Shown here in pieces: positions 1 to 64,000 of a DNA stretch of 64,000 nt; the first letter of the stretch is position 1, and each line of letters begins with the position of its first letter. Location of the stretch: NCBI GenBank assembly GCA_003020945.1, contig PXRU01000032.1, positions 1 to 64,000 of the forward strand, read 5' to 3'. The stretch is from Halobacteriales archaeon QS_6_71_20 (GTDB lineage Archaea > Halobacteriota > Halobacteria > Halobacteriales > Haloferacaceae). The notes below the pieces were generated by a model. The model made no database searches. It was given only the letters and a program-made list of their open reading frames with translations, and had not been told where the DNA came from. The position numbers were made by a program, and so were the translations under genes.

Positions 1-106
1 AAGAGGGGTGGAAGTGCCGGAAGTGCTGCTTTGACTGCGACATAAGAGGTGCCCCAAAGCGCCGCGAGTAACACGAATAGCCCGGTCGCCGAGCGCGCTA
101 TCACCA

Positions 107-712
107 TCAGCGATGACCAGCGCTGATCAACGACTCTCCCGCCGCGAGTGCCTCGTTCCACCGTTCGTCGGCGCGTGCTTCCGCGAGGGTCAGTGGTGGC
201 TCAGGAGCCGGGTCGCGCTCATTGATCGATCGGTGCCACCACTTGACGTCGTACCAGGACCCGTCTTTGTAGCCGACGTCTTCGTAGATGCCGACTGGTT
301 CGAAACCCATCGATTCGTGAAAACCGACGCTGGCCGGATTCGGTAGTGTCGCTCCTGCATAGACGTTGTAAAATCCCTGGAGGCGTAGGATTTCGAACAG
401 GGAGGTGTAGAGACCGCGAGCGATCCCTCTTCGGTGACTGTCTTCGCGAACATACACCGAACTATCGACACACCACTGATAGGCTTCTCGGGTCCGGTGT
501 GGTCCAGCATACGCGTATCCGAGAACAGCTCCATCGTCCTCGTACACTAACCAGGGAAGGTGTGGATGATCGTTCTCGATCCGCTCACCCATCTCATCAG
601 CAGTCGGCGGAGTTGACTCGAAAGAGATGGGTGTATCTCGAACGTACGGGGCATAGATATCTTTAACTTCTTCAGCGTCTTCCGCGGTTGCCACCCTGAT
701 CGTCGAGCTCAT
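107..712 (-). CDS. GNAT family N-acetyltransferase (phosphinothricin acetyltransferase-like)
   Basis: A GNAT acetyltransferase of about 201 aa, predicted to move an acetyl group from acetyl-CoA to a small amine. The start chosen is the ATG at 712 (MSSTIRVATAEDAEEV), because that is where the family fold begins. The frame is open further upstream but that part does not look like protein. Visible features are the N-terminal beta-strand with IYAPYVRDTPISFE, a PWLVYEDDGAVLGYAY strand, the acetyl-CoA loop EDSHRRGIARGLY (R-x-x-G-I-A), and GFYNVYAGATLPNPASVGFHESMGF. The last two resemble phosphinothricin/methionine-sulfone acetyltransferases of the PAT/YncA type. The gene lies downstream of the livG-livF pair on the same strand across a gap of about 210 bp, so co-transcription is uncertain. 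The true substrate is unknown. Confidence 0.85.
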   Translation of the reverse strand: MSSTIRVATAEDAEEVKDIYAPYVRDTPISFESTPPTADEMGERIENDHPHLPWLVYEDDGAVLGYAYAGPHRTREAYQWCVDSSVYVREDSHRRGIARGLYTSLFEILRLQGFYNVYAGATLPNPASVGFHESMGFEPVGIYEDVGYKDGSWYDVKWWHRSINERDPAPEPPLTLAEARADERWNEALAAGESLISAGHR

Positions 713-921
713 GTCCGATTGTTTAGTCACATCAACAAGTGTTTTCCGGCACGCTCTTACGAAGGAGATTGTTGGTGGCGGTAGCGTGGTTCGGTTCGAG
801 CTCGTAGACATCTCGATCGGACCGCTGAGAGTAACCTGCCGCCCTCCCCGAGCTAGCTCACCTCGAAACAAAATCGCCCGACGGCGTCCACCGACAATGT
901 GCTTCCCGAGAGCGACTCCAG

Positions 922-1614
922 TTAGAGATACGCCTCCTCGACGTGCTCGGATTCCAGCAGCCCCTGTCCGGTATCCTCGACGACGATCTCCCCGTTCTCC
1001 AGCAGGTACGCCCGCTCGGCCAGCGAGAGCGCGCGGTGGACGTGCTGCTCGATGACGAGGACGGTCACCTCCTCGCTGATCTCCTCGATCTTCTCGAACA
1101 TCCGGGTGGTTATCTGCGGGGCCAGCCCCTCGCTCGGCTCGTCGAGCGCGAGGATCTCCGGTTCAGCCATCAGCCCGCGGGCGATGGCGAGCATCTGCTG
1201 TTCGCCGCCCGACAGCGAGCCCGCGCGCTGGCCCTTGCGCTCCTCAAGCACGGGGAACAGGTCGTACATCTCCGCGAGGTTCCCCGCCAGGGCGTCGCGT
1301 CTGGTGTACGCGCCCATCTCCAGGTTCTCCTCGACGGTCATCTCGCCGAAGAGGTTGCGCTCCTCGGAGACGTGAACGAACCCCTTGCGGACGATGTCGG
1401 ACGGCTCCAGCGTGCCGACGTCGTCGCCCCACAGCGTCACGCGCCCGTCGTCGATCGGGTGGAGGCCCGACAGCACCCGCAACAGCGTGGACTTCCCCGC
1501 GCCGTTGGGACCGACGATGGCGACGACGCCGTCGTCCTCCGAGAACGTGACCGAGAGGTCCCACAGCACCTGGATCCCGCCGTAGGAGGCCTCGATCTCC
1601 TCGGCGTCGATCAT
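922..1614 (-). CDS. livF: Branched-chain amino acid-type ABC transporter ATP-binding protein LivF
   Basis: ATPase subunit of a HAAT-family ABC importer, 230 aa, the usual LivF length. Walker A is GPNGAGKST near residue 37, the signature is LSGGEQQMLAIARG, and Walker B is ILALDEPSEGLAP. The last tripeptide and the short C-terminus are typical of LivF rather than LivG. Its start overlaps the end of livG by 4 nt, so the two are translationally coupled. No LivH, LivM or binding protein is encoded anywhere in this window, so the partner permeases must lie elsewhere. In this context the transporter may import an aromatic or other organic acid rather than an amino acid, but that is inference. Confidence 0.92.
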   Translation of the reverse strand: MIDAEEIEASYGGIQVLWDLSVTFSEDDGVVAIVGPNGAGKSTLLRVLSGLHPIDDGRVTLWGDDVGTLEPSDIVRKGFVHVSEERNLFGEMTVEENLEMGAYTRRDALAGNLAEMYDLFPVLEERKGQRAGSLSGGEQQMLAIARGLMAEPEILALDEPSEGLAPQITTRMFEKIEEISEEVTVLVIEQHVHRALSLAERAYLLENGEIVVEDTGQGLLESEHVEEAYL

Positions 1615-2336
1615 GCCTCCTCACCCAGGTACGCCTCGACGACCTCCGCGTCGTTGCGGATCGCCTCGGGGCTGTTCTCGGCTATCTTACGGCCGCTGTT
1701 CAGGACGATGACGCGGTCGGCGACGCCCATGATGGCGTCCATGATGTGTTCGATCCAGAAGACGGAGACGCCGCGCTCGTCGCGGATGCGCCCGATGGTC
1801 CCGGTGAGCTCGTCGATCTCCCCGGGGGTGAGCCCGCTCGCGATCTCGTCGAGGAGGACGAGCTTCGGGTCGGCCGCCAGCGCCCGGGCCAGTTCGAGTT
1901 GCTTCTTCTGGGCTATGGGGAGCGATCCCGCTGTCACCTCCGCCCTGTCGTCGAGCCCGATGAACTCCAGGGCGTCGCGGCCGCGCTCGCGCGCCTCCGC
2001 CCGCGAGAGCGAGTCCCCCGAGCCGAACAACGCTCCCGCGGCGGCGTTGTCGAGGACGGTCATCTCGTCGAACACCCGCACGATCTGGAACGTGCGGACG
2101 ACGCCGGCGCGGGCGATCTCGTGGGTCTCGAGATCGACGAGGTTCCGCCCGTCGAACTCGATGACGGCCCCCGGCTCGGGGTCGAGGATCCCGGTGATGG
2201 TGTTGAACAGCGTCGTCTTCCCGGCGCCGTTCGGGCCGATCAGCCCGACGATCTCGCCGTCGTCGATCTCGAAATCGACGTCGTCGACGGCGATCAGGCC
2301 GCCGAAGTTCTTGGTCACGTCGTCGACGTCCAACAT
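1611..2336 (-). CDS. livG: Branched-chain amino acid-type ABC transporter ATP-binding protein LivG
   Basis: ATPase subunit of a HAAT-family ABC importer, 241 aa. The ATG at 2336 (MLDVDDVTKNFGGL) was chosen because a TATA box lies at 2362-2369, about 28 bp upstream, and the open frame beyond it is basic and low in information. Walker A is GPNGAGKTT, the signature region is AGSLPIAQKKQLELARAL (the LivG version, without LSGGQ), and Walker B is LVLLDEIASGLTPGEIDEL. The C-terminus ends VVEAYLGEEA, as in LivG proteins. It forms a two-gene unit with livF and the permeases are absent from the window. Confidence 0.92.
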   Translation of the reverse strand: MLDVDDVTKNFGGLIAVDDVDFEIDDGEIVGLIGPNGAGKTTLFNTITGILDPEPGAVIEFDGRNLVDLETHEIARAGVVRTFQIVRVFDEMTVLDNAAAGALFGSGDSLSRAEARERGRDALEFIGLDDRAEVTAGSLPIAQKKQLELARALAADPKLVLLDEIASGLTPGEIDELTGTIGRIRDERGVSVFWIEHIMDAIMGVADRVIVLNSGRKIAENSPEAIRNDAEVVEAYLGEEA

Positions 2337-2361
2337 CGTTATGTGGTGACGTACCCCTCCG

Positions 2362-2369
2362 AGTATAAA
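2362..2369 (-). promoter_or_regulatory. TATA box (box A) of livG-livF
   Basis: The sequence is tttatact when read on the minus strand. It is centred about 28 bp upstream of the livG ATG, the spacing expected for a leaderless haloarchaeal transcript. Confidence 0.6.
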
Positions 2370-2595
2370 TCCTCCCCGCGCGGCGAGCGCCACGAGGACG
2401 GGGCACTCCCGAGGTCCCGCCGGCGGGCGCTCCGCCGGATGGGACCGACCGAACGGCGGTCGCCTCGGGGTCGACACCGGCACCGACCTCGGCGGCGAGC
2501 CCGTACCGCCTCCCGGGGGGACCCGGCGGGCGCGGCACCTGACGGGACGATACCGGATCCCGACGGGTTTTGTCGGCGGTGTGCGATGCGGGGGT

Positions 2596-3450
2596 ATGGT
2601 GGAACTGCTCCGGCACGAGGTCCGGTTCGGCGAGCTCTCCTTCGGGCCGCTGATGCACAACGCGACGTGGTTCGACCTCCTGATCGAGGCGACCGAGGAG
2701 CTGTCGTACGAGTTGGGCTACACCGTCGAGGAGATCGTCGCGGCCGGCGGCGTGCCGTACGCGCCGGTGGCGATCCACGCAGAACTGGCGGAGTACCCAC
2801 GGTACGAGGACACGGTCGTCGTCGACGCCGAACCCGTCTCCGTCGGCGACAACCACGTCCAGTTCCGCTACCGGTTCGGGCGGGCGAGCGACGGGGCGAC
2901 GTTCGGCACCGCGACGATGGTTCAGGCGACGATCACGCCGGAGGGAGCCGCCGAGTCCGTCTCCGAGGAGCTCCGACGGGAGCTGGAGTCGCTCGCGAGC
3001 GACGACGGGGAGCCGGTCGAGATCGCCGCCCGCAGCCCCGGCGGCGACGGTCCCCGGCTCGAACGCGATGTCGTCTTCAGGACGCCACACATCGAGGCGG
3101 CGGGGCTGGGCTACTTCGAGGACTACGCGCGGGAGCTGTCGATCTGCCTGGAGGAGTTCCTCGCGGAGCGCGGCCGCTCGATGGGGTCGCTGACCGACGG
3201 GACGTACCCGTTCGTCCCGGTCGGGTGGGACTGCACGCTGGAGCGGTCGATCCGGTTCGAGGACGAGATCGGCGTCGTCGGCCGCGTGCTCGACGCGGAC
3301 GAGCGGTCCGTCGAGATCGCCTACGAGCTCCGGCGGCCGGCGACCGACGACGTCTGCATCAGGGCCGACCTCACGTACGGCTGTTTCGACGGCGAGGGGG
3401 CCCGGGTAGCCTTCCCGCGAGAGGCGCTCGCGGCCGTCGGCGCCGACTGA
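2596..3450 (+). CDS. Tandem hot-dog acyl-CoA thioesterase-like protein
   Basis: A protein of 284 aa with two hot-dog halves. The N-terminal half begins VELLRHEVRFGELSFGPLMHNATWFDLL and contains VAIHAELAEYPRYEDTVVV, the beta-sheet strand of a 4-hydroxybenzoyl-CoA thioesterase (4HBT) fold. The second half, from about residue 150 (VVFRTPHIEAAGLGYFEDYARELS), repeats the pattern with VGWDCTLERSIRFEDEIGVVGRV. Predicted to bind or hydrolyse acyl-CoA esters in the cytoplasm. The ATG at 2596 was taken over a GTG five codons upstream because homologous hot-dog proteins start close to the first strand. It stands just before an enoyl-CoA hydratase and opposite the paa cluster, which fits a role in aryl- or acyl-CoA turnover. 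The substrate is not predictable. Confidence 0.75.
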   Translation: MVELLRHEVRFGELSFGPLMHNATWFDLLIEATEELSYELGYTVEEIVAAGGVPYAPVAIHAELAEYPRYEDTVVVDAEPVSVGDNHVQFRYRFGRASDGATFGTATMVQATITPEGAAESVSEELRRELESLASDDGEPVEIAARSPGGDGPRLERDVVFRTPHIEAAGLGYFEDYARELSICLEEFLAERGRSMGSLTDGTYPFVPVGWDCTLERSIRFEDEIGVVGRVLDADERSVEIAYELRRPATDDVCIRADLTYGCFDGEGARVAFPREALAAVGAD

Positions 3451-3550
3451 CGACCCGGATCCGGCGGCGGTAGCCGGCGCGTGCTCTCTCGTCGTCTCGC
3501 GGACCCGCCGCGCCGCGGCCCGCGGGCGCGTGCCCCGCCACCCAGGAACG

Positions 3551-3556
3551 TTATAT
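3551..3556 (+). promoter_or_regulatory. TATA box of the enoyl-CoA hydratase gene
   Basis: The sequence is ttatat, about 27 bp before the ATG at 3581, consistent with a leaderless mRNA. It decides the start codon for this gene. Confidence 0.6.
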
Positions 3557-3580
3557 GGTCACACGGAGAACCGGGAGTCG

Positions 3581-4399
3581 ATGTCCGATCCCGACTTCGA
3601 CACCGTCTCCTGGAGCTTCGACGACGAGCGCGGCGTCGCCGAGGTGACGCTCGACCGACCCGACGCGATGAACGCCATCGACGAGCGGATGCAGCGGGAG
3701 GTCATCGAGGTGTTCGACCGACTCGAGGCGCTCGACGACGAGGCCGACGGCGTCGCCGTCAGCGCGGTAGTGCTCGACCACGCCGGCGACCGGGCGTTCA
3801 GCAGCGGCCTCGACCTCACCGAGATGGAGGGGCTGGAGACCCACGACGACCGGAAGCTCGTTCCGGACCTGTTCTGCGAGGCGACCGACGCCATCGAGTC
3901 GTACGACGCGCCCGTGATCGCGAAGGTCGACGGGCTCTGTCTGGGCGGCGGGTTCGAGTTCGCCGTCGCCTGCGACTTCCGCCACGCCAGCGAGGGCAGC
4001 ACGTTCGGCCAGCCCGAGGTGAACTTCGGGCTGCTCCCCGGCGGGGGCGCCGCCCAGCGCCTCTCGACGATCGTCGGCGTGAGCGAGGCCAAGGAGCTGT
4101 GCATGACCGGCAAGCGGATCGACGCGGCGGAGGCGCTGGAGCTTGGCGCGCTCAACGGCGTCCACCCGTCCGACGAACTCGACGCGGCCGTCGACGAGTT
4201 CGCCGACACGCTCGCGAGCAAGCCGCCGCTGGCGCTGCGCGGGATCAAGGACGCCGCCAACGAGACCCGGCAGACCGGCTACGAGGAGGCGCTCGATTAC
4301 GGCGGGCACATCTGGGTGTCGCTGTCGCAGACGGAGGACTTCGCCGAGGGGATGGCCGCCCACGCCGAGGACCGCGAGCCGGAGTACGTCGGTCGATAG
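3581..4399 (+). CDS. Enoyl-CoA hydratase/isomerase family protein
   Basis: Crotonase-superfamily protein of 272 aa, predicted to hydrate or isomerise an enoyl-CoA. The N-terminal strand AEVTLDRPDAMNAI is followed by the first oxyanion-hole segment DRAFSSGLDLTEM, where the usual A-G-x-D is S-S-G-L-D. The second is CLGGGFEFAVACDFRHAS, and the active-site segment is FGQPEVNFGLLPGGGAAQRL with a glutamate at the usual general-base position. The C-terminal helix carries LALRGIKDAANET. It faces the paa operon and could serve as the PaaF/PaaG-type step of phenylacetate degradation. The generic motif set does not distinguish hydratase from ring-isomerase. Confidence 0.9.
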   Translation: MSDPDFDTVSWSFDDERGVAEVTLDRPDAMNAIDERMQREVIEVFDRLEALDDEADGVAVSAVVLDHAGDRAFSSGLDLTEMEGLETHDDRKLVPDLFCEATDAIESYDAPVIAKVDGLCLGGGFEFAVACDFRHASEGSTFGQPEVNFGLLPGGGAAQRLSTIVGVSEAKELCMTGKRIDAAEALELGALNGVHPSDELDAAVDEFADTLASKPPLALRGIKDAANETRQTGYEEALDYGGHIWVSLSQTEDFAEGMAAHAEDREPEYVGR

Positions 4400-4438
4400 C
4401 CGGCGGGTCGACGTCACGGGAGCCGGCCGGCCGCGCCG

Positions 4439-4723
4439 CTACGGGTTCGAGTTCGATTCGATCTTGAGATCGGACATCGGCTTCCCGATGCAGGTCAGCA
4501 CGTACCCGTCCTCCTGTTCGGACGGCGCGAGGAACATCCCCTCGGTCTGGTCGACCTCGCCGCCCTCCTCGCGCTTGGCACAGCAGACGCCACAGATCCC
4601 CCGTCGACACCGATACGGAAGCTGCAGTCCCATCTCCTCGGCGACGTCGAGGATCGACTTGTGCTCGGGCACCTGAACCGTGACGTCCTCCTCGACGAAC
4701 TCCACCTCGTACGTCTCCCCCAT
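4439..4723 (-). CDS. Plant-type [2Fe-2S] ferredoxin, candidate electron donor for the Paa epoxidase
   Basis: A 94-aa soluble ferredoxin with the plant-type cluster motif C-x4-C-x2-C (YRCRRGICGVCC) near residues 39-47 and the distal cysteine in VLTCIGKP near residue 77. The fold matches the C-terminal ferredoxin domain of PaaE. In PaaE of bacteria that domain is fused to an FNR-like FAD/NADPH reductase; here it stands alone and no such reductase was found in the window. Its ATG overlaps the stop of the preceding GNAT gene (TGATG), so the two are co-translated from a promoter near 5236. The role with PaaABCD is inferred from proximity. Confidence 0.88.
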   Translation of the reverse strand: MGETYEVEFVEEDVTVQVPEHKSILDVAEEMGLQLPYRCRRGICGVCCAKREEGGEVDQTEGMFLAPSEQEDGYVLTCIGKPMSDLKIESNSNP

Positions 4724-5208
4724 CAGTCGATCCTCCCCTCGAAGGCGTGCTTCACGGGGGACAGCCCCAGCTCCCGAAGCGCCGCCGTGGCCTCCTCGTC
4801 GCCCTCGATGGCGTCGATCCGGTAGAAGTCGACCTCGCGGGGAGGTTCGTCGAGCCAGTCCTCCGCGGCCTCGAGCAGCGCGCGGCCGACGCCCGCCTCC
4901 CTCGCCCGCTCGCGGACGTACATCCCGTGGATCTGTCCGTGTCGGTCGAGCTGGAAGATCGGATGCTCGCCGACGATCCGCACCTCCATCACGCCGACGT
5001 AGTCGCCGTCGCCGTCCTCCGCCAGCAACACTACGCTGTACTTCGAGTCGACCAACTGGTTCTCGAAGTACGACAGCCAGTGGTCGTCGGCGCCGGCCTT
5101 GGCGCTGTACCGGTCGTTGAACCCCGAGAGATGGCTCGTGAACTCGTGCCAGAGGTCGAGCAGGGCGTCGCCCTCCTCCAGCGTCGCCTCGCGAACGGTG
5201 ATCTCCAT
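4723..5208 (-). CDS. GNAT family N-acetyltransferase
   Basis: A single-domain GNAT protein of 161 aa. Recognisable elements are the N-terminal ITVREATLEEGDALLDLWHEF, a central VVLLAEDGDGDYVGVMEV strand, GQIHGMYVRERAREAGVGRALLEAA carrying the acetyl-CoA-binding R-x-x-G-V-G-x-A/L motif, and AALRELGLSPVKHAFEGRI at the end. It acetylates an unknown amine. A TATA box at 5233-5240 about 28 bp upstream supports the ATG at 5208, and it is coupled to the ferredoxin gene. Whether it has any role in aromatic degradation is unknown. Confidence 0.85.
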   Translation of the reverse strand: MEITVREATLEEGDALLDLWHEFTSHLSGFNDRYSAKAGADDHWLSYFENQLVDSKYSVVLLAEDGDGDYVGVMEVRIVGEHPIFQLDRHGQIHGMYVRERAREAGVGRALLEAAEDWLDEPPREVDFYRIDAIEGDEEATAALRELGLSPVKHAFEGRID

Positions 5209-5232
5209 GCGGGCGTAGCTGGACCCTCGCGA

Positions 5233-5240
5233 GTATTAAA
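5233..5240 (-). promoter_or_regulatory. TATA box of the GNAT-ferredoxin unit
   Basis: Minus-strand sequence ctttaata, about 28 bp upstream of the ATG at 5208. It shows that the ferredoxin is expressed from its own promoter and not necessarily from that of paaA. Confidence 0.55.
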
Positions 5241-5263
5241 GCCTCGGAGCGGCCGAACCGGCG

Positions 5264-5485
5264 TCAGCGGCCGGTTTCCGGCCGCCTCGACTCCCCGAAC
5301 TTGATCCGCTCGAACGGCGTCTCACAGAAGTTGCAGTAGTACTGGCTCTTCGAGATCTCCGGGCCGAAGTCGGAGTCTTTCACGACGTCCGTCGAGTCGC
5401 AGAACGGGCACGAGAGCTGTCCCTCCGGCGCCTCCCGTTCCCCCGGCGCCTCCGCCTCCCGGTCGTCGGTGGCGTCGGAGCTCAT
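5264..5485 (-). CDS. PaaD-type zinc ribbon protein (separate C-terminal domain of PaaD/PaaJ)
   Basis: A 73-aa protein with two CxxC knuckles, CPFCDSTDVVKDSDFGPEI and YYCNFCETPFERIKF. This is the pattern of the C-terminal zinc beta-ribbon of bacterial PaaD/PaaJ, including the conserved C-N-F/S-C-E-x-P-F-E ending. In bacteria the ribbon is fused behind the DUF59 domain; here the DUF59 domain is a separate gene three genes upstream. The start overlaps the paaC stop by 4 nt, so this is the last gene of paaA-D-B-C-ribbon. An acidic disordered N-terminus of about 30 aa precedes the ribbon. Probably involved in Fe centre assembly of the epoxidase. Confidence 0.82.
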   Translation of the reverse strand: MSSDATDDREAEAPGEREAPEGQLSCPFCDSTDVVKDSDFGPEISKSQYYCNFCETPFERIKFGESRRPETGR

Positions 5486-6243
5486 CTGACCGCGAACTCC
5501 TCGTTTCCGGTGCCCCGGATCGAGTCGAGCACGTCGGCGCCGATGCCGCCGCCGGCGACCCGTCGGCGCCGCTCGTCCCACTCCTCCAGCGCCACCGGGT
5601 CGGGGTCGGGCACCGTCACTGCCGTCCCCTCGACGATCCCCTCCAGGTGGTCGAGGAAGGCGCCGCGCAGCTCCGCGGCCGAGCGGTCGGTGAAGCCGGC
5701 GGTCACCAGCGGGTCCGTGTCGTCGTCGTACGCCGCGGGCCCGATGAACGTGAGCACGTCCGGCAGCGACTCAGCCAGCGCGGCCCGGAACGCCTCGGGC
5801 TCGGCGTCCGCGAGGTGTTCGAGCCAGCCGTCGTGGAAGTCGAAGTGGGAGTACTCCTCCTCGCTCATCTTCTCCGTCAGCCCGGCGAAGTCGTCGTGGA
5901 CGATGGCGTCGAACATGAGGTGGGCCGCCCGGTCGGTCAGCCCGAACCGCACCTCGAACCGCGTCCAGTCGGGCGCCGGCTCGTCCGTGGTCGCGGCGTT
6001 GTGGAACTCCTCGCGCTCGCGGTCGCTGCGGAGCCGGTCGCCGTCGAGACCCTGCCCCTCCAGTTGGAGGAAGAACTGCCGCACCTGGCCGTACTCGTCC
6101 TGGGTGAGGCTGAACAGCGCGATGTTGTCCTGGATGTTCGGCCCGATGAACGCCTGCTCGGCGTACCAGTGCGACAGCATGAGCTTCGTGTCGGCGATCG
6201 CCTGCACGTAGTCGACCGCCTCGGGGGGCCACCCGTCGCTCAC
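5482..6243 (-). CDS. paaC: Phenylacetyl-CoA 1,2-epoxidase subunit PaaC
   Basis: A 253-aa ferritin-like helical protein matching PaaC, the structural non-catalytic partner of PaaA. It has AIADTKLMLSHWYAEQAF and GPNIQDNIALFSLTQDEYG near the N-terminus, then FEVRFGLTDRAAHLMFDAIV and EEEYSHFDFHDGWLEHLA, which are typical PaaC helices. The AC pair forms the hetero-oligomeric core that epoxidises the ring of phenylacetyl-CoA with O2. The gene overlaps paaB by 4 nt and the zinc-ribbon gene by 4 nt, indicating coupled translation. Confidence 0.93.
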   Translation of the reverse strand: MSDGWPPEAVDYVQAIADTKLMLSHWYAEQAFIGPNIQDNIALFSLTQDEYGQVRQFFLQLEGQGLDGDRLRSDREREEFHNAATTDEPAPDWTRFEVRFGLTDRAAHLMFDAIVHDDFAGLTEKMSEEEYSHFDFHDGWLEHLADAEPEAFRAALAESLPDVLTFIGPAAYDDDTDPLVTAGFTDRSAAELRGAFLDHLEGIVEGTAVTVPDPDPVALEEWDERRRRVAGGGIGADVLDSIRGTGNEEFAVR

Positions 6244-6452
6244 ACCAGCTCACCCGCCCCGATCGCCTCGGTCACGTCGCCGGTCACCCGAACGAGGTCT
6301 TCCCGCTTCACGAGCACCATGACCGACCAGTCCTCCTCGTCGTAGGTGGTGTCGGCGTAGTTGCGCGCCAGCTTGTCGGAGGGGGCCTCGACGCTGCCGA
6401 TGTGCTTCAGGTCGTCGCCCGCGCTGACCCGGGCTAAGACCTCGTAGGTCAT
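6240..6452 (-). CDS. paaB: Phenylacetyl-CoA 1,2-epoxidase subunit PaaB
   Basis: A 70-aa protein, somewhat shorter than the usual PaaB of about 90 aa. MTYEVLARVSAGDDLKHIGSVEAP and ARNYADTTYDEEDWSVMVLVKRED match the small PaaB subunit, which bridges PaaAC heterodimers. The ATG at 6452 is inside the paaD stop overlap (4 nt) and is the only start consistent with the family; the open frame upstream is out-of-frame paaD. It is part of the paaA-D-B-C-ribbon operon. Confidence 0.9.
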   Translation of the reverse strand: MTYEVLARVSAGDDLKHIGSVEAPSDKLARNYADTTYDEEDWSVMVLVKREDLVRVTGDVTEAIGAGELV

Positions 6453-6820
6453 ATCGCCGTCCCCGACTCCCGCAGCTTCCGTTGGACGTCCTCGTCGAGA
6501 CGGTCCTTCGACCAGACGGGGTCCCAGACCACCTCGATCTCCACGTCCTCGACCTCCTCGACGCTCAGGAGACAGTGGGTGACGTCCTCCTGGATCATCT
6601 GGTAGGCCGGACAGCCCATGCACGGGTACGTCATGTCGACCGTCACGTCGCCGTCGTCGTAGCGGACGTCGTAGATCATCCCCATCTCCACCAGGCTGAC
6701 GGGGATGTGTGGGTCCATGACGTCGGCGTCGATGCGGTCGACGAGCCGGCGCTCCAGCTCGGAGACGTCCTGGCTGGGGTCGGCTCCCGACCCGGTTACG
6801 CGTACGTTCTGTGTGCTCAT
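6449..6820 (-). CDS. paaD: PaaD DUF59/MIP18 domain protein of the phenylacetyl-CoA epoxidase system
   Basis: A 123-aa DUF59 (MIP18-type) protein. The core DADVMDPHIPVSLVEMGMIYDV and VTVDMTYPCMGCPAYQMIQEDV carries the PxxxxxCPA(Y)-type cysteine of the family, and IEVVWDPVWSKDRLDEDV is typical of PaaD. PaaD is thought to help mature the Fe centre of the epoxidase. The bacterial protein also has a C-terminal zinc ribbon; that part is absent here and found as the separate gene at 5264-5485. It lies 25 bp after paaA and overlaps paaB by 4 nt. Confidence 0.92.
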   Translation of the reverse strand: MSTQNVRVTGSGADPSQDVSELERRLVDRIDADVMDPHIPVSLVEMGMIYDVRYDDGDVTVDMTYPCMGCPAYQMIQEDVTHCLLSVEEVEDVEIEVVWDPVWSKDRLDEDVQRKLRESGTAI

Positions 6821-6845
6821 TGTGGTGTGTTCGTGGTCACGGGGT

Positions 6846-7799
6846 TCAGGCCGGCTCGTCGATGACGCCGTCGTACAGCTCGCCGGTCTGGATCATCTCG
6901 ACGTAGTCGTCGCGGGCGGGACCGCCGCTGCGCCACCGCTCGAGGACGTCGTCCCACGACACGGGGTCGTCGAAGTGCCACGTCTTCTCCGCGTCGCTGA
7001 ACGCGACGGGGAACTCGAACTCCAGCACGTACTCGTCGGCGTCCTCGTCGTAGTGGGCGGGCACGTCGACGTCGTGCTCCTCACACAGTGGGACGACGTG
7101 GCCCATCCACTCCTGGCGGAGTTCGTCGTTCGTGAGCCCCTTGATCCCGTAGTCGAGCTGCTCGGTGTGGGTCTTCTGGTCGTCCGGGAAGCCGAACAGC
7201 TCCAGCCCCATCGGGAACAGCCAGTCGACGGCGTCCTGCACCTTCCGTTTCGTTCGGCCGTCCTTGGTGGCGAGCCGGCGGAACCACGTCTCGCCGTGAC
7301 GGATGTGGAACTGCTCTTCCTTCTCGACTTTCAGCAGCGCCCGCTTCCACGGGGCGTAGGAGGTGTTCTCGTAGATGTCCGACAGCAGCGTGAGCCCCGC
7401 GCGGTCGAGGAACGCGTGGAAGACGGTCTGCTCGGCGAAGTCGTCGAGGTACATCTCGAAGGCGTACGCGGAGTGCCACTCGTGGGGCTCGCGCTCGTAC
7501 AGGTACTCGTCGACGTCCTCGCCGAGGTTGTCGAGCAGCCGCAGCGAGATGTACGAGTGGCCGACCTCGTCCTGGATCGTCGAGAGCTCGGCGTTGCGGG
7601 CGTCGAGGCTCGGCGCGTTCATCGCCTGCTCGAACAGCGCCGGCGCGCTCATCAGCTCGATGTCCGCGTTCACCTTCAGCGGCAACGTGACCGCCTCCCT
7701 GTAGCCGGGCGTCATCTCCTCGACGGACTCGATCATCTTGCCGTTCTGGATCTGCCGCTTGAGTTTCTCCTCGCTTTCCGGTGGAGTCTTCGCTGCCAT
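6846..7799 (-). CDS. paaA: Phenylacetyl-CoA 1,2-epoxidase catalytic subunit PaaA
   Basis: Catalytic di-iron subunit of 317 aa, matching bacterial PaaA in length. Two ExxH motifs of the ferritin-like four-helix bundle are visible: DEVGHSYISLRLL near residue 80 and EEQFHIRHGETWFRRLA near residue 150. Their flanking helices (EMYLDDFAEQTVFHAFLDRAG) bear further acidic ligands. The family converts phenylacetyl-CoA to ring-1,2-epoxyphenylacetyl-CoA using O2 and electrons from PaaE. The ATG at 7799 is supported by a TATA box about 28 bp upstream. This is the first gene of a five-gene operon. A relative acting on another aryl-CoA is possible. Confidence 0.94.
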   Translation of the reverse strand: MAAKTPPESEEKLKRQIQNGKMIESVEEMTPGYREAVTLPLKVNADIELMSAPALFEQAMNAPSLDARNAELSTIQDEVGHSYISLRLLDNLGEDVDEYLYEREPHEWHSAYAFEMYLDDFAEQTVFHAFLDRAGLTLLSDIYENTSYAPWKRALLKVEKEEQFHIRHGETWFRRLATKDGRTKRKVQDAVDWLFPMGLELFGFPDDQKTHTEQLDYGIKGLTNDELRQEWMGHVVPLCEEHDVDVPAHYDEDADEYVLEFEFPVAFSDAEKTWHFDDPVSWDDVLERWRSGGPARDDYVEMIQTGELYDGVIDEPA

Positions 7800-7824
7800 A
7801 CTGTTCGTGGCAACGACACCCAAG

Positions 7825-7831
7825 CATAAAA
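7825..7831 (-). promoter_or_regulatory. TATA box of the paa operon
   Basis: Minus-strand sequence ttttatg, centred 28 bp upstream of the paaA ATG. It predicts a leaderless transcript for paaA-D-B-C-ribbon. Confidence 0.6.
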
Positions 7832-7921
7832 AACCACGTACCGGCCGCTCGCGGCCTGAGACCGTCGTGAGCGTCGGAATCCGGGATCGGTCGTTCGAGT
7901 ATCTCTGTCGACGTCGCGCGC

Positions 7922-8695
7922 TCAGCGGCGGAGGTAGCCGCCGTCGACGTGGACGACCTCGCCGGTCACCCACCCGGCGGCGTCGGACGCCAGCAGCGCG
8001 ACCACGTCGGCGACCTCGCCCGGCTCGCCGACGCGTTCCAGCGCGTACGACTCCGCGATGGCCGCCTCGTGTTCGTCGAGCCAGTCGGCCGTGACGGGGG
8101 TCCGAACGGTTCCGGGGGAGACGCAGTTGACTCGGATGCCCTCGGGGCCGACCTCCTTGGCGAGCGTCTTCGTGAAGGAGACGTTCGCCGCCTTCGCGGC
8201 GCCGTACACCGAAAGCCCCGGGTCGTTCCCGCGGTAGGAGCCGCTGGCGAAGTTGACGATCGACCCGCTCTCCCGCGCCAGCATGGTCGGGAGCACCGCG
8301 TGGCTGCAGTTGAGCGTCCCGTACAGCGCGACGCCGATCACCGTCTCCCACCCGTCCGGCTCGGAGTCGGCGAACCGCTCGTTCCGCGGGACGCCGGCGT
8401 TGTTCACCAGCACGTCTATCGGACCGAGTTCGTCGGCGACCGCCTCGATCATCGCCTCCGCCTCCGGATACGAGGAGACGTCGGTGTCCACCGCGACCGC
8501 GTCGACGCCGAAGTCGGCCTCCAGCGAGCGGGCGGTCTCGCGTGCCCCCTCGGCGTCCACGTCCGCGACGGCGACGTCGGCGCCCAGCGACGCGACCGTC
8601 TCGCCGATCGCCGTGCCGATCCCCCCCGCGCCGCCCGTGACGCAGACGACCTCGTCGTCGAACCCGATCCGGTCCAGGAGGCTTCCTCGGTCCAT
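7922..8695 (-). CDS. SDR family NAD(P)-dependent oxidoreductase
   Basis: Classical short-chain dehydrogenase of 257 aa. The cofactor motif is TGGAGGIG near residue 18, an acidic residue after the second strand (VAVADVD) suggests NAD preference, and NNAG is near residue 95. The catalytic Ser is in NFASGSYR and the Y-x3-K is YGAAKAA near residues 160-164. The C-terminus has VNCVSPGTVRTP and TGEVVHVDGGYLRR. It probably oxidises a hydroxyacyl-CoA or alcohol intermediate. A TATA box at 8723-8729 supports the start. It is transcribed in the direction of the paa operon, 123 bp upstream of paaA, with its own promoter and a separate paa promoter. Confidence 0.92.
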   Translation of the reverse strand: MDRGSLLDRIGFDDEVVCVTGGAGGIGTAIGETVASLGADVAVADVDAEGARETARSLEADFGVDAVAVDTDVSSYPEAEAMIEAVADELGPIDVLVNNAGVPRNERFADSEPDGWETVIGVALYGTLNCSHAVLPTMLARESGSIVNFASGSYRGNDPGLSVYGAAKAANVSFTKTLAKEVGPEGIRVNCVSPGTVRTPVTADWLDEHEAAIAESYALERVGEPGEVADVVALLASDAAGWVTGEVVHVDGGYLRR

Positions 8696-8722
8696 GCCGG
8701 GTGTCACCTCTCGCAACGCGCA

Positions 8723-8729
8723 GTTATAT
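8723..8729 (-). promoter_or_regulatory. TATA box of the SDR gene
   Basis: Minus-strand sequence gatataa, about 28 bp upstream of the ATG at 8695. Confidence 0.55.
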
Positions 8730-9266
8730 CCAGCGCTCGACCGGGTCTCCGGCCGACCGTCGACTCCGGACGACCGTCCGCGCCCACTCACGATTGTCCG
8801 AACAGGACTCGTGACTGTTCGAACGAGGCAGTCTCCGACGGATCGCCACCCATTACCGACCAGCGACAGTGGCGGACATCGTCGAGGACCGGGGACTCGT
8901 GTTCGATATATTCGGACATCAGATCGTCGCTGCGGTGGTACGCCCTCTGTCGGGCCTTCCACGACGGACTGCCGCGGATATATCTCTCCCTACGTCGCGG
9001 TTCGGCCGACGATCCGGCCTCGATCGGAGGCAATCATTACACTACTAGTTTTGTAACACTGAAGCGACGAGCCTGTCAGACATATTCGTATTTCGTTCGA
9101 GACGGAGTCGGGACACCATCCCCGGACCGTCGGGAGGTGTCGGCGGGGCGGTCCATCAGTCGCGCGGATGGTGTCCGCGACGGACCGAGCGCCGATGGGG
9201 TCGCGTCCGGGACGGCGGACGGAGTGTGACGCCGGACCTGTCGGTAGATCAGAATATCTCGATCGG

Positions 9267-9274
9267 TTTTATCC
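9267..9274 (+). promoter_or_regulatory. TATA box of the first IclR regulator gene
   Basis: The sequence ttttatcc lies about 27 bp upstream of the ATG at 9297 and decides that start over in-frame ATGs 43 and 34 codons upstream. Confidence 0.55.
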
Positions 9275-9296
9275 GTCCCGGGTCGTTCGGTCCGGT

Positions 9297-10058
9297 ATGG
9301 CCGGCGACACGAGCGCGCTGAAGACGGTGCTGCGGGCGTTCGCCGTGATCGACGTGTTGGAGCGGAAGCGCTCGGCCGGGCCGTCCGCGGTCGCCGCGGA
9401 ACTGGACGTCAGCAGGGCCACCGCCCACGACTACCTGACGACGCTGGAGGAGACCGGCTACGTCGTCAACGACGGCGGCTCCTACCGGGTCGGCTACCGG
9501 TTCCTCGGCCTGGGAAGCCGGGTGAAGCATCGGAGCGTCCTGTTCAACGCGGCGCGCGCGCCGCTGCGGAAGCTCTCCGAGGAGACGGGGGACCTCTGCC
9601 AGGTCGGGATCGAGGAGGACGGCGAGTGGGTCCTGCTCCACAACGACGGCGACACCTCGACCGTGGACATGGGGACGTACCCGGGGCTGCGGTTCCCGAT
9701 TCACACGCAGGCGGCCGGGAAGGCCATGCTCGCGTACCTCCCGGACGGGCGGGTCGAGGAGGTCGTCGCCGCCCGCGGGCTGGAGCCGGTGACCGAGCAC
9801 ACGATCACCGACCCCGACGAGCTGCGGGCGGAGCTGGACCGGATCCGGGAGGACGGCTACGCCGTCGACAGCGACCAGCAGGAGGTGGGCGTGAGCATCT
9901 TCGCGGCGCCGATCCTCGTGCAGGGGGAGATCGTCGGCACGGTGTCGGTCGCGTGTCCGACCGGCCGCCTCCAGAGCGACGACTACCGACGGTCGCGGGT
10001 CCGATCGGTAGTCGAGACCGCCGACGAGGTGTCGCTGAACTACCGGTACAGTCAGTAG
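9297..10058 (+). CDS. IclR family transcriptional regulator
   Basis: A 253-aa regulator. Residues 1-65 form the winged helix-turn-helix (LKTVLRAFAVIDVLERKRSAG, SAVAAELDVSRATAHDYLTTLEETGYV). Residues about 75-250 form the IclR effector-binding domain, with LRKLSEETGDLCQVGI, FPIHTQAAGKAMLAYLP, the HTITDPDELRAELDRIREDGYAVD segment, and VSIFAAPILVQGEIVGTVSVA. IclR proteins usually sense small aromatic or organic acids. It precedes the flavin hydroxylase gene by 78 bp on the same strand and is divergent from the SDR-paa block, so it may control one or both. Its effector cannot be read from sequence. Confidence 0.93.
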   Translation: MAGDTSALKTVLRAFAVIDVLERKRSAGPSAVAAELDVSRATAHDYLTTLEETGYVVNDGGSYRVGYRFLGLGSRVKHRSVLFNAARAPLRKLSEETGDLCQVGIEEDGEWVLLHNDGDTSTVDMGTYPGLRFPIHTQAAGKAMLAYLPDGRVEEVVAARGLEPVTEHTITDPDELRAELDRIREDGYAVDSDQQEVGVSIFAAPILVQGEIVGTVSVACPTGRLQSDDYRRSRVRSVVETADEVSLNYRYSQ

Positions 10059-10136
10059 TGACGCCGCGGTCGCGCTCGACGCCTCCGGGACCACAATAGC
10101 TATGTTCTCCGTCCGGTTCGTATCGAGTAGCCAACC

Positions 10137-11360
10137 ATGAGTAGTGCTACCGAGGAGTCAGTGCTGATCGCCGGCGCGGGGCCGACGGGCATGTCGACGG
10201 CGCTCGCGCTCGAAGCCCGCGGCGTCCCCGCGACGATCCTGGAGGCGGAGCCGGAGGACCGCGACCGGTCGGGGAGCCGCGCGATCTACGTCCACGGCAC
10301 CACGCTGCGGACGCTCGAGAGGGTCCACCCGGGGCTGGCCCACGACCTCGTCGAGGAGGGGCTGGTGTGGCCGACCAGGCGGACGATGTGGCGCGGCAAG
10401 AAGGTGTTCGAGCGCACGTACGACAACCCGGGCGGCCACGGCGAGATCCCCCACTTCTCCAGCATCCCGCAGGAGACCACCGAGGAGTACATGCTCGACG
10501 CGCTCGCGGAGGCCGGCGTCGAGGTCCACTGGGACTGTGCGGTCGAGGGCGTCGAGTCGAGCGAGGACGGCGTGCGCGTCGAGACGAGCGACGGTCGCGA
10601 GTGGGACGCCGAGTACCTCGTCGGCGCCGACGGCGGCGGCTCGACCGTCCGCGAGGAGATCGGCGCGAGCTTCGAGGGCGACCAGTCGGAGAACTCCTTC
10701 ATCATCGCCGACATCGACGAGGTGGAGGACGACCCCTGGCCCCTGGAGCGGCTGTTCCACTACGACGACCCCAGCGTCGGCGGGCGGAACGTTCTCCTCG
10801 TGCCGTTCACGGGCGGGTGGCGCCTCGACATCCAGTGTCACGAGGACGACGACCCCGAGGAGCTCATCGAGGACGAGCGGATGCGGGAGTTCGTCCGCAC
10901 CGTGATGGGCGAGCGGTACGAGGAGAACGTCACCTGGGTGTCAAGCTACAAGTTCCTCCAGGTGATGGCCGACACCTTCGTCGACGACCACCGGCGCGTC
11001 CTCCTCGCGGGGGAGGCGGCCCACCTGCTCGCGCCGTTCGGCGCCCGCGGGATGAACTCCGGCATCGCCGACGCCGACGAGGCCGCAAGCGCCGTCGCCG
11101 CGGCGATCGATGCGAACCGACCGACCGCCCGCGACGAGATCGAGCTGTACGCCGCGCGCCGGGAGAGGGCGGCCGAGTACAACCTCGAGGCCGCGGGGAC
11201 CGCCCTGGAGTACCTCCAGGGGGACAACCCGATCACGAACCGCCGGAAGGAGGCCGCCGCGGCGCTGGCCGACTGCTTCGAGCCCGCCGGGGAGTACCTC
11301 GACGACGCGCCGTACGGCCCCCACACGGCGCCGCCGATCGTGACGACCGGCAACTACTGA
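10137..11360 (+). CDS. Group A FAD-dependent aromatic hydroxylase (p-hydroxybenzoate hydroxylase fold)
   Basis: A 407-aa single-component flavin monooxygenase of the PHBH/UbiH fold. The Rossmann motif GAGPTG is at residues 13-18. The DG motif GADGGGSTVREEIGA is near residue 162. The third FAD motif RRVLLAGEAAHLLAPFGARGMNSG is near residue 285, where the usual GD is GE. It should hydroxylate an aromatic ring with NAD(P)H and O2. Gentisate dioxygenase 7.5 kb downstream, with a CoA ligase and thioesterase between, suggests it makes gentisate or gentisyl-CoA. 3-Hydroxybenzoate 6-hydroxylase, salicylate 5-type, or 4-hydroxybenzoyl-CoA 1-hydroxylase (PhgB-like) are the options. It is flanked by two IclR genes. 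Confidence 0.88.
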   Translation: MSSATEESVLIAGAGPTGMSTALALEARGVPATILEAEPEDRDRSGSRAIYVHGTTLRTLERVHPGLAHDLVEEGLVWPTRRTMWRGKKVFERTYDNPGGHGEIPHFSSIPQETTEEYMLDALAEAGVEVHWDCAVEGVESSEDGVRVETSDGREWDAEYLVGADGGGSTVREEIGASFEGDQSENSFIIADIDEVEDDPWPLERLFHYDDPSVGGRNVLLVPFTGGWRLDIQCHEDDDPEELIEDERMREFVRTVMGERYEENVTWVSSYKFLQVMADTFVDDHRRVLLAGEAAHLLAPFGARGMNSGIADADEAASAVAAAIDANRPTARDEIELYAARRERAAEYNLEAAGTALEYLQGDNPITNRRKEAAAALADCFEPAGEYLDDAPYGPHTAPPIVTTGNY

Positions 11361-11839
11361 CCCTTCCGGCCCGGCTTCCGAGGTTCGAACTCCGACACGA
11401 CCGAACGGACCCCTTTCGGGGTTCCTCATCGCGACGGTCGCCTGCTGTCTCGTTCGTTCACGGCGAACGAAACGCCGCGAGGATCGGAGCTATACACCAC
11501 CGCGTCCGGAGTAAACGCCTGCTTGAACCGCTATGTCCCGAGCAATATCGGGTTTCGTGGATCTTTCGCTCCTATCGAACGATGTCCGCGCGGATCGACG
11601 GGTCCCGCGGAGGCATGGCCATCTACCGTCGGGTGCGGCCGTCGCATCGAGTCGGAACCCGTTCCACCGCCGTCAGTTACAGCCCTATTGTCGTAATTCT
11701 ACCCGTGATCAGGGTTCCGTGTTCGTCGCTGTCGAACGGCAGACCTCGTCGGCCGACGACGTGGCGAACTGCGTCCCGAGAACGTGGTTCACGGCCGACG
11801 CCGCAAACGTTAGGGGGTCGCCCCACGCTGACTGTTCGC
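11361..11839. other. Intergenic region with inverted repeat
   Basis: About 480 bp between the hydroxylase and the second IclR gene, without an acceptable gene. An inverted repeat ttcgttc-acggc-gaacgaa at 11453-11471 could be a hairpin or operator. The stretch around 11670-11710 is AT-richer than its surroundings. A ggttcgaactcc sequence near 11382 looks like a tRNA T-arm but no tRNA can be folded around it. Confidence 0.4.
11453..11471. repeat. Short inverted repeat downstream of the flavin hydroxylase
   Basis: Seven-base arms (ttcgttc and gaacgaa) with a 5-nt spacer, about 93 bp after the hydroxylase stop. Could be a transcriptional hairpin or a regulator site; no T-tract follows. Confidence 0.35.
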
Positions 11840-12607
11840 ATGGGACCGGAACCGGGCGGGACTGGGGGGGTTAAGTCGGACGAGACGCTGTTCGCCATCG
11901 TCGAACACCTCCGGGACCTGGGCGGGGCCGGGGTGACGGAGTTGGCCGACGAGTTGGGGCTGGCCAAGAGCACCGTCCACGGCCACCTCTCGTCGCTGCG
12001 GGCGCACGGCTTCGTCGTCCGGCGGGACGGCGCCTACCACCTCGGTCTGGAGCTGTTCGGCTACGGGCAGCACGTCCGCGCCGACCGGGCGGTGTACGAC
12101 GCGGCGCTCCCGGTGTTGGACGACCTCGCCGCGGAGACGGGCGAGACGACGTGGCTGTTGGTCCACGAGCGCGGACGGGCGATGGTGCTCGACGGGCGGG
12201 CGACGGGGTCGGAGATCAACGTCAACTCGCTGATCGGGACGTGGGCGAACATGCACGCGAACTCGGGCGGCAAGGCGATCATGGCACACCTTCCGGAGGC
12301 GGACGTCGATCGGATCGTCGACCGGCACGGGCTCCCCGCGATGACGGACGCGACCATCACCGACCGCGACCGTCTGGACGCCGAACTGTCTCGGATCCGG
12401 GAGCGCGGGTTCGCGCTGAACATGGGCGAGGACCTCCGCGGGATCCACGCGGCTGCCGTCCCGCTGCTGTCCGACGACGAGGTGCAGGGTGCCCTCGCGG
12501 TCGCGGGACCCGCCCATCGGATGGACCGCGAGCGCTGTGCCGGCGAGATCGCCGACAGCCTCCGTGCCGCGGCCGACGACGTGGAGGTGAGCCTCGCCTA
12601 CAAGTGA
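11840..12607 (+). CDS. IclR family transcriptional regulator (second copy)
   Basis: A 255-aa regulator with an N-terminal winged HTH (DETLFAIVEHLRDLGGAGVTELADELGLAKSTVHGHLSSLRAHGFVV, residues about 13-60) and an IclR effector domain. The latter has LDDLAAETGETTWLLV, NMHANSGGKAIMAHLP, LDAELSRIRERGFALNMGEDLRGIHAAAVPL and DEVQGALAVAGPAHRM. The ATG at 11840 is the only good start close to the HTH. It lies 121 bp before the CoA ligase gene on the same strand and is a likely controller of it. It is clearly distinct in sequence from the IclR at 9297, so the cluster has two non-identical sensors. Confidence 0.93.
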   Translation: MGPEPGGTGGVKSDETLFAIVEHLRDLGGAGVTELADELGLAKSTVHGHLSSLRAHGFVVRRDGAYHLGLELFGYGQHVRADRAVYDAALPVLDDLAAETGETTWLLVHERGRAMVLDGRATGSEINVNSLIGTWANMHANSGGKAIMAHLPEADVDRIVDRHGLPAMTDATITDRDRLDAELSRIRERGFALNMGEDLRGIHAAAVPLLSDDEVQGALAVAGPAHRMDRERCAGEIADSLRAAADDVEVSLAYK

Positions 12608-12728
12608 CTCCCGTCCGCGCGGCCGGGACGCAGAGCCGGAGTGTGAAACCGGTACACGGCGATCCGACGGCGGTGTCACGACGGAAGGATTCATTAGAGG
12701 TGGGAGGCGTTCACACGGCACGAGAGCC

Positions 12729-14282
12729 ATGAGAGTTGTCGACTCCTTCCGGCGGAGCGTCCGGTGTCACGGCGCGGCCCCCGCGGTCCGCACCGACGAC
12801 GGTCGGGAGCGCTCCTACGCGGAGTTGGACGAGCGGAGCACCCGCCTGGCGGCCGCGGTCGAGGCCCGGGTCGACGACGGACCCCTGGCCAGTCTCGGGG
12901 TCAACGGCCCGGAGATGGTCGAGTCGATGGTCGCCGGCCACAAGCGCGGGGCGCCGACCGTCCAGCTTCCCTTCCGGGCGAAGCCCGCGGAGCTGGTCCG
13001 GATGTGCGAGGCGGCCGACGTCGAGGTGCTCCTGTTCGACGACGCGAAGGCGGGGACGGCGCACGCGATGCTGGACCGCGGGAGCTTCGAGGCCGCCGTC
13101 CACGCCGGCGACGCGGACGTCGACGTCGCGGGCGTCGCGTCCTACGAGGACGTCCTCGCCGACGCCGACCCGTCGCTCGACCCCGAACTCCCGCGCGACG
13201 GCGACGTGAGTGTCTTCTACACCAGCGGGACGACCAGCCTGCCGAAGGCGGTACCGTTCGACGGCGAGCAGCTCTGGTACGGCGGGATCCAGGGCGTGAT
13301 GGAACACGGGATCGACCGGTCGGACGTGGGGCTGCTCGCGACGCCGTGGTACCACATGGTCTCAAGCGACGCGTGGATCTACCCGCACCTGATCGCCGGC
13401 GCGACGGTGCTGATCCAGTCGGACTTCGAGCCCACGGACACCCTGGAGCTGGTGGAGGAACACGAGGCGACCGGCCTGCTCGCGGTGCCGACGCAGCTCA
13501 CCGCGCTGAACGACGTCCAGGCGGAGGCGGGCTACGACACGGAGTCGCTGTCGTACGTGCGGACGGGCGGGTCCGTCGTCGGCGAGCGCCTCGTCGAGCG
13601 GACCCACGAACACCTCTCCGAGCGCCTGTGTAACACCTACGGCATGACCGAGGCGGGACCGAACCTCTCGTTCGCCCGCCCCGAGGACCAGCTCGACCAC
13701 CCCGGCACGATCGGGACGGAGGCACACACCTACGAGCTGCGCGTCGTCGAGACGGCGCCCATCGCCGAGGACCCGGACCCGGAGGCGACCGTCGACCCCG
13801 GCGAGCAGGGGGAGATCGTCGCCCGCGGCCCCGGGATGGCCGACGGGTACATCGACAACCCCGAGGCGGAGGCGAAGTCGTTCTTCGGCGAGTGGCTCCG
13901 CACCCGCGACGTCGCCGAGGTCGACGAGGACGGCTACCTCTACATCGTCGACCGGGTCGACAACATGTTCCAAAGCGGCGGGGAGAACGTCTACCCCGTC
14001 GAGGTGGAGCACGCGCTCGAAGGGCACGACGCCGTCCGGGAGGCGTTCGTCTACGGCGAGGACGACGACCACTGGGGGAAGGTCGTCTCGGCGGTCGTCG
14101 TCGTCGACGAGGGGGTCGCCGTCGACGGCGACGACCTCGACGACTACTGCCGCGCGGAGACGGACCTGGCGAACTTCAAACGCCCCCGAAACTACACAGT
14201 CCGGCCCCCGTCGGCGTCGATCCCGCGGACCAGCACGGGCAAGATCAAACGCGACGCCGTCATCGACGAACTCGGCGGCTGA
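12729..14282 (+). CDS. AMP-forming acyl/aryl-CoA ligase
   Basis: An ANL-superfamily ligase of 517 aa. The ATP-binding P-loop is YTSGTTSLPK near residue 165, where the usual T-G-x-P-K glycine is S, followed by the aromatic-rich TPWYHMVSSDAWIYP. Next come NTYGMTEAGPN (A5 region), LRTRDVAEVDEDGYLYIVDRVDNMFQSGGENVYPVEVE (A7-A8) and the catalytic lysine in PRTSTGKIKRDAV. It makes an acyl-CoA, AMP and PPi from a carboxylic acid. Candidate substrates from context are 4-hydroxybenzoate, salicylate or phenylacetate. The sequence is more like general acyl/benzoate ligases than like PaaK. Confidence 0.9.
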   Translation: MRVVDSFRRSVRCHGAAPAVRTDDGRERSYAELDERSTRLAAAVEARVDDGPLASLGVNGPEMVESMVAGHKRGAPTVQLPFRAKPAELVRMCEAADVEVLLFDDAKAGTAHAMLDRGSFEAAVHAGDADVDVAGVASYEDVLADADPSLDPELPRDGDVSVFYTSGTTSLPKAVPFDGEQLWYGGIQGVMEHGIDRSDVGLLATPWYHMVSSDAWIYPHLIAGATVLIQSDFEPTDTLELVEEHEATGLLAVPTQLTALNDVQAEAGYDTESLSYVRTGGSVVGERLVERTHEHLSERLCNTYGMTEAGPNLSFARPEDQLDHPGTIGTEAHTYELRVVETAPIAEDPDPEATVDPGEQGEIVARGPGMADGYIDNPEAEAKSFFGEWLRTRDVAEVDEDGYLYIVDRVDNMFQSGGENVYPVEVEHALEGHDAVREAFVYGEDDDHWGKVVSAVVVVDEGVAVDGDDLDDYCRAETDLANFKRPRNYTVRPPSASIPRTSTGKIKRDAVIDELGG

Positions 14283-14341
14283 TCACGGGGACGGCCAGTG
14301 GCGACGGCAGCCGGCGCTCGGCTGTCGGTGCGGGTGACAGC

Positions 14342-15751
14342 TCACAGGAACAGCACGAACACGAGGATCTGCAGCGGGAGCAGAACCACGAGCGTCGCCA
14401 GCGAGCACACTGTCGCCATGCGAACCACCTCGCCGGTGTCGGCCATGTCGAGCCCGACCATGGCCACGAGCACCGCCGACTGGTACGGGAAGAAGTACGA
14501 GATGAGCGACACCGCCTCCACCATCGCGACGGGGAGGAGGGGGACGCCGGCGTCGCGGGCGAACGACACCACCACCGGCGTGAGCACGCTGGCGACCGCC
14601 AGCCCCTCCATTACGAACGTCAGCGCGACCGAGACGACGGAGACGGCCGCCAGTACCAGGGGGAGCCCGGCGTCGGCCGGCACCGCCGACAGCATCGCGC
14701 CGGCGGCGACGTCGGTGAAGGCGGTACGCTGGAGCCCCTCGGCGATCGCGAAGACGGCGCCCAGGAAGAACGCGATCGAGAAGTCGGCGTCGCCGACCGC
14801 CTCGGCGTCCACGACGCCGACGCCGGGGAGGAACACGAGGACGGCGACGACGAGCGCGCCGTACAGCGGGTGGAGCCCGTGGAGGAAGTCGGTGGCCCAG
14901 ATCCCGACGCCGACGAGCAGGAACGCGAGCATCCGCCGCTCGGCGCCGTCGGCCGCGCGGTCGGGGACCGCGGCGTCGGCCGCCAGCGCGTCGGCGTCGG
15001 TCGGTCGGTACAGGAGGTACGCGACCGCGACGACGACGGCCGACCGGCCGACGGTCATCACTGGGCCGAGCCAGGCGAGCCATTCCACCCAGCCGATCGA
15101 CAGCCCGGCTGCCGAGTCGACGATCCCCGTGACGATGATGTTACCCAGCGACCCCGTGAGCACGCCCGCGGCGCCGTAGAAGGTGACGAACACCGGTCCG
15201 AGGAACAGGCCCACACGGGCGCGCCGGTCGGTGAACCGCCTCCCCGCGGAGACGGTGATCGGCCCGAGGATCAGCACCCGGACGAGCGCGGAGGGGACGA
15301 GGAAGACGAACGCGGCCCCGACGGCCGAGAAGGCGACGAGCAGGTAGCGGTACGACGCTCGGGCGTCGTCGCGTGCGGCCGCGGGCAGTCGGCGGAGCGC
15401 GCGCCGCTCGACCAGGCGCGCGAGCCCGCTCCGTCGCGTCGCCTCGCCGATGAGGATGCCCGACAGGACGAGCCACGTCGCCGGCGACCGGAAGCCCACA
15501 AGCGCCAGCTCCGTCGAGAACGCGACGCCGACGAGCCCGATCCCGACGACGCCGGTGAGCCACGGCGGGACGGGCGTGCCGACCCACAGCGCGATACAGA
15601 ACGCCGTGATCGCCAGCATCCGCGCGGCATCGGCCGGCAGCGGCGCGGCCGCGAGGACCGCGACCGCCGCGGCGACGCCGACCGGGAGCGAGAGCCACGC
15701 GGGGTCGACCGACCGGACCCCGTCGACCGACGGGGCTGGGCTGTCGGGCAT
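14342..15751 (-). CDS. SLC13-type (DASS) sodium:carboxylate/sulfate symporter-like membrane protein
   Basis: A polytopic protein of 469 aa with about 11-12 hydrophobic segments. AITAFCIALWVGTPVPPWLTGVVG, GFRSPATWLVLSGILIGEA and the duplicated half with LYGALVVAVLVFLPGVGVVD and ADFSIAFFLGAVFAIAEGL follow the DASS/CitT layout. LTGSLGNIIVTGIV near residue 180 and VSLISYFFPYQSAVLV near residue 435 fill the positions of the two SNT motifs, but the canonical S-N-T is altered. It probably imports a di- or monocarboxylate with Na+. It is convergent with the CoA-ligase gene, so an aromatic or dicarboxylic acid substrate is plausible. A weak TATA-like site lies at about 15784. Confidence 0.8.
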   Translation of the reverse strand: MPDSPAPSVDGVRSVDPAWLSLPVGVAAAVAVLAAAPLPADAARMLAITAFCIALWVGTPVPPWLTGVVGIGLVGVAFSTELALVGFRSPATWLVLSGILIGEATRRSGLARLVERRALRRLPAAARDDARASYRYLLVAFSAVGAAFVFLVPSALVRVLILGPITVSAGRRFTDRRARVGLFLGPVFVTFYGAAGVLTGSLGNIIVTGIVDSAAGLSIGWVEWLAWLGPVMTVGRSAVVVAVAYLLYRPTDADALAADAAVPDRAADGAERRMLAFLLVGVGIWATDFLHGLHPLYGALVVAVLVFLPGVGVVDAEAVGDADFSIAFFLGAVFAIAEGLQRTAFTDVAAGAMLSAVPADAGLPLVLAAVSVVSVALTFVMEGLAVASVLTPVVVSFARDAGVPLLPVAMVEAVSLISYFFPYQSAVLVAMVGLDMADTGEVVRMATVCSLATLVVLLPLQILVFVLFL

Positions 15752-15944
15752 CGTCGTGTGGGTCCGCGCGCCCCCCGGCCACAATAACCCTTCCCCGGGG
15801 GTAGGTCCCGGCGTCGAGGGAGTCGAGGCGACTGCACGGGCAGTCGAAGGGAGAGCGAGGTTCCCGCCCGGGTAGTCGACGAGAGCGGGGCCGAGGTTCG
15901 AGATCGGGGAAAACGATATCCGGGGCCCGCGGAAACCACCGATC

Positions 15945-17345
15945 GTGAACCTACAGCGCCTGTTCGACCCCGACACCATCGCCGTCGTCGGGGCGTCGAC
16001 GGACGAGGACAAGATCGGCTACGAGGCCATGGCCAACGCCGTCGGCTTCGACGGGACGGCGTACCCGGTCAACCCCTCGGCCGAGGGGAGCGTCCTCGGC
16101 GAGGCGTTCGTCGAGTCGGTCGGCGATATCGACGAGCGGGTCGACCTCGCGCTGCTTTGCGTGCCCGGGCCGGTGGTGCCGGAGGTCCTCGAGGAGTGCG
16201 GCGAGGCCGACATCGGCGGGGCGGTCATCTACGCCGGCGGCTTCGCGGAGGCCGGCGACGACGGACGGGAGCTCCAGGCGGCGGTCGTCGACATCGCGGA
16301 CGCCCACGACGTCGCGCTGCTCGGGCCGAACACGAGCGGCTTCGTCGTGCCCGGCGAGGGGCTGCTGTGCTCGTTCGCCGGCGGGGTGGAGCGGGTCCCC
16401 GCCGGCGACGTGGCGGCGATCGCCCAGTCCGGGGGGATCGCCCACGACCTCGCGTTCCGCGCGACGCGGGAGGGGTACGGGCTCTCGGCGATGGTCGGGT
16501 TGGGCAACCGCGCGAACGTCGGCTTCGAGGAGGCGATCGCGTACTTCGACGGCCACGACGACACCGACGCGATCGCGCTCCACGTGGAGGGGACCGACGA
16601 CGCGCGGAGCCTGCTCGAGACGTGCCGGGCCGTCGAGACGCCGGTGGTCGCGTACAAGGTCGGGCAGTCCGACGTCGGCGAGTTCGCCGAGTCGCACACG
16701 GGGGCGCTCACCGGCGACCACGACCTCTACCTCGCCGGCTTCGAGCAGTACGGCGTCCCGACCGTCGACTCGACGGCCGCGCTCCTGGACGCCGGCGTCG
16801 CGCTGGCGACGGAGCCCGAGCTGACCGGCGGCGACGTCGGCGTCGTCACCGCACAGGCGGGGCCGGGGATCGTCATCGCCGACCGACTCCAGCGGGCGGG
16901 CGCGACCCTGCCGGAACTCGGCCCGGAGACGCGGGAGCGCATCGACGGGATCCTCCCGGGGATCACCTTCTCGGGGAACCCGGTCGACACCGGCCGGCCG
17001 ATGCCGGAGTTCGGCGACGTCGTCGAGGCGGTCGCGACCGACGACGCCGTCGACGTGGTGGTGGTGTACGAGCTGTTCGAGGAGGCGCTCGGCTTCCCGG
17101 TCGAGGCGCTCGACGGCCTCCATGAAACCGCGGACACGCCGGTGTTGTTCGTCTCCGAGGGGCCGCCCGACTCGATGGCCGCCGAGGTGGCTGCGCTGCG
17201 CGAGGCGGGCGTACCCGTCTACTTCCAGCCCGAGCGGGGCGCGGAGGCGGCGGCGACGCTCGCGCGGTACGCCGAGATCCGCAAATCCGAGGACGAGGAC
17301 GGGGTCGCCGCCGGCTCCGCGGCGGACACGGGGGGCGGCAGATGA
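15945..17345 (+). CDS. ADP-forming acyl-CoA synthetase, alpha (CoA-binding/ligase) subunit
   Basis: A 466-aa alpha subunit, starting at GTG with a gatatc TATA-like element about 28 bp upstream. Domain 1 (residues about 5-125) is the CoA-binding Rossmann fold, FDPDTIAVVGASTDEDKIGYEA to AVIYAGGFAEAG. Domains 2 and 3 are succinyl-CoA-synthetase flavodoxin-like folds, GPNTSGFVVPGEGL, AIAQSGGIAHDLAFRATREGYGLS, and the catalytic phospho-histidine region FAESHTGALTGD near residue 250. The enzyme interconverts acyl-CoA + ADP + Pi and acid + ATP + CoA and is the usual archaeal route for conserving ATP from acyl-CoA. It overlaps the beta-subunit gene by 4 nt. Confidence 0.92.
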   Translation: MNLQRLFDPDTIAVVGASTDEDKIGYEAMANAVGFDGTAYPVNPSAEGSVLGEAFVESVGDIDERVDLALLCVPGPVVPEVLEECGEADIGGAVIYAGGFAEAGDDGRELQAAVVDIADAHDVALLGPNTSGFVVPGEGLLCSFAGGVERVPAGDVAAIAQSGGIAHDLAFRATREGYGLSAMVGLGNRANVGFEEAIAYFDGHDDTDAIALHVEGTDDARSLLETCRAVETPVVAYKVGQSDVGEFAESHTGALTGDHDLYLAGFEQYGVPTVDSTAALLDAGVALATEPELTGGDVGVVTAQAGPGIVIADRLQRAGATLPELGPETRERIDGILPGITFSGNPVDTGRPMPEFGDVVEAVATDDAVDVVVVYELFEEALGFPVEALDGLHETADTPVLFVSEGPPDSMAAEVAALREAGVPVYFQPERGAEAAATLARYAEIRKSEDEDGVAAGSAADTGGGR

Positions 17346-18070
17346 CCGACGACACAGGCTCGGACCCGATCGCGACCGCGCGCGAGGAGGGGCGGACGAC
17401 GCTGACCGAGGCGGAGTCGAAGTCGCTGCTGCGCGAGGCGGGCGTCGAGACGACGGCGTTCGCCGTCGCCGCCGACGCGGACGGCGCGGCGGCCGCCGCC
17501 GAGACGGTCGGGTTCCCGGTCGTGCTGAAGGTGTCGTCGCCGGCGGTGACGCACAAAAGCGAGTGGGGCGGCGGCGCCGGGGTCGCCGTCGGGCTGGAGA
17601 CGGCCGAGGCCGTCCGCGGCGCGGCCGAACGGGTCCTGACGGAGGCCGAGGCCGCGGGGGTCGAGGCGGACCTGCTCGTCGAGGAACTGCGCGACACGGA
17701 CGGGGGAACCGAGGTGATCGTCGGCGGGCTGCGCGACCCCTCGTTCGGCCCGGTCGTCCTCGCCGGGCTGGGAGGCGTCTTCGCCGAGGTGTTCGAGGAC
17801 ACGGGCCACCGGCTCGCGCCCGTCGACCGTGCGGAGGCTCGGGCGGCGATCGAGGAGCTTCAGGCCGCCGAACTGCTCGGCGGGTACCGCGGGGGCGACG
17901 CCGCCGACGTCGACGCGCTCGCGGACGTCGTCGCCGCCGTCGGCGATCTGGTGGTCGCCCGCGAGGCTGTCGTCGAGGTGGACGTCAACCCGGTGCTCGT
18001 GACCGGCGAGGGCGCGGTCGCGCTTGACGCGCTCGTGGTGCTCGACGACGGGGAGGGCCGGGATGAGTGA
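17342..18070 (+). CDS. ADP-forming acyl-CoA synthetase, beta (ATP-grasp) subunit
   Basis: A 242-aa ATP-grasp subunit, about the usual length for the separate archaeal ACD beta chain. The ATP-grasp_5 hallmarks are LTEAESKSLLREAGVETTAF, GFPVVLKVSSPAVTHKSEWGG, a VEELRDTDGGTEVIVGGLRDPSFGPVVLAGLGGVFAEVFED segment with metal and ATP ligands, and the C-terminal VVEVDVNPVLVTGEGAVALDALVVLDD. It couples to the alpha subunit through the shared ATGA overlap and to the next thioesterase gene through an 8-nt overlap. The acyl substrate is unknown; aryl-specific ACDs exist. Confidence 0.92.
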   Translation: MTDDTGSDPIATAREEGRTTLTEAESKSLLREAGVETTAFAVAADADGAAAAAETVGFPVVLKVSSPAVTHKSEWGGGAGVAVGLETAEAVRGAAERVLTEAEAAGVEADLLVEELRDTDGGTEVIVGGLRDPSFGPVVLAGLGGVFAEVFEDTGHRLAPVDRAEARAAIEELQAAELLGGYRGGDAADVDALADVVAAVGDLVVAREAVVEVDVNPVLVTGEGAVALDALVVLDDGEGRDE

Positions 18071-18464
18071 CGGCTTCGAGCGCGTGTGGACGGTCCGGTT
18101 CTCCGACGCGGACCCGTTCGGCATCGCCCACTACCCGCGGATCGTGGACGCGCTGCACGAGACGTCGGACGTGTTCATGCAGGAGATCGGCTTCCCGTTC
18201 TGGGAGCTGACGGAGGACGGGTACGGCCTGCCGCTGGTCGAGATCGACTTCGAGTTCGAGCGGCCGGTCGAGGCCGGCGACGACGTGACCGTGTCGCTGG
18301 TGCCGGACGTCGGCGACCGCAGCGTCCGGTTCGACTACGTCGCCCGGCTGGACGGCGAGGTCGCCTTCTCCGGGTACGAACAGCGCGTCTGTGCCGAGCG
18401 GGGCGGCGGCTCGCGGCCGGTCCCGGACGACCTCCGCGCGGCGCTGTCGCGGTACACCGAGTGA
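18063..18464 (+). CDS. 4-hydroxybenzoyl-CoA-type hot-dog thioesterase
   Basis: A 133-aa single hot-dog protein. WTVRFSDADPFGIAHYPRIVDALHETSDVFMQEIG holds the 4HBT signature with Asp in the position of the catalytic acid (SDADPFGIAHY corresponds to the R-x-x-D-x-D-x-x-G-I-x-Y/F pattern). It is followed by GLPLVEIDFEFERPVEAGDDVTV and SVRFDYVARLDGEVAFSGY. It hydrolyses a short or aromatic acyl-CoA. The ATG at 18063 lies inside the end of the ACD beta gene, so it is translated with the synthetase. In a gentisate route it would fit as gentisyl-CoA thioesterase (PhgC-like), which is inference from neighbours. Confidence 0.88.
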   Translation: MSDGFERVWTVRFSDADPFGIAHYPRIVDALHETSDVFMQEIGFPFWELTEDGYGLPLVEIDFEFERPVEAGDDVTVSLVPDVGDRSVRFDYVARLDGEVAFSGYEQRVCAERGGGSRPVPDDLRAALSRYTE

Positions 18465-18539
18465 GCGACCGCCCGTCGGCCCCGGCGACGCGGTCGGTGC
18501 GGACGGTACGTTTTTGATTCCGGTCTCGAATGACCCCGT

Positions 18540-18716
18540 ATGGCCGAGTTCGACAACCCGTACGCCGAGGAGAGCCCGTTCGTTCGCGCGCACTTCGACT
18601 GTTCCGACTGCGGGGGGAAGCTGTGGGAGTACGCCATTCAGGGGCAGATGGTGTGTGAGGACTGTCGGTCCGTGTTCCACACGGCCGACGTGTTCGAGGC
18701 GCAGGCGGACGCCTGA
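18540..18716 (+). CDS. 58-aa zinc-finger microprotein (two CxxC)
   Basis: A short gene of 58 codons. The protein starts MAEFDNPYAEESPFVRAHF and contains two CxxC knuckles, CSDCGGKLWEY (residues 21-31) and CEDCRSVFHTADVF (residues 39-52), forming a likely zinc ribbon of the small haloarchaeal zinc-protein type. A T-rich box (gtttttga, about 18509-18517) lies roughly 27 bp upstream, giving it its own leaderless promoter. Codon use is typical of the genome. It sits between the thioesterase and the gentisate dioxygenase. The function is unknown; a regulatory or protein-binding role is possible. Confidence 0.8.
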   Translation: MAEFDNPYAEESPFVRAHFDCSDCGGKLWEYAIQGQMVCEDCRSVFHTADVFEAQADA

Positions 18717-18815
18717 AGTCGGAAACATCCGGGGGCGTGAACCCCGGCAGCCTGGGAGCGTCGGCCGGCCGATCCCTCCAGTAGACTTATGATCGATCTC
18801 CCACAATCTCGGGGT

Positions 18816-19901
18816 ATGGCCCAGCAAGAGCCGGAGGAGCTCCTGGAGCTGAGTACGGACACTCGGGAGCTGCTCGAGACGAACGACCTCCGTCCCCTCT
18901 GGGAGGTGGAGGAGGACTTCGGGACCACGTACGACGACCTGGAGGCGGACGTCTGGGAGTGGGATGACATCCAGGCGTCGATCGACGGGATCGAGGCGGA
19001 CGTGCCGATCGCGGAGCTGCCGCCGGGGTTCCAGCGGCGCGTCGCCGTCCCGATCAACAGCGCCCTCGGCACCGCCGTCTCCAACACCATCTACGTCGGC
19101 GTGCAGACCGTCTCGCCCGGCGAGACCGCGCCCTCGCACCGACACGGGGCGAACGCGCTCCGCTACACGATCGACGGGAGCGAGGAGATGAAGACGGTCG
19201 TCGCGGGCGAGGAGTTCCCGATGGAGGACAACGACCTCATCACCACCCCGCAGTGGGAGTGGCACGACCACGTCAACGAGTCCGACGAGACGGCCGCCTG
19301 GCTCGACGTGCTCGACCTCCCGCTGATGCTCGACTCGATGAACGCGAGCAACGTGTTCGAGAACCACGAACTGGAGCGCCAGCCGGTGACGAAAACGCAG
19401 GGCTACTGGGACTCCCAGTACGGTCGCGGCCGGCCGGCCGACGAGCGCGACCACGGCTCCATTCCGGGGCCGTTCGAGGGGACCCGCGAGCCGACGCCGC
19501 CGTACCGCTTCGGCTGGGACGAGATGGAGGAGACGCTGCGCCAACGCGCCGACAACGACGACCCCGACCCCCACGACGGCTACTCGATGGCGTACGTCAA
19601 CCCCGCCACCGGGGCCGACCCCCTGTTCCCGACGATGTCGTTCCGGGCACAGCTGCTGAACGAGGGGCCGACCGACCCCCACTTCCACAACGCGGTGGAG
19701 GTGTACTTCGTCATCGAGGGCGAGGGCGCGACCCACGTCGACGGCGAGGCGCTGGAGTGGAGTCGGTGGGACATCTTCGTCGTGCCGCCGGACGCGACCC
19801 ACCACCACGCGCCCGACGACGAGGCGGTGCTGCTGGGCATGAGCGACCGCCCCGTCTTCGAGGCGTTCAACTTCTACGCCGAGGCCGAGCCCTCCTCCTG
19901 A
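18816..19901 (+). CDS. Gentisate 1,2-dioxygenase (bicupin)
   Basis: A 361-aa bicupin. The first cupin carries PSHRHGANALRYTIDGSEE near residue 110, with the Fe(II)-binding HRH and the R-Y typical of gentisate 1,2-dioxygenases. It is followed by LITTPQWEWHDHVNE, the G-D-x-x-x-T-P-x-W-x-W-H-D-H hallmark. The second cupin has DPHFHNAVEVYFVIEGEG and WDIFVVPPDATHHHAPDD. The enzyme opens gentisate between C1 and C2 to give maleylpyruvate. An upstream TATA (cttatga, about 18786-18792) favours the ATG at 18816 over an ATG 27 nt earlier. The FAH hydrolase at 25733-26608 provides a plausible next step. No maleylpyruvate isomerase was found nearby. Confidence 0.93.
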   Translation: MAQQEPEELLELSTDTRELLETNDLRPLWEVEEDFGTTYDDLEADVWEWDDIQASIDGIEADVPIAELPPGFQRRVAVPINSALGTAVSNTIYVGVQTVSPGETAPSHRHGANALRYTIDGSEEMKTVVAGEEFPMEDNDLITTPQWEWHDHVNESDETAAWLDVLDLPLMLDSMNASNVFENHELERQPVTKTQGYWDSQYGRGRPADERDHGSIPGPFEGTREPTPPYRFGWDEMEETLRQRADNDDPDPHDGYSMAYVNPATGADPLFPTMSFRAQLLNEGPTDPHFHNAVEVYFVIEGEGATHVDGEALEWSRWDIFVVPPDATHHHAPDDEAVLLGMSDRPVFEAFNFYAEAEPSS

Positions 19902-20066
19902 CCGGCATCCGGAGGGTCCGGCTCCACGCTCCCGGCCGGCGAGGTCCGCCGAACGACGGCCGACGACCGGCGGTCGGCGGCGCTTCTCCGGTCGCGTGAT
20001 CCGGTGTCGTCTACCGCGCCGTACGATGGCTTTATTCTCTCCGCCGTTCATCTACGAGCGAACGGG

Positions 20067-21218
20067 ATGGCCGAACGAGAACCCAGCGAGAGTCCGACCG
20101 GCCCACAGGCCGGCCGGATCTCGCAGGCCGACATCGAGGTCGGACGGGCCCGGATCGTCCGGCCGGACGGCAGTCACGACGCCGACGCCGTCCCGGACCT
20201 CGACGACCAACAGTTGCAGGATCTCTACCGGTGGATGGTCCTCGAACGGACGTTCGACGAGCGGATGGTGAGTCTCCAGCGTCGGGGCGAACTCGGCACC
20301 TACGCCTCCGGGCGGGGGCAGGAGGCGAGCATCGTCGGGTCGGGATACGCCCTGGAGGGCGACGACTGGTTGTTGGGGACGGGCCGGGAAGCCGCCGCGA
20401 TGCTCCTCCGGGGCGTGTCGATCCGGGATCTCGTCTTGTTCTGGCGGGGCGTCGGGGACGCCGCGAAGTTCATGGCCGAGGAGAACGCCATGATCGCCAT
20501 CTCCATCGGCTCGCAGCTTCCCATGACGACGGGTGCCGCGTGGGGGATGGCCCTCGACGACGCGGAGTCGGTCGTCGCGGCGTACTTCGGCGACGGCGCC
20601 ACCAGTACGGGCACGTTCCACGAGGCGCTGAACTTCGCCGGCGTGCTGGGCGTGCCGGCGGTGTTCTTCTGTCAGAACAACCAGTACGCCATCTCGACGC
20701 CCTTCGAGAAGCAGACCCGCGCAGGGACGCTCGCCCAGCGGGCGGTCGGCTACGGCATCGAGGGGATCCGCGTCGACGGCAACGACGTCCTCGCGGTCTA
20801 CGAGGCGATGCGGGAGGCCCGCGCCCTCGCCCGGGGAGGGACGCCGGCGTTCGTCGAGTCGGTGACCTACCGGATGGACGCCCACACGACCAGCGACGAC
20901 CCGACGCGGTACCGCGACGAGTCGGAGGTCGAGGAGTGGGAGCGGCGGGACCCGATCGACCGCTACGAGGCGTTTCTCCGGTCGAAGGGGCTGTTCGGCG
21001 AGGTCGACCGCGAGGGGATCGTCGAGGAGGTAGAAGCGGAGTTCAGGGCCGGACTCGAGGCCGCCGACGACTACCCCGAAGGCGACGTCGAGGCGGTGTT
21101 CGAGTATCTCTACGCCGAGCTCCCGCCGAACCTGGAGGAGCAGCTCGCGGCGTTCGAGGCGCTCCTCGAGGAGCGCCCCGAGATCAACGACTACATCGAG
21201 CGGCGCCCCAAGGGGTAA
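20067..21218 (+). CDS. 2-Oxoacid dehydrogenase E1 component, alpha subunit (TPP-dependent)
   Basis: An E1-alpha chain of 383 aa. The TPP/Mg motif is YFGDGATSTGTFHEALNFAGVLGVPAVFFCQNNQYAIS (GDG...N, residues about 173-210). GRGQEASIVGSGYAL and TGREAAAMLLRG sit at the substrate entry. The phosphorylation-loop equivalent YRMDAHTTSDDPTRYR lies near residue 270. It would decarboxylate a pyruvate-like or branched 2-oxoacid. A TATA-like ctttatt (about 20032-20038) supports the ATG at 20067. The beta gene begins 2 nt after the stop. There is no lipoyl-E2 or E3 in the window, which is unusual for a full dehydrogenase operon. Confidence 0.92.
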   Translation: MAEREPSESPTGPQAGRISQADIEVGRARIVRPDGSHDADAVPDLDDQQLQDLYRWMVLERTFDERMVSLQRRGELGTYASGRGQEASIVGSGYALEGDDWLLGTGREAAAMLLRGVSIRDLVLFWRGVGDAAKFMAEENAMIAISIGSQLPMTTGAAWGMALDDAESVVAAYFGDGATSTGTFHEALNFAGVLGVPAVFFCQNNQYAISTPFEKQTRAGTLAQRAVGYGIEGIRVDGNDVLAVYEAMREARALARGGTPAFVESVTYRMDAHTTSDDPTRYRDESEVEEWERRDPIDRYEAFLRSKGLFGEVDREGIVEEVEAEFRAGLEAADDYPEGDVEAVFEYLYAELPPNLEEQLAAFEALLEERPEINDYIERRPKG

Positions 21219-21220
21219 TC

Positions 21221-22186
21221 GTGCAGGCGACCATCGTCACCGCGATCAACGACGCGCTGCACACCGCGATGGCGGCGGACGACCGCGTGGTCACGTTGGG
21301 GGAGGACGTCGCCGAGAGCGGCGGGGTCTTCCGGGCGACCGAGGGGCTGAAAGAGGAGTTCGGCGACGAGCGGGTGGTCGACACGCCGCTTTCGGAGATC
21401 GCCATCGTCGGCGGGGCGGTCGGACTGGCCGTCTACGGCTACCGCCCGGTCGCGGAGATCCAGTTCTCGGGGTTTCTCCCGCCGGCGTTCGACCAACTGG
21501 TGACTCACGCCAGTCGGATCCGCTGGCGGACCCGAGGAACCTGGAGCGTGCCCATGGTCGTGCGGATGCCCTACGGCGGCGGAGTGCGGGCGCTGGAACA
21601 CCACTCCGAGAGCCTCGAAGGAGCCTACAGCCACGTTCCGGGACTGAAGGTGGTCGTTCCCTCGACGCCGCGGGACGCCAAGGGACTGCTGCTGGCGGCC
21701 GTCCGCGATCCGGACCCCGTCCTGTTTATGGAACCGAAGCGCGTCTACCGCTCGTTCCGCGAGGAGGTCCCCGAGGGCGACGTCGAGGAACCGATCGCTG
21801 AGGCGGCCGTCCGCCGCGAGGGCGAGGCCGTCACCGTCGTCTCGTGGGGGGCGATGATGGAGCCGACGACCGCTGCGGTCGAGCGACTGGGCGTCGACGC
21901 CGAGGTGATCGATCTCCGAACGATCGCCCCGATGGACACCGAGACGGTCGTCGGGTCGGTCGAGAAGACCGGCCGGTGTGTCGTCGTCCACGAGGGCCCT
22001 CGCACCGGCGGGGTGGGGGCGGAGGTCGTCGCCCGGATCAACGACGACGCGCTCATGTACCTGGAAGCGCCCGTCGAGCGGGTGACCGGCTTCGACGTCC
22101 CCGTGCCGATGCTGGCGATGGAGGACTACTACCTCCCGAATCCGCCCCGAGTGGCGGCGGGGATCGAACGCGTGCTCTCCGTGTAA
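21221..22186 (+). CDS. 2-Oxoacid dehydrogenase E1 component, beta subunit
   Basis: An E1-beta chain of 321 aa, starting at GTG 2 nt after the alpha stop. The pyrimidine-binding domain shows VVTLGEDVAESGGVFRATEGL and VVDTPLSEIAIVGGAVGLAVYGYRPVAEIQF. MPYGGGVRALEHHSESLEGAYSHVPGLKVVVPSTPRDAKGLLLAAVRDPDPVLFMEPKRVYR and the C-terminal TRTGGVGAEVV-type segment (here GPRTGGVGAEVVARI) complete the transketolase C-terminal domain. It forms a heterotetramer with the alpha chain. It is followed within 45 bp by a damaged ABC transporter on the same strand. Confidence 0.92.
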   Translation: MQATIVTAINDALHTAMAADDRVVTLGEDVAESGGVFRATEGLKEEFGDERVVDTPLSEIAIVGGAVGLAVYGYRPVAEIQFSGFLPPAFDQLVTHASRIRWRTRGTWSVPMVVRMPYGGGVRALEHHSESLEGAYSHVPGLKVVVPSTPRDAKGLLLAAVRDPDPVLFMEPKRVYRSFREEVPEGDVEEPIAEAAVRREGEAVTVVSWGAMMEPTTAAVERLGVDAEVIDLRTIAPMDTETVVGSVEKTGRCVVVHEGPRTGGVGAEVVARINDDALMYLEAPVERVTGFDVPVPMLAMEDYYLPNPPRVAAGIERVLSV

Positions 22187-22229
22187 CGGGGAAGTACTTT
22201 TAGACCCCCGCTGCTAGCCACTCGGTATC

Positions 22230-23250
22230 ATGGGGCACGATTACAGTAGACGTCGGTTCCTCGCGTCGAGCGTCGCGGCCGGCGCCGGGGTGTCGGCGCT
22301 TTCAGGCTGTCTCGGGACGGGCGGCGGCGGAACGACCGCCAGTATCGGGCTGGCGTTCACCGTTCCGATCGAGAACCTCGGGTCGCTGTTCGACGTTCCC
22401 GAGGTCAGGGAACAGCTCGACAACCTCGGCGCCGAGTACGAACTCGAAGTGAGCCGCAACTCGAGCACTCCGGACACGTTGAACCAGATGGCGTCCGGCG
22501 AGATCGACCTCGGACTGCTGGCGTCGGTCAGTTACGCGTCCGCGGTCCGTCAGGAGGCGGTTCCGGGGAACATCTCGATAGTCGCCACCGACTTCTGGGA
22601 CGCCCACTCCGACTACTACGGGTTCACCGTCTACTCCGACAGCGGCTCCGAGATCACAGATCCCGAGGACCTGGAGGGTCGAAAGCTCGGCGTCAACGCG
22701 ACGGGGACGGGGATCCACGCCGTCTACGCAAAGAAGCTCGAGGATGTCGGCCTCGATCCCGGCTCCGACGTGGAGTTCGTCGAGCTCGACTTCCCGGCGT
22801 TCCCCTCCGCGATCAAGGACGGCCGCATCGACGCGGGTATCTTTCCGGCCCTGTTCGCCGTTCAGGCCCGCGAGGAGGGATTCACCGAGGTGTTCACGAG
22901 CCAAAGCGCCTGGGAGGAGGCCTACCCTTTCGCGTACAGTTGTGCCTCGCAGGACTCCCTGGACGAGAAGTCCGACGCGTTCGAGGCCTGGGGGGAAAGA
23001 CTACGTCCAGCTCGTCGAGTACGTCTACGACAACCGCTCGGAGGTCGTCCCGGCTGCCGCCTCGCATTTCGACCTCCCGGAGGAACTGATCGACGCGTTC
23101 TTCCTGACGGAGGGGGACTACTTCCGGGAGGAGATCCGGACCGACTTCGAACGACTCCAGGCCGTAGTCGACGAGATGGTGGCTCTCGGATTCATCGAGG
23201 AAGGGTTCGACGTCGAGGAGTACGCCACGAACGACTACCTACCCGAGTAG
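22230..23250 (+). pseudogene. NitT/TauT-type ABC transporter substrate-binding protein, frameshifted
   Basis: A lipoprotein of the NMT1/THI5-like (SsuA/TauA) binding-protein family. The N-terminus has a Tat signal (SRRRFLASSVAAGAGVSALSGC, lipobox cysteine near residue 28), then LGLLASVSYASAVRQEAVPGN and LEGRKLGVNATGTGIHAVYAKKL. The frame breaks at a run of six G at 22990-22995. Upstream the protein reads ...SDAFEAWG; after removing one G the next frame continues KDYVQLVEYVYDNRSEVVP to the stop at 23250. One base therefore separates an intact 339-aa protein from the present split. This may be a genuine pseudogene, a homopolymer error, or a phase-variable site. Confidence 0.8.
22990..22995 (+). 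other. G6 homopolymer at a frameshift
   Basis: Six consecutive G immediately before aaagac. Five G would restore the reading frame of the binding protein. Confidence 0.75.
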
Positions 23251-23325
23251 CGTCATGCGACGGGACACCGCGCGTCGACGACGGCCGCGACCGGGAGCCG
23301 GCGGGTGTCGCCGAGGAAACCGCAC

Positions 23326-24072
23326 ATGACCGACGGTCGCGTCACCGTCTCGAACCTGAAGAAGGTCTACGGCGAGGCCGACGAGGGCGAGTTCCTAAGT
23401 GTCGTCGGGCCGAGCGGTTGCGGCAAGAGCACGCTGCTGTATCTCATCGCCGGCTTCCTCGACCCGACGTCGGGAACCGTCGCCGTGGACGGCGAGCCGA
23501 TCGACGGTCCGGGCACCGATCGCGGCGTCGTCTTCCAGGACTACGCGCTCTTCCCTTGGCGAACGGTCGAGGGGAACACGACCTACGGCCTCGAGGAGGC
23601 CGGCGTTCCCGAGTCCGAGCGCGAGGCCATCGCCGAGCGGTACATCGAGATGATGGACCTCGACGGGTTCGAGGAGAAGTACCCCGAGGAGCTGTCCGGG
23701 GGGATGAGACAACGCGTCTCGCTGGCTCGAACGCTCGCGTACGACCCCGCTATCCTGCTCATGGACGAGCCGTTCGGAGCACTCGATCGACCCCTGCGGG
23801 AGTCGCTGCAGGACCACCTGCTCGACATCTGGCGGGACCTCGAGAAGACGGTCGTGTTCATCACACACGACGTCGAGGAGGCGGTGTACCTCTCTGAGCG
23901 GGTGCTCATTATGACTCGTCATCCGGGGACGAAGAAAGCGATGACCGAGGTCGACCTCGACCGGTCGAAGGGCCGCGAGGCGATCGTCACCTCCGACGCG
24001 TTCACGAGGACGAAAAACGCCGTCTGGCGGTCGCTTCGAGAGGAGACGGAAACGGGGACGGAGGCGAGATAG
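23326..24072 (+). CDS. NitT/TauT-type ABC transporter ATP-binding protein with an N-terminal gap
   Basis: ATPase of 248 aa for an SsuB/TauB-like importer. Walker A is GPSGCGKST, the Q-loop is VVFQDYALFPW, the signature is LSGGMRQRVSLARTLAYDP, Walker B is ILLMDEPFGALD, and the H-loop is VVFITHDVEEA. The N-terminus reads VSNLKKVYG directly followed by EADEGEFLSVVGPSG. Relatives have some 12-15 residues in between (the segment ending ALDDVSF). An in-frame internal deletion near 23371-23375 therefore removes a beta-strand from the nucleotide-binding fold. The protein is otherwise complete. It lies between a frameshifted binding protein and two permeases, one also damaged. Confidence 0.85.
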   Translation: MTDGRVTVSNLKKVYGEADEGEFLSVVGPSGCGKSTLLYLIAGFLDPTSGTVAVDGEPIDGPGTDRGVVFQDYALFPWRTVEGNTTYGLEEAGVPESEREAIAERYIEMMDLDGFEEKYPEELSGGMRQRVSLARTLAYDPAILLMDEPFGALDRPLRESLQDHLLDIWRDLEKTVVFITHDVEEAVYLSERVLIMTRHPGTKKAMTEVDLDRSKGREAIVTSDAFTRTKNAVWRSLREETETGTEAR

Positions 24073-24867
24073 ATGGCCAACGCCGACGTACCGCTGTCGA
24101 CGGACCCGCTCCCGGGGGTCCTCCGCGCCCCGGCGGCGATCGTCGTCCAGTGGCTGCCGCTGGGAGTCGTCACGGCGCTGTGGGAACTCGCGAGCGGCCG
24201 GGTCGTCGATCGCGCCGTCCTCCCGTCGCCGGTGACCGTCGCGGGCGCGATCGGCGATCTGATCGCGACCGGCGAGGTCGTCCCACACCTTACAGTCTCG
24301 CTGATCCGGGTCGCGATCGGACTCGGTTCGAGCGTCGCTGTCGGCGTCGCCCTCGGCGTCGGAATGGCACGGTCGAAGCCCGTCGAGGACTTCTTCGACG
24401 CGTTCCTGACGATGACCTACCCCGTTCCGAAGACGGCGCTGGTCCCGCTGGCGATCCTCGGGCTCGGCGTCGGAACCGAGGCGACGGTTTCGATCGTCTT
24501 TCTCGCCTGCTTACTGCCCGTCGTGTTGAACGCTTACAACGCCGCCGGCGACGTCGACCGGAACCTCGTCTGGTCGGCCCGGATGATGGGCACGGGCGAG
24601 CGCCGCGTCCTCTGGAAGGTCGTGGTTCCGGCGACGGTCCCGGAGATCGTGACGGGTATCCGGCAGGCCATCCCGATCGCGTTCGTCGCGCTCGTGAGCG
24701 CCGAACTCGTCGCGTCGAACCGCGGGATCGGCCATCTCATCCTCTCGGCCGGACAGCTCGGCAACTACCCGAGGATGTTCGCCGCCATCGTCGTCATCTC
24801 GGCCGTGGCATACGTCGCCGTCAGGTGGTTCGAGCTTCTCTGTGACCGGGTGATCGCATGGACGTAG
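24073..24867 (+). CDS. NitT/TauT-type ABC transporter permease
   Basis: Inner-membrane permease of 264 aa with about six hydrophobic segments. It has VVQWLPLGVVTALWELASG near the N-terminus, LTVSLIRVAIGLGSSVAVGVALGVGMARS, and the cytoplasmic EAA loop VWSARMMGTGERRVLWKVVVPATVPEIVTGIRQAIPIAF. It starts directly after the ATPase stop and overlaps the next permease by 10 nt. This copy appears intact. It pairs with the second permease at 24858. Confidence 0.88.
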   Translation: MANADVPLSTDPLPGVLRAPAAIVVQWLPLGVVTALWELASGRVVDRAVLPSPVTVAGAIGDLIATGEVVPHLTVSLIRVAIGLGSSVAVGVALGVGMARSKPVEDFFDAFLTMTYPVPKTALVPLAILGLGVGTEATVSIVFLACLLPVVLNAYNAAGDVDRNLVWSARMMGTGERRVLWKVVVPATVPEIVTGIRQAIPIAFVALVSAELVASNRGIGHLILSAGQLGNYPRMFAAIVVISAVAYVAVRWFELLCDRVIAWT

Positions 24868-25588
24868 CGGCCGCTCGCCGGCCCGACCGGACCGATCTCG
24901 TCCGAGCGGGCAAGTCCGTCTACTCGCTGGTCGCCGTGCTCGCCCTCTGGGAGCTGGTCACCCAGTTCGGACTCGTCCACTACTACTTCCTGCCGCCGCT
25001 GTCGGACGTCCTCGGCCGGTTCGTCGAACTGACGCTGTCGGGCGAACTCCCCTACCACGCGTACCTGACGCTGCGCCGCGCGTTCGCCGGCCTGTTCGTC
25101 GCGACCGTCTTCGGGGTGACCGTGGGCGTCCTCTCGGCCCGCAACGCCCTCGTCGACTGGTTCTTCGATCCGCTCATCAAGATCGGCTACCCCGTCCCGA
25201 TAATCGCGCTCATCCCCGTGTTCATGCTCTGGTTCGGGATCGGCGACCTCTCGAAGGTCGTCATGGTCGCGGTGGGGGCGTTCTGGCCGATCGCGGTCAA
25301 CGCCCGCGAGAGCACAGCGACCGGCGTCTCCTCCGGAGAGTCGTCCTGCCGGCGGCCGCGCCCGGGATCATCACCGGGATCCAGATCGCCCTCCCGCTGT
25401 CGTTGATCATCACCTTCGTCTTCGAGATGGTCGCCGGCGGAGGCGGCCTCGGCGCGCTCGAGATCCGGGGCGTCCGGTCGTTCGAGTCGACGCAGACTTA
25501 CGCCGCTATCATCGCGGTCATGCTCATCGGCATGACGCTGGACCGCGGGCTCCGGATCGTTCGGGGGCGGCTCCTCGGGTGGACCTGA
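24858..25588 (+). pseudogene. NitT/TauT-type ABC transporter permease, second copy, broken
   Basis: The first part (MDVAAARRPDRTDLVRAGKS to AFWPIAVNAREST) is a normal BPD permease with membrane segments YSLVAVLALWELVTQFG, AFAGLFVATVFGVTVGVLSA and IGYPVPIIALIPVFMLWFGIG. At about 25315-25325 the frame is lost. In another frame the protein resumes DRRLLRRVVLPAAAPGIITG and runs through LIITFVFEMVAGGGGLG to the stop at 25588. About 15-20 codons of the EAA loop (normally V-x-S-A-R-N-L-G-x-S) are missing between NAREST and DRRLL, so this is a deletion plus frameshift, not a simple homopolymer slip. Confidence 0.78.
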
Positions 25589-25732
25589 TCCGTCCGCTAC
25601 CGGCGGATCACGGCCGTGAGCGGCGGGGAGCACGATAGCACCGACCGCTGTGTTCGCTCAGTGCCGACGGTCACGGCCGGGCGGTCACACGCGATCGAGA
25701 AAGGCGCGCCGTGACCGTCTATCTCCGACGGA

Positions 25733-26608
25733 TCACTCCTGTCCGCCCTTCTCGACGTCGACGTCCCCGAACTTCACGTCGCGCTCGGTCACGTCGACGG
25801 TCATCGAGCCGACGCCCTCGATCTCGGCGTCGATCGTGTCGCCGTCGCTCAGTTGGCTGACGCCCTCGGGCGTCCCGGTCGTGATCACGTCGCCGGCCTC
25901 GACCGTCGCGCCCAGCGAGGCGTACTGCACCACGTCCGCGCAGGTGTACACCATGTCGCCGGTGTTCTCCCGCTGGCGGGTCTCGCCGTTGAGCCGTAGC
26001 TCCATCTCCAGGTCCTGCGGGTCGTCGATCTCGTCGGCGGTGACGACGCACGGCCCGACGACGGTGAACGTGTCGTACGACTTCCGGTTCGAGCGGTCCT
26101 GGTCGCCGCGCACGGAGATGTCCAGCAGGATCGTGTAGCCGAAGACGTGGTCCCACGCCTCCTCGGCGTCGACGTCCTTCACGTCGCTGTCCATCACGAA
26201 CGCGAGTTCGACCTCGTGGTCGGTCCGGCGGTCCGAGAACGGGAGCACGACGCCGTCGTCGGGGCCCACGACGCTGGAGGGCGCCTTCAGGAAGTAGCCC
26301 TTGTCCTCGATAGAGAACCACTCCTCGGTGGTGATGTCGCGGTCGGAAAGCGCCTCCTCGATGTGGTTCTCGTAGTTGAGCGGCGCGGCGATCACCTTCC
26401 CCGGCCGGTGGACCGGCGAGCCGAGCGTCACCTCCGAGCGGTCGTGGTCGGGCGACTCGTCGGCGTACTCGCCGGCGTCGTAGTCGCCGCGGATGTACGT
26501 CTGGAGCGGGTCGTGCGACTCGATGCCCAGGCGGTCGGTCAGGTCGACGACGCCGTCGTCGGCTGTCAGGAGGCCCAGTCGGTCCCCGTTGAAACGGACG
26601 AACTTCAC
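25733..26608 (-). CDS. Fumarylacetoacetate hydrolase family protein (fumarylpyruvate hydrolase candidate)
   Basis: An FAH-superfamily protein of 291 aa. The metal-binding core is visible: DHEVELAFVMDSDV near residue 150 (Glu ligands), LLDISVRGDQDRSNRKSYDTFTVVGPCVV near residue 185, and AGDVITTGTPEGV near residue 255. N-terminal VKFVRFNGDRLGLL and VIAAPLNYENHIEEA are typical of fumarylpyruvate/acylpyruvate hydrolases. It would split fumarylpyruvate into fumarate and pyruvate downstream of gentisate dioxygenase. The GTG at 26608 is chosen because a TATA box (about 26632-26639) lies 27 bp upstream. An alternative is 2-hydroxyhepta-2,4-diene-1,7-dioate isomerase. Confidence 0.87.
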   Translation of the reverse strand: MKFVRFNGDRLGLLTADDGVVDLTDRLGIESHDPLQTYIRGDYDAGEYADESPDHDRSEVTLGSPVHRPGKVIAAPLNYENHIEEALSDRDITTEEWFSIEDKGYFLKAPSSVVGPDDGVVLPFSDRRTDHEVELAFVMDSDVKDVDAEEAWDHVFGYTILLDISVRGDQDRSNRKSYDTFTVVGPCVVTADEIDDPQDLEMELRLNGETRQRENTGDMVYTCADVVQYASLGATVEAGDVITTGTPEGVSQLSDGDTIDAEIEGVGSMTVDVTERDVKFGDVDVEKGGQE

Positions 26609-26631
26609 ACGGGTACGTGCGTCGAAGAGCA

Positions 26632-26639
26632 GTATAAAA
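26632..26639 (-). promoter_or_regulatory. TATA box of the FAH hydrolase gene
   Basis: Minus-strand ttttatac about 27 bp upstream of the GTG at 26608. It decides the GTG start over an ATG 39 nt upstream, which would overlap the box. Confidence 0.6.
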
Positions 26640-26787
26640 GGTCCCATTGCGGCGCCGGGGCCCGGAGCGTCGGGGCCGTCGCCTCGGCCCGTGGCGGGGG
26701 CGCGACGACCGTGTCGTTCGGTGACACGTACCGGAGAAAAGATCCGGCTTCAGCCGCACTATTGCCACACGCCAGGGAGACACGGGT

Positions 26788-28281
26788 ATGGACCCGGATC
26801 TGTCCCCGGACGCGGACTGGAGCGAGCTGTACGTCGACGGCGAGTGGCGCGAGGCCGCCGGCGGCGACACGATCGCCGTCGAGGACCCCTCGACGCGGGA
26901 GACGTTCGCCCACGTCGCCCGCGCGACCGAGGCCGACGTCGACGACGCCTACGAGGCCGCGGCGGCCGCACAGGCCGAGTGGAGCGAGGCGCCGCCCGCC
27001 CGCCGGAGCGAGGTGGTACGGGAGCTGCTGGAGCTGCTGGAGGAGCACGACGAGGAGACGGTCCGGCTGCTCGCCGTCGAGGCCGGCGGCGTCCCGGCCG
27101 CGATGGGCGGCACCTCCGTTCACCTCGCGGCCGACCAGGCGGCGGAGGCGGTGACGATCCCCCGCCGGATGAAGGGCGAACACGCCGCCTCCAACATCCC
27201 CGGCAAGGAGAACCTCGTGCAGCGCGAGCCGGCGGGCGTGGTGACGGTCATCTCGCCGTGGAACTTCCCGCTGAACCTCTCGATGCGGGCGGTCGCGCCC
27301 GCCGTCGCCGCGGGCAACGCGGTCGTGCTCAAGCCCGCGACGAACACGCCGATCACGGGCGGGCTGCTGTTCGCGAAGCTGTTCGAGGCGGCCGGACTGC
27401 CGCCGGGCGTCGTCAACGTCGTCACCGGGCGCGGCTCGGAGATCGGCGACCGGGTCGCGAGCCACCCCGAAAGCGACGTCGTCGCGTTCACGGGGTCGAC
27501 GCCGGTGGGGCGCCGGGTCGCCTCGAAGGCCGCCGAGAACCTCGCGACGCCCGCGATGGAGCTGGGCGGCAACAACGTCCACCTCGTCACCGAGGACGCG
27601 GACCTCGAACAGGCGGTCGACGCCGCCGTCTTCGGCTCGTTCGTGCACCAGGGGCAGGTGTGCATCTCGATCAACCGCCACCTCGTGCAGGAGTCGGTGT
27701 ACGACGAGTACGTCGAGCGCCTCACCGAGCGCGCCGAGTCGCTGCCGGCGGGGTCGGCCCACGAGGAGGGCGTGGTCGTCGGCCCCATCGTCGACGAGTC
27801 ACAGCGCGACGAGATGCTGGAGTACGTCGACGAGACGATCGACGCCGGCGCGACGCTGGAGACGGGCGGCCACACCGTCGACTGCGACGGCGTCGACGAC
27901 TCCCTCGTCGTCGCGCCGACGGTCCTCTCAGACGTGACCAACGGGATGTCGGCCGCCTGCTTCGAGCACTTCGGCCCCATCGCCCCCGTCATCCCGTTCT
28001 CGGACGTCGACGAGGCGGTCGAGCTGGCCAACGACACCGAGTACGGCCTCTCGGGGTCGGTCCACGCGGGCGACGTCGGCGCCGGCAAGCGTATCGCCGA
28101 CCGCCTCGACACCGGCATGGTCCACGTGAACGACCAACCGGTCAACGACGAGGCGCACGTCGCGTTCAGCGGTACCGGCGCCTCCGGGATGGGCGGCTAC
28201 AACAGCGAGGAGTTCCTGAACGAGGTCACCGAGACCAAGTGGATCTCCCTCCAGCACGAGCCGCGCGAGTACCCGTTCTGA
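26788..28281 (+). CDS. NAD(P)-dependent aldehyde dehydrogenase (benzaldehyde/vanillin dehydrogenase-like)
   Basis: ALDH-superfamily enzyme of 497 aa. The general-base Glu is in ELGGNN at residue 258 and the catalytic Cys at residue 292 in HQGQVCISINR. Cofactor-site motifs are VISPWNFPLNLSMRAVAPA, LKPATNTPITGG, FTGSTPVGRRVA and the C-terminal FGPIAPVIPFSDVDEA. The family oxidises an aldehyde to an acid. The C-I-S-I-N-R and FNSPL-type features resemble aromatic aldehyde dehydrogenases. It is divergent from the FAH gene and thus part of the aromatic island. It is not fused to a PaaZ hydratase domain. A TATA-like actattg lies about 28 bp upstream. Confidence 0.9.
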   Translation: MDPDLSPDADWSELYVDGEWREAAGGDTIAVEDPSTRETFAHVARATEADVDDAYEAAAAAQAEWSEAPPARRSEVVRELLELLEEHDEETVRLLAVEAGGVPAAMGGTSVHLAADQAAEAVTIPRRMKGEHAASNIPGKENLVQREPAGVVTVISPWNFPLNLSMRAVAPAVAAGNAVVLKPATNTPITGGLLFAKLFEAAGLPPGVVNVVTGRGSEIGDRVASHPESDVVAFTGSTPVGRRVASKAAENLATPAMELGGNNVHLVTEDADLEQAVDAAVFGSFVHQGQVCISINRHLVQESVYDEYVERLTERAESLPAGSAHEEGVVVGPIVDESQRDEMLEYVDETIDAGATLETGGHTVDCDGVDDSLVVAPTVLSDVTNGMSAACFEHFGPIAPVIPFSDVDEAVELANDTEYGLSGSVHAGDVGAGKRIADRLDTGMVHVNDQPVNDEAHVAFSGTGASGMGGYNSEEFLNEVTETKWISLQHEPREYPF

Positions 28282-28372
28282 TCGACGGCCGACCGTCGCT
28301 CGGGCGACGGCCGTCGGAGCGGCGGGCCGTCGCCGTGTCCTCGCGGGACGCTCGCGGCCGACCCGCGGCCGC

Positions 28373-28699
28373 TCACTCCTCGATGTCGAGCTGTGTGGCG
28401 ACCCAGTGGTCCCGGGCGGCCATCACCATCGCCTCCTCGTCGTCGAAGTCGGTGTGGTCGGCGACGAACGCGTCCCACGCGCCGTCGGGGACCAGCTCCA
28501 GCTCCGCCGCCGACTCCGCCGGCGAGGGGCTGGCGGCGACCAGCTCGTCGAATGTCCCGAACTCGGTGTGCTCGCTCACGAACGCGTCGTCGAACACGTC
28601 GGCGACGTCGATCTCCCCGGACCGGGGGGCCCCGGCCGCGCGCTCGCGGAGCTCCGCCGCGGACTCCGGTCGCTCCGACAGGTCGTCCTGTAGCGTCAT
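28373..28699 (-). CDS. Hypothetical acidic protein with duplicated HT-F motif
   Basis: A 108-aa, strongly acidic cytoplasmic protein without a recognised family. It contains two related segments: FDDAFVSEHTEFGTFDELVAA (residues about 42-61) and WDAFVADHTDFDDEEAMVMAA (residues about 77-97), both following D-A-F-V-x-[DE]-H-T-[DE]-F. This is an internal duplication of about 35 residues. The C-terminus ends DHWVATQLDIEE. The ATG at 28699 is supported by a TATA-like tttaag about 28 bp upstream. The function is unknown; similar short proteins are seen in other haloarchaea (from memory, not checked). Confidence 0.72.
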   Translation of the reverse strand: MTLQDDLSERPESAAELRERAAGAPRSGEIDVADVFDDAFVSEHTEFGTFDELVAASPSPAESAAELELVPDGAWDAFVADHTDFDDEEAMVMAARDHWVATQLDIEE

Positions 28700-28962
28700 A
28701 CCGGCATCTCACGGCCGTTCGGGCTTAAATCCCCGCGCCGGGCGGTCACCCCGGTGACGGTTCGACAGGTGAAATTCGCAGTATCGTTCGTTATAGATAC
28801 GACGCCTTGCTGATGTATCTCGCCGGAGAAAGCACCGGCTTCTACAAGTGCGTTTCCGTTCGCGGGCGACGCCGGGCGCGGTGACCTCCTCGCCGGGGCC
28901 GCCGAAGCGTCCGGGATCCCGACAGTGAGGAGTTTATGAGCGCGGGCGTTCCACGGGCGACC

Positions 28963-29592
28963 ATGTCCGACGGGTCGCCCGGGGAGACGCCGGACCCGAC
29001 GCGGAGCAAGGTCGGTCGGCTCATTGACGAACACAGTATGGACGGCGTCGGGGAGGAACTGGAGCGGCGATGGCTCGGCCGGGGCCACGACGAACAGAGC
29101 CTCCGGAGCCTCGCCGACTGGTTCAACGAGCGACTGGTCGCCCGACGGCTCGATCGTGCGGGGCGGAGCCCGCTCGACGGCGAAGCCGGGAACCTCTACC
29201 GCCTGCTGACCGACGACGACGTCGGCGCCGGCGCCCGGGTCGACGCGGAGGCGACGCTTGAGCGCGTCGGGATCGATCCGGAGACGCTCGACGACGAGTT
29301 CGTCTCCCATCAGGCGGTCCATACCTATCTCCGGGAGTACCGCGGCGTCTCGAAGGACACCTCCCCGGAGGACCGAGCCGAGCGCGTGCGGACGACGATC
29401 CAGCGGCTTCGGAACCGACTGGTCGCCGTCGTGGAGAACGGCCTCTCGACGCTGGTCGACACCGGCCGGCTCACCCTCGGCCGGTTTGACGTGTTCGTCG
29501 AGGTGCGGGTGTTCTGTTCGGACTGCGACAGCTCGCTGTCGGTGACCGAGCTGCTCGACGAGAGGGGGTGCGACTGTGCCGCCGACGACTGA
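28963..29592 (+). CDS. rdfA: Rod-determining factor RdfA-like protein
   Basis: A 209-aa protein matching the haloarchaeal RdfA family. It has SKVGRLIDEHSMDGVGEELERRWLG at the start, then SLADWFNERLVARRLDRAG, EAGNLYRLLTDDDVGAGARVDAEATLERVGIDP, EFVSHQAVHTYLREYRG, TIQRLRNRLVAVVENGL, and a C-terminal zinc knuckle FCSDCDSSLSVTELLDERGCDC. RdfA was identified as a cell-shape factor needed for the rod form in Haloferax (family knowledge). The TATA box at about 28932-28937 (gtttatg) lies 28 bp before the ATG at 28963. It is followed 57 bp later by the SMC-related gene, the arrangement known for this family. Confidence 0.8.
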   Translation: MSDGSPGETPDPTRSKVGRLIDEHSMDGVGEELERRWLGRGHDEQSLRSLADWFNERLVARRLDRAGRSPLDGEAGNLYRLLTDDDVGAGARVDAEATLERVGIDPETLDDEFVSHQAVHTYLREYRGVSKDTSPEDRAERVRTTIQRLRNRLVAVVENGLSTLVDTGRLTLGRFDVFVEVRVFCSDCDSSLSVTELLDERGCDCAADD

Positions 29593-29648
29593 CCCCCCGT
29601 GCGCGCACAGACGCGGCGCTTAACTTCCGCGGGATCGACGGGCGAACG

Positions 29649-31607
29649 ATGAGTGGCCAGCGGTCGATGTCCGGGCGGGTTCGGGTTCGCGTCAGGAACG
29701 TCGGCGGGATCGACGAGGCCACGGTCGCGTTCGACGACGGCGTGACCGTGCTCGCCGGTCGGAACGCGACGAACCGCACGTCGTTCCTCCGGGCGACGAT
29801 GGCGGCGCTGGGCAGCGACGACACCTCGCTGAAGGGCGACGCCGACGAGGGACGCGTCGAGCTCGACGTCGACGGGGAGACGTACACCCGGCGGCTGTCG
29901 CGCCGGGACGGCGACGGCGGCGTCGACTTCGACGGCGAGCCGTACCTCGACGACAGCGAGACGGCGGACCTGTTCGCGTTCCTCCTGGAGCGCAACGAGG
30001 CCCGCGAGGCCGTCCGCCGCGGGGGCGACCTCCGCGATATCATCATGCGACCGGTCGACACGCGGTCGATCCGCGCGGAGATCGACGAGCTCGCCGCCCG
30101 CAAGCGGGAGCTCGACGACCGGCTCGACGAGCTGGAGACGCTGCGGGCGCGGCTGCCCGACCTCGAACGCGAGCGGACGCGGCTGCGCGAGGCGATCGCC
30201 GACACCGAGGCCGAGCTGTCGGAGACGGAGGAGACGATCGCCGAGATGGACGCCTCCGTCGAGGAGGCGGCCGGGGAGGACGACGAGCTGGACCGCACGC
30301 TGTCACGGCTCGGGGAGGTACGGTCGGACCTGGAGGAGGTGAGATACGACGTCGACTCGGAGACGCGCGGCATCGACGCGCTCGCGGACGAACACGACGA
30401 GCTCTCCGAGCGCGCGGCGGCGCTCGACCCCGTCGAGGACGACGCCGAGGAACGCATCGAGGCCCGGCTGGACGAGCTTCGGCGCGAACACGAGGAGCTG
30501 CAGTCGGTCGTCTCGGAGCTGCAGAGCGTGATCCGCTACAACGAGGAGCTGCTGTCGGGCACCGGGAGCGAGGTCGCCGAGGCGCTCCGCGGCGACGACC
30601 ACGGCCACGACCACGGCGACGGCTCGCCGACGGACCTGCTGGTCGACGGCGACGGCGACGGCGCGGCGGTCGTCTGCTGGACGTGCGGGACGTCGGTCGA
30701 CCGCGGCGCGATCGAGGGGACGCTCGACCGACTGCGCTCGCTGCGCTCGCGCAAGCGCGACCGGATCCGGGAGGTCGACGACCGGATCGAGTCGCTGGAG
30801 GCGGAGCGCTCCGACGTCGAGCAGCGCCGCGCCGAGCGCGAGCGCGTCCGGCGGGAGCTCGATCGGGTCGAGCGGGAGCGCGAGCGCCGCGAGCGGCGCC
30901 GCACGGAGCTCCGGGAGCGCCGCGAGGAGCTCGAGGACCGCGTCGAGGAGCTCGAAGCCCGCGTCGAGGAGCTGGAGCGGGAGGGCCGAAGCGAGCTGCT
31001 CGACCGGCACCGCGAGGCCAACGAACTGGAGTTCGAGCTCGGCCGGCTGGAGGACGAACTCGCGGACGTCGACGAGGAGATCGTCGACGTCGAGGCGGAG
31101 CTCGACGCCGAGGAGTCGGTGACCGCCGAGCGCGAGCGCGTCGCCGAGGAGCTGGCCGACCTGCGGACCCGCATCGCCCGCACGGAGACGGACGCCGTGG
31201 AGCGGTTCAACGACCACATGGACGAGGTGCTCGACGTGCTGGAGTACGACAACCTCGACCGGATCTGGATCGAGCGCGTCGCCCGGGACGGCCCGGAGGG
31301 GCGCTTCGACCTCCACGTCGTGCGCAGCACCGACGACGGGACGTCGTACGAGGACGTGGTCGACCACCTCTCGGAGAGCGAGCGGGAGGTGACGGGGCTG
31401 GTGTTCGCGCTGGCGGGGTATCTCGTCCACGAGGTGTACGAGTCGATGCCGTTCCTGCTGTTGGACTCCCTGGAGGCGATCGACTCCGAGCGGATCGCGG
31501 CGCTCGTGGAGTATCTCGCGGCGTACGCCGACTACCCGGTGGTCGCGCTGCTGCCCGAGGACGAGCGGGCGCTAGACGACGAGCACGAGCGCATTAGGGA
31601 GATCTGA
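29649..31607 (+). CDS. Archaea-specific SMC-related (Sph-type) coiled-coil ATPase
   Basis: A 652-aa SMC/Rad50-like protein. Residues 1-120 hold the N-terminal ATPase lobe, VRNVGGIDEATVAFDDGVTVL then a Walker A that departs from GxxGxGKS, GRNATNRTSFLRATMAAL. Residues 125-335 and 355-550 are long charged coiled coil. CWTC (residues 343-346) is a Rad50-type zinc hook, preceded by a His/Asp-rich loop. The C-terminal lobe has LSESEREVTGLVFALAGYL in place of the LSGGE signature, then MPFLLLDSLEAIDS (Walker B). It overlaps no neighbour but sits 57 bp after the rdfA-like gene. The Walker lysine is replaced by R (NRTS). Confidence 0.87.
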   Translation: MSGQRSMSGRVRVRVRNVGGIDEATVAFDDGVTVLAGRNATNRTSFLRATMAALGSDDTSLKGDADEGRVELDVDGETYTRRLSRRDGDGGVDFDGEPYLDDSETADLFAFLLERNEAREAVRRGGDLRDIIMRPVDTRSIRAEIDELAARKRELDDRLDELETLRARLPDLERERTRLREAIADTEAELSETEETIAEMDASVEEAAGEDDELDRTLSRLGEVRSDLEEVRYDVDSETRGIDALADEHDELSERAAALDPVEDDAEERIEARLDELRREHEELQSVVSELQSVIRYNEELLSGTGSEVAEALRGDDHGHDHGDGSPTDLLVDGDGDGAAVVCWTCGTSVDRGAIEGTLDRLRSLRSRKRDRIREVDDRIESLEAERSDVEQRRAERERVRRELDRVERERERRERRRTELRERREELEDRVEELEARVEELEREGRSELLDRHREANELEFELGRLEDELADVDEEIVDVEAELDAEESVTAERERVAEELADLRTRIARTETDAVERFNDHMDEVLDVLEYDNLDRIWIERVARDGPEGRFDLHVVRSTDDGTSYEDVVDHLSESEREVTGLVFALAGYLVHEVYESMPFLLLDSLEAIDSERIAALVEYLAAYADYPVVALLPEDERALDDEHERIREI

Positions 31608-31695
31608 TCGCGTCGGAACCGGCCGACGCCCGCGACCGTCGGGGCGACGGGGAGAACGCAAGCCTCTTGTTTAGGTCGGCCCGACCGGGTTCGAG

Positions 31696-32253
31696 ATGCG
31701 ATTGAGCCGCCGCGACGCGCTCGCCGCCCTCGTCGCCGGCGGCGTCGGCTCCCTCGCCGGCTGTGGCGCGCCGACCGCCCGGTCGTCGCCGTCGAGCCGG
31801 GAGGCGGCCGGCGACGCGGCGGAGACGCCCGTCGGCGACCACGAACTGGCGACGCTCGTCGCCGTCGCGGAGGCCGTCTACCCCTCCGAGGTCGAGGGCG
31901 TCGGGGAGTTCGTCCGGACGTACACCGGCAGTCGCGTGGAGGGGGCAGGTTCGTACGCCCGCGGCGTCGCCGAGGCGGTCGGGACGCTCGACGACTACGC
32001 CGCGGAGTTCCACGACATCGAGTACGCGTCGCTCCCGGCGTCGACGCGACGCGAGACGCTGGAGTACATGAGCGTCGACGACGTGGCGCCGGACCCGGAC
32101 GGGACCGAGGCCCAGCGGGTGCGACACTACCTCGTGAACGAACTGCTGTACGCGCTGTACACGTCGCCGACGGGCGCGTCGCTGGCCGGACTGGAGAACC
32201 CCCCGGGCCACCCCGGCGGGACGCGTTCGTACCGGGAGGGGCCGGACGCATGA
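31696..32253 (+). CDS. Gluconate 2-dehydrogenase subunit 3-like lipoprotein
   Basis: A 185-aa exported protein. Twin-arginine signal MRLSRRDALAALVAGG and lipobox LAGC at residue about 23 are followed by an acidic linker. The mature part has ELATLVAVAEAVYPSEVEGVGEFVRTY and the ending HYLVNELLYALYTSPTGASLAGLENPPGHPGG, the conserved end of the family (PF13618). It is the small partner of a membrane-bound GMC dehydrogenase. It overlaps the GMC gene by 4 nt, so the two are co-translated and probably form a cell-surface complex. Confidence 0.87.
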   Translation: MRLSRRDALAALVAGGVGSLAGCGAPTARSSPSSREAAGDAAETPVGDHELATLVAVAEAVYPSEVEGVGEFVRTYTGSRVEGAGSYARGVAEAVGTLDDYAAEFHDIEYASLPASTRRETLEYMSVDDVAPDPDGTEAQRVRHYLVNELLYALYTSPTGASLAGLENPPGHPGGTRSYREGPDA

Positions 32254-33869
32254 GCGCCGGCGGCGCCGACGGGGGCGAGGCGGTCGACCGAACGCCGTCC
32301 GAGCGGGTCGACGTCTGCGTCGTCGGCGCGGGGCCCGCCGGCGCGATCGTCGCGGCGGAGCTGTCGGCCGCCGGTCACGACGTGGTCGTCCTCGACGCGG
32401 GGCCGCGGTTCGACCCCGAGGACCGCCCCGAGCGCATGGAGCGACACCTCCGCCCCGGCGTCGACCGGGCGGTGTGGGACACGGGCGGGGAGCGCGACAC
32501 CTTCAGCGCCAGCGGCGACCGACACTACCCGCTCGACGCCGCCCGGGTGAAGGGGATCGGCGGGAGCACGCTCCACTGGCAGGCGATGGTGATGCGGCTG
32601 CACGAGCAGGACTTCCGGCTGGACTCGTCGGTCGGCCTCGGGGACGACTGGCCGATCGACTACGCGGACCTGCGGCCGTACTACGCCCGTGCCGAGGCGG
32701 AACTGTCGGTCGCGGGCGCCTCCGACAACCCGTTCGCGCCGCCGCGCGAGCGCCCCCACCCGCTTCCGGCGTTCCCGCCGTCGTACAGCGACTCGCTGTT
32801 CGCGGAGGCGTGCGAGGCGGTCGGGCTGGCGACCCACTCGGTGCCGAACGCGCGCAACTCCGAGCCGACCGACGAGGCGGGCGCCTGCGTCGGCTACGGC
32901 ACCTGCAAGCCGGTGTGTCCCTCGGGCGCGAAGTACGACGCCACGCGACACGTCGCCGCCGCCGAGGCCGACGGCGCCCGCGTGCTCGACCGGGTGCCGG
33001 TCCAGCGGCTCGTCCACGACGCCGACGGCGACCGCGTCACCCACGCCGTGTACGCGACGCCGGACGGCGAGGAACACCGGCAGGAAGCCCGGGAGTTCGT
33101 CGTCGCCGCCGGCGGCGTGGAGACCCCCCGGCTCCTTCTCCTCTCGCGCAGCGAGTCGTACCCCGACGGCCTCGCCAACTCCTCGGGGCTGGTGGGGCGG
33201 TACTTCATGGACCACCTGTTCGCGGGGATGGGCGGCACGCTTGAGGAGCCGACGCGCCAGAAGCACGTCGGCTTCAACACGACGGAAAGCCACCAGTTCT
33301 ACGACCGCCCGGACGACTCGCGGACGGCGTTCAAGCTGGAGTTGCTCAACTACGCGGGGCCCGCGCCCGCCGACGTCGCGCTGTCGGCGGACAGCTTCGG
33401 CGACGAACTGCTCGCGGAGGTCCGCGAGGGGTACGGCACGCACGTGGCGATGGGCGCGCTCGTGGAGCAGCTCCCCCGCAGGGAGAACCGCATCCGGCTC
33501 GACCCCTCCCGCACCGACGACCGCGGCAACCCGGTGCCGGACGTGGTGTGGAGCCTCGACGGGACGACGCGGCGGACCATCGAGCGGGCCAACGAGGTCC
33601 AACGGGCGGTGCTCGAGGAGCTCGGCGCCGACATCGGGTGGACGGTCGGCCCGGAGAACACCGGCCCGGCGTACCACCACATGGGGACGACCCGGATGGG
33701 GACCGACCCCGCCGAGAGCGTCGTGACCCCGCAGCTGCGGACCCACGACCTCGACAACCTCACGCTCTCGGGCAGCTCCGTGTTCGTCACCGGCGGGGCG
33801 ATGAACCCGACGCTCACCATCGCGGCGCTGTCGCTGAAGGCGGCCGAACACGTCGACGAGCGGCTCTGA
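32250..33869 (+). CDS. GMC-family FAD oxidoreductase (gluconate/polyol dehydrogenase large subunit)
   Basis: A 539-aa flavoprotein. The ADP-binding Rossmann motif is VCVVGAGPAGAIVAAELSAAGHDVVVLDAG near residue 14. The FAD clamp is KGIGGSTLHWQAMVMR near residue 100. A four-Cys-like pattern ACVGYGTCKPVCPSGAKYD (residues about 211-228) resembles an Fe-S site as found in some membrane sugar dehydrogenases. The catalytic His/Asn pair is in YHHMGTTRMG and GAMNPTLTIAALSLKAAEH at the C-terminus. No Tat signal is seen; with subunit 3 exported it may be co-exported. No cytochrome c subunit was found nearby. The substrate may be a sugar acid or polyol. Confidence 0.87.
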   Translation: MSAGGADGGEAVDRTPSERVDVCVVGAGPAGAIVAAELSAAGHDVVVLDAGPRFDPEDRPERMERHLRPGVDRAVWDTGGERDTFSASGDRHYPLDAARVKGIGGSTLHWQAMVMRLHEQDFRLDSSVGLGDDWPIDYADLRPYYARAEAELSVAGASDNPFAPPRERPHPLPAFPPSYSDSLFAEACEAVGLATHSVPNARNSEPTDEAGACVGYGTCKPVCPSGAKYDATRHVAAAEADGARVLDRVPVQRLVHDADGDRVTHAVYATPDGEEHRQEAREFVVAAGGVETPRLLLLSRSESYPDGLANSSGLVGRYFMDHLFAGMGGTLEEPTRQKHVGFNTTESHQFYDRPDDSRTAFKLELLNYAGPAPADVALSADSFGDELLAEVREGYGTHVAMGALVEQLPRRENRIRLDPSRTDDRGNPVPDVVWSLDGTTRRTIERANEVQRAVLEELGADIGWTVGPENTGPAYHHMGTTRMGTDPAESVVTPQLRTHDLDNLTLSGSSVFVTGGAMNPTLTIAALSLKAAEHVDERL

Positions 33870-33966
33870 GCGTCCGCGCTCCGGCGTCCGGCGGCGCGGC
33901 GCGAAGGGGTTTCGGCCGCCCGAAACATCGACAGTCTTTAGGGAGCCCTAATCGTTCGTCGGGACA

Positions 33967-35145
33967 ATGAGTTCGTCCCAGGATATCTGCGTCGTCATCC
34001 CGACGATCCGGGAACACGAGTGTCTCCGGGCGTACGTCGACAACGCCCGCGAACACGGCTTCGACACCGACCGGCTGTTCTTCGTGCTCGTAACCGAGGA
34101 CTTCTGTGACGTCGACGCGATGCGTGCGATGCTGGCCGAGGAGGGCGTCGACGGGGCCGTTTTCGACGGGAGCGCGCGCGACCGGTGGTTCGCCGAACAC
34201 GACGCCGCGGAGTTCTCGCACCTGGTACCGGCCGCCAGTCACGCACAGACCTCCTTCGGGCTGCTGTACATGTGGGCCCACGAGCGCTTCGAGTACGGCG
34301 TCTTCATCGACGACGACACGCTCCCCCACGACGACGCGGACTTCTTCGGGACGCACATGGAGAACCTGGCCCACGAGGGACCGGTCGAGTCGGTCGGCTC
34401 CGACGAGTCCTGGGTGAACGTTCTCTACCAGAGCGACACGGACCTGTACCCCCGCGGCTACCCCTACGCGGCGATGGACGAGACCGTCGAGACGGACACC
34501 GAACACGTCGACAGCGTCGTCGCCTCCCAGGGGCTGTGGACGAACGTGCCCGACCTCGACGCCGTCCGCATCCTGATGGACGGCGACCTGCGGGGGCAGG
34601 CGCGGACCCGGACCGTCGCCGACGACTTCCGGCGCGACTTCGTCGCCGCGGACGGCGAGTACCTCACCGTCTGCTCGATGAACCTCGCGTTCCGCCGGGA
34701 GGTGATCCCGGCGTTCTACCAGCTGCCGATGGACGACAACGAGTGGGACGTCGGCCGCTTCGACGACATCTGGTCGGGGCTGTTCCTCAAGCGCGCGGCG
34801 GACGTGCTCGGCAAGCGGGTGTACAACGGCGGCCCGCTGTGTGAGCACAACAAGGCGCCCCGCTCCACGTTCGACGACCTCGCCAACGAGGTCGCGGGGC
34901 TGGAGCTGAACGAACACGTCTGGGAGGTGATCGACGGCGTCGCCGACGACGCCGACTCCTTCACGGCGGCGTTCGCGGAGATGGCCGACGCGCTCGCCGA
35001 GGGCGACTTCTCCGAGTGGAACAACGGCGCCTTCCTCAACCACTGCGGGGAGTACATGCGCGACTGGCTGGACTGCCTCGACCGCGTCGAGGGCGCGGCG
35101 ACGCCCGCGGCCGCCGAGTCCCCGGAGGTGCCGGCCGATGACTGA
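33967..35145 (+). CDS. Reversibly glycosylated polypeptide / UDP-arabinopyranose mutase homologue
   Basis: A 392-aa GT-A-like protein whose motif order matches plant RGP/UAM proteins (PF03214). It has VVIPTIREHECLRAYV, DDD at residues 115-117 (nucleotide-sugar/metal site), NVLYQSDTDLYPRGYPY with Arg163 at the position of the autoglycosylated arginine, SQGLWTNVPDLDAV, CSMNLAFRREVIPAFY, VGRFDDIWSGLFLKR and NKAPRSTFDDLANEV. Family members interconvert UDP-arabinopyranose and furanose or self-glycosylate. A tttaggg TATA-like box lies about 28 bp upstream. The gene overlaps the following ABC binding protein by 8 nt. The actual sugar is unknown; haloarchaeal surface glycans make a glycan role plausible. 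Confidence 0.82.
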   Translation: MSSSQDICVVIPTIREHECLRAYVDNAREHGFDTDRLFFVLVTEDFCDVDAMRAMLAEEGVDGAVFDGSARDRWFAEHDAAEFSHLVPAASHAQTSFGLLYMWAHERFEYGVFIDDDTLPHDDADFFGTHMENLAHEGPVESVGSDESWVNVLYQSDTDLYPRGYPYAAMDETVETDTEHVDSVVASQGLWTNVPDLDAVRILMDGDLRGQARTRTVADDFRRDFVAADGEYLTVCSMNLAFRREVIPAFYQLPMDDNEWDVGRFDDIWSGLFLKRAADVLGKRVYNGGPLCEHNKAPRSTFDDLANEVAGLELNEHVWEVIDGVADDADSFTAAFAEMADALAEGDFSEWNNGAFLNHCGEYMRDWLDCLDRVEGAATPAAAESPEVPADD

Positions 35146-36355
35146 TGACACGAACGACGACACCACGGACGGACGGCGGACGTGTCGCCGACGCCGGGTG
35201 CTCGCCGGACTGGGCGCCGCCGGCGTCGCCGGACTGGCCGGCTGTAACGGCGTCGGCGACGACGGCACCGAAACCGGGACCGAGAGCGGCAACGGCACCG
35301 CGACCGGGACCGCCGGCAACGAGGACGCCATCGGCGCGGCGTTCGACGACTTCCGCGGCTCCGGGCCGCTCGCCGAGGGTCGGTCCGACGTCGGCGGCAC
35401 CCGGATCGCCGACCTGCCGAACCTCTCGGGCGAGCTGACGATCTACCTCGGCGGCGGCGAGGGCGGCCTCTACCGCGACCTGATCGCGCGGTTCCGGGAG
35501 ATCTACCCCGACTTCGAGCCGAAGCTGCGGGAGTCGGCCACCTCCGACGCCGCGAACACCCTGATCAACGAGGGGTCGGCGACGCCGGCGGACGTGTTCT
35601 GGTCGGTCGACGCCGGCTCGCTGTCGGCGGTCGCGGACGAGGGGCTGACCGCGACGCTGCCCGGCGAGGTCGTCGAGGCGGTGCCCGAGGAGTTCCACCC
35701 GGACGACCGCTGGGTCGGGACGGCAGGTCGCGCCCGCGCAGTGCCGTACAACACGTCGGAGCTCTCCGACGGCGACGTGCCCGACAGCGTGATGTCGTTC
35801 CCGGAGTCGGAGGCGCTGGCGAACGCGGTCGGGTGGGCGCCCACCTACGGCGCGTTCCAGGCGTTCGTCACGGCGATGCGGCTCGTCGAGGGGGAGGAGG
35901 CGACCCGCGAGTGGCTCCGGGGGATGCTCGATGCGGGCGTCGCCGAGTACAACAACGAGTTCCTCGTCTCCAACGCCGTCGCCGACGGCGGGCTCGGGGC
36001 GGGCTTCGCGAACCACTACTACGCGCTCCGGGTGCAGGCGGCGCGGCCGGACGCGCCGGTGGATCTTGCGTTCACCGGCGGCGACGCGGGCGCGCTGATC
36101 AACGCCGCCGGCGCCGAGGTGCTGTCGGCCAGCGAGAACACGGAGTCGGCGTTCGCGTTCGTCCGACACCTCCTGTCGGCGGAGGCCCAGGAGTTCTTCG
36201 CCACCCGGACGTACGCGTACCCGATGGTCGCGGAGATCCCGCCGGTCGGCGGCCTCCCGCCGATCGACGAGCTGAACCCGCCCAGCGTCGACCTGACCGA
36301 GCTGTCGAACATCCAGCCGACCCTCGAACTCATGCGCGACGTGGGGGGGCTGTGA
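35138..36355 (+). CDS. Iron(III)-type ABC transporter substrate-binding lipoprotein
   Basis: A 405-aa exported binding protein. It has a Tat signal (CRRRRVLAGLGAAGVAGLAGC; lipobox Cys near residue 28), an acidic Thr/Gly-rich linker, then the FbpA/FutA-type domain. That shows GELTIYLGGGEGGLYRDLIARFREIYPDFEPKL, ADVFWSVDAGSLSAVADEGL, RARAVPYNTSELSD and GFANHYYALRV, with Tyr residues in the place of ferric ligands. The latter part AFAFVRHLLSAEAQEFFATRTYAYPMV is typical. It overlaps the upstream RGP-like gene by 8 nt. The ligand may be Fe3+ or an anion; the operon context leaves this open. Confidence 0.88.
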   Translation: MTDDTNDDTTDGRRTCRRRRVLAGLGAAGVAGLAGCNGVGDDGTETGTESGNGTATGTAGNEDAIGAAFDDFRGSGPLAEGRSDVGGTRIADLPNLSGELTIYLGGGEGGLYRDLIARFREIYPDFEPKLRESATSDAANTLINEGSATPADVFWSVDAGSLSAVADEGLTATLPGEVVEAVPEEFHPDDRWVGTAGRARAVPYNTSELSDGDVPDSVMSFPESEALANAVGWAPTYGAFQAFVTAMRLVEGEEATREWLRGMLDAGVAEYNNEFLVSNAVADGGLGAGFANHYYALRVQAARPDAPVDLAFTGGDAGALINAAGAEVLSASENTESAFAFVRHLLSAEAQEFFATRTYAYPMVAEIPPVGGLPPIDELNPPSVDLTELSNIQPTLELMRDVGGL

Positions 36356-36485
36356 TGGGGACGACGGGCTGAGATGGCCGGCGAGGGCGTCGGTCGGGTC
36401 CGCGGGCTGGTCGTCGACGGGGACGGCCTCGACGCTGTCGGTCGCCGACGCCGTCTCGCTGCTGGCGTCGGGGACGACGACCGAG

Positions 36486-37946
36486 GTGCTCGCCAACAGC
36501 GTCGCGCTCGTCGGCCTCGTCACCGCGGCCTCGGTCGCGCTAGGCGTCCCGCTTGCGGTGTTGACGGTCCAGACGGACCTCCCGTTCCGTCGGTTCTGGA
36601 CGGTGGTGGCGGCGCTCCCGCTGGTCGTCCCGAGCTACATCGGCGCGTTCGCGTACGTGTCGGCGTTCGGGCCCAGCGGCGCCCTCCCGGACCTGCTGAC
36701 GCGGTACGGGGTGGGCGCCGTGACCCCCCACCTCCCGACGGTGTACGGCCTGGGCGGGACGGCGCTCGTGTTGACGCTGTTCACGTACCCGTACGTCTTC
36801 CTCACGACGCGGGCGTCGCTGCTGTCGTTCGACACCACGCAGCTGGAGGCGGCGCGGACGCTGAACCACTCGTACCCGGCGGCGTTCCGCCGGGTGATCC
36901 TGCCGCAGATCGCGCCGGGGGTCACCGCGGGCGCGCTGCTGGTCGCGCTGTACACGCTCTCGGACTTCGGCACGCCGGCGATCATGCGGTTCGACGTGTT
37001 CACGCGGGTCATCTACGTGGAGCTGAACAGCTTCGGGGTCGGCCGCGCGAACGCGACGCTGCTGTCGATCCAGCTGCTCGCGGTGACGGCCGTGATCCTC
37101 TCGCTCGAATCCCGCGTCAGCGGCAGCGCCGCGGCCGGCTACGGGACGCCCTCCTCGGCGGAGTCGGTCGTCTCGCTGGGGCGGCTCCGCGGGGTCGCGG
37201 CGCTGCTCCCGGCGCTGGTGAGCCTGTTCACGCTCGTGCTTCCGGTCGGCATCCTCACGATGTGGCTGCTGCGCTCGGGACCGGGGTACAGCGGCGGCGG
37301 GCTCGCGTTCCGGCCGGAGTTCGCCGCCAACTCGGTGTACGTCGCGGTCCTCGCGGCCGCGGCGACGGTGCTTTTCGCGCTGCCGGTGGCGTACTACGCG
37401 GGGCGGTCGGACTCGGCGCTGGCGACGTTCGCCGAGCGCGCGACGTATCTGGGTTACGCGATGCCGGGCGTGGTGCTGGGGCTCGCGCTGGTGTTCTTCT
37501 CCAGCCAGTGGCTCCGCGACGCCGTGGGCGCGGGCGCCGCCCGGCTCGTCTACCAGTCGCTCCCGCTGCTCGTGTTCGCGTACGTCGTCCGGTTCCTGCC
37601 GCAGGCCGTCGGCGCGACCCGCTCGTCGGTGCTGGGCGTCGACCGCGACCTCGTCGGCGCGGCCCGCCTCCTGGGCGAGTCGGCCGGCGGGGCGTTCAGG
37701 CGGGTGACGCTCCCGCTCATCTCCCCGGGACTGGTCGCCGGAGCGGCGCTCGTGTTCCTCACGACGATGAAGGAGCTCGACACGACGCTCATCCTGCATC
37801 CGACAGGGTTTACAACGATAGTGACCTACATCTGGCGAGTTCAGGAGGCCGGGTACTACGGCCGCGCCGCGCTGCCGGCGCTGGTGTTGGTCGCGGTCTC
37901 CGGTCTCTCGATGCTGCCGCTACTCAAGGGAAACGACGATGCCTGA
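36486..37946 (+). CDS. Iron(III)-type ABC transporter permease (FbpB-like), 5' end damaged
   Basis: A fused two-repeat permease of 486 aa from the GTG at 36486. Both halves carry EAA loops, EAARTLNHSYPAAFRRVILPQIAPGV and GAARLLGESAGGAFRRVTLPLISPGL. The reading frame is coding well upstream of this GTG (STLSVADAVSLLASGTTTEV fits the segment after TM1), but no ATG or GTG occurs in that frame after the binding-protein stop. An ATG at 36374 in another frame begins a typical N-terminus (MAGEGVGRVRGLVVDGDGLD). A deletion of TM1 with a frame change near 36420-36440 is the simplest explanation. It overlaps the ATPase gene by 8 nt. Confidence 0.8.
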   Translation: MLANSVALVGLVTAASVALGVPLAVLTVQTDLPFRRFWTVVAALPLVVPSYIGAFAYVSAFGPSGALPDLLTRYGVGAVTPHLPTVYGLGGTALVLTLFTYPYVFLTTRASLLSFDTTQLEAARTLNHSYPAAFRRVILPQIAPGVTAGALLVALYTLSDFGTPAIMRFDVFTRVIYVELNSFGVGRANATLLSIQLLAVTAVILSLESRVSGSAAAGYGTPSSAESVVSLGRLRGVAALLPALVSLFTLVLPVGILTMWLLRSGPGYSGGGLAFRPEFAANSVYVAVLAAAATVLFALPVAYYAGRSDSALATFAERATYLGYAMPGVVLGLALVFFSSQWLRDAVGAGAARLVYQSLPLLVFAYVVRFLPQAVGATRSSVLGVDRDLVGAARLLGESAGGAFRRVTLPLISPGLVAGAALVFLTTMKELDTTLILHPTGFTTIVTYIWRVQEAGYYGRAALPALVLVAVSGLSMLPLLKGNDDA

Positions 37947-39183
37947 CGACGCACACCCCCGGGACGGCGACGCCAGCACCCCCGAACGCAGCGACGCCGC
38001 CGACGCCGCGCCGGCGACCGACGGCGGCGCCGCGGTGGGCGACGCCGAGTGGGACGCGGCTGCGGAGCGGGGCGCCGTCGTCGGCGAGTCGACCGGCGGA
38101 CGCGGCGTCGGCGACCCCGACGGCGACGTGGTGTTGCGGCTGGCGGACGTCGTCAAGCGCTACGGCTCCGAGACGGCCGTCTCGGGGCTCGACCTCACCG
38201 TGCGGGAGGGGGAGCTCGTCACGCTGCTTGGTCCCTCGGGCTGCGGGAAGACGACGACCCTCCGAATGATCGCGGGGCTCGAGGCGCCCACGGAGGGGAC
38301 GATCGCCGTCGGCGACGACGTCGTCGCCGGCGACGGCGCGGTGACGCCCCCGGAGGAGCGCGACGTGGGGCTCGTGTTCCAGGAGTTCGCGCTGTTCCCG
38401 CATCTCACCGTCGCCGAGAACGTCGCCTTCGGGCTGGAGGAGCCGGACTCGCCCGACGCCGACAGGCGGGTGGAGACCCTGCTGGAGCTGGTGGGGCTGG
38501 CGGAGTACGGCGACCGCTCGCCCGCCGACCTCTCGGGGGGGCAGCGTCAGCGGGTCGCGCTCGCGCGCTCGCTGGCGCCGGAGCCGGACGTCCTGCTGCT
38601 GGACGAGCCGTTCTCGAACCTCGACGTGAGCCTCCGCGTCCGGATGCGCGAGGAGGTGAAGCGCATCCTCGAGGAGGCGGGCGTCACCGCCGTCTCGGTC
38701 ACCCACGACCAGGAGGAGGCGCTGTCGCTGTCCGACCGGGTCGCCGTCGTCAACGACGGCCGGATCGAGCAGGTGGGCGAGCCGGGCGAGGTGTTCGAGC
38801 ACCCCACCTCGCGGTTCGTCGCCTCCTTCCTCGGCCAGGCGAGCTTCCTCTCGGCCAGGATCGGCGAGGGGGGCGTCGAGACGGTCGTCGGCTCCTACGA
38901 CCGCGACCTGCTGAAGGGACTGGGCGACGGCTACGTCGGGAGTCGGGTCGACGTGCTCGTCCGCCCCGACGACCTCCGGGCGACGCCGGTCGCCGAGGGC
39001 GACGCCGACGGGGAGGTCGTCCGCAGACAGTACACCGGCCCCTCGTTCGTCTACCACGTGAGGCTCCACGACGGAACGGTGCTGTGCTGTCTCCACAACC
39101 ACACCGAGGAGTTCGAGGTGGGCGAGCCGGTCGCGGTCACGCTGGTCGCCGACCACGCGCTGGCGTGGTACCCCGCGGCGTAG
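37939..39183 (+). CDS. Iron(III)/polyamine-type ABC transporter ATP-binding protein
   Basis: ATPase of 414 aa with an unusually long N-terminal acidic extension of about 60 residues before the ABC domain. Walker A GPSGCGKTT is near residue 100. Then come the Q-loop VGLVFQEFALFPHL, signature LSGGQRQRVALARSLAPEPD, Walker B VLLLDEPFSNLD and H-loop VSVTHDQEEAL. The C-terminus (residues about 305-414) is a TOBE domain (DVLVRPDDLRA, RRQYTGPSFVYHVRLHDGTVLCCLHNH). It energises the permease encoded just upstream. The next gene, a glycosyltransferase, begins directly after its stop. Confidence 0.92.
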   Translation: MPDDAHPRDGDASTPERSDAADAAPATDGGAAVGDAEWDAAAERGAVVGESTGGRGVGDPDGDVVLRLADVVKRYGSETAVSGLDLTVREGELVTLLGPSGCGKTTTLRMIAGLEAPTEGTIAVGDDVVAGDGAVTPPEERDVGLVFQEFALFPHLTVAENVAFGLEEPDSPDADRRVETLLELVGLAEYGDRSPADLSGGQRQRVALARSLAPEPDVLLLDEPFSNLDVSLRVRMREEVKRILEEAGVTAVSVTHDQEEALSLSDRVAVVNDGRIEQVGEPGEVFEHPTSRFVASFLGQASFLSARIGEGGVETVVGSYDRDLLKGLGDGYVGSRVDVLVRPDDLRATPVAEGDADGEVVRRQYTGPSFVYHVRLHDGTVLCCLHNHTEEFEVGEPVAVTLVADHALAWYPAA

Positions 39184-41574
39184 ATGGCCGACCGGTCGGC
39201 TCCGGACGACGGGCACGAGTCCGCGACGACCCCGGACGGGACGGCCGGCGCGAGTTCGGACGGCGCCGTCGAGCGCCTCGCCGACGGGGCGCCCGCGCCC
39301 GTCGCCGCGTGGCTCGACATGGGCCGGGTCGCGGCGCTCCTGCTGGCCGCCATCGGCGCCGCGGTCGCGCTCGTCGTGGCCGGCGAGCTGTTCCCGCTGC
39401 GCTCCCTGAACCACGACGAGGGCGTCTACCTCCAGCAGGCCGAGCTGCTGCTGTCGGGGCGGCTGTTCCTCCGGCCGCCGGTCGAGGACGCCTTCCGGCC
39501 GTGGTTCTTCGTGGAGAGTTCCCGCGGCCTCTACCCGAAGTACGCCCCGCTTCCGGCCGCCGTGTTCGCCGTCGGGAAGCTCCTCGGGGGGTACGCCGTC
39601 GCGCTCGCCGGCGTCGCGGCCGCGTTAGTCGCCGGCACCGTCGCGCTCGGCCGCGAGCTGTTCGACGCCCGGGTGGGCGCGCTCGCGGGCGCGCTCCTGA
39701 TCGCGACGCCGCTTTTCGTCGTCCACTCGGGGCTGTACCTCCCGTACGCGCTCACGACGGCGCTGAACGTGGCGTTCGCCGTCGCGTACCTCCGCGGCGA
39801 GCGCCGGGGCGACCGCCGCGACGCGGCGTGGGCCGGTCTCGCGGTCGGGTCGGCGTTCTTCGCGCGGCCCTACACCGCCGTGCTGTTCGCGCTCCCGTTC
39901 GTCGCGCACGCGGTCGTCACGCTCGGGGCCTCGGGCGCGTGGCGGGTCCCGCTCGGGGCGGCGGCCGTCGGCGACGACCGCGTCACGGGCGCGGCGAGCG
40001 CCTCCGGCGCCGCGGCTCGCGGGCTGTTCGTCCGGCGGGTCGTCACCGGCGCGCTGGGGGCCGCGGGCGTCGCGGCGGCGTTCGCGTACAACGCCGTCGT
40101 GACGGGCGACCCGACGGTGTTCCCGTATCTCGCGTTCGCGCCGGAGGACGGCGTCGGCTTCGGCTACCGCGAGATCCTCGGCCACGGGGTGGCGTACACA
40201 CCGGAACTCGGGCTCCGGGCGAGCCGGCTGGTGCTGGGTCGGCTGTTCACCGAGTGGGTGGTCGCCGGGACGCTCGGCACCGCGGCGGCCGCCGTCGGCG
40301 TGGTCGTGGCGCTGGCGGCCCTCGACCGCCGCCACGCGGTCGCGGACGGCGACGACGGAGGGACCGACGGCGCGGACGACGGGCGCGTCGACCGGGGCGA
40401 CGCCCGCGTCCGGCGGGGGCTGCTCGCGGCGACGGTCGCGACCGTCGCCGCCGGCAACGTCGCCTTCTGGGGGAACTACAACGTCCTCGGCGACCTCGCG
40501 CGGCCGGACGACGGGCTGATCCACTACCTCGGCCCCCTCTACCACTACGACCTGATCGTCCCGGCGGCGGTGTTCGCGGCCGTCGCGTGCACGACGGTCA
40601 CCGGGAGGCTCGTCGCCGTCGGCGGCGCGGTCGCGCGTCGCCGACGGCGGCCGTCCGCGAGGCAGGGTCGCGCGCTGGCGACGGTCCTCCTGCTGGTCGC
40701 GGCGGCGATCGCGGGCGGCGTCGCCGTCGGCGCGGTCCAGGAGCCCGTAGAGCGTAACGCGGCGGTGACGGCGGAGCTGCGCGCCGGCTACGGGCCGCTC
40801 GTCGCCGGCGACGACGCGGGCGCGGGCGTGCCCCCGGACTCCGTGGTGTTCCTCCCGACGCCGTACGGGCCGTGGCTCAACCACCCGTTCCAGGCGCTGC
40901 GCAACGACCCCGACCACGGCGGCGACCGGGTGTACGCGCTGTCCGGGACGCGGGAGCTCGCGGTCGCCCGGACGTACCCGGAGCGGGACCTCTACCGCTA
41001 CGTGTTTGCCGGCTCGTGGGTGCCGACAGACGACTCCACGGTCAGGGGGGGCGTCCGCGAGGTCGAGCGGGTCGCCGGCGAGCGCGTCCGCCTGAACGCG
41101 ACGCTCGGCCGGCCCGAGGGCGTCGAGCGCACGACGGTGCGCGTGACGGGCGAGCGCGGGTCGGCGTACCTCGTCGCGACCGACGGCGGCGGGCCGCTCT
41201 CGCTGTCGCTGGTCGTCGAGGGCGACGAGCTCCGGGCGTCCGGCGAGCAACTCGCCGTCGGCGGTGGTGGAGACGGAAACGGCGGCGACAGGGACAGCGG
41301 AGACGCCGGAGGCGACGACGGCGATGCGGACCACGCCACCCTCCGGCTGAACGACATCGACGAGATCGAGGTGGAGGTGTTCGTCGCCACCGGGCCGGCC
41401 GGCGGCTACAGCTACCGCCTCTCGTTCCCGGTGGAGCGGGTCGACGGGACGGTGCACGCGCTGTCGGCGACGGCCGAGCGCTGTCCGGTGCCGACGCGGT
41501 GTGTCCCCGACGGCGTGGGGGAGACGCCGCCGGACCGCGGGATCGACGTGACGTTCTCGAACGGGACGGCGTGA
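39184..41574 (+). CDS. GT-C membrane glycosyltransferase (PMT/ArnT-like)
   Basis: A large membrane protein of 796 aa. The first cytoplasmic/luminal loop carries LNHDEGVYLQQAELLLSG, the D-E catalytic pair of GT39/83-type GT-C enzymes. About ten hydrophobic helices follow, for example GGYAVALAGVAAALVAGTVALG, LAGALLIATPLFVVHSGLYLPYALTTALNVAFAVAYL, VTGALGAAGVAAAFAYNAVV, TLGTAAAAVGVVVALAAL and VPAAVFAAVACTTVTG. The C-terminal 220 residues form a soluble domain with an acidic Gly/Asp-rich linker. The likely donor is a polyprenyl-phosphate sugar. It starts immediately after the ABC ATPase stop, so it belongs to the RGP-ABC operon. Confidence 0.85.
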   Translation: MADRSAPDDGHESATTPDGTAGASSDGAVERLADGAPAPVAAWLDMGRVAALLLAAIGAAVALVVAGELFPLRSLNHDEGVYLQQAELLLSGRLFLRPPVEDAFRPWFFVESSRGLYPKYAPLPAAVFAVGKLLGGYAVALAGVAAALVAGTVALGRELFDARVGALAGALLIATPLFVVHSGLYLPYALTTALNVAFAVAYLRGERRGDRRDAAWAGLAVGSAFFARPYTAVLFALPFVAHAVVTLGASGAWRVPLGAAAVGDDRVTGAASASGAAARGLFVRRVVTGALGAAGVAAAFAYNAVVTGDPTVFPYLAFAPEDGVGFGYREILGHGVAYTPELGLRASRLVLGRLFTEWVVAGTLGTAAAAVGVVVALAALDRRHAVADGDDGGTDGADDGRVDRGDARVRRGLLAATVATVAAGNVAFWGNYNVLGDLARPDDGLIHYLGPLYHYDLIVPAAVFAAVACTTVTGRLVAVGGAVARRRRRPSARQGRALATVLLLVAAAIAGGVAVGAVQEPVERNAAVTAELRAGYGPLVAGDDAGAGVPPDSVVFLPTPYGPWLNHPFQALRNDPDHGGDRVYALSGTRELAVARTYPERDLYRYVFAGSWVPTDDSTVRGGVREVERVAGERVRLNATLGRPEGVERTTVRVTGERGSAYLVATDGGGPLSLSLVVEGDELRASGEQLAVGGGGDGNGGDRDSGDAGGDDGDADHATLRLNDIDEIEVEVFVATGPAGGYSYRLSFPVERVDGTVHALSATAERCPVPTRCVPDGVGETPPDRGIDVTFSNGTA

Positions 41575-41623
41575 CGACCGCACCCCTCGGTCGGGGCTCC
41601 GCGTGCCGCGCTCGACGGCGGCG

Positions 41624-42322
41624 TCACCGAAGCCGTCGGAGCCGCTCCTCGATGCACACCTTCAGGATCGACTTGCCGATCTCGGCGCCCCCGGAGAGGG
41701 GGTCGAGCTTCGTCTCCCCGAGTCGCTCGTCGTACGCGATGGGCTCTTGGCGGACGCGGCGGCCGCGCATCGCCGGCCGGACGAGCAGTTCGGCGGAGAG
41801 GCCGGTGTTCTCGGTCCACCGGATCGACTCGACCACGCCCTCGTGGTACGCGCGCATCCCCGTCGTCACGTCGTGGAGGCGCTCGCCGCCCAGCGCGCTC
41901 GCCGTCGCCGCGAACAGCCGGTTGCCCAGCCGGTTCAGCGGCGGCATCGTCTCGGCGCCGCGATAGAGCCGGTCGCCGCTGACCACGTCGAACCCCTCGT
42001 TCACCAGCTCCAGGAAGTCGGGGATCCGCTCCATCGGGTACGTTCCGTCGCAGTCCGTCGTGACCCGCACCGGGTTCGACGCCTCCAGCAGGGCGCGCCG
42101 CACCGCCGCGCCGTACCCCCTCGGCGGCTGGTCGACGACGCGGGCTCCCCTCTCGCGGGCGATCTCCGGCGTCTCGTCGTCGGAGCCGTCGACGACGACG
42201 ACCTCCGCCCGTCCGTCCGTGGCCGCGTCGACGTCATCGAGCACCGGCCCGATCGCCGCCGCCTCGTTGTACGCGCCCATGACGACGCTCACGTCGTCGA
42301 GCCCGTACGACCGTTCGTCCAT
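41624..42322 (-). CDS. Family 2 glycosyltransferase (dolichol-phosphate mannosyltransferase-like)
   Basis: A 232-aa soluble GT2 enzyme. It has VSVVMGAYNEAAAIGPVLDDV at the start, VVVVDGSDDETPEIARERGARVV, a nucleotide-binding TTDCDGTYPMERIPDFLELV (D-x-D/T), and GDRLYRGAETMPPLNRLGNRLFA with the family arginines. Also present are LHDVTTGMRAYH and an ending QEPIAYDERLGETKLDPLSGG typical of DPM1/AglJ-like proteins. It transfers a sugar from a nucleotide sugar to a polyprenyl phosphate, which would feed the GT-C enzyme whose gene ends 50 bp away in the opposite direction. A TATA-like ctaaaaacg lies about 25-28 bp upstream. Confidence 0.9.
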   Translation of the reverse strand: MDERSYGLDDVSVVMGAYNEAAAIGPVLDDVDAATDGRAEVVVVDGSDDETPEIARERGARVVDQPPRGYGAAVRRALLEASNPVRVTTDCDGTYPMERIPDFLELVNEGFDVVSGDRLYRGAETMPPLNRLGNRLFAATASALGGERLHDVTTGMRAYHEGVVESIRWTENTGLSAELLVRPAMRGRRVRQEPIAYDERLGETKLDPLSGGAEIGKSILKVCIEERLRRLR

Positions 42323-42374
42323 GTCGGTGGCTGCCGCCGCACGTTTTTAGGCTTGCCGAAAGCGTCCGCCGCCG

Positions 42375-43556
42375 TCAGAAGAACGGGACGAACCGGAAGG
42401 TGAGGAACGCACCGATCGTCGAGATGAGCGGGACGACGTTCTGCATGAGGACGACGCGGGCGGTCGTCGCCGGGTCGAACAGCTCGCCGGGCGTGGGGAC
42501 GTCCGCGGGGTCCTCCTCCCCGGCGGGCAGGGCGGACCCGCCGTCGCCGTCGGTCGCGAGCGCGTCGGCCGACGGGGGGGGCGTCTCCTCGGTCTCGCCG
42601 CTTACCGCCTCGGACACCGTGATCGGCCGGGTCGCCCGCCCCCAGCCGAGGCCCACGACCGACATGGTCGCGATGACGACGAAGCTGGCGGGGATGCCGA
42701 TGAACGAGAGGAACACGACCAGCGCCGCGCTGACGGAGGCGACGACGATGGCGGCCGTCAGCGGGAGCTCCGTGATGTCGCTGCCCATCGTCTCCAGCGT
42801 CCGGCGGGCGATCGTGAACGAGCCGACGGCGACCGCGACCCCGCCGAGGACGATCCCGAGGTTCATCTCCAGGACGCCCGCGCCGACCAGCGGCGCGATC
42901 GCGTTGGCGATGTTGGAGGTGCCGGATCTGAACGCCATCAGACAGCCGATCGCGACGACCGCGCCGACGCCGACGACCTCCCGCCGGCCGGAGTCCTCGT
43001 GGACGCCGACGCTCGGCAGCCCCCCGCCGGACCGGTCGACGGCGACCACCGGGCCGTCGCTGTCCTCGATGTTCACCAGGCCGTCGAGCCGGGAGTAGAA
43101 GTAGCGGCCGATCACGAGCGACACCCAGAAGCCGATGACGGGCGCGACGATCCACCAGACGACGATCCCGCCCATCACCCCCCAGTCGAGCGCGCCCTTC
43201 GCGACGCCGAGGCCGGCGATCGCCCCTACGGCCGTCATCGACGTGGAGGCGGGGACGCCGAAGACGTTGCCGACGAACAGCGCCAGCCCGATGAAGAACA
43301 ACACGCCGATGCTCGTCGTGAGGGTGAACACGCCGGGCTGAGAGACGAGGTCGGAGCCGAGCGTGTCGACGACCCGGCGGCCGATCGTCCACGCGCCGAC
43401 GAAGAAGAACAGGGACATCAGCGCCGCGGCCGTCGACTTCGACACCGCGCCCGCGCCGACTGCGGGTCCGAACGCCGGCCCCGTGGTCGACCCGCCGATG
43501 TTGTACCCGACGAACATCGCCACGAGCAGCCCGACGGGAAGGAGCGCAGCTACCAT
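42375..43556 (-). CDS. Inorganic phosphate transporter, Pit family
   Basis: A 393-aa membrane protein of the Pit (PF01384) fold. It has two inverted-repeat halves, MFVGYNIGGSTTGPAFGPAVGAGAVS (the GxNDxAN equivalent with N and G-rich loop) and AFRSGTSNIANAIAPLVGAGVLEMN. Between them are GVLFFIGLALFVGNVFGVPASTSMTAVGAIAGLG and FVVIATMSVVGLGWGRATRPITVSEAVSG, typical of the family. There is a long acidic loop between the halves and a Gly/Asp-rich C-terminal tail before the last helix. It is predicted to co-transport phosphate with Na+ or H+. A TATA-like cttaac lies about 28 bp before the ATG. The Pit promoter lies at the very end of the repeat-protein gene. Confidence 0.9.
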   Translation of the reverse strand: MVAALLPVGLLVAMFVGYNIGGSTTGPAFGPAVGAGAVSKSTAAALMSLFFFVGAWTIGRRVVDTLGSDLVSQPGVFTLTTSIGVLFFIGLALFVGNVFGVPASTSMTAVGAIAGLGVAKGALDWGVMGGIVVWWIVAPVIGFWVSLVIGRYFYSRLDGLVNIEDSDGPVVAVDRSGGGLPSVGVHEDSGRREVVGVGAVVAIGCLMAFRSGTSNIANAIAPLVGAGVLEMNLGIVLGGVAVAVGSFTIARRTLETMGSDITELPLTAAIVVASVSAALVVFLSFIGIPASFVVIATMSVVGLGWGRATRPITVSEAVSGETEETPPPSADALATDGDGGSALPAGEEDPADVPTPGELFDPATTARVVLMQNVVPLISTIGAFLTFRFVPFF

Positions 43557-43581
43557 ATCACCGGTACTGATCCCCCGGGCG

Positions 43582-44379
43582 TTAAGACGGTTGTTCTCCC
43601 GCTCGCGGGTCGCGGGTCCGGGATCGCTGTCGGCTCAGGGGGCCCCGGTCAGTTCGGTCCGGTGGCGTCGGCGCGCGCGTCGGTCCCGTCGGACTCGGCT
43701 CCGTCCCCGGGGTCGTCGGCACCGTCTCCTCCACCGACTTCTCGACGGCCTCGCCCACCGTCTCCTCGACGGCCCGCTCGACGGACTCGCCGACCGCCTC
43801 GTCCACCTTCTCGCCGACCGTCTCCTCCACCGACTGCTCCACCGTCTCCTCCACCGACTGCTCCACCGTCTCCTCCACCGACTGCTCCACCGTCTCTTCT
43901 ACCGACTCCTCCACGGACTCCTCTACTGTTTCCTCCACCGACTTCTCCACCGTCTCCTCCACAGACTTCTCTACCGTCTCCTCCACGGACTTCTCTACCG
44001 TTTCCTCCACCGACTCCTCCACTGTCTCCTCGACCGTCTCCTCGACGGACTTCTCGACTGTCTCCTCCACCGATTGCTCTACGGTGTCGCCGACCGTCTC
44101 CTCGACCGTGTCGCCCACCCGCTCCTCTACCGTCTCCTCCACGGACTCGTCGACCGACTGCTCCACCGTCTGTTCGACCGTTCGCTGGACCTCGCTGGTC
44201 ATCCAGTTCGGGTCGAACCGCGACATCTTCCAGACGATGTGGATGACGAACGAGACGATGACGCCGAGGCCGAACGCGACGCCGACGGACGTGCCGACGA
44301 CCAGGATGAGGCCGACCGACAGCGCGATGAGCAGTCCGTATGTCAGGTCGATGATCGAGTCGACGCGGTTCGGGTTCAT
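43582..44379 (-). CDS. Membrane-anchored protein with VEET repeats
   Basis: A 265-aa protein. Residues 9-50 form two hydrophobic helices (DLTYGLLIALSVGLILVVG, VGVAFGLGVIVSFVIHIVW). Residues about 64-220 are a near-perfect series of tetra- and octapeptides of the type SVEETVEK/SVEETVEQ, which should be a long negatively charged helix. No family is recognised. The tail (residues 221-265) is Arg/Pro-rich and atypical, whereas the +1 frame from about 43730 reads a normal haloarchaeal acidic tail, so the C-terminus may be frameshifted. The role is unknown; a membrane-tethered rod is a structural guess. Confidence 0.75.
   Translation of the reverse strand: MNPNRVDSIIDLTYGLLIALSVGLILVVGTSVGVAFGLGVIVSFVIHIVWKMSRFDPNWMTSEVQRTVEQTVEQSVDESVEETVEERVGDTVEETVGDTVEQSVEETVEKSVEETVEETVEESVEETVEKSVEETVEKSVEETVEKSVEETVEESVEESVEETVEQSVEETVEQSVEETVEQSVEETVGEKVDEAVGESVERAVEETVGEAVEKSVEETVPTTPGTEPSPTGPTRAPTPPDRTDRGPLSRQRSRTRDPRAGEQPS
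43720..44190 (-). repeat. 12/24-bp tandem repeat encoding VEET-type tetrapeptides
   Basis: The DNA alternates ctcctccaccgactgctccaccgtc-type units with period 24 bp (12-bp half units) over about 470 bp, with variation such as gactgctcc, gacttctct and gactcctcc. Expansions or contractions here would keep the reading frame. Confidence 0.8.
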
Positions 44380-45123
44380 CGGCGGTCACCGCGACCGGTC
44401 GCCGTGGTCCCGTCCCTGTTCGACCGCGGTCGTCGGCCCCGTCGCTCGGGGTCGTGTGCGTGCATACCCTCCGTGGTCGCCGGGGGCGTTTAAACTCGCG
44501 TATCGCCGTCCGTGCCCTGCGGCGACTGAACCCGTCGCGTGCAGTCGCCGGGAGTCGGCACGGTCGTACCTCGTCCCTCGACGGGAGGACGAGCGTGACG
44601 CGGTTCCGAACGTCGAACGAGTCGAGCCGAAGCGTGCTTCGGGCGGCCGCGGCGGGCGGTCCCACCGAACGGCCGTGTAGCAGTCGGTGTTATGTCGGCC
44701 GAGACCGAGGTCGGGAATCCCGGTGTCGCGGCGACGCCGACCGCGAGATCGGTCGCAGTGACGCCGAGCGCGACCCCGGCGGCAGCGAGCGTCGGGTCGC
44801 GGAGCGCGAACGGCGAGCGAACTCGCCTGTATGTCCTATTCGTCGCTCGGAGGAGGAGGACGGTCCGGCGGCGGTTCGGCGCCGGCATCCGAACGACACC
44901 TCGATCGGAGGCACCTACCGCGAGACTCGCCCGTGGGTCGACGTGAGTGCGGCGAGCAGCCGGGTCGACGGGTCGCTACCGGCGTCGGCATCCGTCCCGA
45001 GTGAAGTCTACGGAGTCCCGGGCGTTGGGCAAGCGCATGCCGCGAGAAAACACGTCCCGAGTCCCGCTGCCGAGGGTTCGAGAACGGCGACCTGCTCGGT
45101 CGTCGAACGTACGGTCGCGGTCG
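44380..45123. other. About 740-bp intergenic region
   Basis: No gene is supported. Overlapping reading frames exist on both strands but their compositions are Arg/Ser-rich and inconsistent with the local coding style. The best candidate is the hydrophobic stretch TLAAAGVALGVTATDLAVGVAA in a minus-strand frame within 44490-44888, without homology that I recognise. The sequence is moderately lower in GC near 44760-44890. Confidence 0.4.
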
Positions 45124-46209
45124 TCACCCGTCCGTGGAGGAGGAGGTCCGGAGCACGATCCGTGTCGCTCGAATGTCTTCGAGGATAGCCCCGAACCCAC
45201 CCACGCTGTACTCCGTGCCTTCGGCGTCCAGGAGTATCGTTGCGCGTCCGGTGAACACGTCGTTTTCACCGTCCGTGCCGCTCGGATCGTCCGGCGAGAT
45301 GACGTCGGTTATCTGCCCGTGGATCTCCCGCTGTGTGTCCTGTCTGATGTCGAAACCGTAGACGGTGGCGGAAACCGTCTCGTCACCGTCGAGTCGGTCC
45401 GATACGTCCCGTATACAGCGCCGTATCTCCGTGTATTCGGACGCCCCTCGGTTCGTCGAGTCGGAGTGGATCGTCTCCCAGTTCTCCCACAGCGCGTTCT
45501 GATAGAACCAGTACAGCATCGAGGACATGGCTTGGTCGTTGATCATGAGGCCGTAGCTGTCCACCGGGCTCTGCCTGAGTCCGAAGTAAGCGTCCTCGCC
45601 GTCTATCAGCACGATAAACGGCGCAGTGCTGTGTCGTAGCTTGACCTCCGATGCGGTCTCCTCGAAGTACCTGTCGACGTCCTCGATGTCGAAACGGAAG
45701 GCGTCGGACTCTTTGATCGATAGCTTGATATGAACGTCGTCGGCTCTCGCACGTCGGAGCTCGTCGATCAGGTCGATGTAGACTCGAACGTCGACGGACA
45801 GCTGGATGCTGTTTTCGGCGTGCTGGATACGGTCCGCGGCGTGGTCGACGACGTGGTCGAAATCGCCGAACACGCTGATCTTGTGCTGTCCGATCGGCGG
45901 CTCCTCCCAGATGGAACCGATCCGCTCCGCGGCGGACTCCAGCCTGTCCGCCTGTTCGGTCAGTTCGTTCTGGATGACCGACGGATCGCGGATGCGCGCC
46001 CGGATCGACTCCTCCTCGTACGTTTCGATGTACCCCTCGTTATCCAGCTTGTTGAGTATGTCGTAGATGCGGGGCTGTGGCACCGAGCAGCTGTCCAGCA
46101 GCTCGCTGACGGTGGCCTCCTGCAGCCACAGCAAACTGACGAAAACGTCGGCCTGATATCCTGAGAGTCCGCTCTCCTCGAGAACGGACTGAAGCGATTC
46201 CTGATCCAT
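45124..46209 (-). CDS. TrmB-family sugar-sensing transcriptional regulator
   Basis: A 361-aa regulator. Residues 5-75 form the TrmB winged HTH (LEESGLSGYQADVFVSLLWLQEATVSELLDSCSVPQPRIYDILNKLDNEGYIET), with the S-x-V-P-x-x-R-I-Y recognition helix. A helical linker follows, then the ligand domain from about residue 110 (HKISVFGDFDHVVDHAADRI, HIKLSIKESDAFRFDIEDVDRYF, FIVLIDGEDAYFGLRQSPVDSYGLMIND) and the TrmB C-terminal beta domain. It is divergent from the sulfatase gene across a 90-bp region holding an inverted repeat, and a TATA box lies at about 46231-46238. It probably represses the sulfatase-transporter genes until the sugar is present. Confidence 0.92.
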   Translation of the reverse strand: MDQESLQSVLEESGLSGYQADVFVSLLWLQEATVSELLDSCSVPQPRIYDILNKLDNEGYIETYEEESIRARIRDPSVIQNELTEQADRLESAAERIGSIWEEPPIGQHKISVFGDFDHVVDHAADRIQHAENSIQLSVDVRVYIDLIDELRRARADDVHIKLSIKESDAFRFDIEDVDRYFEETASEVKLRHSTAPFIVLIDGEDAYFGLRQSPVDSYGLMINDQAMSSMLYWFYQNALWENWETIHSDSTNRGASEYTEIRRCIRDVSDRLDGDETVSATVYGFDIRQDTQREIHGQITDVISPDDPSGTDGENDVFTGRATILLDAEGTEYSVGGFGAILEDIRATRIVLRTSSSTDG

Positions 46210-46230
46210 GGCTCGGCGTTCGATCCTTCG

Positions 46231-46274
46231 AGTTAAATAGTATTGTACCACGCTCGTAGTAAGTACAACTATTC
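46231..46274. promoter_or_regulatory. Divergent promoter/operator region of TrmB regulator and sulfatase
   Basis: Contains a minus-strand TATA (atttaac, 46231-46238) for the trmB-like gene and a plus-strand TATA-like aactatt (46267-46273) for the sulfatase. Between them is an inverted repeat ttgtac (46243-46248) and gtacaa (46263-46268) with a 14-bp spacer. The right arm continues ctattc, mirrored imperfectly on the left side (aatagta). Plausible TrmB operator. Confidence 0.6.
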
Positions 46275-46299
46275 TCCGTTTGGCCGCCGGATCACGCGC

Positions 46300-47757
46300 A
46301 TGAGCGTCGAGCCGAACATCCTCCTGCTCCTCACCGATCAAGAGCGATACGACGTGATCAGCGGCTGTCGGTCGCACGTCGCGACGCCGAACCTCGATCG
46401 GTTGTCCTCGGAGGGGATGACGTTCGAACGCGCGTACACTCCCGTCGGGATCTGTACGAGCGCGCGTGCGTCGCTGCTGACCGGGCTCTACCCTCACAAC
46501 CACGGAATGCTCAACAACTGTCACGAGCCCGACGCCATCGAGGAGGACCTGTCGCCGGAGCTCCCGACGTTCGGGACGCTGCTCGCGGATCGCGGCTACC
46601 AGAACACCTACGCGGGGAAGTGGCACGTCGGTCGGAACCGAACCCCGGCGGACTTCGGGTTCGAGTACATCGGCGGCGGCGACGGCGGCCACGAGAGCAC
46701 GGACAGCGACTTCCGACAGTATCAGCGCGACCTGGGCGTGTCCCCCGGCGAAGCGGAGATCAGGGACCCGATATACACGGATCAACGGAGGGAGCCGACG
46801 CTGATCGCCGGCGAGACGACGATGCCGAAGGAGGCGACCCGAACGTACTACGTCGCCGAGCGGACGATCGAGCGGCTCGAGCGGGGTGCGGGGGCGGACC
46901 GGCCGTTGTTTCACCGGACGGACTTCGTGGGCCCGCACCACCCGTATCTCGTCCCGGAGCCGTACGCGTCGATGTACGACCCGGCCGACATCGAGCGTTG
47001 GGGGAACTTCGACGAGACGTTCGACGGGAAGCCGCGCGCTCACGAGCAGTTCCTCGGGTACCGGGGCGTCGCGGACATGGACTGGGAGACGTGGGCGGAG
47101 GCGGCGAGCAAGTACTTCGGCTTCGTCACGTTCATCGACGAGCAGATCGGTCGCATCCTCGACGCCGTCGACACGTATCTCGACGACGAGACGGTCGTCG
47201 TTCACACGTCGGACCACGGCGACCTCACCGGGAGCCACCGGCAGTTCAACAAGGGACCCATGATGTACGAGGAAGTGTACCACATCCCGCTGCTGGTTCG
47301 GTGGCCCGGGACCGTAGAGCCCGGATCGACGTGTACGGAGTTCGTCCGACTCCTCGATCTGATGCCGACGTTTCTCGAGATGGGTGGCGTCGAGCCGACG
47401 ATGGAGACCGACGGGCGGAGTCTCCTGCCGCTGCTACGGGGGAACACCCCGACGGAGTGGCCCGAGTCGGTGTACGCGGAGTATCACGGCGAGGAGTTCG
47501 GTCTCTACTCTCAGCGGATGGTCCGCACCGACCGGTACAAGTACGTTCACAACGCGCCCGACACCAACGAGCTCTACGACCTCGACAGGGATCCCGACGA
47601 ACTGCACAACCGTATCGACCACCCGGAGTACCGGTCGGTCCGGGACCGCCTCGAAGCGACCCTCATCGAGTGGATGACCGAGACCGACGACCCCATAACG
47701 AGGTGGACACGGAAGGCGCTCACGAGCGGGGAGCCCGCGAGGCCCGCTCCGAAGTAG
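46300..47757 (+). CDS. Sulfatase (arylsulfatase/alkaline phosphatase superfamily)
   Basis: A 485-aa sulfatase without a visible signal peptide. The N-terminal metal site is NILLLLTDQERYD. The maturation motif is C52-T-S-A-R56 in PVGICTSARASLLTGLYPHNHGM, where the third position is Ser instead of the usual Pro or Ala. Further sites are YAGKWHVGRN, a FHRTDFVGPHHPY segment, VVHTSDHGDLTGSHRQFNKGPMMYEEVYHIPLLVRWPG (metal-binding D-H and K), and a C-terminal YHGEEFGLYSQRMVRTDRYKYVHN. The family hydrolyses sulfate esters. The adjoining sugar importer and TrmB regulator suggest sulfated sugar substrates. The ATG at 46300 is favoured by the TATA position over an upstream ATG at 46243. Confidence 0.9.
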   Translation: MSVEPNILLLLTDQERYDVISGCRSHVATPNLDRLSSEGMTFERAYTPVGICTSARASLLTGLYPHNHGMLNNCHEPDAIEEDLSPELPTFGTLLADRGYQNTYAGKWHVGRNRTPADFGFEYIGGGDGGHESTDSDFRQYQRDLGVSPGEAEIRDPIYTDQRREPTLIAGETTMPKEATRTYYVAERTIERLERGAGADRPLFHRTDFVGPHHPYLVPEPYASMYDPADIERWGNFDETFDGKPRAHEQFLGYRGVADMDWETWAEAASKYFGFVTFIDEQIGRILDAVDTYLDDETVVVHTSDHGDLTGSHRQFNKGPMMYEEVYHIPLLVRWPGTVEPGSTCTEFVRLLDLMPTFLEMGGVEPTMETDGRSLLPLLRGNTPTEWPESVYAEYHGEEFGLYSQRMVRTDRYKYVHNAPDTNELYDLDRDPDELHNRIDHPEYRSVRDRLEATLIEWMTETDDPITRWTRKALTSGEPARPAPK

Positions 47758-47850
47758 CCGGTAGCCGGTGACGGCCTCCTCGCGCTGAAGCGCGGGGGTG
47801 GAGCGCCCGGCACCGCGGCAGACGACGAGCCGCCTCGCGGACACGGGCCG

Positions 47851-47892
47851 TTTTATATCGATCGTACAACGGTCGTGGTAGTATAGTATAAT
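47851..47892 (+). promoter_or_regulatory. Two TATA-like elements upstream of the CUT1 binding protein gene
   Basis: A ttttatat box (47851-47858) and a tatagtataat box (about 47882-47892) flank a cgtacaac sequence (47863-47870) that shares gtacaac with the TrmB-sulfatase operator. The second box fits a start at the ATG of 47918, the first fits the ATG of 47900. Confidence 0.45.
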
Positions 47893-47917
47893 AGGAACAA
47901 TGATTACATTGACCCGT

Positions 47918-49423
47918 ATGTACTCAGGCCGAACTGACAGTTCCGAGCGAGCGGGGCGTTCGACCGGAGTCTCTCGACGACGGTTCGTGGCCACGGCGGG
48001 CGCGACGGGTGTCGCCGGGCTCGCCGGCTGCTCGGGCGGGTCCGACGGAGGGACCACGGGTACGGTGACCGGCGACGGGAGTGATGGCTCCGAGGGGTCG
48101 GTGACACTGCAGTGGGCGGCGAGCTCACAGGAGAAGGACGTGTCCGACCAGATCGTCGAGGCGTTGCGAGACGCGGGGATGCCGGACCGGATCGACATCA
48201 GCTTCCTGGCCGGCGGCAACGTCTCCAACGACCGCCGGTCGCAGTACAACCGCTGGCTCTCCGCGGACCGTGCGAAGCCCGACCTCCTCCGCATGGACAG
48301 CGGATGGACCATCCCGTTCATCGCGCGCGAACAGCTCATGAACCTCAGCGAGTCGCTCGGTGACGAGTTCACCACGCGGGTCGGTGAGGACTACTTCGAC
48401 ATGGCCGTCAACACCGCCTCCGACAGGGACGGTGCGCTGTACGCGCTTCCGCTCTGGGTCGGCCTCCCGACGATGCTCTACCGGAAGGATCTGGTCGAGT
48501 CGGCCGGGTACAGTCCGGAAAGCGAGAACTGGGCCACGGAGTCGATCTCGTGGGAGACGTTCTCCCACGTGACGAGAGACGTCCTCGACGAGAACGACGA
48601 CCTGGACTACGGGTACACCTTCCAGGCGTCGGATTACGAGGGACTCTCCTGCTGTAACTTCAACGAGTTCATGACCAGCTGGGGCGGAGCGTACTTCGGG
48701 AACCCCGAGGAGCACCTGTTCGGCCCGGTGGGGGACCGTCCGGTGACGGTCGACGACCCGCAGGTCGTCGACGCGGTCCGGATGGTCCGCACGTTCATCA
48801 ACGGGGACGACGACGAGCATTCGCTGGACGGGTACGCCGGCGACATCTCCCCCGACGCGGTGCTGCAGTGGACGGAGCCTACGTCCGCGAAGCCGTTCAC
48901 GAACGGAAACGCCGTCATGCTTCGTAACTGGCCGTACTTCGTGAACGTCAACGGATCGCCCGAGAACTTCGGGGAGGACCTCGGCGTGATGCCGATCCCG
49001 TACGGCATGCAGTCGAGCGACGCCGAGTATCCGTCGACCGGCGGTCCCGTGGCCGCGCTCGGCGGATGGCATCTGGCGGCGAACCCGAACACCGAACACG
49101 AGTCCGCGGTCCTCGAAGTGATGAAGGCCGCATCGAAGGACAGCTTCAACCTCGCGCTGTTCGACATCCTCGGCCAGATCCCGCCGAAACCCGCGGCCCT
49201 CGACCGGGAGGAGGCACGCGACATTCCGGTGATGGGACGCTATCTGGACACGCTCAAGGTCGCCGGAGAGAACGCGATCCCGCGGCCGGTGACGTCGGTC
49301 TGGCCGGACCAGTCCACACAGATCTATCAGGCCGTCAACGGAACCCTCGGACAGGAGCAGCCTCCCGAGGCGGCGCTGTCCGATCTCAGCGAGACGCTGA
49401 CGCAGATCGAGAACAGTCTGTGA
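47918..49423 (+). CDS. Carbohydrate ABC transporter substrate-binding lipoprotein (CUT1)
   Basis: A 501-aa exported sugar-binding protein. It has a Tat signal (SRRRFVATAGATGVAGLAGC, lipobox Cys near residue 38), an acidic linker, then a type-1 periplasmic binding domain. Recognisable parts are VTLQWAASSQEKDVSDQIVEAL, GALYALPLWVGLPTMLYRKDLVESAGY, and GGAYFGNPEEHLFGPVGD. Also present are VMLRNWPYFVNVNGSPENFGEDLGVMPIPYG and ALGGWHLAANPNTEHESAVLEVMKAAS, near-standard MalE/UgpB features. It is the first gene of an importer with two permeases. The ATG at 47918 was taken because of the closer TATA; the ATG at 47900 is equally in frame. Confidence 0.92.
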   Translation: MYSGRTDSSERAGRSTGVSRRRFVATAGATGVAGLAGCSGGSDGGTTGTVTGDGSDGSEGSVTLQWAASSQEKDVSDQIVEALRDAGMPDRIDISFLAGGNVSNDRRSQYNRWLSADRAKPDLLRMDSGWTIPFIAREQLMNLSESLGDEFTTRVGEDYFDMAVNTASDRDGALYALPLWVGLPTMLYRKDLVESAGYSPESENWATESISWETFSHVTRDVLDENDDLDYGYTFQASDYEGLSCCNFNEFMTSWGGAYFGNPEEHLFGPVGDRPVTVDDPQVVDAVRMVRTFINGDDDEHSLDGYAGDISPDAVLQWTEPTSAKPFTNGNAVMLRNWPYFVNVNGSPENFGEDLGVMPIPYGMQSSDAEYPSTGGPVAALGGWHLAANPNTEHESAVLEVMKAASKDSFNLALFDILGQIPPKPAALDREEARDIPVMGRYLDTLKVAGENAIPRPVTSVWPDQSTQIYQAVNGTLGQEQPPEAALSDLSETLTQIENSL

Positions 49424-49442
49424 GGCGCCCGAGCGAGTACCG

Positions 49443-50405
49443 ATGATCCTGAACTACCTCTCGCCGGTCGTCTCCCCGGTCACGTACCGGATCGAGCGTC
49501 TGTCGCCGACGCAGTTCGCGTACCTGCTGGTGCTCCCGGTTCTGTTGATCATGTCGGTCGTCGCGTTCTGGCCGCTGCTCAGGACCTTCGAGATCTCGCT
49601 GCACTCGGACCAGCTGACCGGAGCGACGGCGGTCGGCGAGTTCGTCGGGCTGCGGAACTACGTCGCGTTGTTCTCCGGGGACAGAGCCGCCGTGATGCCA
49701 CAGCCGTTCCTCAACGTGGAGGAGCCGCTGAGCAGTAGCCTCATCGTCACCTTCCTGTTCGCCATCGTCAGCGTCGCCATCGAGACGGTACTGGGGTTCG
49801 GGCAGGCGATCGTGTTGGATCAGGACTTCCGCGGTCGACGATGGGTCCGGACGGCGATCCTCATCCCGTGGGCGGTCCCGATCGTCATCCAGGGAATGAT
49901 CTTCTTTCTCATGTTCTCTCCGGGGATCGGGTTCGCGGTCGAACCGCTCCACCAGCTGGGACTGTTCTCGCTGACGCCGCTCAACGACACCGGCAGTTCC
50001 CTCGCGATCATCGTCGTCGCCGACGTCTGGAAGACGACGCCGTTCATGGCGCTGCTCATACTCGCCGGGCTCCAGAGCATCGACAGACAGCTCTACGACG
50101 TGGCGAGGATGTCGGGCGCGTCCCGGTGGCAGCAGTTCAAGACGATCACGTTCCCGTTGGTGCTGCCGTCGGTGCTCGTCGCGATGCTGTTCCGCAGCAT
50201 CGCGGCCCTCCGCGTGTTCGGTCTCATCGAGACGGTTTCGAGCTGTAGCACGGTCCCGTCACTGTCGTGTATGGTCGTCTCGACGTTCAACTCACAGCGG
50301 TTCGGAACCTCCGCGGCCATCGCCTTCGTGACGGCGGGCGTCATCGGGATCGCGGTCTCGATCTACATCGCCAAGTTCGCCAGATCCGAGCGGGGTGCGG
50401 TCTGA
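49443..50405 (+). CDS. Carbohydrate ABC transporter permease (CUT1, MalF-type)
   Basis: A 320-aa permease with six predicted membrane helices. It has LSPTQFAYLLVLPVLLIMSVVAFWPLLRTF at the start, then SSLIVTFLFAIVSVAIETVLGFGQAIVLDQDFRGR and LIPWAVPIVIQGMIFFLMFSPGIGF. The EAA motif is YDVARMSGASRWQQFKTITFPLVLPSV near residue 220. It is the first of two permeases after the binding protein. Encoded 19 bp after the binding-protein stop. Confidence 0.93.
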   Translation: MILNYLSPVVSPVTYRIERLSPTQFAYLLVLPVLLIMSVVAFWPLLRTFEISLHSDQLTGATAVGEFVGLRNYVALFSGDRAAVMPQPFLNVEEPLSSSLIVTFLFAIVSVAIETVLGFGQAIVLDQDFRGRRWVRTAILIPWAVPIVIQGMIFFLMFSPGIGFAVEPLHQLGLFSLTPLNDTGSSLAIIVVADVWKTTPFMALLILAGLQSIDRQLYDVARMSGASRWQQFKTITFPLVLPSVLVAMLFRSIAALRVFGLIETVSSCSTVPSLSCMVVSTFNSQRFGTSAAIAFVTAGVIGIAVSIYIAKFARSERGAV

Positions 50406-51332
50406 ATGGCCTCCGAGACGTCGTCGGGCGGCCCGGGACAGAACGTCTTACAGCGGTGGGCCGAGCGGTCCATCCGGAACCCGGAGCGCGTCTACAGGGC
50501 GATGTTCTACGTCGCGGCCGTCTTCTTCCTGTTCACAACCCTGTTCCCGTTCTACTGGCTCGTCGTCCTCGCGGTGACCCCGAACGACCTGATCGTGAAC
50601 ATGGGACTCGCGCCGAGAGGCTTCAACGTCGAGGCGTTCGTGACGCTGTTCGAGCGGCTGCCGCTCCACCGCTACATGCTGAACAGTTTCATCATCGCGA
50701 TGATCACGACCTGTATCGTCCTCGTGCTCGGAAGCCTCGCCGGGTACGCGTTCGGACGGATCGAGTTCAAGGGTCGTCGGCCGCTGATGCTCGCCGTCCT
50801 CGCGGTCTCGTATTTCCCGCCCGCGGCGTTCCTGCTTCCGCTTTTCCGGCTGTTCACCGGCAACGTGAGCCTCTTCGGGGTATCGAGCCCGGTCGTGTTC
50901 AACACGCCGGGTGCGCTCGTGACGCCGATGACGGCACTGTTCATGCCGCTGTCGATCTTTATCCTGACGACGTTCTACAGTCAGATCCCCGACGGACTCG
51001 AGGACGCCGCCCGGGTCGAGGGGACCACTCGGCTGGGAGCGCTGTTCCGGGTCATCGTGCCCCTCTCGGCGCCGGGCGTCGCCACCGCGGGGATCATGAC
51101 GTTCATCTCCGTGTACAACGAGTTCTTCTTCTCGTTTATGATGACCGACGGACAGGTGTCGAACTGGGCGCCGATAGTCTTCGGGATCCTCGGGTACCAG
51201 GGGCAGTATTCGCAGTTCTACAACCTCATGGCGGCCGCGAGCATCGTCGGCGTGTTGCCGGTCGTGATCCTCGTGATCGTCGCACAGGAACGGATCGTCA
51301 GCGGGCTGACCTCGGGAGCACTCAAGGAGTGA
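50406..51332 (+). CDS. Carbohydrate ABC transporter permease (CUT1, MalG-type)
   Basis: A 308-aa permease with six helices. FYVAAVFFLFTTLFPFYWLVVLAVTP is followed by MLNSFIIAMITTCIVLVLGSLAGYAFGRIEFKGR and LAVLAVSYFPPAAFLLPLFRLFT. The EAA motif is LEDAARVEGTTRLGALFRVIVPLSAPGVATAGIM. The start codon follows the upstream stop directly. No ATPase gene follows, so the complex must borrow an ATPase encoded elsewhere, as is known for several CUT1 systems sharing MsmK/MalK-type subunits. Confidence 0.93.
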   Translation: MASETSSGGPGQNVLQRWAERSIRNPERVYRAMFYVAAVFFLFTTLFPFYWLVVLAVTPNDLIVNMGLAPRGFNVEAFVTLFERLPLHRYMLNSFIIAMITTCIVLVLGSLAGYAFGRIEFKGRRPLMLAVLAVSYFPPAAFLLPLFRLFTGNVSLFGVSSPVVFNTPGALVTPMTALFMPLSIFILTTFYSQIPDGLEDAARVEGTTRLGALFRVIVPLSAPGVATAGIMTFISVYNEFFFSFMMTDGQVSNWAPIVFGILGYQGQYSQFYNLMAAASIVGVLPVVILVIVAQERIVSGLTSGALKE

Positions 51333-51375
51333 CGTACTTCGTCGGAGATGCTCCTCGCGGGACGTATCGCCGATT

Positions 51376-51651
51376 TCAACGGGGTCGAGCGCCGTCTCGC
51401 GATACTGGTCGGGGGAGGGGCCTCGTGCGGACGGGTCGCGAGCTCGATGACCGGCCTCGGCTGCCGCCAGCAGGCTGGCGGCCAGTTCGAGGTGCTCGTC
51501 CGCCGGGTCCCGAATAGTCGCATCCGGGTCCCGTCGCCTCGACGGCCGCCCGCTTCCCGGTCGGCGGCGACTCCGCGGCCGCGAGGTCGGCGAACTCGTC
51601 GGCGTCCTCCGGCTCCGTGGCGGCCGTGTCGTCCGGGTTCGCGCCCATCAT
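51376..51651 (-). other. Possible small acidic protein with internal frame change
   Basis: A minus-strand frame starting near ATG 51651 reads MMGANPDDTAATEPEDADEF and AAAESPPTGKRAAVEAT, which has typical haloarchaeal acidity. After about 51537 the frame degenerates into Arg-rich text, while another minus-strand frame then reads DPDATIRDPADEHLELAASL and AAAEAGHRARDPSARGPS. A single frameshift near 51530 would give a continuous small protein of about 90-100 residues. It follows the Bat-type regulator within 63 bp. No family was recognised. Confidence 0.25.
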
Positions 51652-51713
51652 GCTCCGAGCCTCCGTACGCGTGCGGAAGGCGAGTTCGGTCGGCTCCCGG
51701 CGCGACGGCGCGC

Positions 51714-54700
51714 TCACGCCTCCTCGACCGTCGGCGTCGAGAACAGCGTCTCGAACACCTTCCGCTGGCCCTTCCGGAGGTGTTGATGGAAGGTCGGCGC
51801 AGCGACGCCGATCGACTCGGCGACCTCCTCGCCGGTCCTGTCCCGGGGCCACTCGAAGAACCCGGAGTGGTGGGCGACCTCAAGCGCGGTCCGCTGGCGG
51901 TCGGTGAGCGCCGTCACGAGGCTCCGACCGACCGTGTCCGTGTCGTGTCTGTCGGGGGAGATCTGCCGACGACGGAGCATCTCGGCCGGGGAGTACACCT
52001 CCCGGATCCGCTTCACCAGCTCCCGGACATCGGCGGTGGGCGGGAGACGGACCGACATCTCGAGGGTTCCGTCCTCGATCACCGCCCTGTGGACGTGGCC
52101 GCCCCGGGAGGCGATCGCCGAGACGATCGGCGGGCTGGAGACGCGGAGCTCGAAGCGAACCGGGTCGCCGTCGGACTGTGCGGTGAGCTCCTCCCAGTTG
52201 GGGTGCGTCTCGACGTTCTCGGCCATCGCGTCGAACGTCGCCGCCGACGCGGTCCCGTACAGCAGATGTTCGTCGTCGCCGACGGCGACCGTGTTCTCGA
52301 AGAGCATCTTGCCGTCGATGTCGCCGAAGCCGTCGATCGGCTCGAAGACGTTCTCACACCGGATGTCGACCTCGACCAGCTCGTCGCTCATCAGCGCCTG
52401 TTTCCGGTCGGCCGCGGCGATCGCGTGGCCGGCGACCTCGCCGAGCTGTGCGATCATCCGCCGCTCCTGCGGGGCGAACGCGTTCGGTCGCTCCGTGTAC
52501 ACGTTCAACACCGCGTACACCGTCCCTTCGTGGACGATCGGTACCGCGGCCGACGCGCGGAAGCCGTACTCCTCGATCGTAGACCGCCACGGGTCGTGGC
52601 GGTCGTCGGCCCGGATGTCCGTCGCGACCTGCACCTCCCCGGTTCTGAAGGCCCGCCCCGTGGGACCGTTGCCGCGCTCGTCGTCCGGGTCGAAGGTGAT
52701 CGACACGTCGTCGAGGTAGCCCTCGACGCCGGCCTGCGCCTGCGGCGTCACCCGCCGTGACCCGGTTTCGACCTCGCCGATCCACGCGAACGAGTACGAG
52801 TCCGTCTCGGCGAGCCGCTCGCAGACGGTCGCCTCGATCTCCGCGCGCGTCGACTGGTCGATGACGGCGGTGGTGACGTCCCGGACTACCTGGTTGAGGC
52901 TGTTCACCGCGGCCAGCTGCTGTCGCTGCTGGACGAGCTGGTGTTCCCGCTGGTGTCGTTCGATCGCCGCCGCGAGCACGTTCGCGACCGACTGGAGGAA
53001 CGTGGCGTCGTGGTCGGAGAACTCCCTGCGGTCGGGGTCGTGCGTCCCGAGGATCCCCCAGGGGTCGGACTCGGGACCGATCACCGTGCTGATCCCGCTG
53101 GTGACGTCGTGGCTGGTGAGCAGTTCCGGGCCGCTGAACCGGCGTTCCGTCCCGAGGTCCTCGACGATGACCGGCCCGTCGGTCGCCAGCGTGTGGGCCG
53201 CCTGGGAGTCCTCGTCGACGGCCGATACCGTCGCCTCGCCGACGATCCCGTCGTCCCAGCCCACGCCCTGGCGGAGGTGAAGCCGGTCGTCGTCGACGTC
53301 CAGATCCAACACCTTACAGTACTCGGTGTCGAGCGTCTCCGAGACGAGCTCCACGGCCTCGCCCAGCAGCGCGTCCAGGTTCAGGTCCTCCAGCGCCCGT
53401 CGCCCGAGCTCCGAGATCGCCGCCTGTTGGCTGACCCGGCTCCGGAGCTCCCGCTCGCGGCGCACTCGCTCGGTGATCTCCTGAGACATGCCGAGCGCGG
53501 CGAACACCTCGCCGTCGTCGTCGCGGACCGGCGCGAAGCGGTACTGGTAGATCCGGTCGTCGACCGAGTCGACGAACTCCGTCGACTCGCCGTCCAGCGC
53601 CGTCTCGTAGCCGGGGATCACCACGTCCGCGATCCGGTCGGGGAGCGAGTCGGAGAGCGGCTCGCCCTCGAACACCGGCCGGGAGAGTCCGGTGTCGCCC
53701 TCCAACGAGCCGCCGAACGTCGTGTAGCGAAGCTCCTCGTCGACGAGCGCGACGACCCCGTTGGGGAAGTGTTCCGTGATCGCCCGGAGCCTGCTCTCCT
53801 TCCGGCGGAGCTCCGTCTCGCGCTCCCGTCGTTCGGTGACGGCCCTGAAGTACACCGAGATCCCCGTCTCCGAGGGGTAGATGTTGCTCTCGAACCACTC
53901 TTCGGCCGGTTCGAAGTAGCTCTCGACGACGACCGGCGCCTGGCGCTCTCGGGCCTCTAGAAGCCCCGCCTCGAGTTCGGGCGCCAGGTCGACCGCCTCG
54001 CGGACGTTCCGACCCACCGTCGCGAACCGGTCCAGCCCGAGCAGCGACGTCGCGCGGTCGTTGATGAACGTGAACCGGAGCTCGTCGTCGAGGGCGTAGA
54101 AGCCGTCCGAGATCCGGTCGAACACCTCGTCGAGTTCGGCGCCGAGCTCGTGGCCCGGGCGGCCCCGCCCCGACCTTCCGGGCCGCCTCCGTGCGTCCCG
54201 TCCGATGCCGGTGAAGCCGTCCAGCTCCCCGTCCTCGTCGTGCAGGGGCCCGCACGTGAACTCGTACGGGATCTCCGCCCCGTCGGCCGTCACCAGCGGG
54301 AGCTCGAACGTCACGCTCTCCGGCCGGTCGGTGACGCGCTCCATGACGGCCCGGACCTCCGATCTGGCGGGTTCAGGGACCAGCTCGTCGGGTCGCATCC
54401 CCTCGATCTCCGCGTCCGTGTACCCCGTCACCTCGGCGAGTCGGTCGTTCCACCGGACGAGCTCGCCGTCGGCGTCGAACGTGTACACGAGGTCGCGCCG
54501 GGAGTCGAACTGACCGATGTCGAGGCCGCGTCCTCCGGCGGGATCTGCCTCGGCCGCGCGACGGTCGGTCAGGTCGCGGAGGACCGCCGTGTAGCCGACC
54601 ACGTCGCCGTCCGTCCGGACGGCCGAGACCGTGACGGCCGCCCGGAAGCGCGAGCCGTCCGGGCGCAGTCGTCGCCCCTCCTCCCGGACGGTCCCCAGTT

Positions 54701-55202
54701 CGGCGGCCGCGCGCAGCGTTCGCTCGGTGACTCCCTCGTCCCGGTCGGCGGGCGTGTGGAACCGGGAGAAGTGTCCGCCGACGACTGTTCCGGCGTCGTC
54801 GCTCTCGTCCCACCCGTCGGCGGCGTTCCACGCTCGGACGGTGCCGCCGGGGTCGAGCGCGAGCACCGCGTACTCCTCGGCCGTCTCGACCAGCGCCCGG
54901 AGCTGTCGGTCGCGAACGGCCCCCCTCCCCGACGTCGTGGTGTCGGCGCCGTCGTCCGCCCGAGCCGTGTCGCCGACGCCGGCGCCGTCGCCGGACGGAG
55001 GTCGCCACCAGACGCGGGCGTTCGCGCCCACCTTCTTCGTCCGGAGTCGGCCCGCCTCGACGAGTCGCTCCAGGCGTGCGTAGGCGGTTCGGCGACCGAC
55101 GCCCAGTTCCTCGGCCACCTCCGGCGTCGTTCTCGGCTCCCCCGACTCGACGAACGGCCGTATCGTCTCCCGGAGCGACTCCCCTGGCGTGTTCCCTCGC
55201 AT
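51714..55202 (-). CDS. Bat-type multi-sensor transcriptional regulator (HTH, four PAS, two GAF, BAT, HTH_10)
   Basis: A 1162-aa regulator. Residues 1-65 are a winged HTH (RETIRPFVESGEPRTTPEVAEELGVGRRTAYARLERLVEAGRL). Four PAS domains lie roughly at 85-200, 215-330, 345-450 and 455-570 (for example DLVYTFDADGELVRWNDRLAEVTGYTDAEIEGM). GAF1 is at about 580-735 and GAF2 at about 755-910. A bacterio-opsin-activator sensor domain follows, and at the C-terminus is HTH_10, LTDRQRTALEVAHHSGFFEWPRDRTGEEVAESIG. It should bind DNA and sense redox, light or metabolites through PAS/GAF. Two DNA-binding ends are unusual. The ATG at 55202 is preferred to a TTG nine codons earlier. Confidence 0.92.
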   Translation of the reverse strand: MRGNTPGESLRETIRPFVESGEPRTTPEVAEELGVGRRTAYARLERLVEAGRLRTKKVGANARVWWRPPSGDGAGVGDTARADDGADTTTSGRGAVRDRQLRALVETAEEYAVLALDPGGTVRAWNAADGWDESDDAGTVVGGHFSRFHTPADRDEGVTERTLRAAAELGTVREEGRRLRPDGSRFRAAVTVSAVRTDGDVVGYTAVLRDLTDRRAAEADPAGGRGLDIGQFDSRRDLVYTFDADGELVRWNDRLAEVTGYTDAEIEGMRPDELVPEPARSEVRAVMERVTDRPESVTFELPLVTADGAEIPYEFTCGPLHDEDGELDGFTGIGRDARRRPGRSGRGRPGHELGAELDEVFDRISDGFYALDDELRFTFINDRATSLLGLDRFATVGRNVREAVDLAPELEAGLLEARERQAPVVVESYFEPAEEWFESNIYPSETGISVYFRAVTERRERETELRRKESRLRAITEHFPNGVVALVDEELRYTTFGGSLEGDTGLSRPVFEGEPLSDSLPDRIADVVIPGYETALDGESTEFVDSVDDRIYQYRFAPVRDDDGEVFAALGMSQEITERVRRERELRSRVSQQAAISELGRRALEDLNLDALLGEAVELVSETLDTEYCKVLDLDVDDDRLHLRQGVGWDDGIVGEATVSAVDEDSQAAHTLATDGPVIVEDLGTERRFSGPELLTSHDVTSGISTVIGPESDPWGILGTHDPDRREFSDHDATFLQSVANVLAAAIERHQREHQLVQQRQQLAAVNSLNQVVRDVTTAVIDQSTRAEIEATVCERLAETDSYSFAWIGEVETGSRRVTPQAQAGVEGYLDDVSITFDPDDERGNGPTGRAFRTGEVQVATDIRADDRHDPWRSTIEEYGFRASAAVPIVHEGTVYAVLNVYTERPNAFAPQERRMIAQLGEVAGHAIAAADRKQALMSDELVEVDIRCENVFEPIDGFGDIDGKMLFENTVAVGDDEHLLYGTASAATFDAMAENVETHPNWEELTAQSDGDPVRFELRVSSPPIVSAIASRGGHVHRAVIEDGTLEMSVRLPPTADVRELVKRIREVYSPAEMLRRRQISPDRHDTDTVGRSLVTALTDRQRTALEVAHHSGFFEWPRDRTGEEVAESIGVAAPTFHQHLRKGQRKVFETLFSTPTVEEA

Positions 55203-55432
55203 GGGATCGGCCTGCGCCGTCCGGGACAAAGACAGTTCCGTCGACGGAACTCAATTCGGCGAGAGCGTGACGGAATCCGGTAGCCAATCGCGAACCGACC
55301 GGCCGGATCGCCCGGGGACGTTCAGGTGTCCCAGATCGGAGAAGCCCGACCGTACCCCCTAAACAGTTTTACTACACGCTCATGCACGCTTGGCGCCACG
55401 AACACCTACCGGCCTAGCCCGGAACACCCACA

Positions 55433-55747
55433 ATGACCCCGACTAACGTCGATATAGCCGAGGATTACACGGTAACGACCGATCTACCCGCCGGAGAGCG
55501 GTACGAGCTCCTCGAATCCGACCGGCGCCGGATCGCGCTTCGCGTCCTGAAGCGGCGTCGGTCGCCCGTCGAGCTCTCGACCGTCGCCGAGGCCGTCGCC
55601 TCCTCCGAGGAGGGGGTCGACGCCCGCGACGACGAGGCGGTGTCGCACGTGGCCGTCTCGCTTCACCACCGCCATCTCCCGAAGATGGACGATCTCGGCG
55701 TGATCGACTACGACCCCCGGTCGAACCGGGTCACCGAGGTGTGGTGA
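55433..55747 (+). CDS. DUF7344-type winged-helix protein
   Basis: A 104-aa predicted cytoplasmic protein. GERYELLESDRRRIALRVLKRRRSPVELSTVAEAVASSEEG and SHVAVSLHHRHLPKMDDLGVIDYDPRSNRVTEVW follow the DUF7344 pattern: helices, then the H-H-x-H-L-P-K-M-x-x-x-G-V-I-x-Y-D wing. This is a common small haloarchaeal DNA-binding-like family. It is divergent from the Bat-type regulator across 230 bp, with a ttttac box near 55365-55372 some 60 bp upstream, so the message may carry a short leader. Its targets are unknown. Confidence 0.85.
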   Translation: MTPTNVDIAEDYTVTTDLPAGERYELLESDRRRIALRVLKRRRSPVELSTVAEAVASSEEGVDARDDEAVSHVAVSLHHRHLPKMDDLGVIDYDPRSNRVTEVW

Positions 55748-56028
55748 TCTCGCGCGGGTCGCGTCGTCGCGGCCCGCCCGGGTGAGCCCGGGACCCCGGA
55801 GCGGCGACGGAGCGGCCCGACCCGAAGCCCGTCCGTGCCGCCCGGACGGAGTGCGGGACCGCGTCGGCGTCCGCACGGCCGTGGCATGTGATCGACCGTC
55901 GCTCTCGCCAAGGCGCGGTCCCGTTCTCCGCCGCTCCGTCCGAGCCGGCGCCCCGGTCCGCGGTCCCCGACGGGGCGTGTGCCCTCCGGACGGTCGTTCC
56001 GACCTCGCCGGCGAACCGAGTCGGAGCG
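55748..56028. other. Intergenic region without recognised gene
   Basis: About 280 bp between the DUF7344 gene and a glycosidase remnant. Reading frames in this interval show no coherent domain. The sequence is rich in CG dinucleotides and could hold degraded upstream parts of nearby genes. Confidence 0.3.
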
Positions 56029-56241
56029 TCAATCGAACCGACAGACGACGGCGTCCTCGACGCGAACCGTGCTCGACTCGTCACCCGACTCCCGCTCGCG
56101 CGGGTCGGCGGTCGCCACGTCCTCGCCCGAGAGCAGATCCGTCGACACGACCCGCCCGTCGAGGGCGACCGTCGCGGGCTCGTCGCCGAAGTTGAGCACG
56201 ACCGCGAGACGTTCCGCCTCGGTCGCGCGGACGACCGCCGT
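56029..56241 (-). pseudogene. C-terminal remnant of a glycoside hydrolase (GH42/GH13-like)
   Basis: A minus-strand fragment of about 70 codons with the C-terminal beta-sandwich of glycoside hydrolases: AVVRATEAERLAVVLNFGDEPATVAL, then STDLLSGEDV and the ending VRVEDAVVCRFD. Upstream of about 56241 the frame turns Arg/Pro-rich and no catalytic barrel is found, so only the tail remains. GH42 beta-galactosidases end this way (D-L-L-x-G) and GH13 enzymes have a similar L-N-F-x-D/E-P strand. It supports the idea that this area once encoded carbohydrate breakdown. Confidence 0.55.
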
Positions 56242-56425
56242 CCGCGTCCGGGTCGGAGGACTCGGGCGACACCCGAGTCGGCGAACCGCCGACACCGGCG
56301 ACCGGCCCCGGGTCGTCCGGGCGTCCGTGGGCCACCCGGCACCCGGGGACACGTTGTCGCGTCCGCGTTCAGGAGGAGGAGACTGATGAGCGCTCGGTTC
56401 GGGCCGGGCGGGCGAACGGGCACAG

Positions 56426-56986
56426 TCACTCGACGGCCCGCTGGAGCCCGATCCAGTTCACGACGGTGCCGCCGTCGTCCGTCACGGGGACGATCGACAC
56501 CCGGTTGCGGAACGTCGTCCCGTCCGCGCGGTAGTTCGTCAGCGTGACCGTCGCCCGGTTCCACGCCGACAGCGCCGCGGCCAGCGTCGCGACCGGCTCC
56601 GACTCCGTCGCCTCCCCCTGCAACAGTCGGAGGTTGTGACCCCGAAGCTCGTCGAGCGCGTAGCCCGTCAGCTCCCGGAACGTCCGGTCGGCGTACACCA
56701 GGGGGTTGTCCGCGTACGCCGGCCCGGTCAGCGTGATCCCCAACGGCGAGCCGTCGAGTACCCGTATCCGCCGGATCAGCGCCCGCTCGCGGCCGCCGAT
56801 GCCGCCGCGGTCGTTGTCGAGGTCGTCGAAGTCGCCGAAGTCGTCGTCGGGAGCGGGCTCGCCGTCCGCGAGCCGTGTCGCCCGGCCGGCGTCGTACTCG
56901 TCGGCGTCGAGCACCGACGGGAAGCGCGCGCGGAAGCGCTCGTCGTCGAGGCGAAGCAGGTCGGCGATCTCGTCGCGTGAGGCCAT
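56426..56986 (-). CDS. PAS/LOV-like domain protein lacking the photoactive cysteine
   Basis: A 186-aa protein. The first 70 residues are acidic linker. The PAS domain spans about 75-186: LGITLTGPAYADNPLVYADRTFRELTGYALDELRGHNLRLLQGEA, TLTNYRADGTTFRNRVSIVPV and a final WIGLQRAV. The GHNLRLLQG segment stands exactly where LOV photoreceptors have GxNCRFLQ, with Leu instead of the adduct-forming Cys; other LOV features (FRELTGY, N/Q-rich strands) are kept. It may bind flavin without forming the adduct, or bind another ligand. No output domain is present, so it could be a partner of a histidine kinase or of the Bat-type protein nearby. Confidence 0.82.
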   Translation of the reverse strand: MASRDEIADLLRLDDERFRARFPSVLDADEYDAGRATRLADGEPAPDDDFGDFDDLDNDRGGIGGRERALIRRIRVLDGSPLGITLTGPAYADNPLVYADRTFRELTGYALDELRGHNLRLLQGEATESEPVATLAAALSAWNRATVTLTNYRADGTTFRNRVSIVPVTDDGGTVVNWIGLQRAVE

Positions 56987-57214
56987 CGGGTCCGAGGCCC
57001 CGTCGGGACGCCGGCGCAAAACCACTGTCGGCGTCGGAGGTCGCCGTGTTTCTCGCACCTCTCGAACCTCTGTCCCCGCCGTACCTCTCGCACGTCCGTC
57101 GCGCCCTTCGCATCTGCCGAGCCTGGCGTCTGCTGCGTTTCTCACACGCCCGCCGCGCTCTCCGCGCCCGCCCGCGTCCGAAGGTTGAAACGCCGACCCG
57201 GCGTTCCGTGCGGT

Positions 57215-58081
57215 ATGTTCACAGGATTCACCGACGAACGGGTCGACGTGGGCGACGCGGAGCTTCGCGTCCGGCGCGCCGGCGACGGGCCGCCGCTGCT
57301 GCTCGTCCACGGCTACCCGGAGACGCACGCGATGTGGCACGAACTCGCCCCCGCGCTGGCGGAGGAGTTCGCGGTCGTCTGCCCCGACCTCCGCGGCTAC
57401 GGCGACAGCCGGGGGCCGGCCGACCCGGAGACGGCGGACTACTCGAACCGCGCGATGGCGAGCGACCTGACGGCGCTCATGACGGAGTTGGGCCACGACC
57501 GGTTCCGGCTCGTCGGCCACGACCGGGGCGCCCGCGTCGGCTACCGGCTGGCGCTCGACTCCCCGGAGCGGGTCGAGCGCCTCGCGGTCCTGGACGTGGT
57601 TCCGACGCTCGAGACGTTCGAACTGATGGACTACGAGTACGCCGAGCGGATGTACCACTGGCTGTTCCTCGCCCAGGAGTACCCCGTCCCGGAGACGCTC
57701 ATCGGCGCCGCGCCGACGTTCTACCTCGATCACCTTCTGGAGCGTTGGAGCGTCACGACGGACGACTTCGAGGAGGCGGCGACGGCCGAGTACCGCCGCT
57801 GTTTCTCCCGTCCGTCGGTGATCCGGGCGAGCTGTGCCGACTACCGCGCCGGACTCCGGGTCGACATGGTACACGACCGGGAGTCGCGGGCGGCGGGCGA
57901 CCGGATCGAGGCGCCGCTGCTCGTGCTGTGGGGGACGGGGTCGGGGACGGTGTCGTTCGACCCGGCGGAGATCTGGCGGGAGTGGGCGACCGACGTGCGC
58001 GGCCGGGGTATCGACTGCGGCCATTTCCTCCCGGAGGAGGCGCCCGCGAAGACGCTGGCGACCCTCGAACGGTTCCTCTGA
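57215..58081 (+). CDS. Alpha/beta hydrolase, fluoroacetate/haloacetate dehalogenase candidate
   Basis: A 288-aa hydrolase with the haloacetate dehalogenase layout: LLVHGYPETHAMWHELAPAL, VVCPDLRGYGDSRG, LVGHDRGARVGYRLALD, AVLDVVPTLETF, YHWLFLAQEYPVPE and GHFLPEEAP. The residues expected for fluoroacetate dehalogenases are all present at matching spacing: nucleophile Asp103, Arg104 and Arg107, Asp127, His148-Trp149, Tyr210 and His270. This is the C-F-cleaving pocket (halide held by His, Trp and Tyr). The gene is alone between a PAS gene on the other strand and an AAC(3)-like gene. An epoxide hydrolase is less likely because of the His-Trp-Tyr halide pocket. Confidence 0.88.
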   Translation: MFTGFTDERVDVGDAELRVRRAGDGPPLLLVHGYPETHAMWHELAPALAEEFAVVCPDLRGYGDSRGPADPETADYSNRAMASDLTALMTELGHDRFRLVGHDRGARVGYRLALDSPERVERLAVLDVVPTLETFELMDYEYAERMYHWLFLAQEYPVPETLIGAAPTFYLDHLLERWSVTTDDFEEAATAEYRRCFSRPSVIRASCADYRAGLRVDMVHDRESRAAGDRIEAPLLVLWGTGSGTVSFDPAEIWREWATDVRGRGIDCGHFLPEEAPAKTLATLERFL

Positions 58082-58159
58082 CCCGACCCTTGGATCGTCA
58101 TGCGGTTTTGTGTGCCCGGCTCCGGTAAGGCCGCCTTTCCCCGATCTAAGTGAAGTGTT

Positions 58160-58171
58160 ACATTGTATATA
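58160..58171 (+). promoter_or_regulatory. TATA box of the AAC(3)-like gene
   Basis: The AT-rich run attgtatatatg lies about 18-29 bp before the ATG at 58189. Confidence 0.55.
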
Positions 58172-58188
58172 TGTAGGAGGGATACGGT

Positions 58189-59010
58189 ATGACCGACGGA
58201 CCCGGCCCGGTCCACGAACTCAAGCGGTGGGGAACGATCGCGAGGCGGGTGTACACGCGCCGGCTCCGGGAGCGCGTCCGGGACTGCTCGGCGTCGCCGT
58301 TCCCGTTCAGCGAGTTCCGGTCGATCCTCGACGACTACGACGACGACGTGATCTTCGTCCACGTCGGTCTGAGCGACGTCAGCGCCGCGTTCGGCGACGA
58401 CTCCTACGACCGGGTCTGCTCGGAGCTGCGGCGCCAGTTCGACAGCGTCCTCGTCCCCGGGTTCACGCCCAGCTTCAGGTCGTCGGGCGTGTACCACAAG
58501 CGGTACTCCCGGCCGCAGGTGGGCCTGTTTCCGGTCCTGTTCATGGACGACGCCGACTACCGGACCGACGACCCGCTCCACTCGATCCAGGTCGCCGGCG
58601 ACTACCGGTTCGACGGCTGCGACCACCACGACACGTTCGGCGAGGACGGCTGTTACGCCCGGCTCGACGACGACAACGTCCTCATCGCTAACATCGGCAC
58701 CGACCGGCTCGTCTCGACGCAGTTCCACTACGTCTCCGTCCGGGCGGATCCGCCGTATCAGGCGTCGAGCTCCCACGCCGGCGAGATCTACTACGACGAC
58801 GAGCGACACGGCGGGGTCGAGCAGCGCAACGACACCTTCACCTCGACGTACACCTGGAACCGCTGGAAGCTGGAACGCCGGCTCGCCGACGAGGGGGTGC
58901 TCGACCGACGGGACAGACACGGGCTGAAGCTGTCGCTGTTCAGAGCCAGGGACATGCGGACCGCGCTGGAGCCGGCGATCGAACGGGACCCCTACTACAT
59001 GGTCGCGTGA
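58189..59010 (+). CDS. AAC(3)-family (aminoglycoside 3-N-acetyltransferase-like) protein
   Basis: A 273-aa protein related to the antibiotic N-acetyltransferase AAC(3)/YokD family (PF02522). It begins with VIFVHVGLSDVSAAFGDDSYDRV, then LRRQFDSVLVPGFTPSFR, DPLHSIQVAGDYRFDGCDHHDTFGEDGCYARL, NVLIANIGTDRLVSTQFHYVSVRADPPYQ, and a late NDTFTSTYTWNRWKL. The HS-x8-G-x2 pattern and the T-Q-F-H-Y segment correspond to the acetyl-CoA and substrate sites of AAC(3), though divergent. A surface-sugar amine or nucleotide-sugar amine acetylation is at least as likely as drug resistance. A TATA box at 58160-58171 supports the start. Confidence 0.75.
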   Translation: MTDGPGPVHELKRWGTIARRVYTRRLRERVRDCSASPFPFSEFRSILDDYDDDVIFVHVGLSDVSAAFGDDSYDRVCSELRRQFDSVLVPGFTPSFRSSGVYHKRYSRPQVGLFPVLFMDDADYRTDDPLHSIQVAGDYRFDGCDHHDTFGEDGCYARLDDDNVLIANIGTDRLVSTQFHYVSVRADPPYQASSSHAGEIYYDDERHGGVEQRNDTFTSTYTWNRWKLERRLADEGVLDRRDRHGLKLSLFRARDMRTALEPAIERDPYYMVA

Positions 59011-59068
59011 GCGCCACGGCGTCGCCGTCATCCGGCCGCGCCGGGTCGCGTGGCCCGAGCGCGACCCC

Positions 59069-61807
59069 TCACTCGGGGGAGACGTCGACGTCGCCCTCCC
59101 CCGCCCCCTCGGCCGCCGAGAACTCGCGTCTGTTCTTCGCCGCCAGGGTGACGAACAGGAGCAACCCCGCCGCCCGGAGGGTAAGGTCGAGCACCAGCGG
59201 GTCCATCGAGACCGCGATCCCGGCCAGGCCGAGGAGGTCGATCGCCGCCGTCGAGAGCAGCGCCGGCGCCATCAACAGTAGGGAGCTGAACGCGAAGCCC
59301 GCGCGCTCGCTGCGGTCGACGCCCGTGTACAGCGTGCCGATGACGGTCGCCCCGAGCGCGATCACGCCCAGGAAGACGCCGACGACGGGGACGATGACCT
59401 CCGGCACCGAGTACGAGGGCTCCGCGAGGTCCGCGAACTCGACGACGCGGTAGCGCTCCCGGACCGGCAGGTCGGCGGCGCCGGCCCGCTCCCGTAGCAG
59501 GACGATCCCCGGGGCGAGCACGAACGCGAACGGCACGATCGCCTTGTTGAGCGACAGCGAGAACGCCTTCACGCCCGTCTCGAACGGCTCCGACTTGGCG
59601 ACCCCGCTGGCGGCGTAGGCCGCGACCGCCACCGGCGGCGTGATGTCGGCGATGACGCCGAAGTAGAGGATGAACAGGTGCGCGGCCAGCAGGGGAATGC
59701 CGAACTCGACCAGCGGCGTCGCCAGCATCGAGATGAGGATGATGTAGGTGACGGTCGTGGGCATCCCCATCCCGAGAACGATGCTCGCGACGGCCGTCAC
59801 CAGCAACATCACGACGATCGAGCCGCCCGACAGCGCCAGCAGGAGGGCGGTGAGGTTCGGCCCCAGCCCGGAGACGCTGATCACGCCGGGGATGATGCCG
59901 GCGGCGGCGACCGCGACGACGACCGGTACCGCCGTCCGGGCGCCCTCCTCCATCGACGTCACCACGAACGTGCCCACCCGGAACAGCTGGTTGTCGCCGA
60001 GGTCGCGCCCGGTCCGCGACCCCGCCGACTCCGCCCTGTCCTGGACGATCGGGTTGAGGTCGAGCACGGCCGAGCGGACGTCCGTGTGGACGAGCATCGT
60101 CACCACCCCCGCGAGGATCGCGTACCACCCGATCCGGCCGAGCAGCACCGACGCCGCACGGGTGGCTCCCATGCCCGCGCCCCCGTCGCCCGCCACCAGC
60201 GCCGTCACCGGGACGCCGGCGACGACGTGACTGGCGAACTCGGCACCCACGATCGCCGCCAGCAGACCGAACAGGGTGAGCCTGGTGTCGTCGCTGTACG
60301 CGGCGATCACCGTGATCAGCGCGACGAGCGCGACGAGCGTGAACCACGCCGACCGCGACACCGACAGCCGCTCGACGATGAGGTAGTACAACAGCAGCAG
60401 GATCGGGACGAGATAGAACCAGCCCCGTTTCATGTGGGCGCCCAGCGGGGCCGTCTCGACGTCGTCGAGGCCGCCGATCCCCTGCTGGACCGCCTTGAGG
60501 TGGACCATCACCCAGACGCCGAAGAAGAAGACGATCGCCGGGATCGTCGCGAGGACGATGATCTCCGCGAACGGCGTCGCCGTGTACTGGACCATGAGAA
60601 ACGCCGCCGCCCCCATCACCGGCGGGAGGATCTGCCCGCCCGACGACGCCGACGACTCGACGGCGCCCGCGAACTCCGGCGAGTAGCCCGAGCGCTTCAT
60701 CAGCGGGATCGTGAACGCGCCGGTGGTCACCGTGTTCGCGATCGACGACCCCGAGATCGTCCCCATGAAGCCGCTCGCGAGGATGCTCGCCTTCGCCGGG
60801 CCGCCCTTCCGCTTGCCGGTGGCGGCGTACGCGAGGTCGATGAACCACTGGCCCGCGCCGCTCATCTCCAGGAACGAGCCGAAGAGGATGAAGATGTAGA
60901 TAAAGCTCACCGAGACGGTCACCGGGATGCCGAACACGCCGTTCTCGGTGTTGTACCAGAGGTTCTGCACGATGTCCGGCCACGTCAGCTCCGGGATGGC
61001 GAGCAGCCCCAGGAGCGGCGTGTCCGTGCTGATGAGGTACCCCCAGCGCGCGTAGACGATGAACGTGGCCACGATGACCATCAGCGGGAGGCCGAGCGTC
61101 CGCCGGGTCGCTTCGAGCACCAACAGGACGCCGGCGACGCCCAGGATCATCGCGTACGAGTAGTCGCCGACGAGCGGGACGCCCCCGAGGAGGGGGTCGA
61201 GGAACGGGTACACGCCGGTGATCGGCCGCCCCGATTCGAGGCCGAACACGCGCATATCCCGGATCTCCGAGAACTCCGTCAGGAAGTAGACGGCCGAGAG
61301 GACCGACGTGACGATACACGCCACGTCGAACGGCGTGACCCGGCTGCGGTCGGGGTCGACGAACGCCCACCGGGCGCCGCGACGCAGCCCCGCGAACGCG
61401 CGCGACGCCGGGTTGTCCGTCCCGAGACGGTCGGCGACTCCCCCCACCGCTCGACCGAGTCCGCGGGAGATGAGCCCCTCGCCCATGCTGGCGGGAAACA
61501 GCAGGAAGGTGAGCACCAGCGCGAACGCCACGTGGACCGCGTTCGCCTGGAGGAGTTGCAGCGACACCCGGACGTCGGCGGCGAACGGGACCCAGATCGT
61601 GAACGTGAAGCTCCGCGCGGCGAGGTACAGCTGAAACAGCGAGAACAGGATCCCGATCGCGGAGACGGCGAGGGCCGCGACCCCCGTCAGCGACCGCCGG
61701 CGCTCGATCTCGTCGATGAGCTCCTCGGCCTCCTCCCTGGACAGTTCCTCCGTGTTCGCTCCCGTCGGGTCGTCCGGTCCGTCGTCACTCGTGTCGGTGG
61801 AGTTCAT
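59069..61807 (-). CDS. TRAP transporter fused permease (4TM-12TM, DctQM type, TAXI-linked)
   Basis: A very large membrane protein of 912 aa. The N-terminal 60 residues are acidic and helical. The DctQ-like part lies about residues 40-300. The DctM-like part starts near residue 320 and shows EATRRTLGLPLMVIVATFIVYA, FGIPVTVSVSFIYIFILFGSFLEMSGAG, GFMGTISGSSIANTVTTGAFTIPLMKRSGY and SSASSGGQILPPVMGAAAFLM. A second set of helices (MGMPTTVTYIILISMLATP, GIPLLAAHLFILYFGVIADITPPVAVAAYAASGVAKSEPF) completes the DctM fold. TRAP importers use the Na+ gradient. It overlaps the DUF1850 gene by 4 nt and follows the TAXI binding-protein gene. Confidence 0.92.
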   Translation of the reverse strand: MNSTDTSDDGPDDPTGANTEELSREEAEELIDEIERRRSLTGVAALAVSAIGILFSLFQLYLAARSFTFTIWVPFAADVRVSLQLLQANAVHVAFALVLTFLLFPASMGEGLISRGLGRAVGGVADRLGTDNPASRAFAGLRRGARWAFVDPDRSRVTPFDVACIVTSVLSAVYFLTEFSEIRDMRVFGLESGRPITGVYPFLDPLLGGVPLVGDYSYAMILGVAGVLLVLEATRRTLGLPLMVIVATFIVYARWGYLISTDTPLLGLLAIPELTWPDIVQNLWYNTENGVFGIPVTVSVSFIYIFILFGSFLEMSGAGQWFIDLAYAATGKRKGGPAKASILASGFMGTISGSSIANTVTTGAFTIPLMKRSGYSPEFAGAVESSASSGGQILPPVMGAAAFLMVQYTATPFAEIIVLATIPAIVFFFGVWVMVHLKAVQQGIGGLDDVETAPLGAHMKRGWFYLVPILLLLYYLIVERLSVSRSAWFTLVALVALITVIAAYSDDTRLTLFGLLAAIVGAEFASHVVAGVPVTALVAGDGGAGMGATRAASVLLGRIGWYAILAGVVTMLVHTDVRSAVLDLNPIVQDRAESAGSRTGRDLGDNQLFRVGTFVVTSMEEGARTAVPVVVAVAAAGIIPGVISVSGLGPNLTALLLALSGGSIVVMLLVTAVASIVLGMGMPTTVTYIILISMLATPLVEFGIPLLAAHLFILYFGVIADITPPVAVAAYAASGVAKSEPFETGVKAFSLSLNKAIVPFAFVLAPGIVLLRERAGAADLPVRERYRVVEFADLAEPSYSVPEVIVPVVGVFLGVIALGATVIGTLYTGVDRSERAGFAFSSLLLMAPALLSTAAIDLLGLAGIAVSMDPLVLDLTLRAAGLLLFVTLAAKNRREFSAAEGAGEGDVDVSPE

Positions 61808-62316
61808 GTGAACAGGTCCGTCAGGCTCCGTCGTTCGATCCGGATGCGGACGTCGGAGGCGTTCGTCGCCGCGACGAGGTCGTACCGTCGTCCGTCTATC
61901 AGCAGTGCGTGTCCCGCGATCCGTCCGGGCGAAACCAGCAGGGAGTCGAGCTCGGCGATCGGCTCCGCCGGCTCGTACACGAACGTCCCGTCGACGGTCC
62001 GCACGTCGGCCCCCGACGGGAGCCCCCACCCGTACGACTCGAACTCCATCCGCGTGTTGACGAGCGTCCGCCCGTCCACGCGATACTCGTCGTACACGCG
62101 GGACTGCTCGACGCTGTGCATGTACTCCAGCGCGACCGTGCTGCCGTCATCGACCTCCTGGGTGACGTACCGCTCGCCCGTGTCGACGTCCTCGACGACG
62201 AGGACGAGTCCCGTCGGCGCCGCGGCCGCGACGCTCGCGAGCGCCACCGCGACCGCGACGGCCGCCGCTGCCGCCGCGATCGCGCGTCGCCGTCGGGCGG
62301 TCGTTTCTCCGATCAC
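61804..62316 (-). CDS. DUF1850 domain protein, TAXI-TRAP partner
   Basis: A 170-aa protein with an N-terminal hydrophobic stretch of about 28 residues (AAAAAVAVAVALASVAAAAPTG, a signal or anchor). The DUF1850 domain follows: VALEYMHSVEQSRVYDEYRV, NTRMEFESYGWGLPSGAD and VSPGRIAGHALLIDGRRYDLV. DUF1850 genes are regularly found between TAXI binding proteins and fused TRAP permeases. The exact function is unknown. It overlaps the permease start by 4 nt and is 84 bp after the binding-protein gene. Confidence 0.87.
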   Translation of the reverse strand: MIGETTARRRRAIAAAAAAVAVAVALASVAAAAPTGLVLVVEDVDTGERYVTQEVDDGSTVALEYMHSVEQSRVYDEYRVDGRTLVNTRMEFESYGWGLPSGADVRTVDGTFVYEPAEPIAELDSLLVSPGRIAGHALLIDGRRYDLVAATNASDVRIRIERRSLTDLFT

Positions 62317-62400
62317 TGGATCGATACGTGTGAGGCTTCAGTCGTTACCGCGGTCGTCGGACCGGCACCGGGGGTGCTCCCCCCGGTCGCTCGGGTCGGT

Positions 62401-63426
62401 TTACTCCCCGAAGTACGCCGACGCGCCCTGGTGGAGCTCGATCGACATGCCGTCCTGTGCGCTGTCGGCGCCGATGAAGTCGGTCTTGATCGACAGCTCG
62501 TCCACGTTGTCGAAGACGGCCGCCGTGACCGTCTCGACGGTGTCCGCGGAGACGCCGGCGTGTGTGGCGACCATCGCCTGCACGGCGACCGTCTCGATGT
62601 CCTCTTCGAGGCCGCTGTACGTCCCGCCGGGAATGGTGTCGTCCGCGAACCACGAGGCCGCGTCCTTCACCGTCTCGCGGTCGTCGCCCTCGATCGAGAC
62701 TATGTGGATGTCGTTCGTGTTCGCCAGGTCCTCGATGGCGCCGACCGGCCACCCCCCGACGACGAACGCGGCGTCGATGTCGCCGTTCGCGAGCTGTTCG
62801 GACGCCTGCGAGAAGCCGGCGTTCTGTTCGTTGTAGTCGGAGACCCCGACGGCCTCGAGGATCTGGTTGGCGTTGACCTGGGTGCCCGACCCGAGGTCGC
62901 CGGTGTTGATCGTGGCGCCGCTGAGGTCCCCGAGGGTCTCGATGCCGGTGTCCTGCAGCGTGACGACCGTGATCGTCTCGGGGTACAGCGTCGCGACCCC
63001 CTGGAGGTTGTCGATCGGGTTGTCCTGGAACGTGTCGATCCCCGTCCCGTTCTTCGCGAAGTACGCGATGTCGTTCTGGATCAGCGCGAAGTCGGCCGAC
63101 TCGCTCGACAGGCTCCCGACGTTCTCGACGCTCGCACCCGTCGACTGGACGTTCAGCGAGAAGTCGGTGTTCTCCTCGACGATCGTCTTGAACTCGTTCG
63201 ACAGCGGGTAGTACGTCCCGCCGGTGCCGCCGGCGTGCCAGCTCAGACGGTTGCTCGATCCGTCCCCGCCGCCGTCGGCCGTGGTGTCGCCGTCGCCGCC
63301 GGACGCGGTGCCGTCGCTCTCCCCGCCGTCGCCGTTTCCGCTACAGCCGGCAAGCGCCGCGATGCCGGCGACGCCGGTGATACCGGCCGCCTCGAGGAAT
63401 CGTCGTCGTGTCCGTTCGGAAGACAT
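62401..63426 (-). CDS. TAXI-family TRAP transporter substrate-binding lipoprotein
   Basis: A 341-aa exported binding protein. Tat signal TRRRFLEAAGITGVAGIAALAGC (lipobox Cys near residue 28), acidic Gly/Asp linker to residue about 58. The TAXI domain begins with HAGGTGGTYYPLSNEFKTIVEE, then STGASVENVGSLSSESADFALIQNDIAYFAKNGTG, ETITVVTLQDTGIETLGDL, NTGDLGSGTQVNANQILEAVG and DAAFVVGGWPVGAIEDL. It recognises organic acids, typically dicarboxylates or amino acids. A TATA box at 63453-63459 (rc tataac) fits the ATG at 63426. It is the first gene of the TRAP operon. Confidence 0.93.
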   Translation of the reverse strand: MSSERTRRRFLEAAGITGVAGIAALAGCSGNGDGGESDGTASGGDGDTTADGGGDGSSNRLSWHAGGTGGTYYPLSNEFKTIVEENTDFSLNVQSTGASVENVGSLSSESADFALIQNDIAYFAKNGTGIDTFQDNPIDNLQGVATLYPETITVVTLQDTGIETLGDLSGATINTGDLGSGTQVNANQILEAVGVSDYNEQNAGFSQASEQLANGDIDAAFVVGGWPVGAIEDLANTNDIHIVSIEGDDRETVKDAASWFADDTIPGGTYSGLEEDIETVAVQAMVATHAGVSADTVETVTAAVFDNVDELSIKTDFIGADSAQDGMSIELHQGASAYFGE

Positions 63427-63452
63427 ACTGGATCGGTATCACACGACCTGGG

Positions 63453-63459
63453 GTTATAT
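63453..63459 (-). promoter_or_regulatory. TATA box of the TAXI-TRAP operon
   Basis: Minus-strand aatataa, about 28 bp upstream of the ATG at 63426. Confidence 0.55.
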
Positions 63460-63730
63460 TTCTGGCCATATACTGTCCGTTTTCGATCATATCGTCGCTC
63501 GCCGTCTACGTCTGGTTACGGCTGGCTGCGTTGACCAGAAGTCGTCTCTTACCCCGTCCGACTACGAACTATTCGGTTTTCATAGGATTTCGTATATCGT
63601 CGCCGGGAAGACCCGTGGTTCACTGGGCGGGCTCCCGGTCCCCGCGGTCGAACCGGGTTCTCGTCGCCCGTGGTGAGGTCGAAGGGTCCGCTCGGTGTCA
63701 CCGCGTCAGACGGGGATGTTCGTGTCGGAA

Positions 63731-63802
63731 CTGACGGGAGGCGCGAAGCTGACGAGAGGCGCGAAGCTGATGGGAGGCGACGGGCAGGCGAGAGGCGAGT
63801 CG
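63731..63802. repeat. 18-bp imperfect tandem repeat, about four copies
   Basis: Units ctgacgggaggcgcgaag, ctgacgagaggcgcgaag, ctgatgggaggcgacggg and a diverged fourth copy. The period is exactly 18 bp. It lies in a non-coding stretch. Confidence 0.7.
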
Positions 63803-63852
63803 GTCGAGTTCGATCACGGCTCGACCGACGGTGAACCGGCGCGATCTGAGCG

Positions 63853-64000
63853 TCAGGTCCGGCTGCGCGCGACGTATTCCCGCCGGGGATCGCCGCATGT
63901 CGGTGGGACCGCCGGCGCCGCCGACGGTTCCAGCCGGCAGTCACTCGTGTCGGTGACGCTCCACTCCGACTTCGGCCAGCGGTCGTTCGCACCGATGACG
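63853..64000 (-). other. Possible C-terminal end of a gene running off the window
   Basis: A minus-strand frame open from the window edge to a TGA at 63853-63855 reads about 48 codons (VIGANDRWPKSEWSVTDTSD...), ending EYVARSRT. It shows no known family and may be chance, but its codon style is not abnormal. The rest lies outside the window. Confidence 0.25.

Follow-up and report, generated by a model that had tools for sequence, protein, structure and literature searches.

A haloarchaeal gene predicted to encode a salt-adapted fluoroacetate dehalogenase-type hydrolase

Identification of a dehalogenase-type gene

A gene at positions 57215-58081 on the forward strand of contig PXRU01000032.1 of Halobacteriales archaeon QS_6_71_20 very likely codes for a hydrolytic dehalogenase of haloacetates, fluoroacetate among them (EC 3.8.1.3 type), that is adapted to salt and would work by the aspartate mechanism. 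The stretch of DNA analyzed, designated the window, comprises 64,000 nucleotides. Phmmer matches and tree placement identified the product as a fluoroacetate dehalogenase-type alpha/beta hydrolase, and judged by its sequence the gene belongs to a known family, of which it represents an archaeal branch, the first found in our search of open-licence papers. The original prediction of a candidate fluoroacetate dehalogenase is supported by sequence matches, residues and tree, in which the protein groups with characterized defluorinating enzymes.

The reading frame starts with ATG, encodes 288 residues and contains a single terminal stop, as expected of a genuine gene. An alternative TTG start lies upstream at 57185, and in the alignment the methionine of ATG 57215 marks the same start as in 3QYJ. 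The GC content at codon positions 1, 2 and 3 is 73, 48 and 93%, a distribution typical for haloarchaea, which argues that this is a true haloarchaeal gene. The protein matched the Pfam model Abhydrolase_1 with an E-value of 1.4e-30. Bacterial contamination of the assembly was rejected because haloarchaeal records besides this one carry related copies (12 in all, namely 11 genomes and the plasmid record of Haloarcula sp. JP-L23; the copy in genome G549 is broken) and because the window protein shows haloarchaeal acidity and codon bias.

Among solved structures, the best phmmer match was 3QYJ (E 3.9e-92), followed here by RPA1163 of Rhodopseudomonas palustris (3R3U and others; E 1.4e-86). Both matches span the whole protein and are therefore not due to chance. 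3QYJ is Alr0039, also named NOS0089, which is reported to defluorinate fluoroacetate and difluoroacetate and to resemble RPA1163 in structure (PMC11022551). One sentence of the same source places NOS0089 with the L-2-haloacid dehalogenases, a grouping that our alignment does not support. This Nostoc sp. enzyme is the nearest solved relative, with 50.7% identity over the full length, and shares with the window protein the catalytic triad, the arginine pair, the His/Trp/Tyr pocket, Trp at position 178 and Tyr34. It differs in having Ile in place of Gly at 244, in a loop that is one residue longer, and in its isoelectric point (6.3 over the aligned stretch versus 4.8), in that it is not salt-adapted. 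RPA1163 (48.4% identity) likewise has the same triad and pocket but carries Phe40 for Tyr34, Ile253 for Gly244 and two additional residues in the cap region. FA1 (FAc-DEX, 1Y37) was a weaker match (E 1.7e-67) than either; FA1 and Delftia FAcD-H1, compared through published numbers rather than by alignment, have the same kinds of residues (PMC11022551, PMC12955510). FA1 and RPA1163 are homodimers (PMC11022551).

Such enzymes had been considered little described in haloarchaea, and our search of the open-licence literature likewise linked no fluoroacetate dehalogenase to haloarchaea. Passages from a selection of open-licence papers that pair the enzyme with archaea tell of no archaeal fluoroacetate dehalogenase. 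The L-2-haloacid dehalogenase of Sulfolobus tokodaii presumably belongs to a different enzyme family; it is an archaeal enzyme. It is mentioned in PMC8554231, and haloacetate dehalogenases were annotated in a bacterial and archaeal sediment community, with none assigned to archaea in the accessible text (PMC11411797). The two annotated plasmid copies of the gene (Natrialbaceae archaeon AArc-T1-2 and Haloarcula sp. JP-L23) are both labelled just 'alpha/beta hydrolase'.

Catalytic and pocket residues

Asp103, Arg104, Arg107, Asp127, His148, Trp149, Tyr210 and His270 were all found at their predicted positions in the protein, and the contexts HGYPETHAMWH, GHDRGAR and YHWLFLAQ are present in the translation. 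The prediction had matched these residues, with an offset of one or two, to D104, R105, R108, D128, H149, W150, Y212 and H271 of FA1. Of these FA1 numbers, D104, D128, W150, Y212 and H271 agree with PMC11022551. Our residue comparison was made against the RPA1163 and NOS0089 alignments, and FA1 serves as a list match only.

The codons of the nucleophile Asp103 and of Arg104 (57521-57526, forward strand, as are all codons given here) align with RPA1163 D110 and R111, and that of the second arginine, Arg107 (57533-57535), aligns with R114; we take this arginine pair after the nucleophile to bind the carboxylate. The triad is completed by the acid Asp127 (57593-57595; RPA1163 D134) and the base His270 (58022-58024; H280). 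His148 and Trp149 (57656-57661; H155 and W156) together with Tyr210 (57842-57844; Y219) form the predicted fluoride pocket. Trp178 (57746-57748) aligns with W185, which we assume to be the number of the mobile tryptophan at the pocket of RPA1163; 10/12 archaeal rows and 9/16 bacterial rows have Trp here. The alignment agrees with the published RPA1163 triad Asp110-His280-Asp134 and pocket His155, Trp156 and Tyr219 (PMC11022551). Trp180 is described for FAcD-H1 (PMC12955510) and is taken to be the equivalent of Trp178.

In this family the aspartate displaces the halide, which is held by His, Trp and Tyr, and the resulting ester intermediate is hydrolyzed by activated water (PMC11022551). By analogy, Arg104 and Arg107 would hold a haloacetate by its carboxylate while Asp103 attacks the alpha carbon, and the leaving halide, fluoride included, would be stabilized by His148, Trp149 and Tyr210. 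His270, oriented by Asp127, would then activate water, so that the enzyme ester is hydrolyzed and glycolate is released. Trp150 of FA1, which corresponds to Trp149, is reported to be required for defluorination and not for dechlorination (PMC11022551). Measurable release of fluoride from fluoroacetate is a probable property of the window protein. Defluorination is not tied to the eight-residue set, since fluoroacetate is also defluorinated by a hydrolase of Serratia whose Ser-His-Asp triad has serine in place of the nucleophilic aspartate (PMC13230308).

All eight residues occurred together in 12/12 intact haloarchaeal copies and in 13/16 bacterial family rows, and in none of 18 paralogs. The paralogs are alpha/beta hydrolases of greater distance; one is from Hymenobacter and 17 are from haloarchaea, three of these from the genome of the window. 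The haloarchaeal ones represent 17 of 28 paralog loci (14 of 25 from other genomes and all three from the window's genome). The chance that eight random columns are all invariant across the 12 archaeal rows, two of which (JP-L23 and G301) are nearly identical, is about 9e-5. The residues had been put forward as a complete C-F-cleaving set; the set is indeed complete, but four of its members lack diagnostic value because paralogs share them: Asp103 and His270 (18/18 each), Tyr210 (17/18) and His148 (7/18). Arg104, Arg107, Asp127 and Trp149 were each absent from all 18 paralogs and are the residues that set the family apart. The arginine pair was present in every archaeal (12/12) and bacterial (16/16) row and in no paralog (0/18). 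In three bacterial rows (Acetobacter, Methylobacterium and Pseudosulfitobacter) His148 is replaced; in one of the three Trp149 and Tyr210 are replaced as well, and all retain the arginines. His148 is thus altered in 3/16 and Trp149 in 1/16 bacterial rows, whereas Trp149 is invariant across the archaeal rows, which indicates that the pocket can vary in the family yet is retained in these archaea.

The copies from G549, Aminobacter and Breoghania MO were left out of the tree and of the residue and loop counts. All eight residues are present in the G549 row and seven in the Aminobacter row, where position 270 has no letter; the match of the Breoghania MO row ends at residue 202, and this row is without Tyr210 and His270. 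The Embleya row was retained, though partial and read from an internal start. An AlphaFold model of the window protein built from nine sequences was poor (pLDDT 58.9).

Salt adaptation and a glycine-bearing loop

The window protein has an isoelectric point of 4.77, contains 17.7% Asp plus Glu and has a single lysine. For NOS0089 and RPA1163, the isoelectric points over the aligned stretches are 6.3 and 6.2, with 12% Asp plus Glu. Values of 4.5-4.8 were obtained for 11 of the 12 intact archaeal rows, and 5.4 for G445. This acidic composition points to a residence in haloarchaea that has probably lasted long enough for the gene to adapt.

The loop at residues 241-248, T-G-S-G-T-V-S-F (57935-57958, forward strand), contains Gly244 where RPA1163 and NOS0089 have Ile. 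Residues 243-245 read S-G-T in 9/12 archaeal rows; Gly244 occurs in none of the 16 bacterial rows, where the position is taken by Leu, Ile, Thr, Val and other residues. Lying near the acid pocket, the archaeal glycine loop may alter specificity. The most improved variant of FAcD-H1 carried the loop changes Q245M and M246L and converted more than 40% of difluoroacetate, compared to about 4% for the wild type, and Q245G was another of the variants (PMC12955510). Gln245 of FAcD-H1 may correspond to Gly244.

We regard it as possible, and put it forward tentatively, that these proteins form a distinct haloarchaeal lineage of salt- and chloride-proof defluorinases with a glycine-bearing loop and a widened range of acid substrates. 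If so, the halide pocket would need to tolerate or exclude chloride and still cut the C-F bond. The haloarchaeal cytoplasm contains molar chloride. Because this chloride might compete for the halide pocket, the haloarchaeal enzyme is a good test case for pocket function. C-F-cleaving enzymes are few in number, and all seven given in the accessible text of PMC11022551 are bacterial. An archaeal branch adapted to salt would be a source of robust catalysts for the breakdown of organofluorines in brines, would test the halide pocket against molar chloride, and would suggest that haloarchaea naturally encounter haloacetates.

Phylogeny and distribution

In a maximum-likelihood tree of 46 rows, a branch with 100/100 support parted the 12 archaeal and 16 bacterial rows, including RPA1163 and NOS0089 (the latter flagged for deviating letter composition), from the 18 paralogs. 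The 12 archaeal rows formed one group (93/99) that was recovered in 92% of 200 bootstrap trees, L003 being on a long branch. The sister of the archaeal group was the RPA1163 group, with weak support (88/85).

The closest relative of the window copy (77% identity) is found in genome G043, which belongs to another family of the same order. The neighbors of the two copies differ: PAS and Antibiotic_NAT-fold proteins in the window, and a squalene/phytoene synthase and a short-chain dehydrogenase in G043. This difference is consistent with gene transfer among haloarchaea. At E <= 1e-45 the gene was detected in 3/170 genomes of the window's family (its own included), 3/146 genomes of the G043 family and 5/125 genomes of the G291 family, and no match at that threshold was found in the 10 other listed genomes of the window's genus. 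In an order-wide sample of 293 genomes, 32 matched at E <= 1e-30; five of these (its own included) had copies of at least 64% identity, and the remaining 27 held relatives of 29-38%. Up to 8 first-look candidates per genome were scored in the order-wide sample and 14-19 in the three family searches, and absence from these counts is accordingly not proof.

The gene lies on a plasmid in AArc-T1-2, one of the 11 other genomes, and the Haloarcula sp. JP-L23 copy is from a plasmid record. Altogether 407 plasmid records matched at E <= 1e-30, with two archaeal records among the 40 matches listed; the loci of 14 of the 407 were examined. The wider dehalogenase family is common in bacteria. Haloarchaea probably gained the gene by transfer, and from a tree with a small sample of 16 bacterial rows we infer a bacterial origin followed by patchy spread among haloarchaea. 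The reading frame of the G549 copy (L050/L073) is broken before residue 35. On Aminobacter plasmid pMDW2 (L055, 4923-6804), a broken dehalogenase copy is immediately preceded by an acetamidase/formamidase gene, and transposase genes are nearby.

Genomic context

Divergent from the dehalogenase gene, on the reverse strand at 56429-57028, lies a gene for a PAS/LOV-like protein whose best NCBIfam match was the YtvA blue-light receptor family (97.9 against a cut-off of 250). Its segment GHNLRLLQ has Leu at the place where we would expect the photoactive Cys of LOV domains. An Antibiotic_NAT-fold gene (58189-59010, forward strand; Pfam PF02522, 41.5 bits) is co-directional and starts 107 bases downstream of the dehalogenase gene; its product matched no NCBIfam model at E <= 0.001. 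A TRAP-TAXI transporter set (59069-63426, reverse strand) follows, with a fused permease, a DUF1850 protein and a TAXI receptor. An Rfam scan of the window gave no matches.

The dehalogenase of Caballeronia S22 is flanked by genes for an aconitate methyltransferase, a fluoroacetyl-CoA thioesterase and crcB (PMC11812338). Genes of these types were not recognized, by Pfam matches, among the seven neighbors in the window (51714-63426). Two adjacent genes for CrcB, a fluoride channel, are located on another contig of the genome; they speak for the dehalogenase reading but are not specific, since CrcB was present in 10/14 control genomes, Haloferax volcanii included. Scoring of 150 of 331 first-look candidates in the genome, which is 94% complete, revealed no fluoride riboswitch. 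The best glycolate-oxidase-like (GlcD-like) gene of the genome scored 343.5 bits, below the family cut-off of 567.9.

Gene neighborhoods were compared for twelve loci beyond the window, reaching at most about 10 kb to either side and stopping earlier at contig ends. In three haloarchaea (L072, 9300-12635; L075, 3580-8331; L071, 4862-11131) the order is conserved: the dehalogenase, a carboxymuconolactone-decarboxylase-like gene, a small regulator-like gene and a formamidase gene, with an AmiS/UreI gene in two. The carboxymuconolactone-decarboxylase-like name comes from one record, its Pfam match being below the cut-off. The linkage of formamidase to the dehalogenase is suggestive only.

Substrate and role

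The enzyme would have an accessory role, detoxifying or scavenging. It is rather unlikely that fluoroacetate is its main natural substrate; no recognized resistance gene adjoins the dehalogenase gene, and no fluoride riboswitch was found among the candidates scored. We give close to an even chance to a dehalogenase that cleaves haloacetates by the same mechanism but in nature acts on a chloro-, bromo- or iodo-acid of brines, or on a bulkier 2-haloacid, with defluorination secondary. Chloroacetate and bromoacetate are also substrates of characterized relatives, and the organofluorines known from nature are few (PMC11022551). The glycine loop could widen the acid pocket, and the lack of a recognized fluoride-resistance gene beside the dehalogenase and of a detected riboswitch points the same way. 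Against this stands Trp149, the counterpart of the FA1 residue needed for C-F and not for C-Cl cleavage, which does not vary among the archaeal rows, while some bacterial rows have a changed His148 and one a changed Trp149.

In some soda-lake haloarchaea, a small amide could be taken up by AmiS/UreI and cut by the formamidase/acetamidase, and the resulting haloacetate dehalogenated, a route that we consider improbable. It would account for the formamidase-family gene found 1.2, 2.6 and 4.1 kb downstream of the dehalogenase in L072, L075 and L071 (3 of the 12 loci outside the window), for AmiS/UreI in two of these, and for the arrangement on pMDW2. These three loci are, however, close kin on the tree, and G291, of the same subgroup, showed no formamidase gene in the stretch compared. 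The L072 formamidase, the one locus scored, reached 589.9 against a cut-off of 500 with the strict formamidase model, which points to formamide. No such gene lies beside the window copy, and the FmdA matches of its genome are on contigs C9 and C19. The open-licence literature yielded no fluoroacetamide amidase paired with a fluoroacetate dehalogenase.

The least probable reading, and a very remote one, is that the protein only resembles a fluoroacetate dehalogenase and is in fact an esterase, a haloalkane dehalogenase or an epoxide hydrolase. The fold and the Asp/His core are shared, some close matches are titled 'probable epoxide hydrolase', and the haloalkane dehalogenase model and others do match, below their cut-offs. 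With scores of 70.9 bits against 241 (PRK03592), 52.8 against 265 (PRK00870) and 40.9 against 466 (PRK03204), haloalkane dehalogenase was rejected. Epoxide hydrolases are defined by a cap tyrosine at the position of residue 148 and a tryptophan following the nucleophile. The window protein has His148 where 10/18 paralogs have Tyr, yet 7/18 also have His, and it has Arg104 where 17/18 have Trp. Epoxide hydrolase was rejected on these replacements of the cap Tyr and the Trp, on the residue set that no paralog holds, and on the tree, whose 100/100 branch separates the window protein from all 18 paralogs.
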